Positions 1 to 64,000 of a stretch of DNA of 64,000 nucleotides are shown here, one piece after another (within the stretch, counting starts at the first letter, position 1; each line of letters starts with the position of its first letter). The position numbers and the translations under genes are program-made. The stretch is taken from positions 1-64,000 of the forward strand of contig JAABSA010000012.1 in assembly GCA_011390635.1 (NCBI GenBank). The letters are read 5' to 3'. The notes under the pieces are model-generated. The model was not told the origin of the DNA. It did not search any database and was given only the letters and a program-made list of their open reading frames with translations. The DNA comes from Desulfotignum sp. (lineage in GTDB: Bacteria; Desulfobacterota; Desulfobacteria; Desulfobacterales; Desulfobacteraceae).

Positions 1-1
1 G

Positions 2-40
2 TATCTGGGCGACACCCTGCGGCAACCTTCGCTTTTTTGA
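2..40 (+). CDS. 3' end of an unidentified gene (partial)
   Basis: An open frame enters from the left edge and ends at a TGA at 38-40, encoding a C-terminus YLGDTLRQPSLF. Too little is present to name the protein. The YLGDTL stretch recurs, in frame and with one base change in 19, in the decayed fragment at 13903-14052, which argues that this is a real coding end. Only the last 12 residues are visible. Confidence 0.4.
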   Translation, partial: YLGDTLRQPSLF

Positions 41-69
41 TTGACAATACGGGGGGTTTCTTTTTTAAT
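41..69 (+). promoter_or_regulatory. sigma-70-type promoter for the BON gene
   Basis: A perfect TTGACA box at 41-46 is followed after 17 bases by TTTAAT at 64-69. It lies directly after the stop of the preceding gene and about 80 bases before the start of the BON-domain gene, which it probably drives. Confidence 0.55.
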
Positions 70-147
70 GCTGTTTGCCGCAAGTCGGGACAACGACCAG
101 CGACAATTTATGTTGCATCAAATTTTTAACAGTGAGGAAAACTGGCA

Positions 148-633
148 ATGAAAACGTTTATCATTGGTGTTCTTTTTGGCGTTATTGTGGGTTGGGGAGG
201 GGTCTGGTATTTCACTGTGGGCAAGGACAACCAGAAGGTGCAGGAAACCGAGGAACGGGTTGCCGCTCAGATTGAGGAGACCACAGAAACAGTCACCCAG
301 ATTCTGCAGGCCAAACTGGAATCCTGGGAGCTTCGTCCTGAAGATATCCGCCAGGAACTGGAAGAACAGGGGGAAGTGATCCGGCACAAGGCCAGGGATG
401 TGGGCGAATCGGTTTCAGATCAAGCCCGGGATACCGGGGTTACTGCCGCTATCAAGGCCAAACTGGCGGAAGACCCGGAACTTTCAGTTTTTTCCATTTC
501 CGTGTCCACGACGGATGGTAAGGTGACACTGTCCGGTACGGTTCCATCTCCGGAAATGCTGGGCAAAGCCCTGGCCCTGGCCCTGGAAACAGAAAATGTC
601 CGGGAAGTTGTATCAACATTGGTGGTTGAATAA
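148..633 (+). CDS. Membrane-anchored BON domain protein
   Basis: The 161-residue product starts with one hydrophobic segment (about residues 3-22) that serves as a signal anchor. A charged helical stretch follows (about 28-110), then a BON domain (about 95-160) with the usual alternation of short strands and an Asp-Gly-x-Val-x-Leu-x-Gly turn (DGKVTLSGTV). BON domains occur in periplasmic or envelope proteins such as OsmY and are thought to bind phospholipid or other envelope components. An AGGAA ribosome site precedes the ATG. It lies 32 bases upstream of the CorC-like gene and probably forms one transcript with it. The exact role is unknown. Confidence 0.8.
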   Translation: MKTFIIGVLFGVIVGWGGVWYFTVGKDNQKVQETEERVAAQIEETTETVTQILQAKLESWELRPEDIRQELEEQGEVIRHKARDVGESVSDQARDTGVTAAIKAKLAEDPELSVFSISVSTTDGKVTLSGTVPSPEMLGKALALALETENVREVVSTLVVE

Positions 634-665
634 AAAAAGGTTCCTGAATATATTGAGAGAACCCC

Positions 666-2006
666 ATGTTTGAGGATATTCGATTCAACGATTTACTACT
701 AGAGGTTCTGGTTATCATCTTTCTGGTGGTCATAAACGGGGTGCTGGCCATGTCGGAGATCGCTCTGGTCAAATCCCGGAAAGTTCGTCTCAGGGAGTTG
801 TCCAAAAAAGGAAAAAAAGGGGCCAAATATGCCCTGCACCTGATCCGTCATCCCAATCGTTTCCTGTCCACCATCCAGATCGGCATATCCCTGATGGGCA
901 TTTTAAGCGGCGTGTATGGGGGTGCGGTGATTGCCGCCCACCTGGATCTGGTGCTCAGGGAGGTTCCTTACCTTGCCGGGTATTCCATGACCCTGAGCTA
1001 TGTACTGGTGGTGACTGTAATAACCTATCTCCTGCTGGTTATGGGCGAATTGATCCCCAAGCGGGTGGCTATGTTTAATCCGGAAATGACGGCGTCCCTG
1101 GTTTCTATCCCCATGGTGTTCCTCTCCCGGATGGCTGCCCCGGCGGTTTATATTCTCAGCCTTTCCACAGACGGCCTGCTCAAAATACTGGGCGTGGAAA
1201 AGTATAAGGAGCCGCCGCCTTCGGAAGATGAGATCCGGTATCTTTTCCGCCAGGGGGCCAGATACGGGACTCTTGAGCCTTCGGAAGTCCGGCTGGTGGA
1301 AAGGGTGCTCAACCTGGATGATCAGACCGTGGGCAGCATCATGACCAGGCTACCGGATATTACTGTTTTCAGAAAAACCGATTCTTTTGAAGAGATGCTG
1401 CAAACGGCGGAAAAAAACAATCACACCTGTTATCCGCTGGTGGAAAAAGATCTGACGAAGATTCTGGGCGTTGTTCAGGCAAAGGATCTTCTGACCCTGG
1501 CCGGGGCGAAAACCCAGGACCTGGAAAAGATCATCAAGCCTGCCGTGTACGTGAAACAATATGTCAATGCACTGGATATTCTGGACCGGTTCAGGGATTC
1601 CCGGTCCCACATGATCCTGGTTACTGATGACTTGGACAATGTCATTGGACTGCTGACCGTGAACGATATCCTTCAGGCCATCATCGGACACCTCCCGGTT
1701 TCGGACTGGTCTGAAGAACCCTGGATTATCAGGCGTGATGACGGTTCCATGCTTTTGGATGGAAAACTGTCAATTGAAAAAATCAGCCAGATTTTGGACA
1801 TGTCAGCTTTTTCAGAAGATGCGGAAGATGGATTTGATACCCTGGCCGGACTGGTCATCAGCCACCTGGACGGGATCCCCATCAGCGGGGCGAGTTTTAG
1901 CCTGGGCGGGTATATTTTTGAGGTGGTGGACATGGATGGTGCCAGGGTGGACAAGGTACTGGTCAAAAAAACAGGCTCACATTCAGAGTTGAGGAAGCCA
2001 AAATGA
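666..2006 (+). CDS. CorC/HlyC-family membrane protein with CBS domains
   Basis: The 446-residue product has the order seen in the CNNM/CorC (UPF0053) family: a DUF21 transmembrane domain (about 10-190), a CBS pair (about 215-335) and a CorC_HlyC C-terminal domain (about 350-440). The family is linked to Mg2+/Co2+ efflux or homeostasis; the older haemolysin label is not informative. Its stop overlaps the start of the DUF2254 gene (ATGA at 2003-2006), so the two are translationally coupled. About 100 bases of its 3' end are duplicated, with small changes, at 13487-13606. Confidence 0.88.
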   Translation: MFEDIRFNDLLLEVLVIIFLVVINGVLAMSEIALVKSRKVRLRELSKKGKKGAKYALHLIRHPNRFLSTIQIGISLMGILSGVYGGAVIAAHLDLVLREVPYLAGYSMTLSYVLVVTVITYLLLVMGELIPKRVAMFNPEMTASLVSIPMVFLSRMAAPAVYILSLSTDGLLKILGVEKYKEPPPSEDEIRYLFRQGARYGTLEPSEVRLVERVLNLDDQTVGSIMTRLPDITVFRKTDSFEEMLQTAEKNNHTCYPLVEKDLTKILGVVQAKDLLTLAGAKTQDLEKIIKPAVYVKQYVNALDILDRFRDSRSHMILVTDDLDNVIGLLTVNDILQAIIGHLPVSDWSEEPWIIRRDDGSMLLDGKLSIEKISQILDMSAFSEDAEDGFDTLAGLVISHLDGIPISGASFSLGGYIFEVVDMDGARVDKVLVKKTGSHSELRKPK

Positions 2007-3292
2007 AAATGGCGGCTGCAAATATAGCGGCCCGGGTTAGTTTCCTGCTAAACCGGATTCAGGAAAGGTTATGGGTCAAGCCGCTGCTGTTCAGTGTGCT
2101 TTCCATTGCAGCGGTGTTTGGGGCAAGACTGGCTGACCATACCGGTCTGGACCGGGTTGTTCCACAGATTTCAAAGGAATCTGTGGACACCCTGCTGTCG
2201 GTCATGGCTTCAGGTATGCTGGTGATGGCCACCTTTGCGGTCGGTTCCATGGTGGCAGCCTATGCATCAGCGAGCAACACCGCCTCCCCACGATCGTTTT
2301 CCCTGGTCATCTCGGATGATTCATCCCAGAAAGCGCTTTCCGCATTTGTCGGGGCATTTATTTTCAGCATTGTGGCCCTGGTTGCCATCACAGAGGGGTA
2401 TTACGGCAAAGCCGGCCTGTTTATGCTTTTTTTGATGACCATTGTGGTGTTTGGCATGGTCATATTTACCTTTGTGCGCTGGGTGGACCGGATCGCCAGG
2501 CTGGGCCGGCTGGGCAATACCATTGCCAAGGTGGAAAAAGCAACGGTCGATGCTCTGATACGCTGTCAAAAAGCCTCTGCAAGCCATGCAGCGGCATATG
2601 ACCTCACACGGGTCACTGGCCATGAGGTGTTTTCAGATTCTGTGGGGTATGTGCAGCGCATCGATGTGGCGGAACTGCAAACCTGGGCTGAAGAAAAAGA
2701 GACCCGGATTTCTGTCATGGTCTTGCCGGGAAGTTTTATGACCCCGGAACGGCCGATGGCATATATTGACAGATCCTATCCAGTTGTCACGGATAAGGAT
2801 TGCCGCCGGATATCTGAAGCGTTTCAGATAGACAGAGAGCGGACATTTGACGAAGATCCGCGTTTCGGCCTGATCGTTTTGTCACAAATTGCGGGCCGGG
2901 CACTGTCCCCGGCGGTCAATGATCCGGGAACCGCCATTGACATCATCGGCATACTGATACGCCTGTTTCTTTTGTGGAACAGGTCCGGAGAAAAAACAAC
3001 GGCCGGTGATGTGAAATATGACCGGGTTGCTGTTCCCTCATTGTCTGTCCAGGATATGTTCGATGATGCGTTTACGGCAATATCCCGGGATGGAAGCGGG
3101 TCCGTGGAGGTGATGATCCGGCTGCAAAAGGCGTTGAAAACGTTGGCTGCAGCCGGAGACAATGTCATGTACAATGCCGCGGTTCTTCATTCGAAAAGGG
3201 CCTTGTTCTGTGCGGAAAAAAACCTGGTACTTCCGGAGGATCTGGCGGGTGTCCGTAAAATTGCTGAAACGTTTCTGCCCCCAGGCAATTGA
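2003..3292 (+). CDS. DUF2254 family membrane protein
   Basis: The 429-residue protein has four predicted membrane segments in its first 160 residues (near 28-45, 66-92, 108-130 and 135-160) and a soluble C-terminal part of about 260 residues containing a conserved-looking segment ending in SPAVNDPGTA. This matches DUF2254 integral membrane proteins, whose function is not established. The ATG overlaps the stop of the CorC-like gene by four bases, suggesting a joint role at the membrane, possibly in ion homeostasis (inference). Confidence 0.8.
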   Translation: MKMAAANIAARVSFLLNRIQERLWVKPLLFSVLSIAAVFGARLADHTGLDRVVPQISKESVDTLLSVMASGMLVMATFAVGSMVAAYASASNTASPRSFSLVISDDSSQKALSAFVGAFIFSIVALVAITEGYYGKAGLFMLFLMTIVVFGMVIFTFVRWVDRIARLGRLGNTIAKVEKATVDALIRCQKASASHAAAYDLTRVTGHEVFSDSVGYVQRIDVAELQTWAEEKETRISVMVLPGSFMTPERPMAYIDRSYPVVTDKDCRRISEAFQIDRERTFDEDPRFGLIVLSQIAGRALSPAVNDPGTAIDIIGILIRLFLLWNRSGEKTTAGDVKYDRVAVPSLSVQDMFDDAFTAISRDGSGSVEVMIRLQKALKTLAAAGDNVMYNAAVLHSKRALFCAEKNLVLPEDLAGVRKIAETFLPPGN

Positions 3293-3300
3293 ACCTGGAA

Positions 3301-3322
3301 TGACAAAATTTTCCTATTGTCA
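3301..3322. promoter_or_regulatory. Possible operator: TGACAA-N10-TTGTCA
   Basis: A perfect 6-bp dyad with a 10-base AT-rich spacer lies 37 bases before the Crp/Fnr regulator gene. The size and symmetry fit a dimeric helix-turn-helix binding site, and autoregulation is plausible, but a short dyad like this can arise by chance. Confidence 0.25.
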
Positions 3323-3358
3323 TAAGCGTTCAGATTGGCATGGCGGTGAATTGGAGGG

Positions 3359-4108
3359 ATGATGGATAACAAGTTTCTCAGGCATCAGCTTCGGTCATTG
3401 CACTGCCTGGAGTCGGATACCATTGCGCTGCTGATGGATATCTTCACAAAAGAACCTGCCATGGGCAGAGGTCTGCAGTGGATCGGTGAAGACAGCCAGA
3501 TCAGAAAAGCTTACGTCATCGCTGACGGGTGGGCTATACGCTATAAGCTTCTCGAAGATGGTCGTCGCCAGATACTGAACTTTCTGATTCCCGGTGACAT
3601 GGTCGGTTACTTCGCGCTGCTGTTCAGAACCTCGGTTTATGCCGTGGAACCGTTGACGTCACTCACCGTTCACAGCTTTACTCCGGACCAAATGTTCGAT
3701 GTTTTCAAACAGTCGCCGCAATTGGCAGTCGCACTGAGCTGGCTGGCCGCCCAGGCCGAACGTCAACTGGATGAACAGCTTGTGCGCATTGGGCGCCGCA
3801 GGGCCAAAGAGCGGCTGGCGCATCTGTTCATGGAACTGAATTATCGCTTGCTGCGCTCGGGTGCCCCGCAGCCGGTGGCGGAACTTTTTCCGCTGACACA
3901 ACCGCTTCTCGCCGATGCTCTGGGTATGAGCCATGTCCACACCCATCGTACATTCAGGGAGCTTGTCCGTGAGAACCTGATCTCTTTGCATGGGGGGAAG
4001 GTCAGGCTGAAGGACACAAAAGGACTTTCTCGTCTGGCTGGTTTCGACAATAGCTATCTAGAACAGGAATCTCTCCCATCATCCACCAGAGCGGCCTTTT
4101 CGCGGTAA
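3359..4108 (+). CDS. Crp/Fnr family transcriptional regulator
   Basis: The 249-residue protein has an N-terminal cyclic-nucleotide-binding-type beta-roll (about 30-125) and a C-terminal winged helix of the Crp type (about 150-225) with a recognition-helix stretch ADALGMSHVHTHRTFREL. No Fnr-type cysteine cluster is visible, so oxygen sensing by an Fe-S cluster is unlikely. A GGAGGG site precedes tandem ATG codons at 3359 and 3362; either may start. It stands just before the coiled-coil/DUF4112/YqaE stress cluster and is the likely local regulator (inference). Confidence 0.85.
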   Translation: MMDNKFLRHQLRSLHCLESDTIALLMDIFTKEPAMGRGLQWIGEDSQIRKAYVIADGWAIRYKLLEDGRRQILNFLIPGDMVGYFALLFRTSVYAVEPLTSLTVHSFTPDQMFDVFKQSPQLAVALSWLAAQAERQLDEQLVRIGRRRAKERLAHLFMELNYRLLRSGAPQPVAELFPLTQPLLADALGMSHVHTHRTFRELVRENLISLHGGKVRLKDTKGLSRLAGFDNSYLEQESLPSSTRAAFSR

Positions 4109-4172
4109 CCCTCAACCCATGAAGCTGGCCCGGTCCAGTATCCAGTTATATTCCAACTATGATCAAATGATG

Positions 4173-4202
4173 TTGCGCGTTTACGGACGGGGGGGGTATA
4201 AT
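4173..4202 (+). promoter_or_regulatory. Sigma-70-type promoter before the coiled-coil genes
   Basis: TTGCGC at 4173-4178 and a perfect TATAAT at 4197-4202 are separated by 18 bases, including a run of eight G. It implies a leader of about 120 bases to the ATG at 4328 and supports that start over an upstream in-frame ATG at 4226. Confidence 0.45.
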
Positions 4203-4327
4203 CAACAGGTTTGAAATTAGTCTAATTGGAGCATGCCGGTTCTCCCGGGCAGGTTGAAGACCTGCCATCGGTTGACCGGGGTCGCACTCCCCAATGGGGA
4301 GACACAACACAACAAAGGAGAGAAGAT

Positions 4328-4615
4328 ATGAGTATGAAAGAAGCCTATGAAAAGAAGCTGCAGGGCGAACTGGATGAATGGAATGCGGAAATCGACAAGC
4401 TGAAAGCCAAGGCAGATTCAGCCGAAGCAGATGCTCAGCTGGAATATTACAAACAGATTGAAGAGCTGCAGGCGATGCAGGATGAGGCCGGTAAAAAGCT
4501 TGATGAACTCAAGGAAGCCGGTGATGACGCCTGGGAAGATCTTAAAGCCGGCATCGACAGCGCCTGGGATTCTCTCAGCAGTTCCATCAAATCGGCTGCA
4601 TCCCGTTTCAGTTGA
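4328..4615 (+). CDS. Small cytoplasmic coiled-coil protein
   Basis: The 95-residue product is almost entirely helical, charged and heptad-patterned, with no signal peptide. It resembles the sll1863-type stress-response coiled-coil proteins in composition and size. An in-frame ATG exists at 4226, but AAAGGAG lies at the proper distance from 4328 and the upstream part is not helical. Its C-terminal Trp/Ala pattern (AWEDLKAGIDSAW) resembles the C-terminus of the exported protein encoded next (AWEQMKKGFSDAY), suggesting an inside/outside paralog pair. Confidence 0.7.
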   Translation: MSMKEAYEKKLQGELDEWNAEIDKLKAKADSAEADAQLEYYKQIEELQAMQDEAGKKLDELKEAGDDAWEDLKAGIDSAWDSLSSSIKSAASRFS

Positions 4616-4663
4616 TAAAGACAAAACAAAATTGATCATGATTTTATCATAAGGAGACAAACC

Positions 4664-5128
4664 ATGAGGAAAAACAGATTGATTGTAAGCATGATTGCAG
4701 TGATGGTGTTCTGCTTTATACCGATTGTACAAGCGCAATCCGGCAATGACACCGTCACTGCCCAGGATGTTAAAAAGGAAACAAAGGAACTGATCAACAC
4801 CCTTCAGCAATACACCGTTGATCAGCGCGATCATGCAGTCAAAGAAGCCGATCAGGCAATCAAAAAGGTCGACAGCCGAATGGACGCACTGGAAAGTCGT
4901 GTTGACAACGAGTGGGATCAGATGACCCAGGCAGCACGGGAAAAAGCCAGGGCCAACCTGAAAGCGCTGCGCCAGCAGAGAAATGAGCTTGCCGAGTGGT
5001 ATGGAAGCTTCAAGAACAGTTCTGCAGGTGCCTGGGAACAGATGAAAAAGGGATTCTCAGACGCCTACCAGGCGATGAGCGATTCCTGGGAAAAAGCCAA
5101 AAGCGAATTTGATACCGACAACAATTAG
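4664..5128 (+). CDS. Exported coiled-coil protein
   Basis: The 154-residue product has a clear signal peptide (residues 1-25, cleavage after VQA) and then a long, highly charged helix with coiled-coil character. AAGGAG lies at the right spacing. The C-terminal repeat-like pattern matches the preceding cytoplasmic protein. No enzymatic motif is visible. The position in a Crp-coiled coil-DUF4112-YqaE row suggests a role in envelope stress, which is inference. Confidence 0.7.
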   Translation: MRKNRLIVSMIAVMVFCFIPIVQAQSGNDTVTAQDVKKETKELINTLQQYTVDQRDHAVKEADQAIKKVDSRMDALESRVDNEWDQMTQAAREKARANLKALRQQRNELAEWYGSFKNSSAGAWEQMKKGFSDAYQAMSDSWEKAKSEFDTDNN

Positions 5129-5182
5129 CGTTACTTCATTAAAACGCCTTGCGGATTTTAAGCATAAGCGGATAATTATTGA

Positions 5183-5659
5183 ATGCAAAAAACCGATAAG
5201 GAAAAATCCAGGAAGAAACTGGAGCGATTGGCCTGGTATCTTGACAGTTCAATCAAGGTTCCAGGTTTCAATGCGCGTTTTGGTTTTGACGGATTGATTG
5301 GCCTCATTCCCGGGTTTGGCGATACGATCGGGGCCCTCATTTCCAGTGTGGTCATTTCAGAAGCGGCCCGCTTGGGTGCACCAAAGGTTCTGCTTCTGAA
5401 AATGGCCTTCAATGTTGCCCTTGATGCACTCGCAGGCATGGTGCCTGTGCTTGGAGACCTTTTTGATTTTGTCTGGAAAGCAAATCAGCGCAACGTTTAC
5501 CTGCTTGACAGCTATCTTGCCAATCCCCGGGAAACCGTTGTTGCCAGTCGACTGTTTGTCTGGGGACTTGGCACGGTGCTGGTAGGATTGGTGATTTCAG
5601 TCGGTATGATTGGATTTGTTCTGGTCCGTGCGTTGCTGAATGCGGCCGCTGGTGTTTGA
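5183..5659 (+). CDS. DUF4112 family membrane protein
   Basis: The 158-residue protein carries the DUF4112 signature: an N-terminal helix, a glycine-rich GLIPGFGDTIGALIS segment, a second hydrophobic segment with GMVPVLGDLFDF, and a C-terminal membrane helix (about 125-155). The family's function is unknown. Ribosome-site quality is poor (about GCGGA). A 23-base part of this gene (5551-5573) recurs with one mismatch at 8181-8203 as part of a deletion scar. Confidence 0.8.
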   Translation: MQKTDKEKSRKKLERLAWYLDSSIKVPGFNARFGFDGLIGLIPGFGDTIGALISSVVISEAARLGAPKVLLLKMAFNVALDALAGMVPVLGDLFDFVWKANQRNVYLLDSYLANPRETVVASRLFVWGLGTVLVGLVISVGMIGFVLVRALLNAAAGV

Positions 5660-5726
5660 TTATCTGATTTTTTGAATAGATGTCCTTCTGGAAACCTCAG
5701 CAGAATGGAATATAAGGAGAAAGAAT

Positions 5727-5885
5727 ATGGATCTGGTTCGGATTTTGGTTGCAATACTTTTACCGCCTCTTGGCGTTTTTCTTCAGGTGGGGATCGGGGG
5801 AGCCTTCTGGTTGAACATCCTTTTGACACTTTTGGGGTATATCCCCGGCATCGTACATGCCGTCTGGATTATTGCCAAGCGCTGA
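5727..5885 (+). CDS. YqaE/Pmp3 family small membrane protein
   Basis: This 52-residue frame begins with ATG at 5727 after AAGGAG and ends at TGA 5883-5885. The product has the two-helix Pmp3/UPF0057 pattern: a first membrane helix containing LLPPLGVFLQVG and a second with NILLTLLGYIPGIVHAVWII. Members are small proteolipids induced by salt, cold or low membrane potential in plants, yeast and bacteria. It completes the stress row that starts at 3359. Its last 20 coding bases recur at 8204-8223. Confidence 0.85.
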   Translation: MDLVRILVAILLPPLGVFLQVGIGGAFWLNILLTLLGYIPGIVHAVWIIAKR

Positions 5886-5930
5886 AGGCAGCATGCTTGC
5901 CAACGGAGGCTGCAAAAACAAAAAATTGAT

Positions 5931-8177
5931 ATGACCGAAGATTCCAAACTGGATAGGCCTGCGAGCGCCGAGCAGGCAGTGCAAAAGGAAGTCGAGGAAA
6001 AGATCACCCGGAAGCCTTCCAGAAAACTTTTTGGAACGTTCAGCGGGGTCTTCACACCGACGCTTTTGACCATTTTAGGCGTGATCATGTATCTGCGGGT
6101 TGGCTGGGTGGTCGGCAACGCCGGACTTATCGGTGCATTGCTCATTATTTCTCTCGCATTTGCCATCACTTTCTGCACGGGCCTGTCCTTGTCCAGTATC
6201 ACCACCAACATCAGAATAGGTACAGGGGGCGCATTTTCGGTCATCTCACAATCTTTGGGCCTGGAAGTGGGTGGAAGTGTCGGCATTCCCCTCTATCTTG
6301 CACAGGCTTTGGCCGTTTCCATGTATATTTTTGGTTTTCGGGCCGGCTGGCTTTGGATTTTTCCTGATCATTCGCCCGTGCTGGTCGATCTTGGAACTTT
6401 CGCTGTATTGTTCACCATAGCCTTCATCAGCACGGGTTTGGCTTTTAAGATCCAGTATGTAATCCTGGTAACGATAATCGTTTCGTTGATTTCCGTTGGT
6501 GCTTCGGTTTTTACCGTATCGTGGGGTCAGGATGTGCAATGGTGGGGCGCCTTCCCCGGCTCTCGGGAGACATCGTTCCAGGGTGTTGACTTCTGGGTGG
6601 TGTTTGCTGTCTTTTTCCCTGCCGCGACCGGTATCATGGCGGGCGCCAACATGTCCGGGGACTTGGATAATCCCCGCAAAAGTATTCCTGTCGGAACGCT
6701 GGCAGCCATTGGCATATGTTTCGTAGTGTATATCCTGCTGGCGGTATGGTTGGCACTATCGGTGCCCACAGAAGAACTGCTCAACAATTACAATGTGATG
6801 ATTGATCGTGCCGTTTGGGGACCTGCCGTTCTGGCGGGGCTGCTGGGGGCCACTTTTTCCTCGGCCCTTTCCTCGCTGGTGGGCTCCCCGCGCATCCTGC
6901 AGGCCCTGGGCGAACACAAGCTTCTGCCCGCCAGTGACTGGTTTACTGTTCGTACAGCCAAGGGAGAGCCCCGTAACGCATTGCTCTTGACCGGCACAAT
7001 TGTGCTTGCTGCGCTCATGTTGAGAAACCTCAATGCCATTGCGCCCCTTATCACCATGTTCTTTTTGATCACCTATGCCACAATCAACGTTGTGGTGCTC
7101 ATCGAGCAAAGTCTCAAGCTGGTCAGTTTCCGGCCTCTTTTGCGTATCCCCCGATTTGTGCCGATAATAGGGACAGCGGGATGTCTTTTTGCCATGTTTA
7201 TCGTCAATGTGGTCTTTGGAGGCATTGCTATTGCGGTGGTGATCGCTTTGCATACATATCTGGTTCACAAGCGTATCAAAGCGCCTTTTGGCGATGTGCG
7301 CAGCGGGCTGTTCACCGCCCTGGCAGAATGGGCCGCCGGAAAAGTCGCAAGCCTGGCCGGTCCCCGCGAGAAAACATGGAAGGCAAATCTCCTTGTGCCT
7401 GTTGAAGACTCACGAGACATTGTAAACGTCTTTCCTCTGCTGCGGGACATCGCTCGACCCAATGGCTTTGTGCGCCTGCTCGGTCTGACCGGGGATCGGA
7501 ATTATGATGAAATGACAAAAAACCTTCCTGACCTGACAAAAAAATTTAAAGAGGATCAGATTTTTTCCACCTGGACGGTAGTTGACGCGGCAACTTTCAG
7601 TGACAACCTTGCGGCCGGACTTGAAGCCCTTGGCGGCGCTTTTTTCCGTTCCAGCATGATATTTCTTTCTTTTCCTGATAGCAGCCAGCGAGAAGAAAAA
7701 ATCCATCGAATTATTCAGGATGCCCGTAAAAACAAGCTGGGCGCCCTGCTTTTTTCAGGTGAAGAGTTTGCTCACTCAGCTGGTGGAATCGTTCATTTTA
7801 TCATCGATCGTCCGGATGACGGTTGGCGGATTGGTGTAGACCTGGAAAAAGCGGATCTGGCCTTTCTATTGGCCTACAAACTGAAACGAAACTGGAAGAC
7901 AGGCATGGTTTTCACCGCTTTTCTGTCAAAAGCAGGGGAAGATCAACAAGCGTTGGAATTTATGGAGGCGGTGGTGGAACTGGCAAGGGTCCCGAACGTC
8001 GAATTCAGGCTGGCGAGTTCGGAAAAAGAACTCCAAATGGATTCGGGCGATACCGCGATAACCATTTTCAGCATGTCCAATGAGGTAAATTTCAGAGAAA
8101 TGCACAAGCGGATTCAATTGGCGCAAAGCAATTGTCTTTTTGTCATGGATTCTGGATGGGAAAATGCACTGGCTTAG
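5931..8177 (+). CDS. SLC12-like cation-chloride/amino acid carrier (APC superfamily)
   Basis: The 748-residue protein has the SLC12/APC layout: a short cytoplasmic N-terminus, about 12 membrane helices (about 45-430) beginning with GVFTPTLLTILGVIMYLRVG, and a soluble C-terminal domain of about 300 residues typical of Na-K-Cl cotransporter relatives. Helix 6-type GIMAGANMSGDL is present. Bacterial members are mostly uncharacterised; amino acid or ion transport is inferred from the family. No strong ribosome site precedes the ATG. A paralog lies at 8765-10987 in opposite orientation, with gene debris between them. Confidence 0.85.
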   Translation: MTEDSKLDRPASAEQAVQKEVEEKITRKPSRKLFGTFSGVFTPTLLTILGVIMYLRVGWVVGNAGLIGALLIISLAFAITFCTGLSLSSITTNIRIGTGGAFSVISQSLGLEVGGSVGIPLYLAQALAVSMYIFGFRAGWLWIFPDHSPVLVDLGTFAVLFTIAFISTGLAFKIQYVILVTIIVSLISVGASVFTVSWGQDVQWWGAFPGSRETSFQGVDFWVVFAVFFPAATGIMAGANMSGDLDNPRKSIPVGTLAAIGICFVVYILLAVWLALSVPTEELLNNYNVMIDRAVWGPAVLAGLLGATFSSALSSLVGSPRILQALGEHKLLPASDWFTVRTAKGEPRNALLLTGTIVLAALMLRNLNAIAPLITMFFLITYATINVVVLIEQSLKLVSFRPLLRIPRFVPIIGTAGCLFAMFIVNVVFGGIAIAVVIALHTYLVHKRIKAPFGDVRSGLFTALAEWAAGKVASLAGPREKTWKANLLVPVEDSRDIVNVFPLLRDIARPNGFVRLLGLTGDRNYDEMTKNLPDLTKKFKEDQIFSTWTVVDAATFSDNLAAGLEALGGAFFRSSMIFLSFPDSSQREEKIHRIIQDARKNKLGALLFSGEEFAHSAGGIVHFIIDRPDDGWRIGVDLEKADLAFLLAYKLKRNWKTGMVFTAFLSKAGEDQQALEFMEAVVELARVPNVEFRLASSEKELQMDSGDTAITIFSMSNEVNFREMHKRIQLAQSNCLFVMDSGWENALA

Positions 8178-8180
8178 ATG

Positions 8181-8223
8181 ACTATTTGTCTGGGGACTTG
8201 GCAATTATTGCCAGGCGCTGAAG
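8181..8223 (+). repeat. Chimeric scar of DUF4112 and YqaE gene copies
   Basis: Bases 8181-8203 match 5551-5573 inside the DUF4112 gene with one mismatch, and 8204-8223 match 5868-5887 at the YqaE stop with one mismatch. The two matches abut and keep the same order and strand as the parents, with the roughly 290 bases between them missing. The simplest reading is a former second copy of the DUF4112-YqaE pair reduced by an internal deletion. Confidence 0.6.
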
Positions 8224-8264
8224 CCGGTAAGCCCCCTTTTCATTAGTAAGGAATAACCGCTTTT

Positions 8265-8393
8265 ATGCATATTGCAACCCAGCTTCTGATCATTGTTTCC
8301 ACCGGGCTCTTCTGTCAGTGGTTTGCCTGGCGGATAAGCCGACCTGCCATCATTTTTCTGATCGCTGCTGGAGTTTCGCCAGATCCGGTGTGA
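8265..8393 (+). pseudogene. N-terminal remnant of a monovalent cation:proton antiporter
   Basis: A 42-residue frame from ATG 8265 to TGA 8391 encodes a hydrophobic start with QWFAWRISRPAIIFLIAAGV, which closely resembles the first membrane helix of CPA-type Na+(K+)/H+ antiporters (the 'QWLAWRLxxPAI' region). The rest of a roughly 400-600 residue protein is absent. A short frame follows (8394-8539) but cannot be assigned. It is read as a truncated remnant rather than a functional small protein. Confidence 0.5.
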
Positions 8394-8449
8394 CTGGGAT
8401 GCTGCCAAGGTAGAAAATGTGACGGTGACCGCCAACCGCGGAAAAGAAT

Positions 8450-8737
8450 TTATTTTCCTGATGCCCTTTTCAACCAAACCATATTTATTTTTTCTGGACA
8501 GGCACCTCTTTGGGGTGTGTGTCTTTTTTTCTGGAGAATAGATTGTGCCCTGGACTGGTCGGAAGCATCCGGCTTCAGCCCCTGCTGGTTGCTGTTTTTA
8601 TCCGGGCTGATTTTTCGGAACAGCCGTGAGGTGGCGGACCAGGCAACATCATTGAGATCTCCGGTCACAATGACCGGCTGTCTGGTGGTTTCAAGTCTTC
8701 GTGCGACAACGATCAGTTCGGCCCCCTCGATAGTCTG
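8450..8737 (-). pseudogene. Remnant of an endonuclease/exonuclease/phosphatase family gene
   Basis: On the minus strand an open frame (stop codons at 8738-8740 and at its end near 8450) contains ELIVVARRLETTRQP and PVIVTGDLNDVAWSATSRLF. The GD(L/F)NDVAWS motif is characteristic of YafD-like EEP hydrolases, where the Asp and Asn are catalytic. The N-terminal two thirds and the later SDH motif region are missing, and the sequence after RKIS no longer resembles the family. It sits immediately upstream of nothing that could express it, so a decayed gene is most likely. Confidence 0.55.
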
Positions 8738-8764
8738 TCATGGAAAGCAAGGAAAAATACTCCC

Positions 8765-10987
8765 TCATGCTTCGATGGAAACCTCACCGGCGTTGTACAC
8801 AAAGATGATATCCCCGGGCAGTTCCAGGGTGCGCTCAAGGTCGGAAACAAGGTCTTGTCTGGTCTCAACGTCTGTTTCATCATCCGGGGGGACAAATCCC
8901 CTCAGCAGCAGGGCAGATGGCTGCATGCGCTGACGGACCGCATGAAGCGGGGTGTCGGTGGGAACAATGAACAGTTCGGCCTCGATACGGGCAAGGGCGA
9001 GCAGTTCCTGCATCTCTGTTTCAATGTTTTCTACATCTGCTTTGCGCACCACCGGGCGGATAACGCGGATGGGATGATCCCGCCACTCCCGGTTCTTTTT
9101 GAGCATAAACGCCAGCATCAGCATCAGGTGGGCATTTTTTGAGGAATCCCACCAGATATTGATGGTGCCTTTGGGAATAACATTGGTGTCACTGTCCTGT
9201 TTTGCCGCCACAATCATGAGATTGCGCCGCATCTCTTTGACCGTGGTAACGGTCTCCCAGAAGATGTCGGATTTTTCAGGGTCCCGGCTCCATCCGAGCA
9301 GCACCGTGTTGGGCCGCATGCCCCCGATCCCGTGGCACTGCAGCAGGGCCCTGATGGCGGCATGAAGGTCCTTTTCCACAACCACCACGGGAAAGGCCGG
9401 CAGTTTTTCTTTGACAAGGAACCGGCGGAGCACTTTTTCAGCTTCCCGGCGGCGATCCAGAAAATCATCCAGGTCGCCCTGGATCACCTGGCCGATGGAG
9501 ACAATGCCGCTGTCAATGGTAAACCAGCAGGCGTATTCCGCCAGCTGCAGGCGGTTGGCAGCCACACCGCCGAGGGTGAGAATGGAGGGCCGCCAGTTTT
9601 TGGGATGATACCTTTCCCGTTCCAGGCGCAGCAGGGCATTTCTGGCGACTTGAAAGGCAAGCCCCCCGTCCAGGTCTCCCCACTTTACTTGAATTTCCGA
9701 CCGGGCGATGAAAAAATACAGGGCACCGGCAAGCAGCAGGGCCACCAAAGCCCAGACCGCATTGATCAGAAACATGATCCCCAGGCATCCTGCGGCCCCG
9801 GCAAGGGCCACGGACCAGTGGTTGAAGCGGAAGGTGGGCCGGAAACTGGGGTTGCTGGACCGGCCTTCGTAAAAACAGGCCAGGTTCACGGCTGCATAGG
9901 TCATCAGAAAGAACATGGTGATCACCGGCGCGATGGTGTCCAGGTCTCCGGCAAGCACCCCGATCTGGGCAATAATGAAGGTCAGCACCGTGGCCCGTCT
10001 GGGTTCTCCCAGGGCCCCGCTGCCGCGGCCGAACCAGCGCAGCCGGGCAAAGATGTTGTCCCGGGCAAAGGCCTGGAGAATCCGGGGGGCGCCCATCATG
10101 CTGCCCAGGGCCGAAGAAAGGGTGGCGCAGAACACCCCGGCATAGATGAGTACCGGCAGATATGCCCGGTCTTTCATCACAAATCCGTCTCCCAGGAGCG
10201 TTTCCCGGGGCACACTGCCGGCCATCATGAAAGCGATGCCCGCATACATCAGTGCGGAAAACCCGATGGCGGCAAAGGTGCCGCTGGGGATGGCTTTACC
10301 CGGATCTTCCAGGTCTCCGGACATGTTGACCCCGGCCATGATGCCGGTGACAGCTGGAAAGAACAGGGCGAACACCGCAAAAAAAGAATAGGAAGGGGAC
10401 CATTGTGCCGACAGGTTGGCTGCCAGGATCTGGGGAGAAAATCCCATGCCCGCACCGATGAAAAAAGACAGAACAGAGAGCAGCAGAATGGCCAGAATGC
10501 CGTATTGGAGGCGGATGGTCCATCCGGCACCGATGTAGACACACACAAAGACAAGGATATGAACCAGGGTGGCAACGGTCCTGAAGGACCAGGAGATGTC
10601 GGGAAACGCGGAAAAAACCGCTTCCGTGAATCCCACCACATACAGGGTGACAGCCACGGCCTGGGCAATGTAGAAAAAAACCGCGATCACGCCGCCGGAT
10701 TCCACCCCCAAGCTGCGGCTGATCAGATAATAGGCCCCCCCGCCCTTGACCCGCATATTGGTGGCAATGGAAGCCACGGAGAGACCCGTTATAACGGAAA
10801 TGGCCTTGGCTGCCGCAAGGATCAAAAGGGTGTACCATAATCCTGCATATCCCACCACCGAGGAAAACCGCAGAAACATGATCACCCCGAGGATGGTCAG
10901 CAGGCTGGGGGTGAAAACACCGCCGAATGCCCCGAATTTTTTGGGCGGCGGATCTTCTGTGGTTTCTTGAGCAGGGGTATCAGTCAT
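8765..10987 (-). CDS. SLC12-like carrier, second paralog (APC superfamily)
   Basis: The 740-residue product aligns by eye with the carrier at 5931-8177: the same GVFTPSLLTILGVIMFLR entry, the same GIMAGVNMSGDL helix-6 motif, about 12 membrane helices (about 20-410) and a soluble C-terminal domain of about 300 residues ending in a negatively charged tail. Substrate is unknown. The stop faces the remnants at 8181-8740, and the two paralogs point toward each other across this debris. The start at 10987 has only a distant CAGGA site. Confidence 0.85.
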   Translation of the reverse strand: MTDTPAQETTEDPPPKKFGAFGGVFTPSLLTILGVIMFLRFSSVVGYAGLWYTLLILAAAKAISVITGLSVASIATNMRVKGGGAYYLISRSLGVESGGVIAVFFYIAQAVAVTLYVVGFTEAVFSAFPDISWSFRTVATLVHILVFVCVYIGAGWTIRLQYGILAILLLSVLSFFIGAGMGFSPQILAANLSAQWSPSYSFFAVFALFFPAVTGIMAGVNMSGDLEDPGKAIPSGTFAAIGFSALMYAGIAFMMAGSVPRETLLGDGFVMKDRAYLPVLIYAGVFCATLSSALGSMMGAPRILQAFARDNIFARLRWFGRGSGALGEPRRATVLTFIIAQIGVLAGDLDTIAPVITMFFLMTYAAVNLACFYEGRSSNPSFRPTFRFNHWSVALAGAAGCLGIMFLINAVWALVALLLAGALYFFIARSEIQVKWGDLDGGLAFQVARNALLRLERERYHPKNWRPSILTLGGVAANRLQLAEYACWFTIDSGIVSIGQVIQGDLDDFLDRRREAEKVLRRFLVKEKLPAFPVVVVEKDLHAAIRALLQCHGIGGMRPNTVLLGWSRDPEKSDIFWETVTTVKEMRRNLMIVAAKQDSDTNVIPKGTINIWWDSSKNAHLMLMLAFMLKKNREWRDHPIRVIRPVVRKADVENIETEMQELLALARIEAELFIVPTDTPLHAVRQRMQPSALLLRGFVPPDDETDVETRQDLVSDLERTLELPGDIIFVYNAGEVSIEA

Positions 10988-11257
10988 GGGTGTTGATCAT
11001 CCTGATAAATGTTTTTGCCTGGCAAAAAGTCCAAACGCTGTTTTCAAATTGTTCATGTGAACTTTTATAGTGTTTCAAGTAATGACGGAAGGAAATTATA
11101 TGGCAAAACCGATGGCAGGACAACACAAAAAAATGCTGTGCAGTGTTGACGTATGAATATTTATGATCAATGATATCAGTATCAGAAATTACCCCTGGAT
11201 TTTGAACATGCCGGCCCTTTCAGGTCCAAAAAACAGACTCACATTTTAATATGCAAG
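10988..11257. other. Intergenic region between divergent genes
   Basis: The stretch is AT-rich and lies between the start of the minus-strand SLC12-like gene and the promoter of the metallopeptidase gene. No open frame with coding character and no structured repeat was recognised; it probably holds the promoter of the minus-strand gene. Confidence 0.5.
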
Positions 11258-11287
11258 TTGACAGAAACTGATTCTGATTCATATAAT
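11258..11287 (+). promoter_or_regulatory. Consensus sigma-70 promoter for the metallopeptidase gene
   Basis: TTGACA at 11258-11263 and TATAAT at 11282-11287 are both perfect, with an 18-base spacer. Transcription would begin near 11294, leaving an approximately 70-base leader to the ATG at 11365. Confidence 0.65.
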
Positions 11288-11364
11288 CATTTCATGTTGT
11301 AAAACCGATGGCCCCAAAAGAATTTCCCCTTGGGCGTGTGTTGATATCGATTGGAAAGGTTAAC

Positions 11365-12447
11365 ATGAAGCTTTTTACCTGTGACTGCTGTGGCAATCTG
11401 CTGTATTTTGAAAATACCACCTGCGTGCGCTGTGGGGCTCAGCTGGGTTTTTTAACGGATGCCATGCATCTGTCAGCCATCTCGGTACCGGATGATTACG
11501 ACTGTGACCGGCTGCCGGATCCCGGCCGTCCATCAGCCTTTCGCAAATGTGCCAATTATACGGAATACAATGTCTGCAACTGGATGGCGCCGGCGGAATC
11601 TGAAGAGCCTTTCTGCGTGGCCTGCCGCCTGAACAGAATGATCCCCAACCTGAATACTGAGAATAACCTGACCCTCTGGCACAGGCTGGAAATTGAAAAG
11701 CGCCGACTGGTGTTCAGTCTTTTACGCATGGATCTTCCGGTAGAGCCGCTCAGCTCACATGCCAACGGTCTGGGGTTTGATTTTCTGGCTGATCCGGATC
11801 CTGCCTTCAGTGAACGCGGCAGGGTGATCACCGGTCACGATGAGGGACTGATTACCATCAATGTTGCCGAGGCAGACCCCGTGACCCGGGAAAAAATGCG
11901 GATGGACATGGATGAACATTACCGCACCATCCTGGGGCATTTCCGTCATGAGAGCGGCCATTATTACTGGAACCGGCTGATCAGGGACACGGAATGGCTC
12001 GGTCCCTGCCGGGAATTGTTCGGCGACGATACCCAGGATTATTCCCGGGCACTGGAGCGGCATTACCAGGCAGGCCCGCCCCCGGACTGGCAGGAGCGGT
12101 TCGTCAGCGCCTATGCCGCCAGTCATCCCTGGGAGGACTGGGCTGAAACCTGGGCCCACTATCTGCACATCGTGGACACGCTGGAGACGGCCCATCACTT
12201 CGGCATCCAGGTCGATCCCAGGGTGAAGGAAAATGATGAATTGGATGTCAGTCTGGAGCTTGATCCCTATCAGGAGGACCAGTTTGAGGTCCTGACCGAG
12301 CACTGGCTGCCGGTCAGTTTTGCCCTGAACAGCCTGAACCGGAGCATGGGCCATGACCATGCCTATCCGTTTGTCCTTTCGCCCCAGGTATTGAAAAAAC
12401 TGGACTTTGTCCACCGGGTTGTCCGTGGCCGGCAATTGTTGAAATAA
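11365..12447 (+). CDS. Putative zinc-binding metallopeptidase
   Basis: The 360-residue protein starts with a zinc-ribbon-like region (CDCCG and CVRCG within residues 5-25), further cysteine pairs near 75-95 (CxVC-type), and a catalytic HESGH motif (HFRHESGHYYW, about residue 195) followed by a downstream AETWAHYLH segment with candidate third-ligand and structural residues. This matches the 'putative zinc-binding metallopeptidase' (Peptidase_Mx) family, whose substrates are unknown. An in-frame ATG at 11308 is possible, but the consensus promoter ends at 11287 and GGAAAGG precedes 11365. The glutaminase gene follows after 26 bases. Confidence 0.8.
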   Translation: MKLFTCDCCGNLLYFENTTCVRCGAQLGFLTDAMHLSAISVPDDYDCDRLPDPGRPSAFRKCANYTEYNVCNWMAPAESEEPFCVACRLNRMIPNLNTENNLTLWHRLEIEKRRLVFSLLRMDLPVEPLSSHANGLGFDFLADPDPAFSERGRVITGHDEGLITINVAEADPVTREKMRMDMDEHYRTILGHFRHESGHYYWNRLIRDTEWLGPCRELFGDDTQDYSRALERHYQAGPPPDWQERFVSAYAASHPWEDWAETWAHYLHIVDTLETAHHFGIQVDPRVKENDELDVSLELDPYQEDQFEVLTEHWLPVSFALNSLNRSMGHDHAYPFVLSPQVLKKLDFVHRVVRGRQLLK

Positions 12448-12473
12448 CCTGTTGCAATAAGGATTCAGGCCCA

Positions 12474-13415
12474 ATGGAAAAGATGCAGCGGCAGCTGGAA
12501 AAACTTGTTGAAAAAAACCGGCACTGGTGTGATCAGGGGAACACAGCCACCTATATCCCGGAATTGTCCAAACAGGATCCCGGAATGCTTGGGGTCAGCA
12601 TTTTTGATACCCAGGGCCGGCAGTGGCATGCCGGGGACTGGCAAATGCCTTTTACCATCCAGAGCCTTTCCAAAGTGGCCTTTTTCATCTGTATGCTGGT
12701 GGATAATTCCTTTGATGTCCTGACCAGAAAAATCAGCGTGGCACCTTCCGCAGACGGATTCAATTCCATTGTGAATCTGGAAACAAAAAATGAGAAGCGG
12801 CCTTTGAATCCCATGATCAACTCCGGGGCAATTGCCGGAATAACCTTGGTTCGTGGGGCAACCATGGAGGAAAAGTTTCTGCGGATCTTCACCATGCTCG
12901 GGAAAATGACGGGCAATGATGAACTGAGCGTGAATCAGAATGTCTATCAGTCTGAAAAAGAATTTGGAGATCGGAACCGATCGCTGGCGTACTTCATGAA
13001 AAGTACCGGCATTATTGATGGCGACGTTGATTCATTGCTCGATGTGTACTTCCGGCTCTGTTCCATAGAGGTCGTTTGCGCGGACATTGCCCGGATGGCG
13101 GCTGTTCTGGCCTTTGACGGCAGGGCACCCTGGAGTGGTGAGACGCTTTTTGATATCAAAACCGCCCGGATAGTAAAGGCGGTGATGACTACCTGCGGCA
13201 TGTACGACGGATCAGGAGATTTTGCCGTGGATGTCGGACTGCCCGGAAAAAGCGGTGTCGGCGGTGGTATTATGGCTGTTTCACCCCGTAATCTGGGAAT
13301 CTGTGTGTTCGGGCCGGCGCTGGACCAGAGGGGAAACAGCCTGGCAGGCTGGAAACTGTTGCAGTGTTTGTCGGAAGAATTGGATTTGAGCATTTTTTCG
13401 ACATGCAAGCCGTAA
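12474..13415 (+). CDS. glsA: Glutaminase
   Basis: The 313-residue product hydrolyses L-glutamine to L-glutamate and ammonia in the cytoplasm. It has the beta-lactamase-like serine/lysine pair QSLSKVAF (about residues 63-70), the NPMINSGAIA substrate-binding motif, the central Tyr/Asn region (NQNVYQSEKEFGDRN) and the C-terminal GKSGVGGGIMAV loop, all typical of the GlsA family, whose usual length is about 305-310. The gene follows the metallopeptidase closely and probably shares its promoter. Confidence 0.93.
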   Translation: MEKMQRQLEKLVEKNRHWCDQGNTATYIPELSKQDPGMLGVSIFDTQGRQWHAGDWQMPFTIQSLSKVAFFICMLVDNSFDVLTRKISVAPSADGFNSIVNLETKNEKRPLNPMINSGAIAGITLVRGATMEEKFLRIFTMLGKMTGNDELSVNQNVYQSEKEFGDRNRSLAYFMKSTGIIDGDVDSLLDVYFRLCSIEVVCADIARMAAVLAFDGRAPWSGETLFDIKTARIVKAVMTTCGMYDGSGDFAVDVGLPGKSGVGGGIMAVSPRNLGICVFGPALDQRGNSLAGWKLLQCLSEELDLSIFSTCKP

Positions 13416-13486
13416 CAGATTGCGTCGATATTGAGGCCGGTCGGCAATAAAAAGCTTTCTGTCACTACAGGAAAAAGACATTTATA

Positions 13487-13606
13487 GTGGACCCCGCCAG
13501 CGGGGAGAGTTTCAGCCTGAACGGGTATGTTTTTGAGGTGGTTGACATGGATGGTGCCAGGGTGGACAAGGTACTGGTCAAAAAAACAGGCTCACATTCA
13601 GATTGA
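13487..13606 (+). pseudogene. Duplicated 3' fragment of the CorC/HlyC gene
   Basis: Thirty-nine codons, ending in TGA 13604-13606, match the last part of the CorC-like gene at about 1890-1990 almost base for base over the final 80 bases. The shared text includes FEVVDMDGARVDKVLVKKTG and the ending GSHS. No start, membrane domain or CBS domain is present. This is a fragment of a duplicate or of a transferred homologous gene. Confidence 0.75.
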
Positions 13607-13655
13607 CAGCAGCTGTCGGCGATTCTATAAACTGATATGGCTGCCCTGCTCATGA

Positions 13656-13915
13656 ACCAAAACACTGGAAGCAATCATCCGGAAAACAACCGGAAACCAG
13701 GAGCAGGCTGGAATATTCAATAACGCGGCCCAGGTCTGGAACCATACCTTTTTTGGCATTCCATAACGCCTGGAGGGGGTGGGACTCCCACAGGGGATGC
13801 CGCAAAAAAAATCGAGATTGATTTCGGTGGTTACGATCTCTTTGTACAGCAATTCAAGGATGCCGCACTCACTCAGTTCGGCAGCGGCTGGGCCTGGCTG
13901 TCATGGATGTTGTGA
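13656..13915 (+). pseudogene. Superoxide dismutase (Fe/Mn type) remnant
   Basis: The frame from 13656 reads TLEAIIRKTTG then AGIFNNAAQVWNHTFF, the hallmark region of Fe/Mn superoxide dismutase with its second metal-ligand His. A one-base deletion in the T run at 13749-13754 shifts the frame; the other frame then reads WHSITPGGGGTPTG and later FKDAALTQFGSGWAWL, another diagnostic motif, before a stop at 13913-13915. The first approximately 35 residues and the C-terminal part with the DxWEHAYY metal-ligand motif are missing. It is clearly nonfunctional. Confidence 0.8.
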
Positions 13916-14052
13916 CCGCCTTTGAGAATATGGGAAAAGATGATCTGTATCTGGGTGACACCCTGGAGCTGACAGCGCTGGAACAGAGTCTGGAAACATT
14001 TGCAGAAGCTGCCAGGCAGTCTTCCGGGGAGCGGTTCCTCAAAGATATCTGA
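13903..14052 (+). pseudogene. C-terminal fragment of an unidentified gene
   Basis: A frame overlapping the end of the dismutase remnant reads MDVVTAFENMGKDDLYLGDT and continues to a TGA at 14050-14052. The YLGDTL portion matches, in frame, the C-terminus of the gene cut by the left edge of the window (bases 1-19 against 13947-13965, one mismatch). I do not recognise the family. It is taken as debris because it abuts other broken genes and lacks a ribosome site. Confidence 0.4.
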
Positions 14053-14056
14053 TTGT

Positions 14057-15559
14057 TTACACCCTGCACCGGCCGTAGGCAGCCGTAACATTTTTGAGCC
14101 ATCCGGCATGCTGTTTTGTCAATTTTTTCTTTGGCAGCCGCCACTGCCAGTTCTCCTGTGTACCCCCCGGCTGGTTCAAGCGGGCATCAGGGCCCAGACC
14201 GAGAATGTCCTGCAGGGGAATGATCACTGTATCAGCCACAGACATCATGGCCAGGCGCATCATTTGCCAGTGTATTTTTTCTTTGGAGAGATGGCTGCCC
14301 AGGTAGCGCTGCAAACGGATCTTTGCCTGGTCGGTAAGTTCCTGTTCAAACCAGCCGCGGATCGTGTTGTTGTCATGGGTGCCGGTGTAAACTATACAGT
14401 CCCGGATATGGTGATGGGGCAAATAGGAACTGTGGGGAAAATCGTCACCAAAGGCGAACTGCAGCACACGCATGCCGGGCAACTGAAATCTGCGCATGCA
14501 TTCATGGACATCAGGTGTGATCGTGCCTAAGTCTTCGGCGATAACCGGCAGCCGTCCGAACCGCATGGTCAAACTGGTGAAAAAATCATCACCCGGTACC
14601 TCTACCCATTCCCCGTCAACAGCGGTCTTTGCCGAGGCTGCAACCTCCCAGTATGCAATCAGCCCCCTGAAATGATCGATGCGCACCACATCAAACATCT
14701 CAAAGTTGTGTGCAAACCGTTTGAGCCACCACGCGTAATCGTTTTTCTGCAGGTATTGCCAGTCGTACACGGGATGGCCCCAGAGCTGACCGGTGTCACT
14801 GAAGTAATCCGGTGGGACCCCTGACACTTTTGTCGGTGATTTGTTTTCATCCAGTTTGTATTGCTGCGGACAGCTCCAGACATCTGCACTGTCAAAAGGC
14901 ATATAGATGGGAAGATCTCCATACAGACGGATATTTCGGGCATTACAGTATTTTTTGAGTGCCTGCCATTGACGGAAAAACAAAAACTGTACAAATTTAT
15001 AAAATCTGATCTGTCTGGCCAGCCTGTCCTGTATCTCGGCCAGGGCATCCGGGTGCCGGTCCCGTAACGGTTGGGGCCATTGCTGCCATCCGGCCTGGTT
15101 AAAATGTTCTTTGAGGGCCATGTATATGGCATAATTTTCCAGCCAGGCTGTCTGCCGGGAGCAGAAATGATCAAACCCGGCAAGGGTTTTTCTCTGTTGC
15201 ACCATGCGTTCAAACGCCAGTTGAAAAAGGGTGTGCTTATGTTCTGCAACCGCTGGATAATCAACGCGGTTATCAGAAAATGGCTGCCGGGGCAGGGTTT
15301 CATCCTCAGACAGCAGGCCGGCACGGATGAGAAAATGCAGGCTTATCAACAGCGGGTTGCCTGCAAAGGCTGAGGGACTGCTGTAGGGTGAACCGCTTTG
15401 GGGATCAACAGGATTCAACGGCAGCACCTGCCATATCTGCTGGCCTGTTGCAGACAGAAAATCGGCAAACCCATAGGCTGCGGGTCCCAGGTCACCGATA
15501 CCGTGCCTGCCGGGAAGACTGCTTATGTGCATCAGGATGCCGTTTGTGCGTATGGTCAT
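14057..15559 (-). CDS. malQ: 4-alpha-glucanotransferase (amylomaltase)
   Basis: The 500-residue enzyme is a GH77 disproportionating enzyme that transfers alpha-1,4-glucan segments in maltodextrin or glycogen metabolism. Visible family motifs are SSLPGRHGIGDLG near the N-terminus, LYGDLPIYM, the nucleophile region VVRIDHFRGL, the acid/base region PVIAEDLGTITPDV and GTHDNNTIRGWF. The length is standard for the short bacterial type. AAGGA precedes the ATG at 15559. It lies 21 bases downstream of the ROK kinase gene, so the two likely form an operon that channels glucose to phosphorylation. Confidence 0.93.
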   Translation of the reverse strand: MTIRTNGILMHISSLPGRHGIGDLGPAAYGFADFLSATGQQIWQVLPLNPVDPQSGSPYSSPSAFAGNPLLISLHFLIRAGLLSEDETLPRQPFSDNRVDYPAVAEHKHTLFQLAFERMVQQRKTLAGFDHFCSRQTAWLENYAIYMALKEHFNQAGWQQWPQPLRDRHPDALAEIQDRLARQIRFYKFVQFLFFRQWQALKKYCNARNIRLYGDLPIYMPFDSADVWSCPQQYKLDENKSPTKVSGVPPDYFSDTGQLWGHPVYDWQYLQKNDYAWWLKRFAHNFEMFDVVRIDHFRGLIAYWEVAASAKTAVDGEWVEVPGDDFFTSLTMRFGRLPVIAEDLGTITPDVHECMRRFQLPGMRVLQFAFGDDFPHSSYLPHHHIRDCIVYTGTHDNNTIRGWFEQELTDQAKIRLQRYLGSHLSKEKIHWQMMRLAMMSVADTVIIPLQDILGLGPDARLNQPGGTQENWQWRLPKKKLTKQHAGWLKNVTAAYGRCRV

Positions 15560-15580
15560 GGATAATCCTTTTATGATTCT

Positions 15581-16765
15581 TTATGATCCGGCCGGCAAAT
15601 CATTGTGCAGGGATGCGGCCATTTTTTTTGCCCATATTTCATGTAGTGATGCAGGCACCACCAGGGACAGCGCCCCATACTTGGCAGGGTTGTGTATGGG
15701 CGTCAATTCCACTTTCAGGGGGGGTAGCAGCATGTTGCTGTTTCTGGTTCGGTTCGCCACTTTTTTTGCAATATTGTCCACGTGCCAGGGGTTTAGGCGG
15801 GCCACACTTTCTCCGATGCCGATACGCGTAAGACCAAACAGCTGGGCAATGGCAATGGCGGCATCTGCGGTTACTTGTGCTGCAAGATCTGCAATAAAAA
15901 CAGCCAGCCCGTCTGCATTGTTTTTTGCATAATCCATAACGGTTTTTGCATCAATTCCTGCATGGCGGCTGATTCTGGAATCAGCCGCCAGTTCAGACAG
16001 ATCGGAAAAACCGGCGTGCCGGCCAAAACACGGTGAGATATTTTTTAAAACCGGACTCTTGAGTGACAGCAGTTTTTTGGCACAATTTGAAATACCCCTG
16101 CCTGAGGCATAATTTTCCGCACATGCCGTGGGGTGTCCTGTTGTACACCCGCAGGTTTGCCACAGAACTTTCGGCATAAAGCCAACCGGGATATGGCCGA
16201 TTTCTGTCGGTACATCACAGCCTGGTATGCCGCATCCAAAACCGGTTCCCAGGATAAAATAAGCGGTTTCTTCAGGATGAATGCCGTGGGTCACCTTATA
16301 GTAAATGCCCTGGGCCGTGGCTGCGGCAGTGCCGTCATTTGCGGCTTTAACCGGATAGTCTGCTCGCGCTTTCATGACCACAATGCCGGGTTTGTCCTTG
16401 TTTTGGCCGGATGCAAACCGCATGGGTGTGTTGCCGCCGGCAATCACTATATTTCCCTCCTGTTCCCATGTTTTTCCGCAAAGACTTGCGCCTTTGCCTG
16501 CAATTTCAAAGCTGCCGATTGCTTTTTCGGCTTCCTTCAAAAACCGGTCTTCGGTCTGATTGATGTAGGCAGCCACCCTTTGCTCTTCAGGGATGTGTGT
16601 CAGTATGGTATCAAGGAGTACTTCTGAATTTCCTTTGCCAAGGATTTTTCCTGTTTTTTGGAAAGGACTGTCATATTGTTTTTCATACAAAAAAGTGCCG
16701 TCTTCGGCAGCCAGCAGAAAATCAAGTTTTGTTCCACCCAGATCCATCCCCAGTAAATCAGGCAT
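15581..16765 (-). CDS. ROK family sugar kinase-like protein
   Basis: The 394-residue protein begins with the ATP phosphate loop MDLGGTKLDF and carries the ROK zinc/cysteine region CGCTTGHPTACAENYASGRG. Most ROK glucokinases are about 300 residues, so this is a long member, with extra sequence around residues 35-110. A strong GGAGG site precedes the ATG. Coupling with malQ suggests a role in glucose phosphorylation, but ROK substrates vary and glucose specificity is inference. Confidence 0.75.
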   Translation of the reverse strand: MPDLLGMDLGGTKLDFLLAAEDGTFLYEKQYDSPFQKTGKILGKGNSEVLLDTILTHIPEEQRVAAYINQTEDRFLKEAEKAIGSFEIAGKGASLCGKTWEQEGNIVIAGGNTPMRFASGQNKDKPGIVVMKARADYPVKAANDGTAAATAQGIYYKVTHGIHPEETAYFILGTGFGCGIPGCDVPTEIGHIPVGFMPKVLWQTCGCTTGHPTACAENYASGRGISNCAKKLLSLKSPVLKNISPCFGRHAGFSDLSELAADSRISRHAGIDAKTVMDYAKNNADGLAVFIADLAAQVTADAAIAIAQLFGLTRIGIGESVARLNPWHVDNIAKKVANRTRNSNMLLPPLKVELTPIHNPAKYGALSLVVPASLHEIWAKKMAASLHNDLPAGS

Positions 16766-16879
16766 TTTGCCTCCGAATTCATAGAGTTGACGTATGCATG
16801 ATGCAACACAGTATAAATCGCTTTCAAATGCAGGTCAATGAATGAGGGTATTTAATACTGGCGCCATAAAACCGTATCC

Positions 16880-17161
16880 ATGCGACAGATACGAAAATCA
16901 GCGGTAGAAGCCGAGCGGCAAGCCATCCTCACAGGGATAGATGACCTTTTACGGCGTGCGGATGCGACAATCGCCAACCTGCGGGCCGCAATAAAGGAGG
17001 CAGACACGTTCGCCGTGGAGGAAATGAACGAGTTGCTCACGACGAATGAGAAAATTTGCTGTGTGACCAGACCTAAAGGTTCTTTATCTTCTGGGCGGTT
17101 TTTGCAACTTGTTTTTTTTTGTTTTCCTCCATGGCGATCAGCTGCTGGAAAAATTCCTTGA
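16880..17161 (+). CDS. Doubtful small ORF of about 93 residues
   Basis: The first approximately 57 codons encode an acidic, helical stretch (including AILTGIDDLLRRADATIANL) with coding-like composition. The remainder runs antisense through the gene at 17073-17531 and looks like noise. No ribosome site is evident. It may be the N-terminal piece of a broken gene or a chance ORF; the stretch 16766-17072 holds nothing else I recognise. Confidence 0.2.
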   Translation: MRQIRKSAVEAERQAILTGIDDLLRRADATIANLRAAIKEADTFAVEEMNELLTTNEKICCVTRPKGSLSSGRFLQLVFFCFPPWRSAAGKIP

Positions 17162-17531
17162 CCGGTCCGGATATTCCGCTCTGTTGGATTATTTTGTCGT
17201 AAAACCGTATCAGGTTGTCATCCAGATCAAATACCTGTTGCACCACGATATCAATATCCTGCTCTGGATCTGTCAATTGTTCTTCGGTCAGGATGGATTC
17301 ATTGAAAGGGACATACTGAATCCAGGTTTTCAAGATGATGTCCCGATCTTTTTCCTGAATGGTGGTAAGTACATCCTGAATATTTTTTTCGTGACGGCTG
17401 ATATAATCAAGCAGCATTTGCAGCCGTTCGGAATTCACCGTATCCCTGTGTTTCAGGTAATAATCGCGTAACTGCCGATGATAGGTTTCAAGAAAATCGA
17501 CAACTTCTGCCACGGTCTTATAGGTCTGCAT
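17073..17531 (-). CDS. Ferritin-like helical protein of unknown function
   Basis: The 151-residue product is all-helical with a four-helix pattern. Residues MLLDYISRHEKNIQDVL and a later LIAMEENKKKQVAKTA resemble the paired Glu/His-bearing helices of ferritin-like proteins, but no full ExxH pair set is certain. The start at 17531 is preferred over 17558 because AAGGA stands seven bases before it. It is transcribed divergently from the PfpI-like gene. Confidence 0.6.
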   Translation of the reverse strand: MQTYKTVAEVVDFLETYHRQLRDYYLKHRDTVNSERLQMLLDYISRHEKNIQDVLTTIQEKDRDIILKTWIQYVPFNESILTEEQLTDPEQDIDIVVQQVFDLDDNLIRFYDKIIQQSGISGPVKEFFQQLIAMEENKKKQVAKTAQKIKNL

Positions 17532-17773
17532 AATTCGGTCCTTTTTAAGCCGCATCATATCCCAGTCTGGATAGAGGTGCCATGGGGGGAATCCTGTATT
17601 TTCGATCCGCTGGTCCTGTATTGTGTTTGTAAAAGCCGTGCCGGTTCTTTAGGTATACAGGCCTGGCAGTGAAAAAATACAGGCTTTCCTGCATTGTCGA
17701 AAAAAACCATTCTTTTACAATTAGGAATGATAACCACATCATTGGCACAATAGGCCGGGAAAGGAACCAAAAA

Positions 17774-18283
17774 ATGAGCAAGATAGCTGTCATTATCGAT
17801 GATTATTTCGAAGATTCAGAATACACCCAACCTGTAAGCGTGTTCAGGGAAAAAGGGCATGATATTATCCATGTCGGCCTTGAAAAAGGAAAAACGGTAA
17901 AAGGGAAAAAACAACAAACCCCTGTGGTGATAGATGAAAGTGTAGACATGGCTGGTGCAGATCATTTTGATGCGCTTCTCATCCCCGGCGGTTATTCACC
18001 GGACCAGTTGCGTGCCCACCCGGGTGCAGTGGCGTTTGCCCGGGATTTCATGCAAAAAAACAAACCGGTTTTTTCCATCTGCCATGGCCCGCAGCTGCTG
18101 ATTTCAGCGGATGTGATCCGGGGCAGGACGTTGACCGGCTGGAGATCCATTATTCAGGACATTAAAAATGCGGGAGCAACATTTGTAGATAAACCTGTTG
18201 TCACGGACGGTAATCTTGTGACCAGCAGAAATCCCGATGATCTGCCGGACTTTATTCATGCTGCGCTGGAAAAACTGGCCTGA
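17774..18283 (+). CDS. DJ-1/PfpI family protein
   Basis: The 169-residue protein matches PfpI/YhbO-type members of the DJ-1 superfamily: IDDYFEDSE near the N-terminus (the conserved acidic residue), DALLIPGGYSPD, and the nucleophile elbow SICHGPQLL with Cys followed by His. Family members are protease-like or act as deglycase/glyoxalase-type stress proteins; which activity applies here cannot be told. AAGGAACC precedes the ATG at 17774; an upstream in-frame start at 17669 adds an unrelated tail. Confidence 0.85.
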   Translation: MSKIAVIIDDYFEDSEYTQPVSVFREKGHDIIHVGLEKGKTVKGKKQQTPVVIDESVDMAGADHFDALLIPGGYSPDQLRAHPGAVAFARDFMQKNKPVFSICHGPQLLISADVIRGRTLTGWRSIIQDIKNAGATFVDKPVVTDGNLVTSRNPDDLPDFIHAALEKLA

Positions 18284-18357
18284 ACAAAGAATGTCCCATG
18301 ACTGTTACGTAAATCAGATAGTACCTAAATTTTCATCTATAAAAAGGGAGGCACCCC

Positions 18358-20106
18358 ATGCGTATTGATGTTACCATCACCATCGGAGGGGAAGCCGGTC
18401 AGGGAATACAAACCGTGGGCGATATTATCGCCCGGGTCTGTCACAAGGCCGGTCTGTATCTTTTGGCCATCAATGATTTTGAATCGCGTATACGGGGCGG
18501 ACACAGTTTCATGCAGATCCGTATCAGTGACCAGCCGGTTCTGGCCCCTCACCACAAAATTGATATGTTAATCGCACTGAATGCGGAAACCTGTGCTCTG
18601 CATAAAAAAGAAATGGCTGAGACCGGACTTGTTTTATTGGATATTGAAAAAGATGCTGAAAAAGACGATTCCAAAGAAAACCTGCCTGAGGAGGCCCGTG
18701 AAAAAAATGTATTCCCGATAACTTTTTCACAAATGGCAAAAGATGCAGGTGGAAAGATCATGACCAACACGGTGGCTGCGGGAGCATGTCTGGCGCTTCT
18801 GGGCGCTCCTTTTTCAGCATTTGAACAAATTCTGAAAACCACATTCGCAGAAAAAGAAAAGATACTGGAAAATAATATTACCGCCGGCCGCAGCGGATTT
18901 GATGCGGTCAAAAATACGGATTTCGACAAAGCCTTTGACTGGCCTTCCGATGGTTCGGCCAAAGGCAAACTGCTTTCCGGGTCCAAAGCCCTTGCGTTAG
19001 GTGCCCTGGCAGCGGACTGTCGGCTGGCAGCATTTTATCCCATGTCACCGGCAACAGGCATCATGATCCATCTGGCTGAATTCATGGATCAGCTTCCCGT
19101 GCTGGTGGAGCAGGCCGAAGACGAAATCAGTGCGGTCAATATGATAATCGGCGCCTCTTATGCGGGAGTCCGGGCGTTGACCGCCACCTCCGGCGGGGGG
19201 TTTTCACTCATGGTCGAAGGTCTCGGACTTGCCGGCATTACGGAAACGCCTATCGTGATCATAAACTCCCAGCGTCCTGGCCCGGCTACGGGTCTGCCCA
19301 CCAGAACCGGGCAGGGGGATCTGCTCTTTGTGATCAATGCCTCCCAGGATGAATTTCCCAGATTTGTGTTTGCCCCGGGCTCTCCGAACCAGGCGTATGA
19401 CACCCTGATTCGGGCATTTACTCTGTCCGAAAAATACCAGGTGCCGGCAATTATTCTCACGGATCAGTATATCAATGATTCCTTATGGATTACCACCCGT
19501 GAAATCGAGGTCCCAACAGAAATAGAACGATTTGTGACCACCGATGAAGACATGACATCCTCTTCTGACTATAAACGGTTTGCGGCCACAGCATCCGGGA
19601 TATCCCCCAGAGCACTGCCCTGCAAAGGCCGGGCACTGGTCTGTGCAACGGCCAACGAACATGATGAAGCAGGCCATATGAGCGAAACAATTGCCGATCG
19701 AAACACCATGGTTGAAAAACGGAAGGCCAAAACAAAAGGTATGACCGGCGAAATGAAAGGGCCCAAAGGGTATCATGGTGAAAGTGAATCACTTCTGGTG
19801 GGATGGGGTTCTTCGGACGGGGCCATACGAGAAGCAGTTGATCTGCTTCGGGCTGAAAATGTTGATGTCGGCGGCCTGGTTTTTTCCGATATATGGCCTT
19901 TTCCAGGAAAAAAAACAAAAGATGCATTGTCCCGGTGCAAACGCTTCATTACCGTGGAGCAGAATGCATCCTCCCAGCTGGGTCTGTTGATCCGCCAGCA
20001 GACCGGGCTTTCATTTCATACATCCTTGCTGCAATATGACGGCCGGCCTTTTACACCCAACTGGATAGCAGAACATACCAAATCCGTACTGGAGGAAATA
20101 CGATGA
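18358..20106 (+). CDS. korA: 2-oxoacid:ferredoxin oxidoreductase, gamma-alpha fusion subunit
   Basis: The 582-residue protein fuses the gamma domain (about 1-190, with GEAGQGIQTVGDII) to the alpha subunit (about 205-580, with FYPMSPATGI and the central glycine-rich domain). Together with the beta subunit it catalyses the CoA-dependent oxidative decarboxylation of a 2-oxoacid, reducing ferredoxin. 2-oxoglutarate is the usual substrate of this two-subunit form, but other 2-oxoacids are possible. GGAGG precedes the ATG, and the stop overlaps korB by four bases. No ferredoxin-like delta subunit gene adjoins it. Confidence 0.9.
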   Translation: MRIDVTITIGGEAGQGIQTVGDIIARVCHKAGLYLLAINDFESRIRGGHSFMQIRISDQPVLAPHHKIDMLIALNAETCALHKKEMAETGLVLLDIEKDAEKDDSKENLPEEAREKNVFPITFSQMAKDAGGKIMTNTVAAGACLALLGAPFSAFEQILKTTFAEKEKILENNITAGRSGFDAVKNTDFDKAFDWPSDGSAKGKLLSGSKALALGALAADCRLAAFYPMSPATGIMIHLAEFMDQLPVLVEQAEDEISAVNMIIGASYAGVRALTATSGGGFSLMVEGLGLAGITETPIVIINSQRPGPATGLPTRTGQGDLLFVINASQDEFPRFVFAPGSPNQAYDTLIRAFTLSEKYQVPAIILTDQYINDSLWITTREIEVPTEIERFVTTDEDMTSSSDYKRFAATASGISPRALPCKGRALVCATANEHDEAGHMSETIADRNTMVEKRKAKTKGMTGEMKGPKGYHGESESLLVGWGSSDGAIREAVDLLRAENVDVGGLVFSDIWPFPGKKTKDALSRCKRFITVEQNASSQLGLLIRQQTGLSFHTSLLQYDGRPFTPNWIAEHTKSVLEEIR

Positions 20107-20957
20107 GTGACACGACCCAATACAACAATGATTATGAAAACAAGTGGTGTCCTGGATGCGGTAATTTCGGCATTCTCAATGCCATAAAAAAATCACTGGC
20201 CGGCATGCAGATCTCTCCGGAAAAAATTTTGATAGTTTCCGGAATCGGCCAGGCAGCCAAAACCCCGCATTTTTTACAATGCAATTTTTTCCATGGCCTT
20301 CACGGGAGGGCACTGCCGGTTGCCACCGGGGCCAAATTAGCCGATCATGATCTGACGATCCTGGTCAATATGGGAGACGGGGACTGTTACGGGGAAGGCG
20401 GGAACCATCTTCTGGCAGCGCTGCGGCGGAATATCAATCTTACCCTGCTGGTGCACAACAATATGGTGTACGGACTGACCAAAGGACAGGCGTCTCCCAC
20501 CTCCCGGCACGGCTTTGTCACAAAAGCCCAGCCCCAGGGCGTTCCCTACCAGGCATCTAATCCTCTGGCACTGGCACTGTCACAGGGAGCGGGATTCGTG
20601 GCCCGGGGGTATTGCGGAGAAATAGAACACCTGAGTCAATTGATCAGCGCAGGTATCTCCTATCCGGGATTCAGCCTGATAGATGTCCTTCAGGTATGTG
20701 TATCGTTTAATCACGAAAACACCTATTCATTTTATAAGGACCGCGTGTATACATTGGACAAAGAAGAATATACAGCTGATGATCTGCACCAGGCAATAGA
20801 AAAAAGCATGGAATGGGAAGAAAAAATTCCCATCGGTATTATATATCAAAAAGACACCGTATCCTATACTGATGAACTGGCGCCATTGCAGTCAGGATCC
20901 CTTTTTAGACAGACATACGATCCCGAAAAAATCCGGAAAGTCATTTCAGATGCATAA
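20103..20957 (+). CDS. korB: 2-oxoacid:ferredoxin oxidoreductase, beta subunit
   Basis: The 284-residue subunit binds thiamine diphosphate and a 4Fe-4S cluster. The KWCPGCGNFG motif supplies two cluster cysteines, and GDGDCYGEGGNH with a following NN is the TPP/Mg2+ motif. A further Cys near the C-terminal third (LQVCVSFN) is the fourth-ligand type position. It is translationally coupled to korA (ATGA) and followed by a strong hairpin at 20966-20999. Confidence 0.92.
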   Translation: MSDTTQYNNDYENKWCPGCGNFGILNAIKKSLAGMQISPEKILIVSGIGQAAKTPHFLQCNFFHGLHGRALPVATGAKLADHDLTILVNMGDGDCYGEGGNHLLAALRRNINLTLLVHNNMVYGLTKGQASPTSRHGFVTKAQPQGVPYQASNPLALALSQGAGFVARGYCGEIEHLSQLISAGISYPGFSLIDVLQVCVSFNHENTYSFYKDRVYTLDKEEYTADDLHQAIEKSMEWEEKIPIGIIYQKDTVSYTDELAPLQSGSLFRQTYDPEKIRKVISDA

Positions 20958-20965
20958 TGGCAGTG

Positions 20966-20999
20966 ATTCCCCGGGCGCAATGATATGCGCCCGGGGAAT
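20966..20999. terminator. Bidirectional hairpin between korB and rubrerythrin
   Basis: A perfect 14-bp inverted repeat (20966-20979 and 20986-20999) with a 6-base loop and a GC-rich core lies between two convergent genes. A weak U tract is present only in part, so termination in both directions is likely but not certain. Confidence 0.65.
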
Positions 21000-21022
21000 A
21001 TATGCTTCACAGCACAAGGGTC

Positions 21023-21568
21023 TTAGTATTTTTTGAATTCCTCTTTTTTCGCATTGCAGACCGGACAAGTGTCGGGTGCTTCTCCTTCCAGAGTGTACCC
21101 GCACACCTTGCATACCTGGATGTCATCCAGTTGCACATCTGCGCCATTGTCCACAGCCTTTTTGGCTTTTTCAAACAGTTCCTTGTGCTTTTTTTCCGTT
21201 TTATACGACCATTCAAAACTGCGGTACGCACTTTTTTCCTCCTGCAGTTTTGCGATTTCCATATACGCAGGATACATCTCTTCGATTTCAAAGGTTTCAC
21301 CGTCAACAGCCAGGCCCAGGTTTTTGGCTGTATCGCCCGGACCGAAAGCGCCCATGCTGTTTGCAACCATCCCTTCATTCAGGTGTTTCAGTTCGCGGTA
21401 ATGATCTCCAGCATGAATAAATTCCGCATGGGAGACTGCTTCAAACAACCGGGCGACATTCGGATAATTTTCCTTCTGCGCCTGGATTGCAAAATGCCGG
21501 TACCGCATGTTTGCCATGCTTTCACCGCCGAATGCGTTGATCATGTTCTGCCGGGTCATCTGTTTCAT
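21023..21568 (-). CDS. rbr: Rubrerythrin
   Basis: The 181-residue protein has a ferritin-like diiron domain (about 1-140) with Glu/His ligands such as RHFAIQAQKE and AEFIHAGDH, followed by a rubredoxin-like Fe(Cys)4 domain (CKVCGYTLEG and CPVCNAKKEEF). It acts as a cytoplasmic peroxidase protecting anaerobes from H2O2. A perfect AGGAGG precedes the ATG. The order here is diiron then rubredoxin, as in classical rubrerythrin. It is convergent with korB. Confidence 0.93.
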   Translation of the reverse strand: MKQMTRQNMINAFGGESMANMRYRHFAIQAQKENYPNVARLFEAVSHAEFIHAGDHYRELKHLNEGMVANSMGAFGPGDTAKNLGLAVDGETFEIEEMYPAYMEIAKLQEEKSAYRSFEWSYKTEKKHKELFEKAKKAVDNGADVQLDDIQVCKVCGYTLEGEAPDTCPVCNAKKEEFKKY

Positions 21569-21621
21569 GGTTTCCTCCTGTGTGCATGATTATCTTGTGT
21601 TAAGGTATCTGACATAGAATG

Positions 21622-23064
21622 TTATTTTGCCGGTTTTATTACCGTAAAAAATGTGTTTTCTCCCCGTCTGATTAAAAGGAGAAATTTTTCCCCTTTGCTC
21701 ACCGCTTTTTTATATGCTTTTACCGAATCAATCGGGGTCTGGTTTATTTCCTGGATAAGATCGCCCCGCTGAATGTTACTCCCGGCTGCCGGACTTCCGG
21801 GTTTTACACCGGCCACAACCACCCCTTTTTCCTGTTCATATCCGAGCTGGGCCGCAATATCAGGGGTCAGTTCCTGCACCTGAATTCCCAGGGGCGCACT
21901 TTCCGGAGAATCTGGTCTGGATTGTCCGGTCTGTTCTTCAGTTGCCAGTTCTCCGATTTTCACCTGCAGGGTCTTCTTTTTATTGTTGCGGATTACCGTA
22001 AGCGGAACAATACTGTCGACCTCTTTTTGTGCCACAAGGTTTTTCAGAACCGTGGGGTTTTCCACCGGTTTTTCATTCAGGGAAACAATGATGTCTCCCC
22101 GCTGCACACCGGCTTGTTCCGCCGGGCTGTCCTTGGTGACATCAGCCACCAGGGCACCTTCGGCTGATTGTAATCCAAAACTGTCGGCAATATCCCTGGT
22201 GACCGGTTGAATACTCACCCCCAGCCATCCGCGCACTACCCTGCCTTTCTGGATGAGGCTTTCCATAATTCCTCTGACCATGTTGACGGGAATGGCAAAA
22301 CCGATACCCTGGTACCCGCCGCTTTTGCTGAAAATAGCCGTATTCATTCCGATAACCCTGCCGGCAATATCCACCAGAGGGCCTCCGGAGTTTCCCGGAT
22401 TGATGGCTGCATCGGTCTGGAAAAAATCTTCATAATCCACAATGCCGATATTGGCACGGCCGACCGCACTGATGATGCCGGCGGTTACCGTTTGTGAAAG
22501 ACCATAGGGTGTACCTACCGCAATAACCCAGTCCCCCACCTGTGCTGTGCTGGAGTCACCAAGTTCGGCTGTCGGAAGATTTTTCCCTTCGATTTTTATG
22601 ACCGCCACATCCGACATCGGATCAGTTCCGATGACCTCGGCGGTAAATTCGCGTTTGTCCGGCAGCGTGACGTTTATCTCTTCGGCCTTTTCCACCACAT
22701 GGTTATTGGTCAGGATATAGCCTTCTTCATTGATTATAAAGCCCGATCCCAAACCGCGGCGCTGGTAATCCCTTTGTTCGGGGATGCCGAAAAAACGGCG
22801 GAAAAATTCATTTTCGAAAAGCTCCTGGTATTGTTGCGGAAGCGATTCCATGGTATAGACGGTACTGATGTAGACGACTGCCGGGCTGATTTTATTGCTT
22901 ACATCCCTGAACGCCTGCCCCAATGACTCGAGACGTTGCCGGGGATCCTCCATCGAACTGTCTGCAGCGTTGGCAAATGGGCCTGTAACAATCATTAATC
23001 CTGAAAGCAAAATCGCCATAAAACAGGCCGCTTTTACAATTGCGTAGATTTTTTTTTGTACCAT
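21622..23064 (-). CDS. Do-family periplasmic serine protease (DegP/HtrA)
   Basis: The 480-residue protein has a signal peptide (about 1-33), a trypsin-like domain with the triad His in TNNHVVEKA, Asp in DPMSDVAVIKI and Ser in NPGNSGGPLV, and two PDZ domains (about 270-370 and 385-475). It degrades or refolds damaged envelope proteins. The start at 23064 is chosen because AAGGAG lies upstream and the signal peptide begins there; the longer in-frame start at 23139 would add 25 unrelated residues. Confidence 0.92.
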   Translation of the reverse strand: MVQKKIYAIVKAACFMAILLSGLMIVTGPFANAADSSMEDPRQRLESLGQAFRDVSNKISPAVVYISTVYTMESLPQQYQELFENEFFRRFFGIPEQRDYQRRGLGSGFIINEEGYILTNNHVVEKAEEINVTLPDKREFTAEVIGTDPMSDVAVIKIEGKNLPTAELGDSSTAQVGDWVIAVGTPYGLSQTVTAGIISAVGRANIGIVDYEDFFQTDAAINPGNSGGPLVDIAGRVIGMNTAIFSKSGGYQGIGFAIPVNMVRGIMESLIQKGRVVRGWLGVSIQPVTRDIADSFGLQSAEGALVADVTKDSPAEQAGVQRGDIIVSLNEKPVENPTVLKNLVAQKEVDSIVPLTVIRNNKKKTLQVKIGELATEEQTGQSRPDSPESAPLGIQVQELTPDIAAQLGYEQEKGVVVAGVKPGSPAAGSNIQRGDLIQEINQTPIDSVKAYKKAVSKGEKFLLLIRRGENTFFTVIKPAK

Positions 23065-23158
23065 AATGCTGTTCTCCTTTTTGTTTGCGGTATATGTCGG
23101 GGGTGATGTACCACCAATCCTTATAGACTGATTGGTCATTAAAAGGACCGATTTGTTC

Positions 23159-25870
23159 TCAAACAGCGGCCGGGTTCTTGTCTAAAAATGAAAAGTCCGC
23201 CTCTTTGAGATCGATTTCCAATGTGATTTCTCCCGGGTCTTCATCGGTCCGGGGAGTAAACCCGAGCCTTTTTCCCAGCGCAATCATTTTCCGGTTTTCC
23301 CGCAGGACGATTCCCCGGATTGTTTCCATTTTCCGGTTTTTGGCGATTTGCAAAACACGGCCGAGAAGATTTGCGCCGATACCCTGGCCGTGCCATGGAT
23401 CTCCGATCAATATGGAAAATTCTCCGGTGTTACCGTCCGGATCACTGATAACCCTGGCGATACCGAACATTTTTTCGTTTTTAGAAGTCGCATCCAGGGC
23501 GGTCAAGGCGATTTCCCGGTCATAGTCCACCTGGGTGAATCTGGCCAGCATGGCCGGAGATATTTCTTTCATGGCGCTGAAAAACCGGTGATAAATGCTT
23601 GTGGGTGAAAGTGATTCGAAAAGTTTGGTAAACAGTGATGCATCTTCCGGTGTTACGGGACGGATAAAAATATTTTTGCCGTCATCCGTTTTTTCATGGA
23701 ATTCCAATTCATCCGGATACGGGCTTATGACAAGATGCAAAGGAGAGTCTTCTGCTGTGTCTTCCAGCCGGATACGGGCATCCACAGCCCGGGGAAGCCC
23801 ATCTTTGACAATCACAGGATTCATATCCAGTTCAGCAATTTGGGGAAAATCAACCAGTAGTTGTGACACACTCATGAGCAGCGCTTCCAGTGCCTCCATA
23901 TCTGCGGGAGGCAGGTTGCGGAATCCCTGCAAAAGTGTAAATACGCGGGTATCCTCCATCATGCGCTGTGCCAGCAGGCGGTTTAACGGCGGGAGTCCGA
24001 GAGCCCGATCTTTCAGGATTTCCGTGAAAATACCCCCTGAACCGAACACGATAACCGGTCCGAAAGAGACGTCGCTTTTTGCGCCGATCAACAATTCATA
24101 GTCCGGGCTGTCAATATACTGCTGAACAGATACCCCTTCAATGTGTGCATCCGGATTATACGCTTTTGCACCTTCCATGATTTTGCCAAAGGCGTTTTGC
24201 ACCGCATCATCGGATTGCAGATTCAGATGCACGCCATGGGCATCGGTTTTATGGGAAATGTCCGGTGACATGAGCTTCAAAGCCACCGGGAATCCGATTT
24301 TTTTGGCCATGGAAACGGCATCTTCTTGTGTGGCTGCCGCTTGTGTTGTATTCACCGGTATGCCGTATGCGGATAAAATCTCTTTGGAAGCGGCTTCCGA
24401 CAGAAAACCGGTATCTTGTTTCATATGATCTTGCAGCAGGTTATGGACCTTGTTGTGATCATACTGCAATTTGTTGGATAGTTTCCGGGGAATTTGTGCC
24501 AGCATTTCCAGGTTTTTGCCGTATGCCACCATGAAAACAAAGGCTTGAATTGCCCTTTCCGGCGTTTCATATGTTGGGATTTTCGCCTGGTTTAAAACGG
24601 CCACGGCTGTTTCCATCCTTTTGCCGCCGATCCAGGAGGCAAATATGGGAAAATTTTTTTCCCTGGCTGATGCAGCCAGCGCTTCTGCCACAGATTCCGG
24701 ATCTGTCAATGCCTGGGGCACCATAATGGTGAGGATGCCGTCAAAGGATCTGCTTTCATGGCATAGGTCAACGGTGTTTATAAACCTTTCCCGGGTTGCA
24801 TCTCCGAGAATATCAATGGGATTGTTCCGGCTCCAGAACTGCGGGAGCAGATCGTCCAGCGATTCAGTCAGTTCCCGGGACAGCGGGGCAGGCTCCAATC
24901 CGTGACTTCCCAGGGCATCGGTGGCCATAACGCCGGGTCCCCCGCCATTTGTGATGATTGCCAGGCGTGATCCCCTGGGACGTGGAGTTTTGGCCATGAG
25001 TTCCGCACAATCGAACAGTTGCGCTATGGTATTCACCCGGACGATGCCGGCACGTTTGAATGCTGCGTCATATACGGCATCTTCTCCGGCCAAAGCCCCG
25101 GTATGTGATGATGCCGCCCTGGCCCCGGCATCACTGCGCCCGGATTTCAAGACCACGATGGGTTTGATCCTGGACACTGCCCGTGCGGCGCTCATGAATT
25201 TGCGTATCCGGGTCAGATTTTCTATGTAAAGCAGGATGCTGGTTACCCTGGAATCATTGCCCAGATAATCGATCATATCTCCGAAATCCACGTCCACCAT
25301 GGAACCGATGCTGACAAAGTGGCTGAAACCGATTTTTTCTTTAAAGGAAAGATCCAGAATTGATGTACAGATGGCACCGCTCTGGGAGACAAAGGCCAGT
25401 TTTCCCCTGGAAGGCATATCAGATGCAAAACTGGCATTGAGCTTCGTTTCGGTATTGATGATTCCAAGACAATTGGGACCGATAAGCCGCAAGCTGCCGG
25501 CATAGGCTTTTTCCTGAATTTTTTTTTCTATGTCACGTCCCTGATCTCCGGTTTCTTTTCCTCCGGCCGATATGATCACGGCGCCACCTGTGCCGGCGGC
25601 AATGCAGTCATCGACAATATCCGGAACGGTGGATATGGGGGTGGCAATGATAGCAAGATCTATCGGATGACTGCGTTGCCGTATCGATTCCAGCGTTTTT
25701 ATCCCTTTTACCGTTGCATACTTTGGATTTATGGGTATGATTTTACCGGTAAATCCTCCATTTTCCAGGTTGGTCATCAGGGCATTGCCAATGCTGTTTT
25801 CTGTTTCTGTGGCACCGATAACGGCAACACTTTCGGGCTGAAAAATACGGTCAAGATGATAAATTCCCAT
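23159..25870 (-). CDS. ADP-forming acyl-CoA synthetase fused to a GNAT acetyltransferase
   Basis: The 903-residue protein joins a CoA-binding domain (about 1-130), succinyl-CoA-synthetase-like domains (about 150-460) with the phosphohistidine region ASSHTGALAGED, an ATP-grasp domain (about 480-700) and a C-terminal GNAT domain (about 730-895) with HGQGIGANLLGRVL. The front part interconverts acetate (or another acid), ATP and CoA with acyl-CoA and ADP. The GNAT part resembles Pat-type protein acetyltransferases, so the chain might also acetylate proteins. Whether both halves are active is not known from sequence. Confidence 0.88.
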   Translation of the reverse strand: MGIYHLDRIFQPESVAVIGATETENSIGNALMTNLENGGFTGKIIPINPKYATVKGIKTLESIRQRSHPIDLAIIATPISTVPDIVDDCIAAGTGGAVIISAGGKETGDQGRDIEKKIQEKAYAGSLRLIGPNCLGIINTETKLNASFASDMPSRGKLAFVSQSGAICTSILDLSFKEKIGFSHFVSIGSMVDVDFGDMIDYLGNDSRVTSILLYIENLTRIRKFMSAARAVSRIKPIVVLKSGRSDAGARAASSHTGALAGEDAVYDAAFKRAGIVRVNTIAQLFDCAELMAKTPRPRGSRLAIITNGGGPGVMATDALGSHGLEPAPLSRELTESLDDLLPQFWSRNNPIDILGDATRERFINTVDLCHESRSFDGILTIMVPQALTDPESVAEALAASAREKNFPIFASWIGGKRMETAVAVLNQAKIPTYETPERAIQAFVFMVAYGKNLEMLAQIPRKLSNKLQYDHNKVHNLLQDHMKQDTGFLSEAASKEILSAYGIPVNTTQAAATQEDAVSMAKKIGFPVALKLMSPDISHKTDAHGVHLNLQSDDAVQNAFGKIMEGAKAYNPDAHIEGVSVQQYIDSPDYELLIGAKSDVSFGPVIVFGSGGIFTEILKDRALGLPPLNRLLAQRMMEDTRVFTLLQGFRNLPPADMEALEALLMSVSQLLVDFPQIAELDMNPVIVKDGLPRAVDARIRLEDTAEDSPLHLVISPYPDELEFHEKTDDGKNIFIRPVTPEDASLFTKLFESLSPTSIYHRFFSAMKEISPAMLARFTQVDYDREIALTALDATSKNEKMFGIARVISDPDGNTGEFSILIGDPWHGQGIGANLLGRVLQIAKNRKMETIRGIVLRENRKMIALGKRLGFTPRTDEDPGEITLEIDLKEADFSFLDKNPAAV

Positions 25871-25952
25871 ATCCTGTCTACCTTGTTGATTTCAAATGAA
25901 TCCCTGGATATTTTTTAAGTACACAAAAATCTGTATTTTCCAGGAACACGGA

Positions 25953-26615
25953 TCAATCTCCATCCAAATCAGCGTTCGGAAGGCTTTCAAATACTATGCT
26001 GTTTATATGCAACTGAACAGCGTCTTCGCCAATATCTTTGATCCAGTCTACGGGGACAAGTTTTTTGTCTTTTTTGATCAAGCCGGTGGAAACCAGTAGC
26101 TGCGTTACTTTAAAGGTTTCGGTTTCAGCATATATATCTTCGATGGTTCCCAGCTGTTTGCCGTCTACGCCTGTTACATCAGCACCTTCTTCCAGTGCCA
26201 CAGCATCGTCAGGGATATTGCGGTGTGTTTTTTTATAATACAAAGGTTTATGCGAAGACGGGTAAGGTGCTGATTTCAGATACGGCGCTTTGACGGCTGA
26301 ATGGTACCACAGCAGCTGACGTGCTTCATCAGTCTGGCGCCGGTTGAAATCCTCCACCCCGCCATTGGGCACATATTGTGTTTCATCAAATTCCGGATAA
26401 TCATCCGGTGCAGCAGTTTTTTTTAAAATGACAGTTTTTTTACTGGTGGTTTCGATATCTGTTATGGGAACCACCTTGTCTTCTGTGAACAAGAACCCTT
26501 TTTTGACCACCAGGTGGGAGACCTCATCTGTGGCGGGATCAATCACCACCCGATCAACTTGACCAACGTGGTTTTTATCATGGGTAAGGACATCACTGTT
26601 TTTTTTAAAATGCAT
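25953..26615 (-). CDS. Double PRC-barrel domain protein
   Basis: The 220-residue protein contains two PRC-barrel-like domains, about residues 5-75 (HVGQVDRVVIDPATDEVSHL) and 130-205 (VTGVDGKQLGTIEDIY), joined by a linker rich in Tyr and Pro. PRC-barrels mediate binding in photosynthetic reaction centres, RimM and many stress proteins. Function here is unknown. GGAG precedes the ATG. It lies just downstream of the next minus-strand gene and may be co-transcribed with it. Confidence 0.75.
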   Translation of the reverse strand: MHFKKNSDVLTHDKNHVGQVDRVVIDPATDEVSHLVVKKGFLFTEDKVVPITDIETTSKKTVILKKTAAPDDYPEFDETQYVPNGGVEDFNRRQTDEARQLLWYHSAVKAPYLKSAPYPSSHKPLYYKKTHRNIPDDAVALEEGADVTGVDGKQLGTIEDIYAETETFKVTQLLVSTGLIKKDKKLVPVDWIKDIGEDAVQLHINSIVFESLPNADLDGD

Positions 26616-26637
26616 ACCAACTCCAAAAAAGTTTCAG

Positions 26638-27057
26638 TTACCAGTGAAAGATTACGTGCTGCACTGAGTCTGCCGACACCGTTACGTTTTGGCTTTTCCA
26701 GGTGTTGTCATGCTGCGCCTTTACCCGGTAGTTCCCCGGTTCAAGGTCAGCCAGCAGCCAGGGGCCTTCGGTCTTTGCGGACAGCATTTTTCTGCCGTCT
26801 GACCGGATGATTTCCACCTGGCACTGGGACAGGTAATGTCCGTCGTGCATGGCGAGAACTACCTTGAGGGTGTAGTCGCCGGCCGCACGGTCAAGGATTT
26901 TCCGCTCCATGATACCGATTCCCCCTGTCACAAATTGAATCCCTTCCAGGGATTTGATGGGCGGGGGGACGGGCAGATAGTTCATGTGGTCCGTGGCAGA
27001 GGCGGTGATACCCCACAGAAGACTCAGGGTCGTAAAGAATAATACTGTCTTTTTCAT
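26638..27057 (-). CDS. Exported protein with a carboxypeptidase-regulatory-like fold
   Basis: The 139-residue product has a signal peptide (1-21) and a beta-rich remainder with a LLADLEPGNYRVKAQHDN segment, the pattern of a small carboxypeptidase-D regulatory or transthyretin-like beta-sandwich. AGGAGG precedes the ATG at 27057, which is preferred to the longer start at 27096. No catalytic motif is visible; a surface or periplasmic binding role is a guess. Confidence 0.65.
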   Translation of the reverse strand: MKKTVLFFTTLSLLWGITASATDHMNYLPVPPPIKSLEGIQFVTGGIGIMERKILDRAAGDYTLKVVLAMHDGHYLSQCQVEIIRSDGRKMLSAKTEGPWLLADLEPGNYRVKAQHDNTWKSQNVTVSADSVQHVIFHW

Positions 27058-27363
27058 ACATTCCTCCTGTTTTTTTCGGTTAGAATACTTGCGCACCGGT
27101 ACATTTATGTATGGTACACAAGCGGAGCATTATGGAGTTATCTTACCGGATAAAAAAGGCAGGAGAAATACATGATTTTATGCATTTATCCCATTTTTAT
27201 CCTGTAGCAGCCCAAACCGGTCCTGCCGTTTTTATCCAGCATCTATTTGCTTGCCGCATCTTTGGTTCCATGGTATTTTTATGCTGGTTCCTGACAGGTG
27301 ATTCTTGCATAACAGGGGCGTGACCGGCACAAAGGAAACTTTTTTACCCAAGGAGATCCACAT
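27058..27363. other. Intergenic leader before the phosphoglycerate mutase gene
   Basis: This stretch holds a possible 11-residue leader frame (ATG 27172 to TAG 27205-27207) with an AGGAG site, and a 7-base pairing between 27158-27164 and 27221-27227 followed by a T run (27229-27232). The left arm overlaps the ribosome site of the leader. It may be an attenuation-like leader, but the loop is long (about 56 bases) and the stem short. Confidence 0.25.
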
Positions 27364-28929
27364 ATGAACAAAAAACCCCATATGATTTTAATACGGGACG
27401 GATGGGGATTTTCTCCCGATAAACAATACAATGCCGTTGCAGCGTGTAATCCCGTTAACCACAACAGCTATATTGAGAGGTATCCGACAGCACTGATCCA
27501 TACTTCCGGAGAATATGTGGGACTTCCCCGGAAAAATCAGGGCTCCAGTGAGGTGGGCCACCTGAACCTGGGTGCCGGCAGAGTTGTTTATCAAAATTTG
27601 ATGAGAATTTCCACTGCGATAAAGGAAAACCGGTTACAAGACAACCCGGCTGTGAATGCCTGCATAAAACATGTAAAAACCTTCAATAGTGCCGTGCATC
27701 TCTATGGCCTGGTCCAGGATCAGGGCGTTCATGCCCATACGGATCATTTGATCGGATATCTGCAGGTTTTAAAAGATGCCGGCATTGAAACGGTATATAT
27801 CCATGTGATTTCCGATGGCCGGGACACACCGCCTAAATCTGCTGCTGCATATATCAAACCACTTCAGGAATGGATGGATAAACACCAGTTCGGGTGCATC
27901 GCATCTGTTACCGGAAGATATTTTGCCATGGACAGAGACAACCGATGGGACCGGGTGCAGTTGTTTTATGATTTTCTGGTCAAAGGTGTTTCTGACACAC
28001 AGCCCTTTGACGATGTATATTCTGCTATTGAAGATGCCTATGGCAGTGACGAGACCGATGAATTTATAAAACCCAGAAAAACACAAAAATTTCATGCCGT
28101 CAAAGACACGGATGCGGTTATTTTTTTTAACTACCGGTTTGACAGGGCCGCAGAAATATCAAAAGCATTTATCAAAGATGATTTCAACGCCTTTGAGACC
28201 AAAGAGATCCGCCATTTGTTTTATCTGTGCACGACGGAATATTATAAGGATATTTCCCATTCCCAAAGGGCGGAAGTAACCGTGGCCTTTCCATTGGAAA
28301 AACTGTTCAATCTTATGGGAAAAGTGATTGCTGATAACAATTTGCACCAGCTGCGGATTGCCGAGACGGAAAAGTTTGCCCATGTGACCTATTTTTTCAA
28401 TGGCCAGCAGCAGGAAATTTTTACAAATGAAGACCGGATACTGGTTCCTTCACCTAAAGTTGCCACCTATGACATGCAGCCTGAAATGTCGGCATATGAG
28501 GTCACAGCCAAGCTGCTGGATGCACTTGATGCACAAAAATATGATTTTATTGTGTTAAATTATGCCAATCCGGACATGGTCGGCCATACCGGCGATTTCG
28601 ATGCAACTGTCAGGGCCTGTAAGGTGGTGGATGACTGTGTCGGAAAAGTGGTTGACCGGGTTTTGGAAAATGACGGGGTTGTACTGCTGACTGCGGATCA
28701 TGGAAATGCCGAAACAATGGTTGACCCGAAAACCGGCGGGATCCAGACCGCCCATACGAATAACAAGGTCTGGCTTTCCCTTATTTCCAACAGACCCGGG
28801 CTGCAAAAAGAGCATATCCGTCTTCGTGAAGATGGAAAACTGGCAGATCTTTCTCCCACAATGCTGGATATCATGGAGATTGAAATTCCAGGAGAAATGA
28901 CTGGAAATATACTTTACAAAGATTCCTGA
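27364..28929 (+). CDS. gpmI: 2,3-bisphosphoglycerate-independent phosphoglycerate mutase
   Basis: The 521-residue enzyme interconverts 3- and 2-phosphoglycerate with two Mn2+ ions. It shows the N-terminal metal-binding Asp in RDGWGFSP, the phosphoserine motif SSEVGHLNLGAGR, the phosphatase-insert region VISDGRDTPPKSA and the C-terminal metal ligands NYANPDMVGHTG and LTADHGNAETM. Length and order are standard for the alkaline-phosphatase-superfamily iPGM. AAGGAG precedes the ATG. The gene is monocistronic as far as can be seen. Confidence 0.93.
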   Translation: MNKKPHMILIRDGWGFSPDKQYNAVAACNPVNHNSYIERYPTALIHTSGEYVGLPRKNQGSSEVGHLNLGAGRVVYQNLMRISTAIKENRLQDNPAVNACIKHVKTFNSAVHLYGLVQDQGVHAHTDHLIGYLQVLKDAGIETVYIHVISDGRDTPPKSAAAYIKPLQEWMDKHQFGCIASVTGRYFAMDRDNRWDRVQLFYDFLVKGVSDTQPFDDVYSAIEDAYGSDETDEFIKPRKTQKFHAVKDTDAVIFFNYRFDRAAEISKAFIKDDFNAFETKEIRHLFYLCTTEYYKDISHSQRAEVTVAFPLEKLFNLMGKVIADNNLHQLRIAETEKFAHVTYFFNGQQQEIFTNEDRILVPSPKVATYDMQPEMSAYEVTAKLLDALDAQKYDFIVLNYANPDMVGHTGDFDATVRACKVVDDCVGKVVDRVLENDGVVLLTADHGNAETMVDPKTGGIQTAHTNNKVWLSLISNRPGLQKEHIRLREDGKLADLSPTMLDIMEIEIPGEMTGNILYKDS

Positions 28930-29091
28930 ACCCCGGTAAAAAACACAGCCATACCCCCTGATATTACGCCTGGGTAAGAACAGGAATACAGCTTAGAAAA
29001 GAAGCCGCCAGGACCTGAAAAGGCCGGGCAAAAAAGCTGTCAATGGCTGCACAATGGTAAAAATCGGGCCACATACGTATCGACTGGACAG

Positions 29092-30030
29092 ATGAAACAA
29101 TCAAAACGCCACTCCAAACCGTCTGATTCTGCTGGGCAGGAGCGTATGCCGTGCAGGCCCGATAGAAAGCATGCCCTTTCTGTCAGTGAAGCCCGGTACA
29201 AAACCATGGTGGAAACCATGGGCGACGGGTTGAGCGAAATCGATGAACACCAGGTCACCACCTATGCCAATGACACCCTGTGCCGCATGTGGAAAAGATC
29301 CAGGGAGGAGATCATCGGTGTTCCGGTGACCCGGTTTGTGGATGAAAAAAACCGTGCCATCCTCATGGCCCAGCTGGAAAAGCGGCGCCGGGGTGAAAGC
29401 CATGCCTATGAAATCGTCTGGAACTGCAAAGACGATACAAAACTGCACACCATCATGACCCCCACTCCCTATTTTGATGCCGACGGCAGGTTTAAGGGCA
29501 GTTTTGCCGTGGTTACCGATATTTCCCGGCAAAAAAAAGAAAAAGATCTGCTGGAGATGCTGGTGCAGCAGAGAACCAGGGAACTGCAGACCAAAACCCA
29601 TAACCTGGAGGAAGTGAACACCGCCCTGCGGGTATTGCTCAAAAAACGCGAACAGGACAGGCAGCGCATGGAAGAACAGATGCTGGTGAATATTCGGGAA
29701 CTGGTCATGCCGTATGTCGACCGCATGCGGAACAGCCGGCTGGATGAGCGCCAGACCGCCTGTCTGGATGTCATGTCCGCCACCCTGGAGGATATTGTCT
29801 CCCCGTTTCTCCACAAACTGTCGCTGGAATTTCTCCATCTCACCCCGTCTGAAATCCAGGTGGCAAATTTGATCAAACACGGAAAAACCACCAAAGAGAT
29901 AGCCCAGATGCTGATCCTTTCAGAAAAAACCGTTGAATTTTACAGAAAACGTATCCGCAAAAAACTGGGCATCACCAACAAGGCCGTTAATCTGCGGACC
30001 TTTCTTGCTGCCGGCAATCTGTCGGAATAG
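29092..30030 (+). CDS. PAS domain LuxR-type transcriptional regulator
   Basis: The 312-residue protein has a PAS domain (about 30-150, with MVETMGDGLSEID and a PAC-like ending), a helical linker (about 150-240) and a C-terminal LuxR-type helix-turn-helix (about 248-305: LTPSEIQVANLIKHGKTTKE). An internal ATG at 29146 has a better AGGAG site and may be the true start. It probably senses a small molecule or redox state and controls the adjacent TRAP binding-protein and CoA-ligase genes, inferred from position. Confidence 0.8.
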   Translation: MKQSKRHSKPSDSAGQERMPCRPDRKHALSVSEARYKTMVETMGDGLSEIDEHQVTTYANDTLCRMWKRSREEIIGVPVTRFVDEKNRAILMAQLEKRRRGESHAYEIVWNCKDDTKLHTIMTPTPYFDADGRFKGSFAVVTDISRQKKEKDLLEMLVQQRTRELQTKTHNLEEVNTALRVLLKKREQDRQRMEEQMLVNIRELVMPYVDRMRNSRLDERQTACLDVMSATLEDIVSPFLHKLSLEFLHLTPSEIQVANLIKHGKTTKEIAQMLILSEKTVEFYRKRIRKKLGITNKAVNLRTFLAAGNLSE

Positions 30031-30032
30031 AA

Positions 30033-30063
30033 AATTACCGGGTATATTTCATACCCGGTAATT
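30033..30063. terminator. Hairpin downstream of the LuxR-type gene
   Basis: A perfect 13-bp inverted repeat (30033-30045 and 30051-30063) with a 5-base loop begins three bases after the stop codon. There is no following T run, so it may be a transcript-stabilising stem, a terminator or a regulator-binding dyad in the dctP promoter region. Confidence 0.5.
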
Positions 30064-30222
30064 ACCTGTAATATACCCGTTGCGCGCAAAAGGTATACAG
30101 GGTACCAATGACATATGCAAAAGGTGAAAACAGTGAAAGGGGGTGATTGCGACATACTGGTGTTTTTGTGAAGAGGTATGACCCGGGTGCCCAAACAACA
30201 AAATTAACAGGAGATGGATAAG

Positions 30223-31239
30223 ATGCGAAAAGTAACAGGTTTTTTCTGGATTTTTACCATGGTATGTGGATTGTTGTTTTTTTGTTCTTCCCTTTATGCC
30301 AAAACCATTAAACTCAATTATTCCAATTTTTTTCCCCCGACCCATGTGCAGAGTAAACTGGCACAGTCCTGGTGTGATGAGGTGAAAAAACGCACCAACG
30401 GACAAGTGGAGGTGGAATATTATCCCGGCCAGACCCTGACCAAGGGTACCCAGAATTATGACGGGGTGGTGTCCGGACTGTCGGATATCGGCATGTGCCT
30501 GTTTGCATATACCCGGGGCCGATTTCCTGTCATGGAGGCGGTGGATCTGCCCCTGGGATATGACAGCGGTATAACCGCCACCAAAGTGGTGAATGCGGCA
30601 TACCAAAAATTTACACCCAAAGAACTGCAGGATACACAGGTGATGTACCTGCATGCCCATGGGGCCGGCGTGCTGCATACCGCGGGAAAAGCGGTGCGCA
30701 CCATGGAGGACTTCAAGGGCATGAAACTGCGGGGTCACGGCACATCCGCACAGGTGCTTGACGCCCTTGGGGCCACCCCGGTGTCGCTGCCCATGCCCGA
30801 ACTGTACCAGAGCCTGCAAAAAGGCATTGTCCAGGGCGCCCTGTATCCCATAGAGGTGAACAAGGGCTGGCGCATGGGAGAGGTGGTGGATTACCTGACG
30901 TTGAGCACTCCCATTGCCTATACCTCCTCATTTTATGTGGTGATGAACAAGGACAAATGGGCACAGATACCAGATGACCTCAAAACCGTGATCATGGAAA
31001 TCAACGAAGAATGGATTCCCAAGCACGGCCTGGCCTGGGATGAATCAGACCAGGAAGGACTGGCTTTTTTCAAGGAGCTTGGCGGTGAGGTGATTGAACT
31101 GTCTGATGCAGAAGGTGAAAGGTGGCAGGCAGCCATTGCACCGGTGGTGGATACCTATATCGAAAAAATGGATAAAAATGGATTTGACGGCCGGAAAATC
31201 GTGGATTTTGTCAAGGCTTCCTTGAAACAATATCAATAG
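30223..31239 (+). CDS. TRAP transporter solute-binding protein (DctP family)
   Basis: The 338-residue periplasmic protein has a signal peptide (about 1-28, ending before KTIKLNYSNF) and the DctP fold with the conserved carboxylate-binding Arg in GMKLRGHGTSAQV. It captures an organic acid for Na+- or proton-driven uptake. The start at 30223 sits nine bases after AGGAG, better than the overlapping ATG at 30214. No dctQ or dctM membrane subunit gene is adjacent, so it is an orphan binding protein in this window. It is followed by an unusual perfect inverted repeat and a CoA-ligase gene. Confidence 0.88.
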   Translation: MRKVTGFFWIFTMVCGLLFFCSSLYAKTIKLNYSNFFPPTHVQSKLAQSWCDEVKKRTNGQVEVEYYPGQTLTKGTQNYDGVVSGLSDIGMCLFAYTRGRFPVMEAVDLPLGYDSGITATKVVNAAYQKFTPKELQDTQVMYLHAHGAGVLHTAGKAVRTMEDFKGMKLRGHGTSAQVLDALGATPVSLPMPELYQSLQKGIVQGALYPIEVNKGWRMGEVVDYLTLSTPIAYTSSFYVVMNKDKWAQIPDDLKTVIMEINEEWIPKHGLAWDESDQEGLAFFKELGGEVIELSDAEGERWQAAIAPVVDTYIEKMDKNGFDGRKIVDFVKASLKQYQ

Positions 31240-31258
31240 CGCTCTCCCCGGGCTGATT

Positions 31259-31314
31259 CCCGGTACCAATTCGACCAGTAACGCCGGTACGTTACTGGTC
31301 GAATTGGTACCGGG
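31259..31314. repeat. Perfect 25-bp inverted repeat between dctP-like and CoA-ligase genes
   Basis: The arms 31259-31283 and 31290-31314 are exact reverse complements with a 6-base loop (CCGGTA). It starts 19 bases after the stop of the binding-protein gene and ends 27 bases before the next start. With no T run it is not a standard intrinsic terminator; it could protect the 3' end of the binding-protein mRNA or set its excess over the ligase. Confidence 0.85.
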
Positions 31315-31340
31315 GATGACCCGTAATGAGGATGGATCAG

Positions 31341-32672
31341 ATGGCACAGACCGAATATTGGAACCCTTATCTGGAAACCCTTTCCAGAAAACAGTTGGAA
31401 AAATTGCAGCTTTTCAAGTTCAAGCGGATATTTGAATGGGCATACAGCCATTCAAAGTTCCACCGGCATCTCTATGACAGGGCCGGGATTACACCGGATG
31501 ATATCCAGTCTCTTTCAGACGTAAGAAAGGTGCCAAAGGTGGAAAAATCCATGATGCAGGATATCCAGAACAAGGACCCGTTTCCCTATGGGGATGCCCT
31601 GTGCGTGCCCCTGGAAGAGGTGTGTGCCTTCCGCCAGACATCCGGCACCACAGGGCAGCCCGTGTACCAGCCCGATACCTGGCAGGACTGGGAATGGTGG
31701 GCGGAATGCTGGGCGTATATCCTCTGGTCCCAGGGGTACCGGGCCAGGGACCGGGTGTTTCTGCCCTTTGGCTACAATATTTTTGTGGCATTCTGGGCCG
31801 GCCATTACGGCGCGGAAAAACTGGGATGCGAAGTGGTGCCCGGCGGAGTCCTGGACACACAGGCCCGTATTCTCAAAATTCAGGAACTGCAGGCAACGGC
31901 CATGATGGCCACTCCCACCTATGTGCTGCGAATGGCGGATGTGGCCAAAAACAAACTGGGCATTGATCCGGCAACCCTTTCCATCAACAAGATCACCTGT
32001 GCGGGTGAGCCCGGGGCCGGGATTCCGGCCACCAAAAAACGGATGGAAGAGGCATTCGGCGCCAAGGTGTATGACCATTCCGGCGCCACGGAGATCGGTG
32101 CCTGGTCCTATGAATGCCGGCACCAGCCGTTCGGTATGCATGTGAACGAGGCCATGTTCCTGGTGGAGATAGAGGACCTGGAAACCGGGGAACCCATCAT
32201 CGAACCCGGTAAAAAAGGAAAGATGGTAATCACGGCCCTGGACCGTATGGCCCAGCCCTGCATCCGGTTTGATGCAAAGGATGTGATCCAGTGGGACCCT
32301 GATCCCTGTGTCTGCGGCAGAAGCTTTCGGCTTATCAAAGGCGGTGTCATCGGCCGGGCAGACGACATCACCAAGGTCAAGGGCGTGCTGCTGAGCCCGG
32401 CTGCGGTGGAGGCAGTTGTCCGTTCTTTTGACGTGCTGGGTGATGAGTATGAACTGGTGGTGGAACGGCCCGGTGATGTGGACCATATCTTGTTGAAAGT
32501 GGAACTGCGCCCCGGTGTGGATCAATCGCAGGTGGAGGTTGGTTTGCGGGATCAGCTGCGGTTGAAAACCAATCTGGGGTATGAGATACAGTTTTTTGCA
32601 TACGGCAGTCTGCCCAGATACAAACTCAAGGCCAGGCGGTTCAAGGATCTGCGAAAACAGAACAAGACATGA
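31341..32672 (+). CDS. Phenylacetate-CoA ligase-like AMP-forming enzyme
   Basis: The 443-residue protein belongs to the PaaK branch of the ANL superfamily. Seen are the P-loop-like RQTSGTTGQPV, the adenine-binding YDHSGATEIG, a conserved RFDAKDV and the C-terminal Lys-rich hinge (GVIGRADDITKVKG). It would activate an aryl or related carboxylic acid to its CoA thioester. The start at 31341 is chosen because GAGG lies about ten bases upstream; ATG codons at 31326 and 31332 are in frame. Adjacency to a TRAP binding protein suggests uptake and activation of the same acid (inference). Confidence 0.85.
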   Translation: MAQTEYWNPYLETLSRKQLEKLQLFKFKRIFEWAYSHSKFHRHLYDRAGITPDDIQSLSDVRKVPKVEKSMMQDIQNKDPFPYGDALCVPLEEVCAFRQTSGTTGQPVYQPDTWQDWEWWAECWAYILWSQGYRARDRVFLPFGYNIFVAFWAGHYGAEKLGCEVVPGGVLDTQARILKIQELQATAMMATPTYVLRMADVAKNKLGIDPATLSINKITCAGEPGAGIPATKKRMEEAFGAKVYDHSGATEIGAWSYECRHQPFGMHVNEAMFLVEIEDLETGEPIIEPGKKGKMVITALDRMAQPCIRFDAKDVIQWDPDPCVCGRSFRLIKGGVIGRADDITKVKGVLLSPAAVEAVVRSFDVLGDEYELVVERPGDVDHILLKVELRPGVDQSQVEVGLRDQLRLKTNLGYEIQFFAYGSLPRYKLKARRFKDLRKQNKT

Positions 32673-32751
32673 ACCACCTGGTTTACCGGCAATTTCCAGT
32701 ATAATCCCAACAAGGCATGAGCAATTCACGTGTGAAAGGAATACAAAAGAC

Positions 32752-32961
32752 ATGCAGGACATCAACGACCGGCATTTATTGACCGCCATGAATGAAAAAA
32801 TTGTGGTACTCAGGGAGACCGCCGGATCTTTAGAATCCCAGACCATGGATTTTCCGGCATTGCACAGAAATCTGAAGCGGATATCCGCCAGCATTACTAT
32901 GCTGGAACTGAACCTGAGCGATGCCCTGGCACTTGATCCGGAAGAAGCGCAAGGCACCTGA
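32752..32961 (+). CDS. Small helical protein of unknown function
   Basis: This 69-residue frame encodes a helical, mildly acidic protein (for example LKRISASITMLELNLSDALA) without signal peptide or known motif. GAAAGGA stands 12 bases before the ATG. The neighbouring CoA-ligase stop is 80 bases upstream and the terminator hairpin at 33018-33052 follows, so it is probably the last gene of this transcript. Function unknown. Confidence 0.5.
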   Translation: MQDINDRHLLTAMNEKIVVLRETAGSLESQTMDFPALHRNLKRISASITMLELNLSDALALDPEEAQGT

Positions 32962-33017
32962 TCTGAAAGTGTACAGAAGATGAAAAATATGGAAAACGAC
33001 AGGTGAGATCGGTGAGA

Positions 33018-33052
33018 TGCCGTCCGGACAAGGTTTTTTTGTCCGGACGGCA
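33018..33052. terminator. Bidirectional hairpin between convergent genes
   Basis: A perfect 14-bp inverted repeat (33018-33031 and 33039-33052) with a 7-base loop sits between the plus-strand small ORF and the minus-strand rubredoxin gene. Position and stem stability fit a shared terminator. Confidence 0.65.
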
Positions 33053-33064
33053 GGTTACCTGGTG

Positions 33065-33223
33065 TTACTCTTTATCAAAGTCTTCCTTGCCTGCACCGCA
33101 GATGGGGCAGGTCCAGTCCTCAGGCAGATCTTCAAAAGCGGTCCCGGGTTTGATACCGTTATCAGGATCGCCGTCAGCCGGGTCGTATACATAACCGCAC
33201 AGGTTACACACATATCTGTCCAT
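33065..33223 (-). CDS. Rubredoxin
   Basis: A 52-residue frame from ATG 33223 to TAA 33065-33067 encodes classic rubredoxin with two Fe-binding knuckles, [12 protein letters not shown] and [13 protein letters not shown], and the central [15 protein letters not shown] region. Rubredoxin is a cytoplasmic one-electron carrier, typically feeding rubrerythrin, superoxide reductase or oxygen-reducing flavoproteins. AAGGAG precedes the start. It is downstream of cydB, suggesting a shared oxygen-defence theme. Confidence 0.93.
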
Positions 33224-33289
33224 AGTTTTTTTCTCCTTTGTTTGTTTGTCGGTTTATGGTTATTAATATGAACGGGAAGTATAACCCAT

Positions 33290-34318
33290 TTAATAGGCTT
33301 CGTCCATATCGAGATCTTCCTGGGTTACCGGATTTTTGAACAAATGATAGGCCCAGATCTGGTAGCAGATGACAATGGGAATAAACACCAGAACCACAGC
33401 CAGCATGATTTTCAATGTCAGTGGACTGGAAGATGCGTTAAACGCGGTAAGGTGCCAGTCCGGGTTCATGCTGGACGGAAACAGAGCAGGGAACAGTCCG
33501 ATGATGCCGAAAAAAGTGCACAGCACAATGGTGACAGCCGATGCAAACCAGGCCTTGAAATAGGTTTTTTTGTGTACAAAATACCGGATGCTCAACAGGG
33601 CTGCCACATTCACCAGGGTTACGAAAAACAAAACCGGGTACTGAAAATAATTGGCATACAGGTCAGTGGCAAAATAACTGGCAATCAGAAATATGACCGC
33701 AACCGGCACCAGTATCAGCCAGGTCTTTTGGGAAATCGCTACCATGCGCGTCTGCAAAGCTCCTGCGGATTTAATTGCCATCCAGTTGGCACCGTGTACA
33801 ATGAACAGCAGGACAAATAAAAGTCCCCCCAGCAGCCCGTAGGGATTGAGCAGTCTAAGGGTGTTGCCGTGGTACAACCCCTGGTCATCAAAGGGAATAC
33901 CCTGGAATATATTGGCAAAAGCAACCCCGAACAGCAGGGCCGGTAAAAAGCTGCCGATAAAGATCAGAAAGTCCCATACTTTTTTCCAGGCAGGGGTGTC
34001 GATTTTACTTCTGAAATGGATGGCAACCCCTCGGAAAATAAGGGCAAAGAGAATCAGCATCAGCGGGGTATAAAGCGCCGAAAACATGGTGGCGTAGACC
34101 AGAGGGAAAGCGGCAAAGGTCACCCCGCCGGCCGTGATGAGCCACACCTCATTGCCGTCCCACAAAGGACCTATGGCATTAAGCATGGTACGCCGGTCTG
34201 TATCGGTTTTGCCGGCAAAGGGGTAGATGGTGCCGATGCCGAAGTCAAACCCGGAGGTCATGAAAAAGACAGCCCACAAAAGGCCCCAGAGAAAAAACCA
34301 GATTGTTTGCAGTTCCAT
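33290..34318 (-). CDS. cydB: Cytochrome bd ubiquinol oxidase subunit II
   Basis: The 342-residue membrane protein has about eight to nine helices and the CydB N-terminus with WGLLWAVFFMTSGFDFGIG and GPLWDGNEVWLITAGG. It partners with CydA in the quinol:O2 oxidoreductase, which reduces oxygen to water without proton pumping. AAGGAG precedes the ATG. It follows cydA by 17 bases. In a sulfate reducer the complex is usually explained as oxygen detoxification or microaerobic respiration. Confidence 0.93.
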   Translation of the reverse strand: MELQTIWFFLWGLLWAVFFMTSGFDFGIGTIYPFAGKTDTDRRTMLNAIGPLWDGNEVWLITAGGVTFAAFPLVYATMFSALYTPLMLILFALIFRGVAIHFRSKIDTPAWKKVWDFLIFIGSFLPALLFGVAFANIFQGIPFDDQGLYHGNTLRLLNPYGLLGGLLFVLLFIVHGANWMAIKSAGALQTRMVAISQKTWLILVPVAVIFLIASYFATDLYANYFQYPVLFFVTLVNVAALLSIRYFVHKKTYFKAWFASAVTIVLCTFFGIIGLFPALFPSSMNPDWHLTAFNASSSPLTLKIMLAVVLVFIPIVICYQIWAYHLFKNPVTQEDLDMDEAY

Positions 34319-34335
34319 TATTTATGTACTCCTTT

Positions 34336-35646
34336 TTATCGGGTTGCGGCTTCAGGGCCTTCTTTAACAGTTTTGGCCATCAAAAAGAATCCCACCGCTC
34401 CCAGCAGACCGTACACAAGAATAAATCCCATAAGGGAGGTGAACACCTGGGTGGTGGATACAGGGGAGGCAGCTTCAGCGGTTTTCATCAGGCCGTATAC
34501 GATCCAGGGCTGCCGGCCCACCTCTGATACGATCCATCCCATTTCTATGGCAATATAGGGCAAAGGGAGGGAAAACATCATGATTTTCAGGTAAGTGGGG
34601 TTTTCCAGCAGTTTGTTGCGTTTGAACCATCCGTAAACGGTCAGCAGGATAAACAGGGTGCCCAGACCCACCATGGTTCTGAAACCGATAAATGTGGGCA
34701 GCACCGGGGGGCGCTCATCTTTGGGGATATCCCGCAGCCCCGTGACTTCAGCATTGAAATCATGAAATCCCAGAAAACTCAAGATACCGGGAATCGCACC
34801 GATTTCAATGCGGTTTCTTTCATTTTCTTCATCCGGGATGGCAAACAGCACCAGGGGTGCCCGGGTCTGGGTTTCCCAGTGGGATTCCATGGCAGCCAGC
34901 TTGGCCGGCTGGGTCTTGGACACATTCACCCCGTGCATATCCCCGGTGACGGCAACCAGGACAGCACTGACAAGACCCACCACCAGACCGATGCGGAAAG
35001 AGGGCTCAAATACATCCAGGTGCTGTTTTCTCAGCAGATGCCAGGCAGCGACACCCATGATGAAAAAAGCGGACAGCAGCAGGGCTGAGGGTATAACATG
35101 AATGATTTCCAGAATTCCGTGCTTGTTGGTGATCAGGGCAAAAAAACTGTCCAGTTCAGCCCTGCCGTCCCGGATCACATATCCCACCGGGTTCTGCATA
35201 AACCCGTTGGCGAGCAGGATCCACACAGCCGACATGTTTCCGGCAAAGGCAATGACCCACATCACCCCGGCATGGGCTTTAGGGGACAGTTTTTTCCATC
35301 CAAAAATCCAGATGCCGATAAAGGTGGATTCCAGAAAAAACGCCACAGAGGCCTCGATGGCCAGAAGCGAGCCGAAAATATCCCCCACATAAGCGGAATA
35401 TCTTGACCAGTTGGTGCCGAATTGAAATTCCAGGGTGATGCCCGTAACCACCCCCAGGGCGAAATTGATCAAAAACAGCTTTCCCCAGAATTTGGTCATG
35501 CGCAGATAGTTTTCCTTCCCCGTTCTGGCGTATTTGGTTTCCATATAGGCAACGAGAATGGAAAGTCCCAGGGTCAGGGGAACAAACAGAAAATGGAACA
35601 TGGTGGCTGCGGCAAATTGCAGTCGGGACAAAAAAACCGGATCCAT
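34336..35646 (-). CDS. cydA: Cytochrome bd ubiquinol oxidase subunit I
   Basis: The 436-residue heme-bearing subunit has the N-terminal RLQFAAATMFHFLFVPLTLG with the axial His of the high-spin heme, a GRQPWIVYGLMKT region characteristic of CydA, and about nine helices. It is shorter than the 522-residue E. coli protein, so it has the short quinol-loop form. GGAGG precedes the ATG. A sigma-54 promoter is centred about 55 bases upstream (35694-35709). Confidence 0.94.
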   Translation of the reverse strand: MDPVFLSRLQFAAATMFHFLFVPLTLGLSILVAYMETKYARTGKENYLRMTKFWGKLFLINFALGVVTGITLEFQFGTNWSRYSAYVGDIFGSLLAIEASVAFFLESTFIGIWIFGWKKLSPKAHAGVMWVIAFAGNMSAVWILLANGFMQNPVGYVIRDGRAELDSFFALITNKHGILEIIHVIPSALLLSAFFIMGVAAWHLLRKQHLDVFEPSFRIGLVVGLVSAVLVAVTGDMHGVNVSKTQPAKLAAMESHWETQTRAPLVLFAIPDEENERNRIEIGAIPGILSFLGFHDFNAEVTGLRDIPKDERPPVLPTFIGFRTMVGLGTLFILLTVYGWFKRNKLLENPTYLKIMMFSLPLPYIAIEMGWIVSEVGRQPWIVYGLMKTAEAASPVSTTQVFTSLMGFILVYGLLGAVGFFLMAKTVKEGPEAATR

Positions 35647-35693
35647 AAATTCCTCCAGATAGTGTGGTTATGGCCAAATATCATGTTGGAAAT

Positions 35694-35709
35694 AGCAATT
35701 CATGTGCCA
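35694..35709 (-). promoter_or_regulatory. Sigma-54 promoter upstream of cydAB
   Basis: On the minus strand the sequence TGGCACATGAATTGCT matches the -24/-12 consensus TGGCAC-N5-TTGCW exactly, with ten bases between the invariant GG and GC. Transcription would start near 35683, about 37 bases before the cydA ATG. Confidence 0.8.
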
Positions 35710-36229
35710 TCATATGGAAAAAAGTGATGATCCATACCAAAAATACTGAACGCTGATATACTATAGCCAATTTTATTCAGGTTTTCAAGTATGTTTGCTA
35801 CATGGTGTCGGCCGGCCATGAGAAGCGTTAAAAACGTCAAACTGTCCGAAAAGGGAAAGGCCAGCCAGATCTTCCTGAATAAAGAATACCTGTCTTGTTT
35901 GATATGATCAAGTGTATCATATGGACAGGTGATTGAGCCAAATTTGTATCATCAGCTTTTGCAAACCGTGTGGTACTGTCCTGGATGAGAATCGATTTGA
36001 AGTGGAATTTTGTGATAACGATGGACAACCCTATGCAGTTCCGGCATTGCGTTCAGACCTGCTGATGCCGCTTCGGTATTCTCCACAAGCCGCATAAATA
36101 AAGGTAACCGGTATCGCAGTCCGGATGACGACTGCGGCTTTCTGGAGAATTGTCTGCCCGAAGCGGCCCTGCATCATATGAATTTGTCCACTCTGATCAT
36201 CTGCAGGGAAGCGCTCGTGGAACCGGACC
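35710..36229. other. Long intergenic region upstream of cydAB
   Basis: Apart from a DUF4926-like remnant (35963-36096), this stretch has no gene. It probably contains the enhancer sites for sigma-54-dependent cyd transcription. A modest inverted repeat flanks 36116-36140 (GCAGTC/GACTGC). Confidence 0.4.
35963..36096 (+). pseudogene. DUF4926-like fragment
   Basis: A frame ending at TAA 36094-36096 reads GTVLDENRFEVEFCDNDGQP and then AVPALRSDLLMPL. This resembles the second half of DUF4926 proteins (GTVVEV...YEVEFVDxDG...LRPL), which are often found near toxin-antitoxin or DUF6883 genes. The usual N-terminal half is absent and in-frame stops lie upstream, so it looks like a remnant. Confidence 0.35.
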
Positions 36230-36871
36230 TCAGGCTTTTTTGGTGGCCTTGGTTTCCCAGTCTTCGATTTTGGTGGTATCGTAAATTTCTTCCCATCCCG
36301 TGATCATGCCTTTGATATGGCTGAACAAAGAATGGCCGGTGGTGGTCATGTACACATGAATGATCAGAAAGTTCACCAGCAGGTAGGCGGCAAGGGTGTG
36401 GATGACGGCAATGGGGGCCAGGGAGACGTCGCCTAAGCTGTTGTACAGGTAGTACAATAGACCGGTGGCCATCTGTACCGGCAGCAGCATGGCGGAAATT
36501 CCCAGGTAGGCCAGCCGCTGCAGGGGATTGTGCTTGGCGCCCGGTGATTTCTGCACCGGGTGGTCCTGGCCGTGGAAAATGCCCCAGGCATAGTACCGGG
36601 CCACGGCAAACAGCTTTTTCGTGGTGGGGATGTACTGTTTCCACTCCCCGGTGATGACCAGCCAGAAGGCAAAAAAGGCGAAAGATCCCAGCCAGAAAAG
36701 GCCAACAAAGTTGTGGACCTCCACGGCAGCCTCAAAGCCCATGAGGGAATACAGGCCGTGCACTTCAAATCCGGTGATCATGAGAATGATGATCATCAGG
36801 GCCTGGAACCAGTGCCAGAGCCGTTCGAACCGGGTATATAGATACACTTTTACTAGTTTTGTGTCAGCCAT
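36230..36871 (-). CDS. Cytochrome b membrane subunit (Ni-hydrogenase/formate dehydrogenase type)
   Basis: The 213-residue protein has about four to five membrane helices with His residues in positions typical of b-type heme ligation (RLWHWFQALMIIILMITGFE, HNFVGLFWLG, and a later NFLIIHVYMTTTGHS). It resembles the di-heme cytochrome b of hydrogenases, formate dehydrogenases and thiosulfate reductases. The gene starts three bases after the octaheme cytochrome gene ends, its GAGGAG site lying within that gene's end, so it probably passes electrons between the quinone pool and the octaheme protein. Confidence 0.85.
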   Translation of the reverse strand: MADTKLVKVYLYTRFERLWHWFQALMIIILMITGFEVHGLYSLMGFEAAVEVHNFVGLFWLGSFAFFAFWLVITGEWKQYIPTTKKLFAVARYYAWGIFHGQDHPVQKSPGAKHNPLQRLAYLGISAMLLPVQMATGLLYYLYNSLGDVSLAPIAVIHTLAAYLLVNFLIIHVYMTTTGHSLFSHIKGMITGWEEIYDTTKIEDWETKATKKA

Positions 36872-36874
36872 GGG

Positions 36875-38599
36875 TTACTCCTCTCTGCCGTTGCGGGTAA
36901 AAAACCGGCCCAGTCCGTGGAGCATCACCCCTGCCAAGGCCCCAAGCACCGCAAACATGCCGAAGGTGTCCAACAGATCGAACCGGTCACGGCCGGGCAT
37001 GTACACTCCGGTAATGCCGGCCAGGCGGGAATTTTCCCTGATATGACAGGCCGTGCATGCCAGTGCGTTTTCCGCCGGTGCCACCATGTGGGTGATGGGA
37101 AAGGCATAGGTGGTTTCCACGTAGTCAAATTCTCCTGAATAGGGTACATCCAGGGTCTGGTTGCCTATGGTGATGGCTTCATCCATGTCAAAGGTGGTCC
37201 AGAATCCTTTGGCACCGGAAAGCAGCGGGGCCACCAGCTGTTTGTTGATTTTGTCATAGGGCTGTTTTCCCCTGTGGATCTTGAAAGGATGAATCCGCGC
37301 ATCGGGGTCATCAGGCGATCCCAGTGGATGGCTCACTTCAACAACCTGCTGGGGATCGATTTCATCTTTGATGCCGATATTGTCAAAAGATCCATTGTAC
37401 CAGAAGTATTCAGGGGTAACATTTTTTGCCCAGATGAAATCGCCTTTAATGGATTTGTAGACAGGCTTGCCGAATTCTCCTTTTTCTTCATAAGGTTTGC
37501 CGTCTTTCATTTTGCCGGCTGTTGTCCAGTCCCACCACATCATTGTGGGATTGACCCGTGCAAATTCCGGGATATGGCAGCTCTGGCAGGACACCTTGTC
37601 TGTATGGTCGTTCATCTTGGTACTGGCTTTGTGGGGGGTTGCACTGTGACAGGATTCACAAGTGATTTTGGAGGCCATGTCATCTTCGATCAGGCTTTTT
37701 CTCTCTGCTGCAGCCGGCCGGGTGTACAGACGTCCTGCAATATGGTGCTTGACCGTTGTGTGACATCGGGTGCAGGAAAAATCAGGGCCATCTACAGCCA
37801 TGTGCACATCCAGCATTCGATTGGGGTTGGTCATGGAGGTGTCCAGGTCCCCGTGTTTGACACCATCGCCTCCGCCGCCCTTGAAATGGCATTCCCCGCA
37901 GTTGTTCCGTCCGGGAAGCGTGACATTCTTTACTGCTGTCCGTATACCGGATTGCAGCTCTTCAACGATTTGCAATATATCCGGGTCATCATCTCCTTCA
38001 AAGGCAGCAAGGTCTGCAAACGTTTCCTTGAACGGAAATTTTTCTTCTCCGTGACAGGCCAGGCAGTTGACCAGTCCGTCTGTACCGTCCCAACCGGCAT
38101 GACAGCTCAGGCAGCTCTTGTCCTCCATGGCATTTCCGGAAATACAAAAATTGTTTACTGCATGGCCTGCCTTGCCGTTCATGATCCCGGGCTTTTCAGA
38201 GGGCACTTCCCAGGTCCAGTGGATGGTTTCTTCAAACTGCATGGCTGCATCAGTATGACAGGAAAGGCAGGCCTGGGTGATCTGGTCACCGGATGTGAAA
38301 TTCTGATTCAAAACATCCAGTTTGCTATGGTCAACCGTTGTCCAGTGTTTGTCGGCCCGGACCGCCTGTTTGGCCAGTTTCAGTCCCAATGCTTCTTCTT
38401 GTGCGGCTGCGGCCACCGATGCCGCCGCCGGACCGGAGACGGCCAGTATCCCGAAAACCAGTACAGCCGCCAGTGCCGCCGTCCACCAGGATCCAGGGGA
38501 TGCCGGTCGATATGAATCATTTGTCCGGGCGAATGCCGTTTTTGCCTGGACGGTTTTTGTCGGACCGCCCCGGACCTTTTGCTTCAGATGTATTCCCAT
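36875..38599 (-). CDS. Octaheme c-type cytochrome (tetrathionate reductase/OTR family)
   Basis: The 574-residue protein has an N-terminal membrane or signal segment (about 38-60), eight CxxCH heme motifs (residues 111-115, 163-167, 179-183, 234-238, 276-280, 314-318, 338-342 and 515-519) and a C-terminal membrane helix (about 545-563). Spacing and length fit the OTR family, whose members reduce tetrathionate, nitrite or hydroxylamine in vitro; the physiological substrate is uncertain. GGAGG precedes the ATG. It is coupled to a cytochrome b gene and preceded by a heme-less cytochrome-like gene. Confidence 0.9.
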   Translation of the reverse strand: MGIHLKQKVRGGPTKTVQAKTAFARTNDSYRPASPGSWWTAALAAVLVFGILAVSGPAAASVAAAAQEEALGLKLAKQAVRADKHWTTVDHSKLDVLNQNFTSGDQITQACLSCHTDAAMQFEETIHWTWEVPSEKPGIMNGKAGHAVNNFCISGNAMEDKSCLSCHAGWDGTDGLVNCLACHGEEKFPFKETFADLAAFEGDDDPDILQIVEELQSGIRTAVKNVTLPGRNNCGECHFKGGGGDGVKHGDLDTSMTNPNRMLDVHMAVDGPDFSCTRCHTTVKHHIAGRLYTRPAAAERKSLIEDDMASKITCESCHSATPHKASTKMNDHTDKVSCQSCHIPEFARVNPTMMWWDWTTAGKMKDGKPYEEKGEFGKPVYKSIKGDFIWAKNVTPEYFWYNGSFDNIGIKDEIDPQQVVEVSHPLGSPDDPDARIHPFKIHRGKQPYDKINKQLVAPLLSGAKGFWTTFDMDEAITIGNQTLDVPYSGEFDYVETTYAFPITHMVAPAENALACTACHIRENSRLAGITGVYMPGRDRFDLLDTFGMFAVLGALAGVMLHGLGRFFTRNGREE

Positions 38600-38627
38600 A
38601 ATGCCTCCGAAAAGAGATCAGGCTGCC

Positions 38628-38659
38628 GCGCCGGCAGGTGCGGGTAGATCTGCCGGCGC
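38628..38659. repeat. GC-rich hairpin between two operon genes
   Basis: A perfect 10-bp inverted repeat (38628-38637 and 38650-38659) with a 12-base loop separates the small cytochrome-like gene from the octaheme gene. It has no T run and may tune the relative expression of the two genes. Confidence 0.5.
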
Positions 38660-38669
38660 GAGAACCGGT

Positions 38670-39020
38670 TTAGCTGCATGTGGCAGGTGCGGGAGAGTCC
38701 TTGGCAAATGCATGGAAATAGGCATGTATATCCTTGATATCCTGTTCGGATATGGCATCCCATTGTGCCTGGCAGCCAAATGCTTCAAAGTTGCGGGATT
38801 CGAAAATCTGTTTCCATTCGGCCCGGGTCATGTCAGCCGGGCTGACAGTGGGGGAGGGGGAATCCACGCCCCCGTTTTCATGGCAGGCCTTGATCACTTT
38901 GCGGTAGGTGTATTTGCCTTTGCGTTCGTTGCCGTCCGGGGCGTCATCGGCAAACACGGCGGGAACGGATCCCAGGGTGAAAAGGGCCAGGGTGAAAAAA
39001 ACAAGCATCTTTTTAAACAT
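38670..39020 (-). CDS. Exported cytochrome c-like protein lacking an intact heme motif
   Basis: The 116-residue product has a signal peptide (about 1-24, ending FADD) and a C-terminal region reminiscent of small class I cytochromes c, with a conserved pattern around DIKDIHAYFHAFAKD. Where the CxxCH motif is expected it reads KVIKACHENGG, so the first heme-linking Cys is replaced (IKACH). AAGGAG precedes the ATG at 39020, which is better than the in-frame start at 39044. It lies directly upstream of the octaheme cytochrome gene. It may bind heme with one thioether, or none. Confidence 0.7.
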   Translation of the reverse strand: MFKKMLVFFTLALFTLGSVPAVFADDAPDGNERKGKYTYRKVIKACHENGGVDSPSPTVSPADMTRAEWKQIFESRNFEAFGCQAQWDAISEQDIKDIHAYFHAFAKDSPAPATCS

Positions 39021-39154
39021 GGGTAACTCTCCTTTGTCTGTCATTGTCTGGATCTTACTCTTTTTTTTCTCAAATGTCTTTCTTAATTATTTTTTTGGTT
39101 CACCCTCAATATTCAAATGAATTCAATTCAGAGGATGACTTCCGGTTTACGGGA

Positions 39155-40252
39155 CTATTTGGGCGCCTTGATGGTATAGGTGCCGTCTTTTTTAAAACTG
39201 ATCTGGGCTTCCACATAATACACATCTGTCAAAGATTCTCTGACATCCTTGACCATATAGTAGGCTTCGCCGCTTCTGGCTCCTGTGGAACATACAAATA
39301 CAACTGGTTTGTCTGCCGGCAGATCAGCTATTTTGGGCTCCAGTTTTTCCACCGGGATGTTCACGGCAGTCGTAAAATGGCCTTTGGCAAATTCATCCGG
39401 GTCCCGGGTGTCTATCAGCATGATGGATGCAGGATTCTCCGCCAAAATGGCTTTAAACCGGTCCAGATCAATGGATCCCTCGATTTCGCCTGCCTTGACT
39501 GCCACAGTATCAGCAGCAGCGCCAAATTGTTTTTTCCATTCAGGGTATCCTAAAGCAAACACGGATACTTCCTTGTATCCCATGACAATGGCCCTGGCAG
39601 CACTTTTGTGGCTTAACCGGCACTCAAGTCCGCCGCAGTAGAAAATAACGGGGGTTTCAAGGCTTCGGGGCAGTTTGCCGGACAGTTCATCAAAATGGGT
39701 AAAAGGAATGCTGATGGCGGTGGGAATATGGCCTTTATCATACATGGGTTTCTGGGGACGGGAGTCCACCACCAGGGTTTTGTTTTCCGCAATTTTTGCA
39801 GCAACATATTCTGCTGATACAGCGGCATAGGCCCCGGGCTGGTTCAGATATTCGGGAAATCCCTTGGCAAATACCTTGACGTTTTTATAACCCAGTTTTT
39901 CGGCTTTTTGGGCGGATTTATGGCTGAGTTTGCATTCCACACCCCCGCAGTAGAAAATCAGCAGGGCGTTTTTGTCTTTGGGCAGAAGATCGGTTTTTTT
40001 ATCAAATTCCGTGTCCGGAATGCTCACGGCACCCGGTATATGCCCTTTGACATACATGGGTTTGTAAGGCCGTGCATCGATGATCATGACATTGTTCGCC
40101 ATGGGGACGGTGACATGGGCGATGACAAAGTCCGCTTCCACAATGTCATGGTACATCCAGTCTTCGGCAGCCAGGGCATGCATGGCGCCGGCCAAAAGAA
40201 ACAGGCAGGCTGCCATGGCAAGAAACGTTTGTTTTAATGGATGAATGTTCAT
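39155..40252 (-). CDS. Exported protein with three rhodanese domains
   Basis: The 365-residue protein has a signal peptide (about 1-29) and three rhodanese domains (about 40-140, 145-250 and 265-355). The first two active loops read FYCGGVECKLSHKSA and FYCGGLECRLSHKSA; the third reads VCSTGARSGEAYY. Each loop begins with the sulfur-accepting Cys. Rhodaneses transfer sulfane sulfur. The start at 40252 follows a GAGAAACC site and begins the signal peptide, unlike the longer frame from 40360. It heads the probable operon that continues to the octaheme cytochrome. Confidence 0.9.
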   Translation of the reverse strand: MNIHPLKQTFLAMAACLFLLAGAMHALAAEDWMYHDIVEADFVIAHVTVPMANNVMIIDARPYKPMYVKGHIPGAVSIPDTEFDKKTDLLPKDKNALLIFYCGGVECKLSHKSAQKAEKLGYKNVKVFAKGFPEYLNQPGAYAAVSAEYVAAKIAENKTLVVDSRPQKPMYDKGHIPTAISIPFTHFDELSGKLPRSLETPVIFYCGGLECRLSHKSAARAIVMGYKEVSVFALGYPEWKKQFGAAADTVAVKAGEIEGSIDLDRFKAILAENPASIMLIDTRDPDEFAKGHFTTAVNIPVEKLEPKIADLPADKPVVFVCSTGARSGEAYYMVKDVRESLTDVYYVEAQISFKKDGTYTIKAPK

Positions 40253-40350
40253 GGTTTCTCCTAATGGTTTGATGGTTATTTTACAGGTGATTTTATTTTG
40301 TTTGCGGATCTTTCCGCATGGCATCATGGTTTTGTCTGTATCTCTAATAT

Positions 40351-40366
40351 AGCAACCCATGTGCCA
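40351..40366 (-). promoter_or_regulatory. Sigma-54 promoter upstream of the rhodanese gene
   Basis: On the minus strand TGGCACATGGGTTGCT matches the -24/-12 consensus with exact spacing. Transcription would start near 40340, giving a leader of about 88 bases to the rhodanese ATG. Confidence 0.85.
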
Positions 40367-40474
40367 CCTGAAAAAAAAATGGAGAAATATTTTATAACTA
40401 CCTTTTTTTTAATAGTTTTTGTATTTCAAACCATAAAAATTTTTTCATAAAATCAGTGCTGGTGTTGCCAAAGT

Positions 40475-40503
40475 GTTAATCATGTGTTAAGTTGTTGATT
40501 AAC
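40475..40503. promoter_or_regulatory. Candidate activator-binding dyad
   Basis: GTTAATCA at 40475-40482 and TGATTAAC at 40496-40503 form an exact 8-bp dyad with centres 21 bases apart, about 110 bases upstream of the rhodanese sigma-54 promoter and just before the activator gene. Distance and spacing fit an enhancer for a sigma-54 activator. No exact copy was found near the other two sigma-54 promoters. Confidence 0.35.
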
Positions 40504-40526
40504 GTTGTGGTTAACAGGAGAAAGAA

Positions 40527-41921
40527 ATGGATATTGGAAAAAACTGGCGGGTGATTATAGATTCGGTTCAGGATGGGATTATCCTGGTTGATGAACAAGG
40601 CAATTTCATTGCTGCCAACCACTCGGCCCAGCTCATGACAGGATATACAGAAGACCAGCTCATTGGCCGGTCCTGCCGGATCCTAAACTGCACCGGGTGT
40701 GAAATCAAGGGCATTGGAAAAGGAAAAGACTGGTGCATGCTTTTTTCCCAGGGTCTGGTCCGGGATAAAAAATGCATGATAACCGACAGCCGCAAACAGA
40801 CTATCCCCATCGTCAAAACCGCAACAGTGCTGTACGATGATGCTGGACAGATCACAGGGGCTGTGGAAACCCTCAAGGATATTTCAGAAAATATCAGTTA
40901 TAAAAATGAACTGGATACCATTAAACGCATTTACCATATTGATGACGGGTTCCATGGGATTATCGGCCGCACCCCGGTGATGCAGAATCTTTTTGAGCAT
41001 ATCCAGGGGGTTGCCTCCCTGGACACGCCGGTGATTATTCTCGGAGAAAGCGGTACCGGCAAGGAGATGGTGGCCAAGGCCCTGCACGAAAAAGGCAGCC
41101 GGGCTGACAAACCCTTTGTCAAGGTCAATTGTGCAGCTTTGAGTGAAACCATTCTGGAAAGCGAGTTGTTCGGCCATGTGAAAGGCGCGTATACCGGGGC
41201 TGCAAATGACCGTATCGGCCGGTTTGAAGCAGCCCACCAGGGCACGATTTTTCTGGATGAAATCGGGGATATCCCCTTGTCAGTCCAGGTGAAACTGCTG
41301 CGGGTGCTGGAGGAACAGATGATACAGCGGGTGGGGGATAACCGGTCCATACCCATTAACGTGCGTATCATCACCGCCACCAACAAGGACCTTGAACAAA
41401 TGATTCTCCAGGGAGAATTTCGTCAGGACCTGTATTTCAGGATCAATGTGTTTCCTTTGATCTGTCCTCCTTTACGCCATCGCAAGGATGATATCACCTT
41501 GATCATCCAGCATTTTATCAGTATTCTGGCACAAAAAACAAAGAAAAACATTCTCGGGTTTACCCCCCAGGCCATGCGGATCATGGTGAACTACCCCTGG
41601 CCCGGCAATATCAGGGAGTTACGCAATACCGTGGAATATGCCTTTGTGCTGGCAAAAGGAAAAAGTATCGGCACCGAACATCTGCCGGAAAAACTGCTGC
41701 AGCATAATCCAGGCACATCCAATCCCATGGCTTCCCGGCCTGATCCAGTTGTTCCTGCGGAAATATCTCGCAAACAATCGGAAAAAGCAGCTCTGGTGGA
41801 GGCTTTGCAGAAAAGCGACGGCAACCAGACAAAGGCGGCACAGATGCTGGGGGTATCCCGGGTAACGGTGTGGAAACGCATGAAAAAACACCGGGTTGCC
41901 CTGAAAAATGCAAAAGAGTAA
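40527..41921 (+). CDS. Sigma-54-dependent PAS-AAA+-Fis transcriptional activator
   Basis: The 464-residue protein has a PAS domain (about 5-115) with five cysteines at 50, 55, 58, 70 and 83, an AAA+ domain (about 140-370) with Walker A GESGTGKE and the sigma-54 contact loop GAYTGA (consensus GAFTGA), and a C-terminal Fis-type helix-turn-helix (about 425-458, TKAAQMLGVSRVTVWKRMKK). AGGAG precedes the ATG. It is divergent from the rhodanese operon, whose promoter is of sigma-54 type, and is therefore the likely activator. The Cys cluster may bind a metal or sense redox or sulfur (inference). Confidence 0.92.
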   Translation: MDIGKNWRVIIDSVQDGIILVDEQGNFIAANHSAQLMTGYTEDQLIGRSCRILNCTGCEIKGIGKGKDWCMLFSQGLVRDKKCMITDSRKQTIPIVKTATVLYDDAGQITGAVETLKDISENISYKNELDTIKRIYHIDDGFHGIIGRTPVMQNLFEHIQGVASLDTPVIILGESGTGKEMVAKALHEKGSRADKPFVKVNCAALSETILESELFGHVKGAYTGAANDRIGRFEAAHQGTIFLDEIGDIPLSVQVKLLRVLEEQMIQRVGDNRSIPINVRIITATNKDLEQMILQGEFRQDLYFRINVFPLICPPLRHRKDDITLIIQHFISILAQKTKKNILGFTPQAMRIMVNYPWPGNIRELRNTVEYAFVLAKGKSIGTEHLPEKLLQHNPGTSNPMASRPDPVVPAEISRKQSEKAALVEALQKSDGNQTKAAQMLGVSRVTVWKRMKKHRVALKNAKE

Positions 41922-42056
41922 CACCTGCTGGACAGGGATAACGGGTCCAAAAAATTGTGACCAGTTGCAGAACAGTTGGGATGATATCAATGTAACAGCT
42001 TAATAATAATTTGTTTTTTACTATCGGCAAAACAATATGTTGTGGATATTTGTTTT

Positions 42057-42072
42057 TGGCACCATGTTTGCT
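42057..42072 (+). promoter_or_regulatory. Sigma-54 promoter upstream of the thioredoxin-like operon
   Basis: TGGCACCATGTTTGCT fits TGGCAC-N5-TTGCT with the invariant GG and GC ten bases apart. Transcription would start near 42083, about 59 bases before the ATG at 42142. Confidence 0.8.
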
Positions 42073-42141
42073 TTACTTTGTTGAATACGGGCAGCCTGCA
42101 GCCAAAGTCCGACCAAGCCCTGATTATGAAAAGGAGTGTAA

Positions 42142-42714
42142 ATGAAAAAAGAAAATATACTGGTCATTGTACTGGTAACCATTGCCCTGGCCGGTTTGTT
42201 CTGGTTTTTCACAGCCCGGATGGGGCCAAACAATCCTGCTGATACAGGTGGTACTGAACCGGTTGCAGCAGTACAAAAACCTGACGTGGAAGCAACAGGT
42301 AACGCTATGGTGGAAAACGGTAACGCCGGGCAAAATAACAGGATCAACTGGAAAGATTATACCCCGGGCCTGGCCCAGGCCAAAACCCAGGACAAAAATG
42401 TATTTCTGTATTTTTATGCCCAGTGGTGCACCTATTGCACCCAGCTCAAAAAGACCACGTTTGTGGATGAAAAGGTTTTGGCATATCTGGAGAAAAATTT
42501 TGTCAGTATCTCCGTTGATACAGATCAGAATCAAACTTTGTCCCAGACATGGCAGGTAAAGGGACTGCCCACCATGTGGTTTCTTACCCCTGACGGCAGC
42601 AGGATCAGCAGTCTTCCCGGTTATGTTGACGGATCTCAGCTTTTACAGATTCTCAGATATATTCATACCAAAAGCTATGACAACATGAGTTTTCAGGATT
42701 TTGTCAAAAGCTGA
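42142..42714 (+). CDS. Membrane-anchored thioredoxin-like protein
   Basis: The 190-residue protein has an N-terminal membrane anchor (about 6-25), a low-complexity linker (about 30-65) and a thioredoxin-fold domain (about 75-185) with the redox motif YAQWCTYCTQL and the cis-Pro loop GLPTMWFL. It resembles the C-terminal domain of DsbD and thioredoxin_7 proteins and should face the periplasm. AAGGAG precedes the ATG. It heads a three-gene unit with a ferredoxin-type protein and a membrane subunit. Confidence 0.85.
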   Translation: MKKENILVIVLVTIALAGLFWFFTARMGPNNPADTGGTEPVAAVQKPDVEATGNAMVENGNAGQNNRINWKDYTPGLAQAKTQDKNVFLYFYAQWCTYCTQLKKTTFVDEKVLAYLEKNFVSISVDTDQNQTLSQTWQVKGLPTMWFLTPDGSRISSLPGYVDGSQLLQILRYIHTKSYDNMSFQDFVKS

Positions 42715-42740
42715 TCCACAATGATGTAAAAAAAAGCGAG

Positions 42741-43706
42741 ATGACCATGAGTTCACCAATTTCACGACGGCATTTTTTAAAAACCTCTTTTTTTGCGGCT
42801 GGTACGGCAATTGCCGGCACCGGTATTGCGAAGGCTGCAACGCCTGCGGATGCTGACAAAGAGCCCCTGGTAACCCTGATCGATATCAGCCGGTGCATCG
42901 GGTGTGAAGAGTGCGTGTATGCCTGTCAGGATGCCAATGCCCATAAATTTGCCGACCCCAAAAAACCGTTTCCCAGAATGTATCCGGACCGGGTTCCGGT
43001 GGAAGACTGGTCAGACCGCCGGGATGTAACCGACCGCCTGACGCCTTATACCTGGCTGTATATCCAGTATGCCAGCGCCACCACCAAAGAGGGAGAAAAT
43101 ATTACTTTGACCATTCCCCGGCGCTGCATGCACTGCGCGAATCCGCCCTGTGTAAAGCTGTGCCCCTGGGGGGCGGCCAAACAGGAAACAAACGGGTTGT
43201 CCCGCATTGATTCACAGATCTGCCTGGGCGGATCCAAATGTAAAACAGTCTGTCCCTGGGAAATTCCCCAGCGCCAGACCGGTGTGGGCCTTTACCTGGA
43301 TCTTTTGCCCGCATTTGCGGGCAACGGGGTGATGTACAAATGCGACCGGTGTTATCAGAAGATTGAAAAAGGGGAACAGCCTGCCTGTATTGAAGTCTGC
43401 CCCGAAGAGGTCCAGACCATTGGCAAACGATCCGATATGATCAGGAAGGCCAGTGAACTGGCCAAAGAGATGGACGGCTATATTTACGGCCTGGAGGAAA
43501 ACGGGGGAACAAATACCATTTATGTGTCTCCGGTTCCCTTTGACCAGCTGGTGTATGACACGGGCAAGGGAAAACCCCATCTGAACCCGGTAAAAGATAC
43601 CATGGCAGATGGATCAAACCTGGCCCTGGCCATGGTTATTGCCCCGGTGGCCGGTGCTGCCGCAGCCGTTGGAAAATTTTACAAGCAGATGAAAGAGGAT
43701 GCCTGA
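42741..43706 (+). CDS. Tat-exported 4Fe-4S ferredoxin-type electron-transfer subunit
   Basis: The 321-residue protein begins with a Tat signal (SRRHFLKTSFFAAG) and has four cysteine clusters for 4Fe-4S centres: CIGCEECVYAC (about residues 52-62), CMHCANPPCVKLC, CLGGSKCKTVC and CDRCYQKIEKGEQPACIEVC. This is the layout of FdnH/PsrB/HybA-like subunits. A catalytic molybdopterin subunit is not adjacent, so the partner may lie elsewhere or be the thioredoxin-like protein. Its stop overlaps the next gene's start at 43706. Confidence 0.88.
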   Translation: MTMSSPISRRHFLKTSFFAAGTAIAGTGIAKAATPADADKEPLVTLIDISRCIGCEECVYACQDANAHKFADPKKPFPRMYPDRVPVEDWSDRRDVTDRLTPYTWLYIQYASATTKEGENITLTIPRRCMHCANPPCVKLCPWGAAKQETNGLSRIDSQICLGGSKCKTVCPWEIPQRQTGVGLYLDLLPAFAGNGVMYKCDRCYQKIEKGEQPACIEVCPEEVQTIGKRSDMIRKASELAKEMDGYIYGLEENGGTNTIYVSPVPFDQLVYDTGKGKPHLNPVKDTMADGSNLALAMVIAPVAGAAAAVGKFYKQMKEDA

Positions 43707-44224
43707 TGTTGTATCATTTTACAGCGCGCCGCACGGTATACGGACTGATACTTTTTTTCATTGTCCTGTCCGGGTTTGCCCAGATGCCCATCTTTGACCG
43801 GTATTATGTTTCAGACATCCCGGGTCTGGGATGGCTGGCCCAATTTTATGTCACCCATGTCATTCATTATATCATGGCTGCCTTACTTCTGGGACTCTGT
43901 GCCTATGTGGCGGTGGACTTTTTCTTATACCGCCGGTTCAGCACCGGAGCATCCAGGGCTGACCGGAAATCAGCGGGCAATCGCAGTTCCATTGCTACCC
44001 GAAACTCTTTGCCCACGCGGATAACCATCTCGGGAATGGTAAAAATAGGTGCTCTTTCAGGTCTGGTTGTCACCGGCTGTTTCATGGTGGTGAAAAATCT
44101 GTCCCTTGTCTACTTTCCCCACGGGGTGGTCATCGGTCTGGATCTTTTGCACCTGCTTTTTGGCATGGTGCTGCTGGGCGCCACCGCCTATACCTGGATT
44201 CGCCGCAGGACCTGGGTCGTCTGA
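43706..44224 (+). CDS. Cytochrome b-like membrane subunit
   Basis: The 172-residue protein has four predicted membrane helices with His residues placed for b-type heme binding (YVTHVIHYIMAALLL and LDLLHLLFGM). It probably anchors the Fe-S subunit encoded just upstream and exchanges electrons with menaquinone. A basic loop of about 35 residues (about 78-110) joins helices 2 and 3. The family is not certain: it could be a short formate-dehydrogenase-gamma-like or DUF4405-like protein. Confidence 0.7.
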   Translation: MLYHFTARRTVYGLILFFIVLSGFAQMPIFDRYYVSDIPGLGWLAQFYVTHVIHYIMAALLLGLCAYVAVDFFLYRRFSTGASRADRKSAGNRSSIATRNSLPTRITISGMVKIGALSGLVVTGCFMVVKNLSLVYFPHGVVIGLDLLHLLFGMVLLGATAYTWIRRRTWVV

Positions 44225-44229
44225 CACAT

Positions 44230-44700
44230 TCAGTCTTCATGCCAGGTACAAAATGGGTGATGGACCAGATTGGCATTGTAATACCGTATATCTTCGGTGA
44301 CTTCTTTGCCTGCCCATGGGGGAAGTTCAAAAACCTGGTCTCTGGATGACAGTTCGATCTCCGCTACCACAAGGCCCTGGTTGGCACCGAAAAACCGGTC
44401 AATGACCCATTTTATCTGTTTGTGGTAAAGGGTGTGCCGGCATTTTTCTATCACCGGTTTTTCGCAGAAAAGATCCAGCATCTGCCGGGCATCTGACAAA
44501 GGGATTTCATATTCAAATTCCGGCCGGACTGATGCGATTGTTGGACCCTTTACGGTCAAAAAACCTGCCACGCCTTTTATGCGGACCCTGACCACCTTGT
44601 CGGGTGAGCTGAGGATATATCCCTGGCAGATATCGATACCGGAAGGCAGCTGCTCCGGTAAAGCGGTTACCAGAAATTTTTTTTCGATTTCAATGGCCAT
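44230..44700 (-). CDS. CYTH domain protein
   Basis: The 156-residue protein starts with MAIEIEKKFLV, the ExExK metal/phosphate-binding signature of CYTH (triphosphate tunnel metalloenzyme) proteins, and keeps the later charged strands (RVRIKGVAGFLTVKG, EFEYEIPLSDA, EIELSS). Bacterial members act on triphosphates such as inorganic triphosphate; the substrate here is not known. It is convergent with the gene at 43706-44224 and the two ends are five bases apart. Confidence 0.85.
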   Translation of the reverse strand: MAIEIEKKFLVTALPEQLPSGIDICQGYILSSPDKVVRVRIKGVAGFLTVKGPTIASVRPEFEYEIPLSDARQMLDLFCEKPVIEKCRHTLYHKQIKWVIDRFFGANQGLVVAEIELSSRDQVFELPPWAGKEVTEDIRYYNANLVHHPFCTWHED

Positions 44701-44732
44701 GGTATAACCCTTTTTTAAGGCATTGGTTCCCG

Positions 44733-45125
44733 CTATCGGAGCAGACCTGTTTCCTTTATTTTCCGGGTCATGACTTCCTTGTTAAAGGGTTTGATGATAT
44801 ATCCGTCACATTTCCCCACACATGCTTTTACGGTTTCAATATCGGAATGGGAGGTCACCATTAAAATTTTACTTTTTTCATCATCTGCAAGTCCCCGGGC
44901 TGTTTCCATTTTTCGGATAACGGTCAATACATCAATGCCGCTGATATCAGGCATGGAAATATCAAGGGTGATAAGGCTGTAAAGCCGCCACTCTTCCAGT
45001 GCTTTTTTCACGGCACCCAGGGCTGCTTTTCCGGTTTTTACCCCGTCGCAGGTACCAAAGCTGGACAGGATTTTTGTCATTTTTTTTTGGCTTACAAGTT
45101 CATCATCCACCACAAGGATTTTCAT
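44733..45125 (-). CDS. Stand-alone response-regulator receiver protein
   Basis: The 130-residue protein is a single receiver (CheY-like) domain with the acidic pocket in VVDDELVSQKKM, the phospho-acceptor Asp in LITLDISMPDISG and the conserved Lys in YIIKPFNKE. No output domain is present, so it likely works by protein contact. An AAGGA site stands 12 bases before the ATG. The cognate kinase is not in this window. Confidence 0.9.
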   Translation of the reverse strand: MKILVVDDELVSQKKMTKILSSFGTCDGVKTGKAALGAVKKALEEWRLYSLITLDISMPDISGIDVLTVIRKMETARGLADDEKSKILMVTSHSDIETVKACVGKCDGYIIKPFNKEVMTRKIKETGLLR

Positions 45126-45434
45126 CAGAAAGTCGTCCTTTAATCTGTTGCTTTTGTATAGGGTTTTTCCATTGGGTCATTATTGAATTTGCAACAGCAT
45201 ACCATTTTTTGCACCTGATGATAATACAAAAGATAAGATATCTATCCGCCCACTGTATATCTGCTTAGGGGATTCGAAAAGGCGTATGCCGACTCTCCTG
45301 TTCGTGGTAAAATGCAGTGACATGATTGCAGATTTCTATTCTGCCTGGTATCTTCATATGCAGTTGATATTACAATGAACCGGCCACCATATAACGGACA
45401 ATATGCGCCAGACACCATGAACAAGGATAAAAAC
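45126..45434. other. Intergenic region between divergent genes
   Basis: An AT-rich region of 309 bases lies between the receiver gene and the SAM hydrolase gene. I see no open frame with coding character and no convincing consensus promoter or hairpin; it probably contains promoters for both genes. Confidence 0.4.
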
Positions 45435-46268
45435 ATGGACAATTCATCGATCCGGCCCATTGCGCTGCTCACCGATTTTGGTCACATTGATACGTTTGTG
45501 GGGGTTCTCAAGGGTGTGATTCTCAGCATCAACCCAAAAGCTGCGATTGTTGATCTGTGCCATGCCGTGGCACCCCGGGATATTGCCCATGGCGCTTTTT
45601 TGCTGGATACCTCCCTGGATTATTTTCCCAAGGGCACAATCTTCTGCGTTGTGGTGGACCCGGGGGTGGGATCTTCCCGCCGGGCCGTGCTGGTAGAGAC
45701 CCGTGATTATGTGATGGTGGGACCAGACAATGGCATCCTGTGGCAGGCAGCCCGGCGAAACGGCATCCAACAGGCGGTTCATCTCACCGATCCCCGGTAT
45801 TTTCTTTCTTCCGTATCTGCCACCTTTCATGGCCGGGATATGTTTGCACCTGTGGCAGCCCATCTTTCCGCGGGGATGGATCCGGCATCCTTCGGACCAC
45901 CAGTCAGGGATTTGATTTCACTTGCCGCTGCAGAACCTGTGCCGGTTGAAAATGGACTGATCCTGGCCGTGCATCATATTGATACCTTCGGCAATATCTG
46001 TTTGAACCTGACATGGGAAAGATTTGCCCCCTTTCTGAGCCAAGGATTCTGCCTGACCGTCAACCATATCCATATTACCCGGTATTGTAAAACCTATGGC
46101 CTGGCCCCGGAAAACAAGCCCTTTGTATTGACATCCTCCGCCGGTTATATGGAAATTGCCGTAAAAAATGCGGATGCCGCCGCAATGCTCAATGTATGCC
46201 GCAACGACCAGGTGATATTGACATTACAGGGCAGGCATAACCCGGCATCAATTCCCGGTAAAAAATGA
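45435..46268 (+). CDS. S-adenosyl-L-methionine hydrolase (adenosine-forming)/DUF62 protein
   Basis: The 277-residue protein matches the SAM hydroxide adenosyltransferase family (PF01887) related to fluorinases: ALLTDFGHIDTFVGVLKG with the adenosine-binding Asp, VVDPGVGSSRRAV, VGPDNGILWQA and a C-terminal barrel with HIDTFGNICLN. The family hydrolyses SAM to adenosine and methionine. AAGGAT lies before 45435; earlier in-frame ATGs (45375, 45417) lack a site. The adenine phosphoribosyltransferase gene downstream fits purine salvage of the adenosine product (inference). Confidence 0.88.
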   Translation: MDNSSIRPIALLTDFGHIDTFVGVLKGVILSINPKAAIVDLCHAVAPRDIAHGAFLLDTSLDYFPKGTIFCVVVDPGVGSSRRAVLVETRDYVMVGPDNGILWQAARRNGIQQAVHLTDPRYFLSSVSATFHGRDMFAPVAAHLSAGMDPASFGPPVRDLISLAAAEPVPVENGLILAVHHIDTFGNICLNLTWERFAPFLSQGFCLTVNHIHITRYCKTYGLAPENKPFVLTSSAGYMEIAVKNADAAAMLNVCRNDQVILTLQGRHNPASIPGKK

Positions 46269-46406
46269 ACAAAATGGTTGAAGGGTTGCATAATTTTGGA
46301 TATTCTTCTTCTACGTAACTCATTTGAGTTGCTGGTAGGTAGGTTTGGTGCCGGGCATTGTCCCGGCGAGTACACTTTTGAAAAAGCCAAAGGCGCATGC
46401 CATGAC

Positions 46407-46445
46407 AAAGGCGGACGTAAAAGGCGGACATAAAAGGCGGATCCA
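46407..46445 (+). repeat. Three tandem 13-bp repeats
   Basis: The units 46407-46419, 46420-46432 and 46433-46445 all begin AAAGGCGGA and differ only in the last four bases. They lie between the SAM hydrolase and APRT genes and could be regulator-binding sites or a slippage product. Confidence 0.6.
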
Positions 46446-46512
46446 AACGGGTTGATCCTGATACGGCAGGTTGGCAGTATACATATTTACGCAGGAGGCG
46501 CAGCAGCTGAAA

Positions 46513-47034
46513 ATGAATCTCAAAAAATCCATCAGAAGTATTCCGGACTGGCCTATACCGGGTGTCGTCTTCAGGGATTTGACCACCCTGATGCAGGACC
46601 CCGAAGCATTTACCTATTCCTGTGATATGCTTTTTGAGCGTTACAGGAACAAAGGCATTGATAAAATAGTGGGCATTGATGCCAGGGGATTTGTTTTCGG
46701 GGGGGTGCTGGCCTATAAACTGGGCATCGGATTTGTGCCGGTCAGAAAAAGCGGGAAACTGCCCGGTCTGACCATCAAGAAAAGCTATGATTTGGAGTAT
46801 GGTACAGACACCCTGGAAATCCATGAAGATGCCATCAGTCCTGGAGAAAAGGTGGTGATTGTGGATGATCTGATTGCCACAGGCGGAACGGTTGGCGCCA
46901 CAGTAAAACTGGTAAGACAACTGGGGGCCAATCTTGTTGAGTGCGCCTTTGTTGTGGAACTGCCCGACCTGAAGGGCAGAGAACAGATATCGGACTGTCC
47001 GGTGTTCTCCATGGTTTCGTTTGAAGGGGAATAA
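46513..47034 (+). CDS. apt: Adenine phosphoribosyltransferase
   Basis: The 173-residue enzyme converts adenine and PRPP to AMP. Seen are IPDWPIPGVVFRDLTTLMQD at the N-terminus, GIDARGFVFGG, and the PRPP-binding loop VVIVDDLIATGGTV. The start at 46513 gives the standard family length; the longer frame from 46471 adds an unrelated tail. AGGAGG is 15 bases upstream, rather far. Together with the SAM hydrolase it may recycle adenosine-derived purine. Confidence 0.92.
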   Translation: MNLKKSIRSIPDWPIPGVVFRDLTTLMQDPEAFTYSCDMLFERYRNKGIDKIVGIDARGFVFGGVLAYKLGIGFVPVRKSGKLPGLTIKKSYDLEYGTDTLEIHEDAISPGEKVVIVDDLIATGGTVGATVKLVRQLGANLVECAFVVELPDLKGREQISDCPVFSMVSFEGE

Positions 47035-47064
47035 TCCCAAATCTGTCAGCAGAGGAGGAGTATA

Positions 47065-47601
47065 ATGCAAGTGATTGATATGCCAAAACAAGGGCAGTCT
47101 GCCCAAAAGACCTGTCAGAACGAAAATATCCATCATACCAGGTGCCTGCCCACAGTGAATTGCATTATTCTGCTGGTATTTTTTGCCGTGATAGCAGGCT
47201 GTGCGGGATCCTATGGAAAACTTGTTTCAAATCCGGTTATCATGGATCAGTATCAGACCGGCACCTTGTCAGATGATTACCAGTTTTACTACAGCGGCAG
47301 GGAGGGTCTGCCCTATGCTGTGGTGGGCATAGACAAAACATACCAGTTCAATGCCCGGCTCTGGTTCAAAATTGATTCCATGGACCAGGTATACAAGAAA
47401 ATCAGTAACCTGAGTGATCTTCATCCCGATGCCTCCAGAATGCGGGCTGCAGATATTCTGGATCACAACGGAAAAAGGATCGGTGTGTGGTTTTCCTACT
47501 ATTACTACACACCGGTGCGGATCAATTCGGAAACCGGTGTGGTGGAAATCTTTAACCCCTATGATCCCAATGAGGATGACCGGGGTTGGTTTATACGCTA
47601 G
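47065..47601 (+). CDS. Lipoprotein of unknown function
   Basis: The 178-residue product has a hydrophobic segment (about 33-47) ending in a lipobox, AVIAGC, preceded by a longer than usual basic N-terminus; a later start is possible but none has a better site (AGGAGG lies just before this ATG). The mature part is soluble, mixed alpha/beta, rich in Tyr (for example WFSYYYYTPVRI). No family is recognised. It stands between apt and a convergent DsbC-like gene. Confidence 0.65.
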   Translation: MQVIDMPKQGQSAQKTCQNENIHHTRCLPTVNCIILLVFFAVIAGCAGSYGKLVSNPVIMDQYQTGTLSDDYQFYYSGREGLPYAVVGIDKTYQFNARLWFKIDSMDQVYKKISNLSDLHPDASRMRAADILDHNGKRIGVWFSYYYYTPVRINSETGVVEIFNPYDPNEDDRGWFIR

Positions 47602-47644
47602 ATTTTTGTCAAGAAGGTTCCCGGTCATGGGCCCCAACAAGATT

Positions 47645-48652
47645 TCAGGGCATGGCCTTTTCCAGTTTCTGGGTATGAAAGCCTCTGATGAAGACATCAT
47701 TCACAAAAAAAACAGGGGTTGAGTTGATTCCCAGTGCCTGGGCCGCGTTGCGTTCCTGCCGCACAGTGGTCCCGTATGTTTGTGTCAGATATGCCAGGGC
47801 AGATGCCGGATCCTGTCCCCATTTTTGTCCAAGTTCAGGAAATGCTTCCATATACTGCACCAGAATATCCAGTGGCTCTGGTGCTGGTTGCAATTGGGTA
47901 TAGGCAAAATCAACAATGTCAAACACCTTGAACTGCCGGTGATGGGCATCTGCCATGACCATGCAGGCTGTTTCTGCGGCCGGGTTCAGGGGGAAACTGG
48001 ATAATCTGAAGGTTTTGAGCCGGTCCTGGTTGAGTTTGACAAATTCCCACCCTTTGCGGCAGTGGGGGCAGAAAGGATCTGACACTGCAATTATTTTATG
48101 GATGCCGGGGCCGGTGAAAATTTCTTTGCCAAAATCAGGCGGCAGATCCCGGATATCCACATGCTGCAGCTGGTTCACTGCGGCCTGCATCAGGTTGGTG
48201 CCCGATGCCAGATCATGCACCGCACTGATCTGCAGGGTCCCGGTTTTGTCCACAATCAGGGTGATGACCTCTTCCACAGCACCTGTAACCGGTGCATGCA
48301 GCTCTATTTTGACTGCGAAAAAAGCCATTCCCAGGATGGTAACAGCAATTTTTTCATCAATGTGCACCAGATCCGGACCAAACCCTTTGTACCGGTCATC
48401 TTTGGCGCCCCGGGTGGCCCGGATCCGATGGGCAATGCTTGCTTTAAGTCCTGCTTCATCAAGTTCAGTATGCAACACAGCGTCTTGTTTGCCGGTCTGC
48501 TCCAGGGACTGCTTGTCAGGGGTGTCTGCCGTTGCCGGACAGAGCGATCCTGCCTTGATACAGACCAGAAACACAATCAAAAAAGACATAAACCTCAATG
48601 GGCGGCTGTATGGTGAAAACAAGCCGGTAGTTGTCAGGGTACAGGCAATCAT
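47645..48652 (-). CDS. DsbC/DsbG-like periplasmic thiol-disulfide protein
   Basis: The 335-residue protein has an N-terminal hydrophobic segment (about 22-43), a middle domain of about 120 residues and a thioredoxin-fold domain (about 200-330) with the redox motif SDPFCPHCRKGW. A downstream loop, INSTPVFFVNDVF, supplies the cis-Pro. It should isomerise or oxidise disulfides in exported proteins. AAAGGA lies six bases before the ATG at 48652. The DUF4139 genes upstream may encode partners. Confidence 0.75.
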   Translation of the reverse strand: MIACTLTTTGLFSPYSRPLRFMSFLIVFLVCIKAGSLCPATADTPDKQSLEQTGKQDAVLHTELDEAGLKASIAHRIRATRGAKDDRYKGFGPDLVHIDEKIAVTILGMAFFAVKIELHAPVTGAVEEVITLIVDKTGTLQISAVHDLASGTNLMQAAVNQLQHVDIRDLPPDFGKEIFTGPGIHKIIAVSDPFCPHCRKGWEFVKLNQDRLKTFRLSSFPLNPAAETACMVMADAHHRQFKVFDIVDFAYTQLQPAPEPLDILVQYMEAFPELGQKWGQDPASALAYLTQTYGTTVRQERNAAQALGINSTPVFFVNDVFIRGFHTQKLEKAMP

Positions 48653-48702
48653 AGGTTCCTTTTTACAATAAAGGTGGTTTACAGGCAGGTTACGGTTACA
48701 GC

Positions 48703-49938
48703 TCAGTTACCGGGTGCAACCCGGTTATACCCGGCAAATGTGCCGGTAAATATGTTTAAAACCCTATAGGTCAGATCTATGGTCTTTTTTTCTTTTGCAC
48801 CAAGGTGGATGTCGAACACAAGGGTCTGGTGGTCTGTCTGGGTATAGGCATGTCCCATGTCTACAGGCTCCCAATGGCCATCTATCCTGTCTGTGAGGGT
48901 CAGTATCACCGGTGCGGATGTGGTGTTTTCCAGGATAAACCGGTCTGTGATTTTTTCATCAAATACCTGGATGTCTCCTTTTTCATTGCGACGGATCTGT
49001 GTCTGTTCGCTGTGTATCCTGCGTTTGAAGACCAAAATATCCCGGCTGTTGCCGATTTTTAAAAACGCTGTGTCTCCATCCGGCACAAACGGCACCATGT
49101 CTTCTCCTGAAAATATGGTGCCTGCCCCTTCATTTTCCTGGAATATCCTGGCTTTTCCCGGGAGCAGATCAAATCCCAGTCCTGATTCACTGCTGTTTTT
49201 TATTTTGTATCCCGTGGGAATGCCCGGGGCATCAGGGTGGTTTTCAGGATCACCCGGCATGGTTTTTTCATCCCAGTCATAGGTTTTGGTTATGGGCAGA
49301 TTTTTTTGTTCAAGAAAAAGAACCTGCCGGGTTTCCAGATGCTGTAAGTCTGTCTTGAAAACCGTGCCCGGGGCGAGCCAGAATGCGGCATTTGCAAAAG
49401 TTTCCCCTGAAAAATTGCGCAGGATGAGGCGGGCATCCAGATCCAGGGTTTTTTCCTTTGCATCTGCCAGGGCTGTATAGGTGATCAGGTCGTCCAGTCC
49501 GGCCAGCAGGTAGGAGATCACAACCGGCTGCTCTGTATCTGTTCTGCTGTAAATTTCCCATACCAGTGCGGATTCATTGGGAGGACGATCCACGGACAAA
49601 AGGGTTATATCATCGGGATCTGCCAGGGTATCCAAATAAATGGCATCAGGATCAATGTGCACATTCTGCCAGGAAAACGCAATCTTATTGATGCCCGCAG
49701 CCAGGGTGAGAACCCGTTCTTCCTGGACCAGTGCAGTGTTCCGGCCGGCCAGGCGGATGAAAACCTTGCCCTCCAGGGGCAGGGTTGCCACCTGGGTCCT
49801 GGCCACAGCGGTTTGGGGCAGGGCAGGGATGTACCCCAAGGCCATGATCAGGACGAGGTATAGAACCAGAAGCGCTTTCAGGGGCAACGCCTTTTGCAGG
49901 CCCGGCCTCAGGAGGATGGAACAGGTGACTGCTGCCAT
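48703..49938 (-). CDS. DUF4139 domain-containing exported protein
   Basis: The 411-residue protein has a signal peptide (about residues 20-45) and a DUF4139-type beta-rich region with DRIDGHWEPVDMGHAYT near the C-terminus. It is shorter than its neighbour and lacks part of the first domain. AAGGAG lies eight bases before the ATG. Its 5' end overlaps the neighbour's 3' end by 31 bases, so the two are coupled. Function of the family in bacteria is unknown. Confidence 0.75.
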   Translation of the reverse strand: MAAVTCSILLRPGLQKALPLKALLVLYLVLIMALGYIPALPQTAVARTQVATLPLEGKVFIRLAGRNTALVQEERVLTLAAGINKIAFSWQNVHIDPDAIYLDTLADPDDITLLSVDRPPNESALVWEIYSRTDTEQPVVISYLLAGLDDLITYTALADAKEKTLDLDARLILRNFSGETFANAAFWLAPGTVFKTDLQHLETRQVLFLEQKNLPITKTYDWDEKTMPGDPENHPDAPGIPTGYKIKNSSESGLGFDLLPGKARIFQENEGAGTIFSGEDMVPFVPDGDTAFLKIGNSRDILVFKRRIHSEQTQIRRNEKGDIQVFDEKITDRFILENTTSAPVILTLTDRIDGHWEPVDMGHAYTQTDHQTLVFDIHLGAKEKKTIDLTYRVLNIFTGTFAGYNRVAPGN

Positions 49939-51287
49939 TTTCTGTCTCCTTTACGGGTGGTGATGGTATAGCTTATGGATGTTGTTGTGCCCGGAGCAAG
50001 GGTCACAAAGAATGTGAACCGGTTCTGATCGATTTTTTCAAACCGGCCCGGGCCGGTGATATCCGTGATGGTGAAATCAGGATCAGGCATATGGCGGGTG
50101 ATTTCAACATCTGCCGGCAGATCCGAAGCGTTGGAGATATCCATGGCCATTGTCCGGACATCATCAAATCCGGACAGGTTGCCCTGATCATTAAATTGCA
50201 GATTGGTTTTGGCATATGTCAAAATTTTTGGTGCCACCTTTACCCGCGGGTCTGGTCCGAGGGTGAGGCGTGCCTGTTTTTCCACGGGGATATAATCTGC
50301 CGTGTCTTGCCCGGCAAAGATCATTCCTCCGTTTTGGTCGATGGCATGAAATACCTGGAACCTTCCGCCGGGAAGCGGAAATTTTCCCAGATCAGAGGCG
50401 GTATCGTTTGTAAAAGACAGCATCTGAACCGTCTGGGTGCCGAAACGCCGGTCATCAAACACAAAGATATGTGTAACGGGAACGGCAGGGGCATCAAAGG
50501 ACACAAGCTGCCTGGACCAGCCATGGGCAATGGATTGTGTTCCCTCGATGGTGTACAGGAAATATTCCGACAGCTTGGTTTTTTCAATATTTTTTGGGGC
50601 CTCTGCCGGCATGGACTTTTGCATCGCCATTGCCGGTGCGGTTTCCAGCAGGACTTTTCCCCGGGCATATGCATCCTGGCCCTGGTCTGCAAAGCCACCA
50701 ATTTCGGGCCGGCCATGGGGATGGGGCTGTTCAGCCAGCTTTGCGATCCGGTCCAGCAGATGGATTTTTCCTATCACCAGTCGGGTTGTGGCATTGTCAT
50801 AATCCTCTCCTGACCGGTTTTGTAATCGGACATGTCCTGTAAGGCGGATATGGGATTTGTCCGGAGATAAAATTGCCGTATAATAAGATTCCCAGGAGAT
50901 ACCTGCAGTGAAATAACTGATCTCAATGCCTGCCCTGCAGGGGGTTTGTGCATGTACGTGCCAGATGGCAAGGTTTTTTGTGTCAGGCGGGAACCGCATC
51001 TGTTCAATGGTGACAGGGCCGGATGCATCCGTCACTGCAAGAACAAGGGAAGTGGGATCAATGCGGGTATTTGCCCATGAAAACCGGATCTGGTTCATGC
51101 CTTTGTCAAGCGGAAGGATACGGCTGTCAGTGACCAGGGTCAGGTCTGCCGGATTGTAAATGGTGGTCTGGATTTTGCGGCTGGCAGACAGGACCATAAG
51201 ATCGATCCCGGCCCGGGCCGGCAAAGCATATGCCAGGATGAGCACCAGCAGCACCAGATGTGTGCTGCATCTTTTTGCATGTTGCAT
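49908..51287 (-). CDS. DUF4139 domain-containing exported protein, second copy
   Basis: The 459-residue protein has a signal peptide (about 1-27, ending PARAGIDL) and a long beta-rich domain with GIEISYFTAGISWESYYTAI, characteristic of DUF4139. It resembles the next gene's product in its N-terminal strand order (both show IRFSW/IAFSW motifs followed by DP). The start at 51287 is preferred because AGGAG lies 11 bases upstream; the longer frame from 51506 adds a non-signal tail. It is the first gene of this pair. Confidence 0.75.
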   Translation of the reverse strand: MQHAKRCSTHLVLLVLILAYALPARAGIDLMVLSASRKIQTTIYNPADLTLVTDSRILPLDKGMNQIRFSWANTRIDPTSLVLAVTDASGPVTIEQMRFPPDTKNLAIWHVHAQTPCRAGIEISYFTAGISWESYYTAILSPDKSHIRLTGHVRLQNRSGEDYDNATTRLVIGKIHLLDRIAKLAEQPHPHGRPEIGGFADQGQDAYARGKVLLETAPAMAMQKSMPAEAPKNIEKTKLSEYFLYTIEGTQSIAHGWSRQLVSFDAPAVPVTHIFVFDDRRFGTQTVQMLSFTNDTASDLGKFPLPGGRFQVFHAIDQNGGMIFAGQDTADYIPVEKQARLTLGPDPRVKVAPKILTYAKTNLQFNDQGNLSGFDDVRTMAMDISNASDLPADVEITRHMPDPDFTITDITGPGRFEKIDQNRFTFFVTLAPGTTTSISYTITTRKGDRKWQQSPVPSS

Positions 51288-51712
51288 GGCAAGCATATCT
51301 CCTGCAAAAAATTGTTTTGTATCACCATACCATGCCTGCTGTAAAAAACCAAAGGACAAATGATTCGCTGGATATTTGCCATAAGCACACCAGGTTTTCG
51401 ATCGCTCTGTGCAACACTCTGCCCCAAGCCCCGCCCCTGGTGGTGTCCTGTGCCCGGCCCGAGATCTGCGGAGGCCTGTCTGCATAAGAACAATGATGAG
51501 CAACAACCCGCCCTACGGTTGAAAACCATCCCGGCATATTTTACCAGGCCCCCTCCGGCTCTGATGGTCCGTTCACAGGGCACCACCAGGGGCTCCCCAT
51601 AGAAGCGCACGCTGCTATAGCAAATATTCAGTGATTAGGTTTTGATTGCCCCGGCCGGGTCTGATATGGTACACAAAACTGTACAAAAATTATTTTTTTC
51701 AAGGAAACCCGT

Positions 51713-54700
51713 TTGCTGAATCTGGTCAAAAGCAATCGAATGGAAGTGCTCATGGAGGCCCTGGCAGCACTTTTGGCCCGGGGACCGGATGATCCGTTCA
51801 CCCCTGAATGGATCGGGGTCCAGTCCCGGGGAATGAAACAATGGATTAGTCTGCGCCTGGCCGATATTCTGGGCATCAGTGCCAATGTAAAATTTGTATT
51901 TCCCAGAGAAATTATCCAGCAGTTTTTGGACCGGAACCAGGGCATCAGTGATATACCAATCCTTAATGAAGATATCTTGATCTGGTCTGTGATGGCCCAG
52001 CTTGACACTGATCCGGGCGCATCTCCTCTAAAAGATGTGACTGCCTATTTTTCACAGGACATCTCAGGAAAAAAACAGATCCAGCTGGCATCCAGAATCG
52101 CTTCAATACTGGATGACTACCAGGTGTACCGCCCTGAAATGCTCCTGGGCTGGGAAAAGAACGCCCCGCCAAAATATGCCCGAAACCCCGTGGAAAAATG
52201 GCAGTCTTTTTTGTGGCGCAATGTTGTGGAAAACAATGACTGTCCTTCTTTGCCGGCGCAGATGGAATCACTGCTGGATGCGGCTGTACACAAAAAACTG
52301 GCTGATCTGCCCCACCGCATCTGCCTGTTTGGTCTGTCAATGGTTCCGCCTTCCTTTACAGATCTTTTTTCAGCCCTGGACACGGATGTTTTTGTCTTTT
52401 TGCTCACCCCGTCCAACCAGTTCTTTTTTGATATTGCATCCCCGAAACAAATGGGGCGACTGGCCCTGGAAAATACGGCAGGCTCAGGTGCGGATCCAAT
52501 AGACGGCCATTATGAGATTGCCAATCCTTTGCTGGCATCTCTGGGACGATCCGGCAGACAGTTTCATGCCGGCCTGGAAGCATTGCACTACCTGGAACCG
52601 TTTGAAGATTTGTTCATGGATCCGGCACCGCCCGGCGCTCCTGCCTGCATGCTGCATCAGCTGCAGTCGGATATACTGCACCTGGTTGACCGTGGAAACG
52701 GCTGCGACCATAAGCCTGTGCCTGTTGCGTCCCATGACCGCTCCATCTGTATCCATGCCTGCCATTCCCCCATGCGCGAAGCCCAGGTGTTAAAAGATCT
52801 GCTGCTGGATGAATTTGTTCAAAACCCGGATCTCGCCCCCCATGAAGTGGCGGTGATGATGCCTGATATCGAGACCTATGCACCGTATATTGAAGCGGTG
52901 TTTTCCCTGGAGTATCCAGTGCCTTTCAGTATTTCCGATCGGCGGCATAAAACAGAATCTCCCACTATCGGGGCTTTTGTAAAGATCCTGGACATGAAAG
53001 GCTCCCGGTTGGAGCAGTCCCGGGTATTGGATCTGCTGCTGTGTTCCGCCATTGCTGAAAAATTTGAGATATCCCAAAACGATATCCAGATTCTTGAAGA
53101 TATGGTCAGCCGTGCCGGCATCCTCTGGGGAAAAGACAGGGAACACCGCCGGCAGGTTACGGGCAGGGGATTTCGGGAAAATACCTGGCAGTTTGGTTTG
53201 CAGCGCCTGTTCATGGGATATGCCCTGCCCGGAACCCAAGAAGTGCTGGTTAACGATGTGCTGCCCTGTCCGTTTTTTGAGGGACTTGACGCAGATGTTT
53301 TGGGGCGGTTTACCCATTTTTGCCATACCTTGTTTTATCACCTGGCAGAACTGGACGGCAAAAAAACAGTATCCCGCTGGGATACTGTTTTTACCAATCT
53401 GATTCTTGCGATGATGGCACCGGCCGAATCCCGCCAGGCTGATATCCGGTTTTTGATCCAGGCATGTGAAGGTTTGTCCCGGGGGGCAGATGCAGCTGGA
53501 TTCACCGGAGAATTGTCCTTTGAAGCAGTTTTGGATATGCTGACCACACGGCTGGACCAGACCATTGCCCAGGGCAGTTTTCTGGCGGGGGGCATCACAT
53601 TCTGCAACCTTATGCCCATGCGCAGCATTCCGTTCAAGGTGGTGGCCCTCATGGGCATGGATGAGGCATCTTTTCCCCGAAAAATATTTGTCCCGGGATT
53701 TGATCTTATATCTGCCTTTCCCTGTGCAGGGGATAAAAACATCAGGGATGAAGACCGGTATCTGTTTCTGGAAACCCTGTTGTCCGCCAGACAACGGCTG
53801 ATCATTACCTATACCGGCATGGGCATCAAAGACAATTGTCCCATTCCGTGTTCCGGGGTAATCAGCGAGCTGGCTGATGTCATGGACCAGAGCTTTGCGT
53901 TTGCGCCCGGATATACATGGTGGTTTACCCATCCGCTGCATGGCTTCAGCCAGGCTTATTTTGATCCGAACTCTGACTTTTTTTCCTATTCCGCAGACCA
54001 GTGCTGCATTGCCCGGTCCATGAATGCACCGGCCGGGGAAGGCGGCCAGACCAAAGCAGATCAGGAAAGTCAGGATCAGATCCGACAAGACCAGGTCCGT
54101 CAACATGCAGCCGGGCAATCTGCAACCGGGCAACCTGCGGCAGCAGAAATTTTGGCAGGGCAGTATCAGGCCGGGAACAATTCGAATACAGGAGAGACTG
54201 ATCCGGATTCTCCACCACAAAAAGATGGGGATACATCAGGTTCGGAGGGGGATGCCAAACCCATCACTCTTTGGGCGCTGCATCGGTTTTTCCGGCATCC
54301 TCTGGAAATGTTCTGCAAAACAGCCCTGGATATGGAATTTGCCCTGGTGGAAGAACCGCTGCCGGACAGAGAACCGTTCCAGGCATCAGGCCTGACCCGG
54401 TACCACCTGGGATCCTGGTTTTTGCAAAAAGATCCCAATGGGACACAAGGATCCGGACAGGCATGGTATCCTTTGGTGCGGGCAGGGGGGCAACTGCCCC
54501 TGGGAAATCAGGGAAGACTGCAATGGCAGTCGGTTGTGGATACAGCCCTTCCCATAAAATCGCTGGCACAAAAGCACATGCCTGATATATCTCTGGATCC
54601 GGTAACCGCTGATGTTGTCCTGGAAAACACACGAGTTTCAGGCCTTATTGCGGATCTGTTTGCCGAAGATGACAGCATTGTCCGGTGCGTGGCAGGGTTT

Positions 54701-55201
54701 GGCCGCATCAATGCCCCCCGGCTGCTGGTGAACTGGATCACCCACCTGGCCCTGACCTTGGCAATGCCGGACAGCCCGGTGGAAACCCGGCTCATCGGTC
54801 AGGATCCAACAGGCAGACAGGGCGTTGTTATCCACAAATTTGTGCCGGTGGGGGATCAGGCAGGACCGATTTTGTCCGACCTGGTTTCTGTGTATGAAAA
54901 AGGCCTGCAAAAGGCATGGGCGTTTTTTCCGAACACCTGTTTTCTGGTGGCAAAAACCCTGGCACAACATGGGTATGAGATCTCGGAATATACCCTGGGG
55001 CTGGTCCTGAAAACCGCCGAACCTGCATGGTTCAGCGCGTTTACCAAAACCGGAGAAAAAACTGACCGGTATGCGGCCGCCTGGTGTACCGGCCGGCCGG
55101 ATCCGTTTGACAATGTGGACCAGCTGTCGGCATCAGGGATTGTACCAAACGCAGTGGTGGTATACCGGCCACTGCTGGGATATCTGGAGCCGCGCCCATG
55201 A
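51713..55201 (+). CDS. recC: Exodeoxyribonuclease V subunit gamma
   Basis: The 1162-residue protein is the non-catalytic Chi-scanning subunit, recognised from conserved elements such as FTPEWIGVQSRGMKQWISLR at the start and MRSIPFKVVALMGMDEASFP in the middle. It starts at TTG 51713 after AAGGAA. Residues about 773-845 are a Gln/Gly/Asp-rich low-complexity insert not usual in RecC. The stop overlaps the recB ATG by four bases. Confidence 0.9.
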   Translation: MLNLVKSNRMEVLMEALAALLARGPDDPFTPEWIGVQSRGMKQWISLRLADILGISANVKFVFPREIIQQFLDRNQGISDIPILNEDILIWSVMAQLDTDPGASPLKDVTAYFSQDISGKKQIQLASRIASILDDYQVYRPEMLLGWEKNAPPKYARNPVEKWQSFLWRNVVENNDCPSLPAQMESLLDAAVHKKLADLPHRICLFGLSMVPPSFTDLFSALDTDVFVFLLTPSNQFFFDIASPKQMGRLALENTAGSGADPIDGHYEIANPLLASLGRSGRQFHAGLEALHYLEPFEDLFMDPAPPGAPACMLHQLQSDILHLVDRGNGCDHKPVPVASHDRSICIHACHSPMREAQVLKDLLLDEFVQNPDLAPHEVAVMMPDIETYAPYIEAVFSLEYPVPFSISDRRHKTESPTIGAFVKILDMKGSRLEQSRVLDLLLCSAIAEKFEISQNDIQILEDMVSRAGILWGKDREHRRQVTGRGFRENTWQFGLQRLFMGYALPGTQEVLVNDVLPCPFFEGLDADVLGRFTHFCHTLFYHLAELDGKKTVSRWDTVFTNLILAMMAPAESRQADIRFLIQACEGLSRGADAAGFTGELSFEAVLDMLTTRLDQTIAQGSFLAGGITFCNLMPMRSIPFKVVALMGMDEASFPRKIFVPGFDLISAFPCAGDKNIRDEDRYLFLETLLSARQRLIITYTGMGIKDNCPIPCSGVISELADVMDQSFAFAPGYTWWFTHPLHGFSQAYFDPNSDFFSYSADQCCIARSMNAPAGEGGQTKADQESQDQIRQDQVRQHAAGQSATGQPAAAEILAGQYQAGNNSNTGETDPDSPPQKDGDTSGSEGDAKPITLWALHRFFRHPLEMFCKTALDMEFALVEEPLPDREPFQASGLTRYHLGSWFLQKDPNGTQGSGQAWYPLVRAGGQLPLGNQGRLQWQSVVDTALPIKSLAQKHMPDISLDPVTADVVLENTRVSGLIADLFAEDDSIVRCVAGFGRINAPRLLVNWITHLALTLAMPDSPVETRLIGQDPTGRQGVVIHKFVPVGDQAGPILSDLVSVYEKGLQKAWAFFPNTCFLVAKTLAQHGYEISEYTLGLVLKTAEPAWFSAFTKTGEKTDRYAAAWCTGRPDPFDNVDQLSASGIVPNAVVVYRPLLGYLEPRP

Positions 55202-58200
55202 TATTGCCGCTGCACCCTTTTGAACTGGACCTTCAGAAAACCACCTTGATTGAAGCCAGTGCAGGCACGGGGAAAACCTATACCATTACCACCCTGGTTT
55301 TGCGGCTCATTGCAGCCGGTTATCCCATTGAATCAATTCTGGTGGTGACCTTTACCGAAGCTGCGGCAGCTGAACTCAAGCTGCGCATCCGCATACGTCT
55401 TTCCCGGGTGCTGGCAGGGCTGCGCCAGACAGGACCAAAACATGATGATGAACTGGTGCAGGTTCTGGCGGGCCTGTCTGATCCTGATCTGGCAGGCCGG
55501 CGCATCAGCCTTGCCTTGACATGCTTTGACCAGGCCAGCATCATGACCATCCATTCCTTTTGCCTGCAAACCCTTACAGCGCATGCCTTTGAAACAGGCA
55601 TTGCCTTTGACATGGAACTGCTGGCAGACCAGTCTGAATTTTTGCGCCAGGTGTGTATGGATTTTTTCATGACAACAATCAATGATCTGGATCCATTGAT
55701 GCTCACGCTTTTGGCCCACAAAGGGGTCACCCCCCAGACCCTTGCCAGGGACCTGAAACCAGCGGTTGCCAGGCCTGGCATCTGTATCATTCCCAAAACC
55801 CCGGGATATGAAGATGTGTGTGATCGATACCGGCAGACTGCCGCACAGATCTATTCCTGTCTGGTAAACGATGGCAAGGCTGTGGCTGACCTTATCTGTA
55901 ACCATTCCGGGCTTGACAAGCGCAGTTATTCCAAAAAAAATGTACCGGCCTGGCTTGGGGCCGCCCGTGAAAAATATGAAGCACACGGCACAGACACCCT
56001 GTTTTTGATGATGGAAAAAGGTGACAGCCTGTATAAATTCACCCCGGCCCGTATGGCGGATAAAACAAAGGCTGGGACTGTGCCGCCGGTGCATCTGTTT
56101 TTCGATCTGTGCCGGGATCTGGCTGATCTGTTCGGGAAAATGGAAACCGGTGTCATCTTTTTGAAATCAGGGTTTCCCCCATTTTACGACCAGGAGCTTG
56201 CCCGGCTGAAACAGCACCAGGGAAAATGTTTTTTTGATGACCTGGTCAATGACCTGGCCCAAGCCTTGGACAGTTCCGGAAAAAAACAGCTGATCCAGGC
56301 AGTGCGGGAAAAATATGAGGCATGCCTGATTGATGAATTCCAGGACACTGACCCGGCCCAGTACCGCATTTTTTCAAGCTTATTTTCAAACGCTTCCTCC
56401 AGGTTCGGGGGCAGCCGCCCGTTTTTTATGATCGGAGACCCAAAGCAGGCCATTTACGCTTTCAGGGGCGGCGACATTTTTGCCTATCTTGCCGCCTCCA
56501 AAGACAGCGATCAGATATTTACCCTGGAAAAAAATTATCGATCAGCACCATTGCTGGTGCAGGCTGTCAATGATCTGTTTTGTATGTCCTCCCATCCTTT
56601 TTTGTTTGATGGTATTGATTTTACCCGGGTGGGGACACCAGATGGTGCCCAAAACCGCCTGCAGGATAATAAAAAAAACAATGTCGTGCCGCTGCAGTTT
56701 GATTTTCTGCCCAGAGATGATCTGGAACTGGACCGGCAGGGTTATGTGACAAAACAGGGTGCGAAAAACCTGATTCCGAAAATGCTGGCCAGGGAGATAC
56801 ACCATGATTTGACTGCCGGATACACCCTTTTGGACAAGTCAGAAAATCATGTTGCCGTTACCCCCGGGGATATGGCTGTTCTGGTGCGCACCAACCAGGA
56901 AGCGGAAGAGGTCCATGCGGCGCTGTCACAGAAAAATATTGCTTCTTTTGTGTCCAAAACAGGGTCGGTATTTGATTCTGCCCAGGCAGTTGAACTCAAT
57001 GATATTCTCTGGGCTGTATTCCGGCCCGACCACATCGGTTTTATGAAATCGGCGTTGATCACTTCTGTGTTCGGACTTTCAATGGAAAGGCTTGCGGTCC
57101 TTTCCCAGGAGGAACTGTACCAGTGGCAGGAGCGGTTCCGGGCGTGGAAACAGATCTGGGAAACCAATGGATTCATTGCCATGATCATGGCTTTGCTGCA
57201 TTCCCCGGGCGGACTGCTCCGCCCTGCTTGCGGCATCAGTGAAAGGGGGATAACCAATCTGTATCACCTGGTGGAGCTGACTGCCCAGGCAGGACTGCAC
57301 CGGCATTTGTCCATGTTTTATCTTATGCGGTGGTACCAGAGCCAGTTGTTTTTTGACACCAGAGATGAGTCAGCAGATGAACTCAGGCTGGAAAGTGACC
57401 GCCAGGCTGTGGCCATTGTAACCATCCACAAAAGCAAAGGCCTGGAATATCCCATTGTTTATCTGCCCTATCTGTGGTCAAACACCAGGACACCATCCAC
57501 CCGGCCGCTGCTGTTCCATGATCCTGAAACTGATCTGCGGCTGTGCATGGATCTGCGGTGTGCTGATTACCATGGACCTGATACAGACGGGATGGAAAAA
57601 TCACAAACCCTGCACGCGCTTGAGGAAAAAGCGGAACAGCGGCGGCTTTTGTATGTGGCCCTGACCCGTGCGTCAGCGATGTGCCGGATATTCTGGTGCG
57701 GTATTTCAGACATTGAACATTCTGCTCTGGGCAGCATGGTGCATCCCAAAGGATGTGCCAATGATGCGGAAATGACAGCAGATTTGCAGGCGTTGGCCGG
57801 CCCCGGGAAACACATTGCAATCCAATGCCTGGCACCACCGGGAACCATCACACCCTTTGCAGAAGAAGAAAAAGAGCTGCCTGAACTGCGGGCCAGACAA
57901 ATGACCCGGCAGATCCGGCCCGGATTTGCCATCACCAGTTTCAGCACCCTGATCTCGGGCCATTCCAGCCGTCCAGTGCACATCTTGATCCAGGATCGTG
58001 ACAGGGAAACTTCCGCCCCGCTCCCGGCCCCGGAGATTGATACGCAACCTGCCGACTTTTTCTCTGCCCCCGAGTCTGAACAGCCACCAGCAGTTCCAGC
58101 TCCGAAGGCCGACCCAAAAGCTGAAGTTCCACCCCCTGAGACTGTTCCGGAACCTGCTGTCCCGGACACGGGGACAGACACCCCGGCTGGTATTGATACA

Positions 58201-58938
58201 GCAGATAAAATTATTCGCCTGCAGGCATTTCCAAAGGGGGCCGGGTCGGGAGATTTTTTTCATGCCGTGCTGGAACATATGGATTTTCAATGGGAGAAAT
58301 CAGATATCACTGCCTGTGTTTCCCGGTACCTGCACCAGTTCGGTTTTGTGGATCCCGCACTTTTTGAACCTGCTGTGGCAGCGGTGGATGATATTTTATC
58401 CACACAGCTTGTGACAACATCCGAAGGGTTCTGTCTCAAAGATATTGCCTTGTCCGACAGGATAACCGAAGCCGAGTTTTTATATGATGTGCAGACACTG
58501 CACCTGCCCGGTCTGGCGGATCTGTTCGAAAACCAGGGAATCCACAACGCCTATGCCGCCAGATTGCGGCAGCTGGATGCAGGCATTGTTACAGGGTTTG
58601 TCAAAGGATTCATCGATCTTGTGGTCAGGTATAAGGGCCGGTATTATCTCATTGACTATAAATCCAATTTTCTGGGAGATACCTATGCTGACTATTGCCT
58701 GCCCGCCTTGAATGCGGCCATGGCAGACCACCATTATATTCTGCAATACCATTTGTATGTCACCGCCTTGTACCGGTATCTGTCCTTGCGGTGTAAACAC
58801 TATGACCATGACCGGGATTTTGGCGGTGTGCTGTACCTGTTCATCCGGGGGATGCACCCGGACCGTCCCGGATCAGGGGTGTTTTTTGATAAACCGTCCC
58901 GGGCATTGATTGCAAAAATGACAAAACACAACAGGTGA
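55198..58938 (+). CDS. recB: Exodeoxyribonuclease V subunit beta
   Basis: The 1246-residue protein is the 3'-5' helicase and nuclease subunit. It has Walker A EASAGTGKTYTI (about residues 18-30), the UvrD-type motif with LIDEFQDTDPAQY, helicase motif VTIHKSKGLEYPIV and a C-terminal nuclease with GFIDLVVRYKGRYYLIDYKS. A Pro/Ala/Glu-rich segment (about 934-1002) lies before the nuclease domain. It is coupled to recC. No recD follows. Confidence 0.92.
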   Translation: MILPLHPFELDLQKTTLIEASAGTGKTYTITTLVLRLIAAGYPIESILVVTFTEAAAAELKLRIRIRLSRVLAGLRQTGPKHDDELVQVLAGLSDPDLAGRRISLALTCFDQASIMTIHSFCLQTLTAHAFETGIAFDMELLADQSEFLRQVCMDFFMTTINDLDPLMLTLLAHKGVTPQTLARDLKPAVARPGICIIPKTPGYEDVCDRYRQTAAQIYSCLVNDGKAVADLICNHSGLDKRSYSKKNVPAWLGAAREKYEAHGTDTLFLMMEKGDSLYKFTPARMADKTKAGTVPPVHLFFDLCRDLADLFGKMETGVIFLKSGFPPFYDQELARLKQHQGKCFFDDLVNDLAQALDSSGKKQLIQAVREKYEACLIDEFQDTDPAQYRIFSSLFSNASSRFGGSRPFFMIGDPKQAIYAFRGGDIFAYLAASKDSDQIFTLEKNYRSAPLLVQAVNDLFCMSSHPFLFDGIDFTRVGTPDGAQNRLQDNKKNNVVPLQFDFLPRDDLELDRQGYVTKQGAKNLIPKMLAREIHHDLTAGYTLLDKSENHVAVTPGDMAVLVRTNQEAEEVHAALSQKNIASFVSKTGSVFDSAQAVELNDILWAVFRPDHIGFMKSALITSVFGLSMERLAVLSQEELYQWQERFRAWKQIWETNGFIAMIMALLHSPGGLLRPACGISERGITNLYHLVELTAQAGLHRHLSMFYLMRWYQSQLFFDTRDESADELRLESDRQAVAIVTIHKSKGLEYPIVYLPYLWSNTRTPSTRPLLFHDPETDLRLCMDLRCADYHGPDTDGMEKSQTLHALEEKAEQRRLLYVALTRASAMCRIFWCGISDIEHSALGSMVHPKGCANDAEMTADLQALAGPGKHIAIQCLAPPGTITPFAEEEKELPELRARQMTRQIRPGFAITSFSTLISGHSSRPVHILIQDRDRETSAPLPAPEIDTQPADFFSAPESEQPPAVPAPKADPKAEVPPPETVPEPAVPDTGTDTPAGIDTADKIIRLQAFPKGAGSGDFFHAVLEHMDFQWEKSDITACVSRYLHQFGFVDPALFEPAVAAVDDILSTQLVTTSEGFCLKDIALSDRITEAEFLYDVQTLHLPGLADLFENQGIHNAYAARLRQLDAGIVTGFVKGFIDLVVRYKGRYYLIDYKSNFLGDTYADYCLPALNAAMADHHYILQYHLYVTALYRYLSLRCKHYDHDRDFGGVLYLFIRGMHPDRPGSGVFFDKPSRALIAKMTKHNR

Positions 58939-58972
58939 AAAAATCCATGTCCACGTTTGATACTATAGCATG

Positions 58973-59449
58973 TCACTTGAATCTGGCATCAGAACGTTTT
59001 TTTCTGATGTCATCATCACTGCCCTGCATCCATCCGGACCGGCTGTCTTCAACGGCATCAAATTTATTCATATAGGGTTTGATGTCCAGCAACGGGGTTT
59101 GGTCGAGCACATCAATATCTTCCACAAAAAGGGTATTTGCCTGAATTTTTTTGAGCCTGACGATGGATATGCCGATATGGTTGGGCCGCAATGGAGAGCG
59201 TGTGGAAAACACCCCCCTGGGCTGGTTGTCCATAAAAGGGGTTACAACCAGTTCCGTGCGCGCAGCCTTATGAAAACTGTACAAAAGATAAATATGGCTG
59301 AACCCTTCAAGGTCCTGCAGCCCGTCAATATATGCCTCATGAATCAGAATCTGTCCTTCGACCCCTGATGCCCCTTTGGGCTGGATGGGCATATCTTCGA
59401 TATTGGAATACGGTGAGTGTATGATCCCTATGGGTTTTATATCATGCAT
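58973..59449 (-). CDS. tRNA (N6-threonylcarbamoyladenosine37-N6)-methyltransferase-like protein (TrmO/TsaA)
   Basis: The 158-residue protein belongs to the TrmO/YaeB family, recognised by PIGIIHSPY at the N-terminus, QPRGVFSTRSPLRPNHIGIS and DIDVLDQTPLLDIKPY. TrmO methylates the t6A37 base of certain tRNAs using SAM. AAGGA precedes the ATG. The gene is convergent with recB and 34 bases from it. Confidence 0.85.
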   Translation of the reverse strand: MHDIKPIGIIHSPYSNIEDMPIQPKGASGVEGQILIHEAYIDGLQDLEGFSHIYLLYSFHKAARTELVVTPFMDNQPRGVFSTRSPLRPNHIGISIVRLKKIQANTLFVEDIDVLDQTPLLDIKPYMNKFDAVEDSRSGWMQGSDDDIRKKRSDARFK

Positions 59450-59491
59450 GATGGGTTATTCCTTTTTTGTGATTGGCATCAACCAGACAGC

Positions 59492-60910
59492 TCAGTCGGC
59501 AAGAATGGACTGGTAGAGGACATGATACTTGTTGATATTGTTGACATAGCGGACCGTTTCCCGGCCAACAATGCGCAGGGCGGCCAGTTCAACATTCCGG
59601 AACCATTGGTTTTGGTTCAGGCCCATCTTTCGGGCCATTTTCCTTGCTTTGCGGATATTTCCCGGCCCGGCATTGTATGCTGCCAGAGTAAACCGTATCT
59701 GATCACGGACAGGAATCTTTTCAGACGTAAAATACCGATCCCTGAGAAAAGCCAGATATTTTACACCGGCATGGACGTTGTTCTCCAGTAGGTGCACATT
59801 TTTAATACCGATATTCTCATCTTGAGCGGTGGACGGCAATACCTGCAAAAGCCCCACAGCACCGGCAGGACTTTCTTGGGAATGGTCCAGTTCCGATTCC
59901 TGAAATGCCATGGCCAGGATAAGCACCCAGTCAAAGCCATATTCCCGAGCATATTTTTTTATCACTTTTTTGTACTGGTTAATTTTTTCCCAATCCTCCG
60001 TGTCCAGAGGATTTTTGAGCCTGTTGTTGTTTTCATAATAGCGGTTGAAATAAATATTGCCCAGCAAGGTTCCTTTTTTATGGGTTTCTAAAAATGCATT
60101 GAGACTGGAGAGCAGCTGTGGATTGTTTTTTCTGACCCCCCATGCGATTTTTGAATCTTTTCGTAACACCACCTCTTCATGGACAGCAATATTGGGCAAA
60201 GCGTTCGCCCATGCCATGGCAATATGGCTGTCGGCAACAGTTATGCCGATGGAACCGCTGTCAACCATTTCCAGTGCGACTTCAGTCTCAATTTCTTCAT
60301 CAAGCGGGACGATGGCTACTGGTTTTTTCTTGTTTTTGCGCAGTTTTGTATTCAGTTTGACCAGGCTTTCATAGTAGCTGCTGCTTTGACGGACATGTAC
60401 TTTTTTTCCACTTAAATCAAACACAGATGCGGGCAGAAACCCCCTTTTGCGGGTTACCACAACTTCATTGATATCGGTCAGATAAGGGGTGGTGAAACGG
60501 ATGTTTTTTTTTCTTTCCGGTGTGATGGTAAGTCCTGCAGCAGCAATATCGCCATATCCCTGAACAAGCCTGGGAATCAACTGATCCCTGGACACTGTAA
60601 TAAATTCAAGCACAACTTTCAGCTCCTGGTCATCCACCTGCTGGTTTAAAAAATCTTCATATCCTTTTATCAATGCATATTCATATCCCACCAGATGTCC
60701 ATCAAAAATATAAAAATTGGTTCTGTTGACCGTTGTCAGAACCCGGATATATTTTTTCTGCAATAATCCGGACAGGTCATCATCGTAGGATTCTGTTATG
60801 TGCATATTCAAAGGCAGTGCCATCTCTTGTTTGCTCATGGCGCTGTCCTGTGAAAGCAAAAAAAGCAGCAGGGATAATACAAGCATATGCCCGGTTGATT
60901 TTTTTTTCAT
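59492..60910 (-). CDS. MltF-like protein: solute-binding domain plus lytic transglycosylase
   Basis: The 472-residue protein has a signal peptide (about 1-26), a type-3 solute-binding domain (about 30-275, with VHVRQSSSYYESLVKLNTKL-like strands) and a C-terminal SLT lytic transglycosylase domain (about 325-465) with the catalytic Glu in AFQESELDHS and AYNAGPGNI. It should cleave peptidoglycan and respond to a bound muropeptide. No clear ribosome site precedes the ATG. It is divergent from the amidoligase gene. Confidence 0.9.
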   Translation of the reverse strand: MKKKSTGHMLVLSLLLFLLSQDSAMSKQEMALPLNMHITESYDDDLSGLLQKKYIRVLTTVNRTNFYIFDGHLVGYEYALIKGYEDFLNQQVDDQELKVVLEFITVSRDQLIPRLVQGYGDIAAAGLTITPERKKNIRFTTPYLTDINEVVVTRKRGFLPASVFDLSGKKVHVRQSSSYYESLVKLNTKLRKNKKKPVAIVPLDEEIETEVALEMVDSGSIGITVADSHIAMAWANALPNIAVHEEVVLRKDSKIAWGVRKNNPQLLSSLNAFLETHKKGTLLGNIYFNRYYENNNRLKNPLDTEDWEKINQYKKVIKKYAREYGFDWVLILAMAFQESELDHSQESPAGAVGLLQVLPSTAQDENIGIKNVHLLENNVHAGVKYLAFLRDRYFTSEKIPVRDQIRFTLAAYNAGPGNIRKARKMARKMGLNQNQWFRNVELAALRIVGRETVRYVNNINKYHVLYQSILAD

Positions 60911-61108
60911 ACACTACTGCAGTTCAGCGTTTGGCGGTGCAGGAAAACTTCGGAGGTCAAAATTTGTGACATCAGGGTTTTTTTATCCCGGATCTTGTTC
61001 ATGAACACCTCCTTGATGATCTGCTAAAAATGATGACGTGGTAAAAAAGGTGAAGCACTATTTTTTGTATTTTTACACGGTTTTGAAAACAATATCCAGA
61101 TTAAATCC

Positions 61109-61137
61109 TTGACAAGCATCCATCAGAAACTGATAGT
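61109..61137 (+). promoter_or_regulatory. Sigma-70-type promoter for the amidoligase gene
   Basis: TTGACA at 61109-61114 and GATAGT at 61132-61137 are 17 bases apart. The start would be near 61144, so the in-frame start codon at 61109 falls inside the promoter and is not used. Confidence 0.45.
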
Positions 61138-61180
61138 ATTTGTACACGTTTTCTGCAAAAATGCCACAAAAAAGGATGAA

Positions 61181-62164
61181 ATGGCAAACGGTTCATATTT
61201 TAAAATACCATCCGTCACCCATACCCGGGAAAAAAAATACCGCAACGTCGGGTTTGAAATGGAATTTACCGGTCTTGATCTAAGCCGGACAACGGCTGTG
61301 GTGCAGCGGGTATTTTCCGGAAGACTTACCAGAGAATCTTCTGCTGCATGCGTGGTGGCGGTTGAAGGACTGGGAGATTTTACCATTGAACTGGACTGGA
61401 ACTTTCTCAAGCAGAAAGCGGCACAGCAGCATAAGGCCGGTCAAGGTGACTGGATTGACCTGCTCAGCCAGGCAGCCGCTCTGCTGGTACCAATGGAGGT
61501 GGTCTGCCCGCCCATTTCCGTATCTGAGCTGGACAGGCTTGATCCTCTGGTAAAAGAACTGCACCGGGCCGGGGCCAGGGGAACGGAAGACTCCATGATT
61601 GCCGCTTACGGTGTCCATATTAACACAGAGATCCCAAATCTGGATGTGTACTGCCTGTCAGCTTATCTGCGGGCATTTTCTCTTCTGCAATGGTGGCTGG
61701 TGGATACCCATCAGGTGGATTTCACCCGCCGGTTCAGCCCTTATATTGACCTGTATCCAGAGGCGTATCTTCAGCAGTTGTTTTCCCGGGTATTACGGGA
61801 TCAAAACCAGATCCGTGATGATTATCTCCAGTATAATGCCAGCCGCAACCGGGCACTTGACATGCTGCCGCTGCTTGCGCACATAAATGCAGAAGCGGTT
61901 CATAAAGCGGTTGCCGATATCAAAATAAAGGCCCGGCCGGCATTTCATTACCGCCTGCCCGATTGTCAGATTGATAAGCCGGACTGGTCCCTGGCCCATC
62001 CCTGGAATACCTGGTGGGTGGTGGAGGAACTGGCCCAGCGTCCTGATGACCTGCAGGACCTTGCCGGACAATTTCTGGCCATGCACCGGCCGCTGCTGGG
62101 TGTTTCCCGCAGCGACTGGACCGCATTGATGAGCAGATGGCTGCAAGACCACGGGTTGGCGTAA
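61181..62164 (+). CDS. Amidoligase family protein
   Basis: The 327-residue protein matches Amidoligase_2: NVGFEMEFTGLDL at the start, the FTIELDWNFLK strand, and YGVHINTEIPNLD with conserved His/Asn residues. The family is related to glutamine synthetase and gamma-glutamylcysteine ligase and is predicted to form amide bonds. AAGGA precedes the ATG at 61181. It overlaps the C26 hydrolase gene by 28 bases. The order amidoligase-glutamine amidotransferase-like hydrolase recurs in published genome-context analyses of this family (established knowledge), but the substrate is unknown. Confidence 0.85.
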   Translation: MANGSYFKIPSVTHTREKKYRNVGFEMEFTGLDLSRTTAVVQRVFSGRLTRESSAACVVAVEGLGDFTIELDWNFLKQKAAQQHKAGQGDWIDLLSQAAALLVPMEVVCPPISVSELDRLDPLVKELHRAGARGTEDSMIAAYGVHINTEIPNLDVYCLSAYLRAFSLLQWWLVDTHQVDFTRRFSPYIDLYPEAYLQQLFSRVLRDQNQIRDDYLQYNASRNRALDMLPLLAHINAEAVHKAVADIKIKARPAFHYRLPDCQIDKPDWSLAHPWNTWWVVEELAQRPDDLQDLAGQFLAMHRPLLGVSRSDWTALMSRWLQDHGLA

Positions 62165-62793
62165 CCGGTTCGGCCCGGCGCTGGGCACCTGCCTGGTGGT
62201 GCGCCCGGACGGCACTGCATCTGGCCGGTGCCTCTGCTGAAAGGATCAGTGTCCGCCATGATATCGGTGACCTGTCTCTGGATGCACTGATTATCGGCGG
62301 CGGCAATGATATTGCGCCCGAACATTACAAGGGAGATTTGACAGCGCCGGTGCGGTTTGATCCGGAACGGGACCTGCTGGAAATCAAATGGATCCGGCAT
62401 GCCCTGGAGCATAAAATCCCTTTGCTGGGAATCTGCCGCGGGGCCCAGCTCATTAATGTTGTTTTGGGCGGCAATCTCTTTCAGGATCTTCGTTCACTGC
62501 GGCGGCTGACCCACAACCGCCCCGGGCTTTTGCCCACCAAAAAGGTGCATCTGGAAAAAACATCACGCCTGGCCTATCTTTGTGCCAGGCAGTCAATCAG
62601 AGTCAACAGCCTTCATCATCAGGCCATTCGTGAACCCGGTAAAGGGCTGAAAGTGGTGGGCCGGGACCTTGACGGCATTATCCAGGCGGTGGAAACCGAT
62701 GACGGGCAGAAGATCATAGGGGTGCAATGGCACCCTGAGTATCTTTTTTATCTGCCCGAGCAGTTTGCTCTTTTTAGATGGCTGGTGGGGTGA
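62137..62793 (+). CDS. Gamma-glutamyl-gamma-aminobutyrate hydrolase-like (peptidase C26)
   Basis: The 218-residue protein is a class I glutamine amidotransferase-like hydrolase with the nucleophile GICRGAQLINVVLGG, a downstream LHHQAI region and the catalytic His in VQWHPEY, as in PuuD. It hydrolyses gamma-glutamyl amide bonds. The start overlaps the amidoligase gene by 28 bases in another frame, so the two are coupled: one may make and the other remove an amide tag (inference). Confidence 0.88.
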   Translation: MAARPRVGVTGSARRWAPAWWCARTALHLAGASAERISVRHDIGDLSLDALIIGGGNDIAPEHYKGDLTAPVRFDPERDLLEIKWIRHALEHKIPLLGICRGAQLINVVLGGNLFQDLRSLRRLTHNRPGLLPTKKVHLEKTSRLAYLCARQSIRVNSLHHQAIREPGKGLKVVGRDLDGIIQAVETDDGQKIIGVQWHPEYLFYLPEQFALFRWLVG

Positions 62794-62799
62794 TCTTTT

Positions 62800-63225
62800 A
62801 TGCTGATGTCCTTACTGGGGTTATTTGGTTCCGCTTTTTTTGCTGCCACCATTCTGCCGTTTTATTCTGAAGTGGTGTTGTTCGCCCTCCTGCGCCAGGG
62901 AGGTGATCCGCTGCTCCTGCTGTTGGTGGCCACCACCGGCAACACCCTGGGATCCGTGGTCAACTGGTGGATGGGTCTGTATCTGCTGCGATTCCAGAAC
63001 CGGCGCTGGTTTTATTTCAGTCCTGCCCAGATTACCCGTGCCCAGTACTGGTTCCAGCGTTATGGATACTGGACCCTGCTTTTGGCCTGGCTGCCCATTG
63101 GCGGTGATCCCCTGACCCTGGTGGCCGGGATTATGAAGATCCGGCTGGGGGTGTTTCTTCCCCTGGTGGCCGTGGGAAAGGGGCTGCGCTATGTGGCTGT
63201 GATCTATTTCAGCGCATGGTGGTAA
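62800..63225 (+). CDS. YqaA family membrane protein
   Basis: The 141-residue protein has about four hydrophobic segments and the SNARE-associated/DedA-related YqaA signature: YSEVVLFALLRQGG at the start and LAWLPIGGDPLTLVAGIM with the conserved acidic Asp. It follows the hydrolase by six bases, so it may export or handle the product, or support membrane homeostasis. It overlaps the end of the MFS gene by 17 bases. Confidence 0.85.
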   Translation: MLMSLLGLFGSAFFAATILPFYSEVVLFALLRQGGDPLLLLLVATTGNTLGSVVNWWMGLYLLRFQNRRWFYFSPAQITRAQYWFQRYGYWTLLLAWLPIGGDPLTLVAGIMKIRLGVFLPLVAVGKGLRYVAVIYFSAWW

Positions 63226-64000
63226 CAGCGCCCGATCCGGCCGCTGCTCTGCTTTCTGACGCTGCTCTCTTTTCTGCTGCTGCAAGCTGACCTGTAATGC
63301 ACTGTACCAGCAGCAATGAGATGAAACTCAATCCCGCACCTGCTATAAACGGTATCCGGTAATCCACAATCCACAGCAGGCCGCCTATGGCCGGAAGCAC
63401 GACGGCTGCAATATGGTTGATGGTGAATCCCATGGCCATGCTCGGGGCAATATCCCTTGGGTCGGCAATCTTTTGAAAAAAAGTACTGATGGCAATGGCA
63501 AAGTTGAAAAAGATATGATCCAGAATATAAAGACATCCGGCCGCTGTTTTTGATTCCACCAGGGCATAGGAAATAAAAATAATGATCAAAGACACATACT
63601 CCAGGCTCAACACTTTTCTTTCTCCAAACCGCACAATGCATTTTCCGATAAAAGGGCTTAGAAAATAGTTTACGATATTGTTTATAAAAAATAGAACAGC
63701 AATACCCTGTACTGAATATTCAAATTTCTTCACCAGCAGAAACACGGCAAATGCCATGAATATCTGCCGTCTGGCCCCGGCCATAAAGGTCATCATATAA
63801 TAGAGCCAGTAGCATTTTTTAAAAATCATTTTCCTGTGCTGGGGGACAACATCTTCTGATGCAGGGTTCCGGGAAAAGGCCCACAGCCCGACTGCAGCCA
63901 CAATGGCGCCAAAGAACAGATACAGCCCGGTATAGGATAAAAAAGGGGCCAGAACAAAGACCAGAACCCCTGCAGCCATGCTGCTCAGAGCGGCATAGGA
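63209..64000 (-). CDS. MFS-type transporter, C-terminal part (truncated by window edge)
   Basis: Hydrophobic helices with loops typical of the major facilitator superfamily run from 63209 to the right edge; the frame remains open past 64000, and the ATG at 63979 lies in the middle of a helix, so the start is outside. About seven helices are visible. The substrate cannot be told. It is convergent with the YqaA gene. Confidence 0.75.
   Translation of the reverse strand, partial: SYAALSSMAAGVLVFVLAPFLSYTGLYLFFGAIVAAVGLWAFSRNPASEDVVPQHRKMIFKKCYWLYYMMTFMAGARRQIFMAFAVFLLVKKFEYSVQGIAVLFFINNIVNYFLSPFIGKCIVRFGERKVLSLEYVSLIIIFISYALVESKTAAGCLYILDHIFFNFAIAISTFFQKIADPRDIAPSMAMGFTINHIAAVVLPAIGGLLWIVDYRIPFIAGAGLSFISLLLVQCITGQLAAAEKRAASESRAAAGSGAVTTMR

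Follow-up and report, generated by a model that had tools for sequence, protein, structure and literature searches.

A four-gene operon in Desulfotignum sp. encodes a triple rhodanese, a small heme-less protein, an octaheme cytochrome of the tetrathionate reductase (OTR) family, and a cytochrome b. We lean toward reading it as a periplasmic system that draws on menaquinol to reduce S-S bonds, with tetrathionate, polysulfide, or thiosulfate/sulfane sulfur as the candidate substrates. The operon lies in the window, by which we mean the whole stretch analyzed (64,000 nucleotides; GCA_011390635.1, contig JAABSA010000012.1, positions 1-64,000).

Results

Gene set and promoter

An earlier note on this DNA had placed four minus-strand genes of the same direction behind a sigma-54 promoter, and the open reading frame coordinates and family matches confirmed this layout. 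In order from the promoter, the genes encode the triple rhodanese, the small protein, OTR, and cytochrome b.

36230-36871, minus strand: cytochrome b (PF01292, PhsC-like), by profile match
36875-38599, minus strand: octaheme c cytochrome, OTR family (TIGR04315; 1sp3, E 2.4e-95)
38670-39020, minus strand: small exported protein, heme-less and apparently cytochrome derived, with three conserved cysteines (sequence comparison, model)
39155-40252, minus strand: triple rhodanese (PF00581 in three stretches, E 6e-47) carrying a signal peptide (by eye)
40352-40366, minus strand: sigma-54 promoter TGGCACATGGGTTGC of the four-gene operon (pattern TGGCAC-N5-TTGC)
40475-40503, no strand assigned: candidate activator site, inverted repeat GTTAATCA-N13-TGATTAAC (by eye)
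40527-41921, plus strand: sigma-54 activator, PAS (five conserved Cys)-AAA+-Fis-type HTH, divergent from the operon

Taken alone, the pattern TGGCAC-N5-TTGC occurred at chance level in the 64 kb (5 found versus 5.1 expected). Of 74 distinct stretches between the activator and the first gene, 62 contained a sigma-54-type site (67/81 before deduplication), whereas Markov resamplings yielded such a site in 1.9%, and the proposed promoter is thereby upheld. The site was missing from the other 12 stretches (L014, L059, L060, L114, L122, L125, L126, L150, L157, L166, L167, and L168). Of these, L157 and L059/L060 are closely related to the window. Sigma-70-like sites showed no excess over chance between 35600 and 40600 (6 sites against 5.8 expected). 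The two longer intergenic gaps contained no terminator-like site on the operon strand. The promoter-like site heads all four genes, and these data support one putative shared promoter.

Triple rhodanese

The first gene product belongs to the rhodanese family (PF00581, 158.7 bits; cut-off, 22.2). Its start was set at the ATG at 40252, which is preceded by AGGAG; the longer reading frame from 40360 would begin within the promoter. Each of the three rhodanese stretches contains an active-site cysteine (by eye in the window, with the loops of relatives compared), and the loops read CGGVEC and CGGLEC, both dithiol CxxxxC, and CSTGARSGE. Loops 1 and 2 were CxxxxC, sometimes CxxxxU, across the loci compared; the pattern among relatives is CxGxx[C/U], with an in-frame TGA in place of the second Cys in several loci. 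In the available part of its description, the selenoprotein TsoB (NF045694) has a rhodanese part with UxxxxU, that is, two reactive residues five apart in a loop, as in the window. The window protein differs in having Cys for Sec and no DsbD fusion, and, scoring 108.6 bits (cut-off, 805) without the DsbD-like fusion or UxxxxU, it falls outside the TsoB family.

Octaheme cytochrome and cytochrome b

OTR scored 506.8 bits against TIGR04315 (cut-off, 375), which places it in the family. It is 43% identical to the OTR of Shewanella oneidensis (1sp3; 171 of 396 aligned positions) and shares with it eight CXXCH motifs and the equivalents of Cys64, Asp150, and Lys153 (Shewanella OTR numbering). Unlike the 1sp3 protein, which was compared as a protein, the window OTR has a hydrophobic stretch at its C-terminal end (by eye) and an operon containing cytochrome b, the triple rhodanese, and the small protein. 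The lysine, which we take to be the ligand of the active-site heme, was invariant (122/122 distinct OTRs). The Cys64 position was Cys in 108 of the 122 and an in-frame TGA, probably encoding selenocysteine, in the remaining 14; a literature search found no report on Cys64 in octahemes. Among 389 genomes sampled from the class of the window, 270 had an OTR match and 221 had one over the cut-off. The genome of the window has a second OTR.

In cytochrome b, H20, H53, H158, and H172 are putative heme ligands and were invariant, in a count that, like those for the thioredoxin-like and membrane proteins below, includes loci fetched twice (OTR-site, activator, and promoter counts are deduplicated). 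As a member of this four-histidine family, cytochrome b would take electrons from quinol. This agrees with the membrane quinol link proposed in the earlier note, and the periplasmic location given there for the chain is supported by export signals (by eye). The best NCBIfam match of cytochrome b was the thiosulfate reductase cytochrome B model (PhsC, NF011582), at 105.1 bits, below the cut-off of 204. Polysulfide reductase Psr is a molybdoenzyme; a molybdopterin catalytic subunit is absent among the four operon genes, which sets them apart from Phs/Psr systems.

Heme-less small protein

The reading frame of the small protein spans 38670-39044, and the ATG at 39020 is the better start by its ribosome-binding site. 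The protein matched class I cytochrome c weakly, below threshold (Cytochrome_CBB3, PF13442, 18.0 bits; cut-off, 27), and does not contain the CXXCH motif of that class; therefore, no covalent c heme is expected. We compared 74 distinct relatives without CXXCH, after excluding rows of fewer than 70 aligned letters (L051 fragments). The first Cys of the motif was lost in 73 and the second (C1) was kept in 73, while the heme His was kept in only 23. The small partner protein of the earlier note is thus heme-less as described; judged from these alignments, however, the heme-less form is a real family that spans the clade and retains one heme cysteine, and not a lone degenerate cytochrome.

The predicted model (pLDDT 87.1) gave no Foldseek match at E <= 0.001. 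A structural second look (VIA) returned mostly class I cytochromes, the best being 2fwt (Z 5.6; rmsd 2.9 over 63 residues). A pseudogene was ruled out by the conserved cysteines and by dN/dS values of 0.09-0.22 in five pairs, in most of which synonymous sites were near or past saturation. Heme attachment through a single cysteine occurs in euglenozoan cytochromes; here it was ruled out, since the following His is unconserved (23/74). C1 and C2 were lost together in the small protein of locus L177, and this one sequence suggests a disulfide between C1 and C2, rather than C2 and C3, and not a free carrier thiol.

The sister form that bears CXXCH had a PhsA-like gene within 8 kb at 8 of 13 loci, compared with 0 of 37 for the heme-less form, as detected with a profile built from 4 of the 8 positive loci and with two short contigs (L165 and L169) among the CXXCH-type regions. 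Four PhsA-like proteins scored 559.6-564.6 bits, all below the cut-off of 694. At six heme-less loci there was no OTR nearby, and none of these six had a PhsA-like gene beside it. Twenty small-protein regions were mostly chosen away from OTR, which biases the frequency of OTR per heme type; the PhsA contrast is less affected by this sampling.

Co-occurrence of the genes

Gene neighborhoods were compared at 39 loci found by closeness to the query and in 60 OTR regions hand-picked for spread among the matches listed, plus the second OTR of the window genome. In 31 fetched regions of the window's OTR subclade, the small protein was present in 28, the triple rhodanese in 23, and cytochrome b in 30. 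Outside the subclade, 27 of 29 sampled regions were without both the triple rhodanese and the small protein. For the earlier note, a lack of co-occurrence in related genomes would have refuted its reading; OTR and multi-rhodanese genes do co-occur, mainly within one OTR subclade. Context labels required 11 changes on the OTR tree, against a mean of 31.5 after shuffling, and none of 200 shuffles was as low; near-copies among the sequences aid this clustering.

The rhodanese is unnecessary for OTR itself, since it was missing from those 27 regions outside and from 8 of the 31 inside. The small gene was missing between the rhodanese and OTR in L048 and L055, and L051 has a shortened frame only. 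The clade regions L144 and L159 were also without it, as was L130, whose rhodanese frame, however, runs up to the end of the fetched contig. Since the rhodanese and the small protein are each absent from some clade members, neither is strictly needed. The gene set, promoter, and quinol link of the periplasmic chain drawn in the earlier note are supported. Gene order varied between rhodanese-small and small-rhodanese, and a DUF3373-type gene lies between the two in L059 and L060; a literature search found no report linking DUF3373 to thiosulfate.

Divergent activator and neighboring sigma-54 units

The five-Cys PAS pattern was found in 83 of 84 activators scoring at least 500 with frames of at least 380 aa; the frame of the exception, L013, reaches the locus end. 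The pattern was found in none of seven activators scoring 150-500. Because three of these seven (L144, L160, and L161) are near an OTR gene, not every OTR locus has the pattern. The right half of the inverted repeat falls within a conserved block of the upstream alignment. Two further sigma-54 units flank the operon and its activator.

42057-42071, plus strand: sigma-54 site TGGCACCATGTTTGC before the thioredoxin operon (pattern match)
42142-42714, plus strand: thioredoxin-like protein (profile match), with a hydrophobic stretch at the N-terminal end (by eye)
42741-43706, plus strand: twin-arginine 4Fe-4S protein, HmcB/HybA-like (HmcB model, 130 bits, below the cut-off of 420)
43706-44224, plus strand: small membrane protein with invariant H51, H54, and H149; no family over cut-off
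35695-35709, minus strand: sigma-54 site TGGCACATGAATTGC before cydAB (pattern match)
34336-35646, minus strand: CydA-like, cytochrome bd oxidase subunit I (PRK15097, 390.7 bits, below the cut-off of 968)
33290-34318, minus strand: CydB, cytochrome bd oxidase subunit II (TIGR00203, 307.7 bits; cut-off, 117.3)

The site before the thioredoxin operon was found in 24 of 25 distinct relatives (in L049 only inside a frame), and the site before cydAB was found in 17 of 19. The CxxC of the thioredoxin-like protein was present in 27/27, and the small membrane protein is possibly a cytochrome b. When 34, 25, and 21 upstream stretches were aligned, no activator site shared by the three sigma-54 promoters was found. 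To the eye, the rhodanese promoter was the only one with a clear inverted repeat; the alignments thus do not show that the activator controls cydAB or the thioredoxin operon. Additions to the earlier picture are the divergent activator, as part of the unit, and the predicted, conserved sigma-54 sites in front of cydAB and of the thioredoxin operon.

Discussion

We infer the direction of electron flow, the substrate, the carrier role, and the signal as follows. Electrons would pass from quinol to cytochrome b and on to the eight-heme OTR, which would cleave the S-S bond at its lysine-ligated heme, with the catalytic Cys (probable Sec in relatives) attacking sulfur. Rhodaneses 1 and 2, with their dithiol loops, would bind sulfane sulfur and present a persulfide. 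The heme-less protein may be a docking partner or a persulfide carrier in which the old heme-binding cysteine is repurposed. The five-cysteine PAS domain of the activator would sense redox or sulfane sulfur and turn on the sigma-54 promoter.

This reading draws on the conserved gene set, Cys64 and Lys153 of OTR, the rhodanese loops, and the PhsA-like neighbors of the sister protein. The best match of cytochrome b, although below cut-off, points the same way, as do the retention of C1 (73/74) and the low dN/dS of the small protein. It is weakened by the six heme-less loci without a nearby OTR, by the loci that are missing the rhodanese or small protein, by the joint loss of C1 and C2 in L177, and by L144, whose adjacent activator does not have the five-Cys pattern. 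Menaquinol would have to pass electrons uphill to thiosulfate or polysulfide, a step that would depend on proton motive force. A further point against an S-S reductase is a link to oxygen, suggested by the conserved promoter in front of cydAB. In biochemical terms, a purified Beggiatoaceae relative reduces tetrathionate, according to the part of that report available (PMC6449678), but OTRs of the same family are also described, in sources seen in part, as reducing nitrite and hydroxylamine in vitro.

Known systems share parts of this gene set, as far as the available portions of the reports go. In Thermosulfurimonas dismutans, as in the window, a cytochrome b gene lies next to that of an octaheme OTR; unlike in the window, a rhodanese and a small protein are not mentioned beside OTR in that portion (PMC4911364). 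The Psr operon of Desulfurivibrio dismutans, which is upregulated in sulfur-disproportionating cells, pairs a periplasmic sulfur reductase with a triple rhodanese that is exported, as in the window, but the catalytic enzyme is polysulfide reductase Psr there and an octaheme cytochrome here (PMC12142623). Cluster 5-T of Dethiobacter alkaliphilus likewise has an octaheme sulfur cytochrome, upregulated with thiosulfate, with rhodanese genes nearby; that cytochrome is distant (20 to 23% identity to Otr or SirA), and the portion available does not mention a cytochrome-derived small protein (PMC10376724). The sulfane-sulfur theme of the earlier note gains support from the Psr operon and from the PhsA-like enzymes beside the CXXCH-bearing sister.

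A fuller version of the S-S reductase reading is tentative. It proposes a sulfur relay from a dithiol or selenothiol rhodanese, through an ex-cytochrome persulfide carrier, to a Cys/Sec OTR beside its lysine-ligated heme. The same relay would operate with either an octaheme cytochrome or a PhsA-like molybdoenzyme, under five-Cys PAS control.

It is unlikely that OTR is instead a nitrite/hydroxylamine reductase for detoxification or ammonification, with the rhodanese as a bystander. The window OTR has the same heme set and Lys as the Shewanella enzyme, to which the accessible part of PMC4484225 assigns nitrite and hydroxylamine reductase activity, and an OTR relative was the strongest nitrite reductase among the purified Beggiatoaceae enzymes. 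That same part of the Beggiatoaceae report, however, reports significantly higher activity of the OTR with tetrathionate than with nitrite (PMC6449678), and both the conserved linkage to the triple rhodanese and the PhsA-like enzymes that accompany the sister small protein argue against nitrite.

We also doubt that the chain runs in reverse, oxidizing sulfide, persulfide, or thiosulfate and passing electrons through cytochrome b, quinone, and cytochrome bd to oxygen, in micro-oxic sulfide oxidation or protection. Oxidation of sulfide to polysulfide with menaquinone is downhill, the rhodaneses would remove sulfane sulfur, and the sigma-54 sites before cydAB would fit such a link. But the upstream alignments gave the cydAB promoter no shared activator site, and in the regions compared for gene order, cydAB lay beside the operon only in the genus and family of the window. 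The available parts of two reports also describe OTRs assayed as reductases (PMC6449678 and PMC4484225).

A role in periplasmic thiol homeostasis is improbable. Here, together with the thioredoxin, Fe-S, and membrane proteins, electrons would feed protein disulfides or persulfides with no respiration. The thioredoxin operon does have its own conserved sigma-54 site, and the rhodanese and thioredoxin each resemble parts of TsoB, a protein like a rhodanese/DsbD fusion. Yet in the regions compared for gene order, the thioredoxin model matched only L153, L156, L157, L159, and L181, all from the genus or family of the window, and eight hemes and a quinol link would be costly for housekeeping. That the genes sit together by chance, with no joint function, as the variable order and the intervening DUF3373-type gene might suggest, is hardly credible given the clustering of contexts on the OTR tree and the one conserved promoter-like site.

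For the S-S reductase reading, every distinct OTR compared has Cys or probable Sec at the Cys64 position, and its partners are common to PhsA-like enzymes, which together point toward S-S chemistry. In the small protein, a cytochrome has clearly lost its heme motif while one heme-binding cysteine has remained under selection. OTR is present in most of the genomes sampled from this class; the Cys/Sec residue and the shared partners suggest direct mutants and substrates for this family.

An octaheme cytochrome operon with a conserved sigma-54 promoter

The genome holding the window comprises 4.09 Mb in 98 contigs. Four minus-strand genes lie where the earlier note had placed them.

Features of the operon and its surroundings
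39155-40252, minus strand: triple rhodanese with signal peptide, first in transcription order
38670-39020 (or to 39044), minus strand: small exported protein, second
36875-38599, minus strand: octaheme cytochrome (OTR), third
36230-36871, minus strand: cytochrome b, fourth
40352-40366, minus strand: sigma-54 site TGGCACATGGGTTGC, ahead of the four-gene operon
40527-41921, plus strand: activator, PAS-AAA-HTH, divergent from the operon
35695-35709, minus strand: sigma-54 site directly before cydA (cydAB)
42057-42071, plus strand: sigma-54 site before the thioredoxin/Fe-S/membrane operon

The octaheme cytochrome scored 506.8 bits against TIGR04315 (cut-off, 375), aligned with the Shewanella OTR 1sp3 at 43% identity (E value, 2.4e-95), and is 90% identical to an OTR of a Desulfotignum MAG. 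The rhodanese contains three PF00581 stretches. The cytochrome b matched PF01292 at 86.5 bits, and its H20, H53, H158, and H172 showed no substitution across 118-119 sequences, a set that includes duplicates. Four such histidines are what two b hemes would call for, in line with its proposed role as a di-heme quinol link.

The sigma-54 pattern occurred 5 times in the window versus 5.1 expected, so the site at 40352-40366 alone is weak proof of a promoter. Among 81 stretches, however, 67 have a site of this kind between the activator and the first gene (62/74 without duplicates), versus 1.9% in resampled sequence, which bears out the promoter proposed earlier. The sites before cydA and the thioredoxin gene were kept in 18/20 (17/19 distinct) and 24/26 (24/25 distinct) relatives, respectively, versus 2 to 3% by chance. 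From their promoters, cydAB, the thioredoxin operon, and the rhodanese-OTR operon possibly form one regulon. In the PAS domain of activators scoring at least 500, Cys 50, 55, 58, 70, and 83 were present in all 87-88 aligned sequences. A looser five-Cys pattern was found in 83/84 activators scoring at least 500 and in none of seven lower-scoring ones, three of which do lie near an OTR.

Elsewhere in the window, two large proteins near each other (5931-8177, plus strand, and 8765-10987, minus strand) share, by eye, the start FGxFxGVFTPxLLTILGVIM and are perhaps paralogous membrane transporters.

Gene linkage is concentrated in one OTR subclade

A scan of close relatives yielded 39 loci, a set biased to near kin, in which the rhodanese adjoined the OTR in 34 (a contig end cuts four of the other five), the small protein was recognized in 32, and cytochrome b was found in 38. 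Because of this bias, 60 OTR-centered regions were fetched, hand-picked for spread among the matches listed and including the second OTR of the window's genome. Of these 60, 49 had cytochrome b, 30 had the small protein (27 heme-less, 3 with CXXCH), and 25 had the triple rhodanese. In a 72-row OTR tree, the window fell within a 41-row clade (support, 100/100) containing 31 of the 60 regions. Inside this clade, the small protein occurred in 28/31, the rhodanese in 23/31, and cytochrome b in 30/31, whereas among the 29 regions outside, the small protein and triple rhodanese occurred in two each. The co-occurrence with a multi-rhodanese gene that the earlier note had expected is therefore real and is mainly a property of one OTR subclade.

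Both OTR types stand side by side in locus L119. Loci L125-L129 fall in another OTR subclade, whose open frames (727-1107 amino acids) exceed the OTR domain in length and adjoin an Fe-S gene; L126 and L128 additionally carry a heme-type small protein, a PhsA-like enzyme, and a rhodanese.

The small protein has lost its heme motif

Profile A1 of the small protein matched in 168 of 389 genomes. Among 87 distinct sequences, 13 bear CXXCH, and in these the pair of heme cysteines, the histidine, and another two cysteines (C2 and C3) never vary. In the 74 without CXXCH, the first heme cysteine is gone in 73 (Tyr in 46) and the histidine in 51, while the second heme cysteine (C1) is retained in 73, C2 in 73, and C3 in 74; C1 and C2 are lost together in L177. 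Synonymous divergence between the window and five relatives is high, and dN/dS was 0.09-0.22. AlphaFold predicts four helices (pLDDT, 87.1). Foldseek gave no match at an E value of ≤0.001, and in a follow-up comparison with VIA-align most entries were class I cytochromes with low Z scores (best, 5.6). Descent from a cytochrome is suggested more strongly by sequence kinship to the CXXCH-bearing sister than by fold comparison.

A PhsA-like molybdoenzyme lay within 8 kb in 8/13 heme-type versus 0/37 heme-less loci, a contrast less biased by sampling, but the PhsA profile was built from four of those eight. OTR was nearby in 3/13 versus 31/37, frequencies biased because 20 small-protein regions were mostly picked away from OTR. 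Two heme-type regions are short contigs (L165 and L169). Four PhsA-like proteins scored 559.6-564.6 bits against NCBIfam, below the curated cut-off of 694. Where the rhodanese is absent, a DUF3373 protein, perhaps a porin, often accompanies the small protein (DUF3373 was matched by 4/5 proteins searched). L170-L172, L178, and L179 hold a heme-less small protein and a DUF3373-type gene; the surrounding 8 kb, as far as it was fetched, showed neither OTR nor rhodanese.

Cysteine and probable selenocysteine at putatively reactive positions

At the residue equivalent to 1sp3 Cys64, located by hand in the alignment with the window OTR, 145 of 165 OTRs have Cys and 20 an in-frame TGA (108 and 14 of 122 distinct sequences). 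All 122 distinct sequences retain Lys153, and 111 retain Asp150. The TGA probably encodes selenocysteine, and a Cys that gives way to this residue alone would be puzzling if it took no part in the reaction itself. The second OTR of the window's genome (G000:C27:33721-34953; L071, L122:8985-11057) also has TGA here; its neighbors are an Fe-S gene, a 403-amino-acid open reading frame, and a divergent five-Cys activator. SelB scored above its cut-off in this genome (contig C71). Excerpts of a 2026 review place TIGR04315 among selenoproteins, as annotated in GenBank and without a motif (PMC13188914), so a selenocysteine OTR as such was already known.

Rhodanese loops 1 and 2 read CxGxxC or CxGxxU; most of the rhodaneses have CxTGARSGE as loop 3. 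In L056, L061, L126, L128, L131, L134, L142, L175, L176, and L180, an in-frame TGA, probably selenocysteine, replaces the second Cys in loop 1, and in some of them also in loop 2.

A model for S-S bond cleavage

Electrons would pass from quinol through cytochrome b to the octaheme chain, and Cys64 would attack the S-S bond at the lysine-ligated heme. The rhodanese would supply or remove sulfane sulfur, and the small protein would serve as docking partner or carrier. Reduction of thiosulfate or polysulfide by menaquinol is uphill, which counts against this model, as do clade members without rhodanese or small protein and the cydAB promoter, which hints at oxygen. Nitrite reduction within the enzyme family also counts against it. 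In its favor, a purified Beggiatoaceae OTR relative reduced tetrathionate faster than nitrite, despite also being the best nitrite reductase among the purified enzymes tested (PMC6449678). A Desulfurivibrio triple rhodanese sits in a Psr operon whose expression rises during sulfur disproportionation (PMC12142623), and T. dismutans has an OTR-cytochrome b pair (PMC4911364). Published precedents exist for OTR paired with cytochrome b, for triple rhodanese beside Psr, and for selenocysteine OTR; no description of the set of OTR, heme-less cytochrome, and triple rhodanese was found in the open-access papers searched. With the parts of the chain observed, and with direction, substrate, and carrier role as we infer them, the operon most likely carries electrons from quinol through cytochrome b to S-S cleavage by OTR, together with the rhodanese and the small protein.
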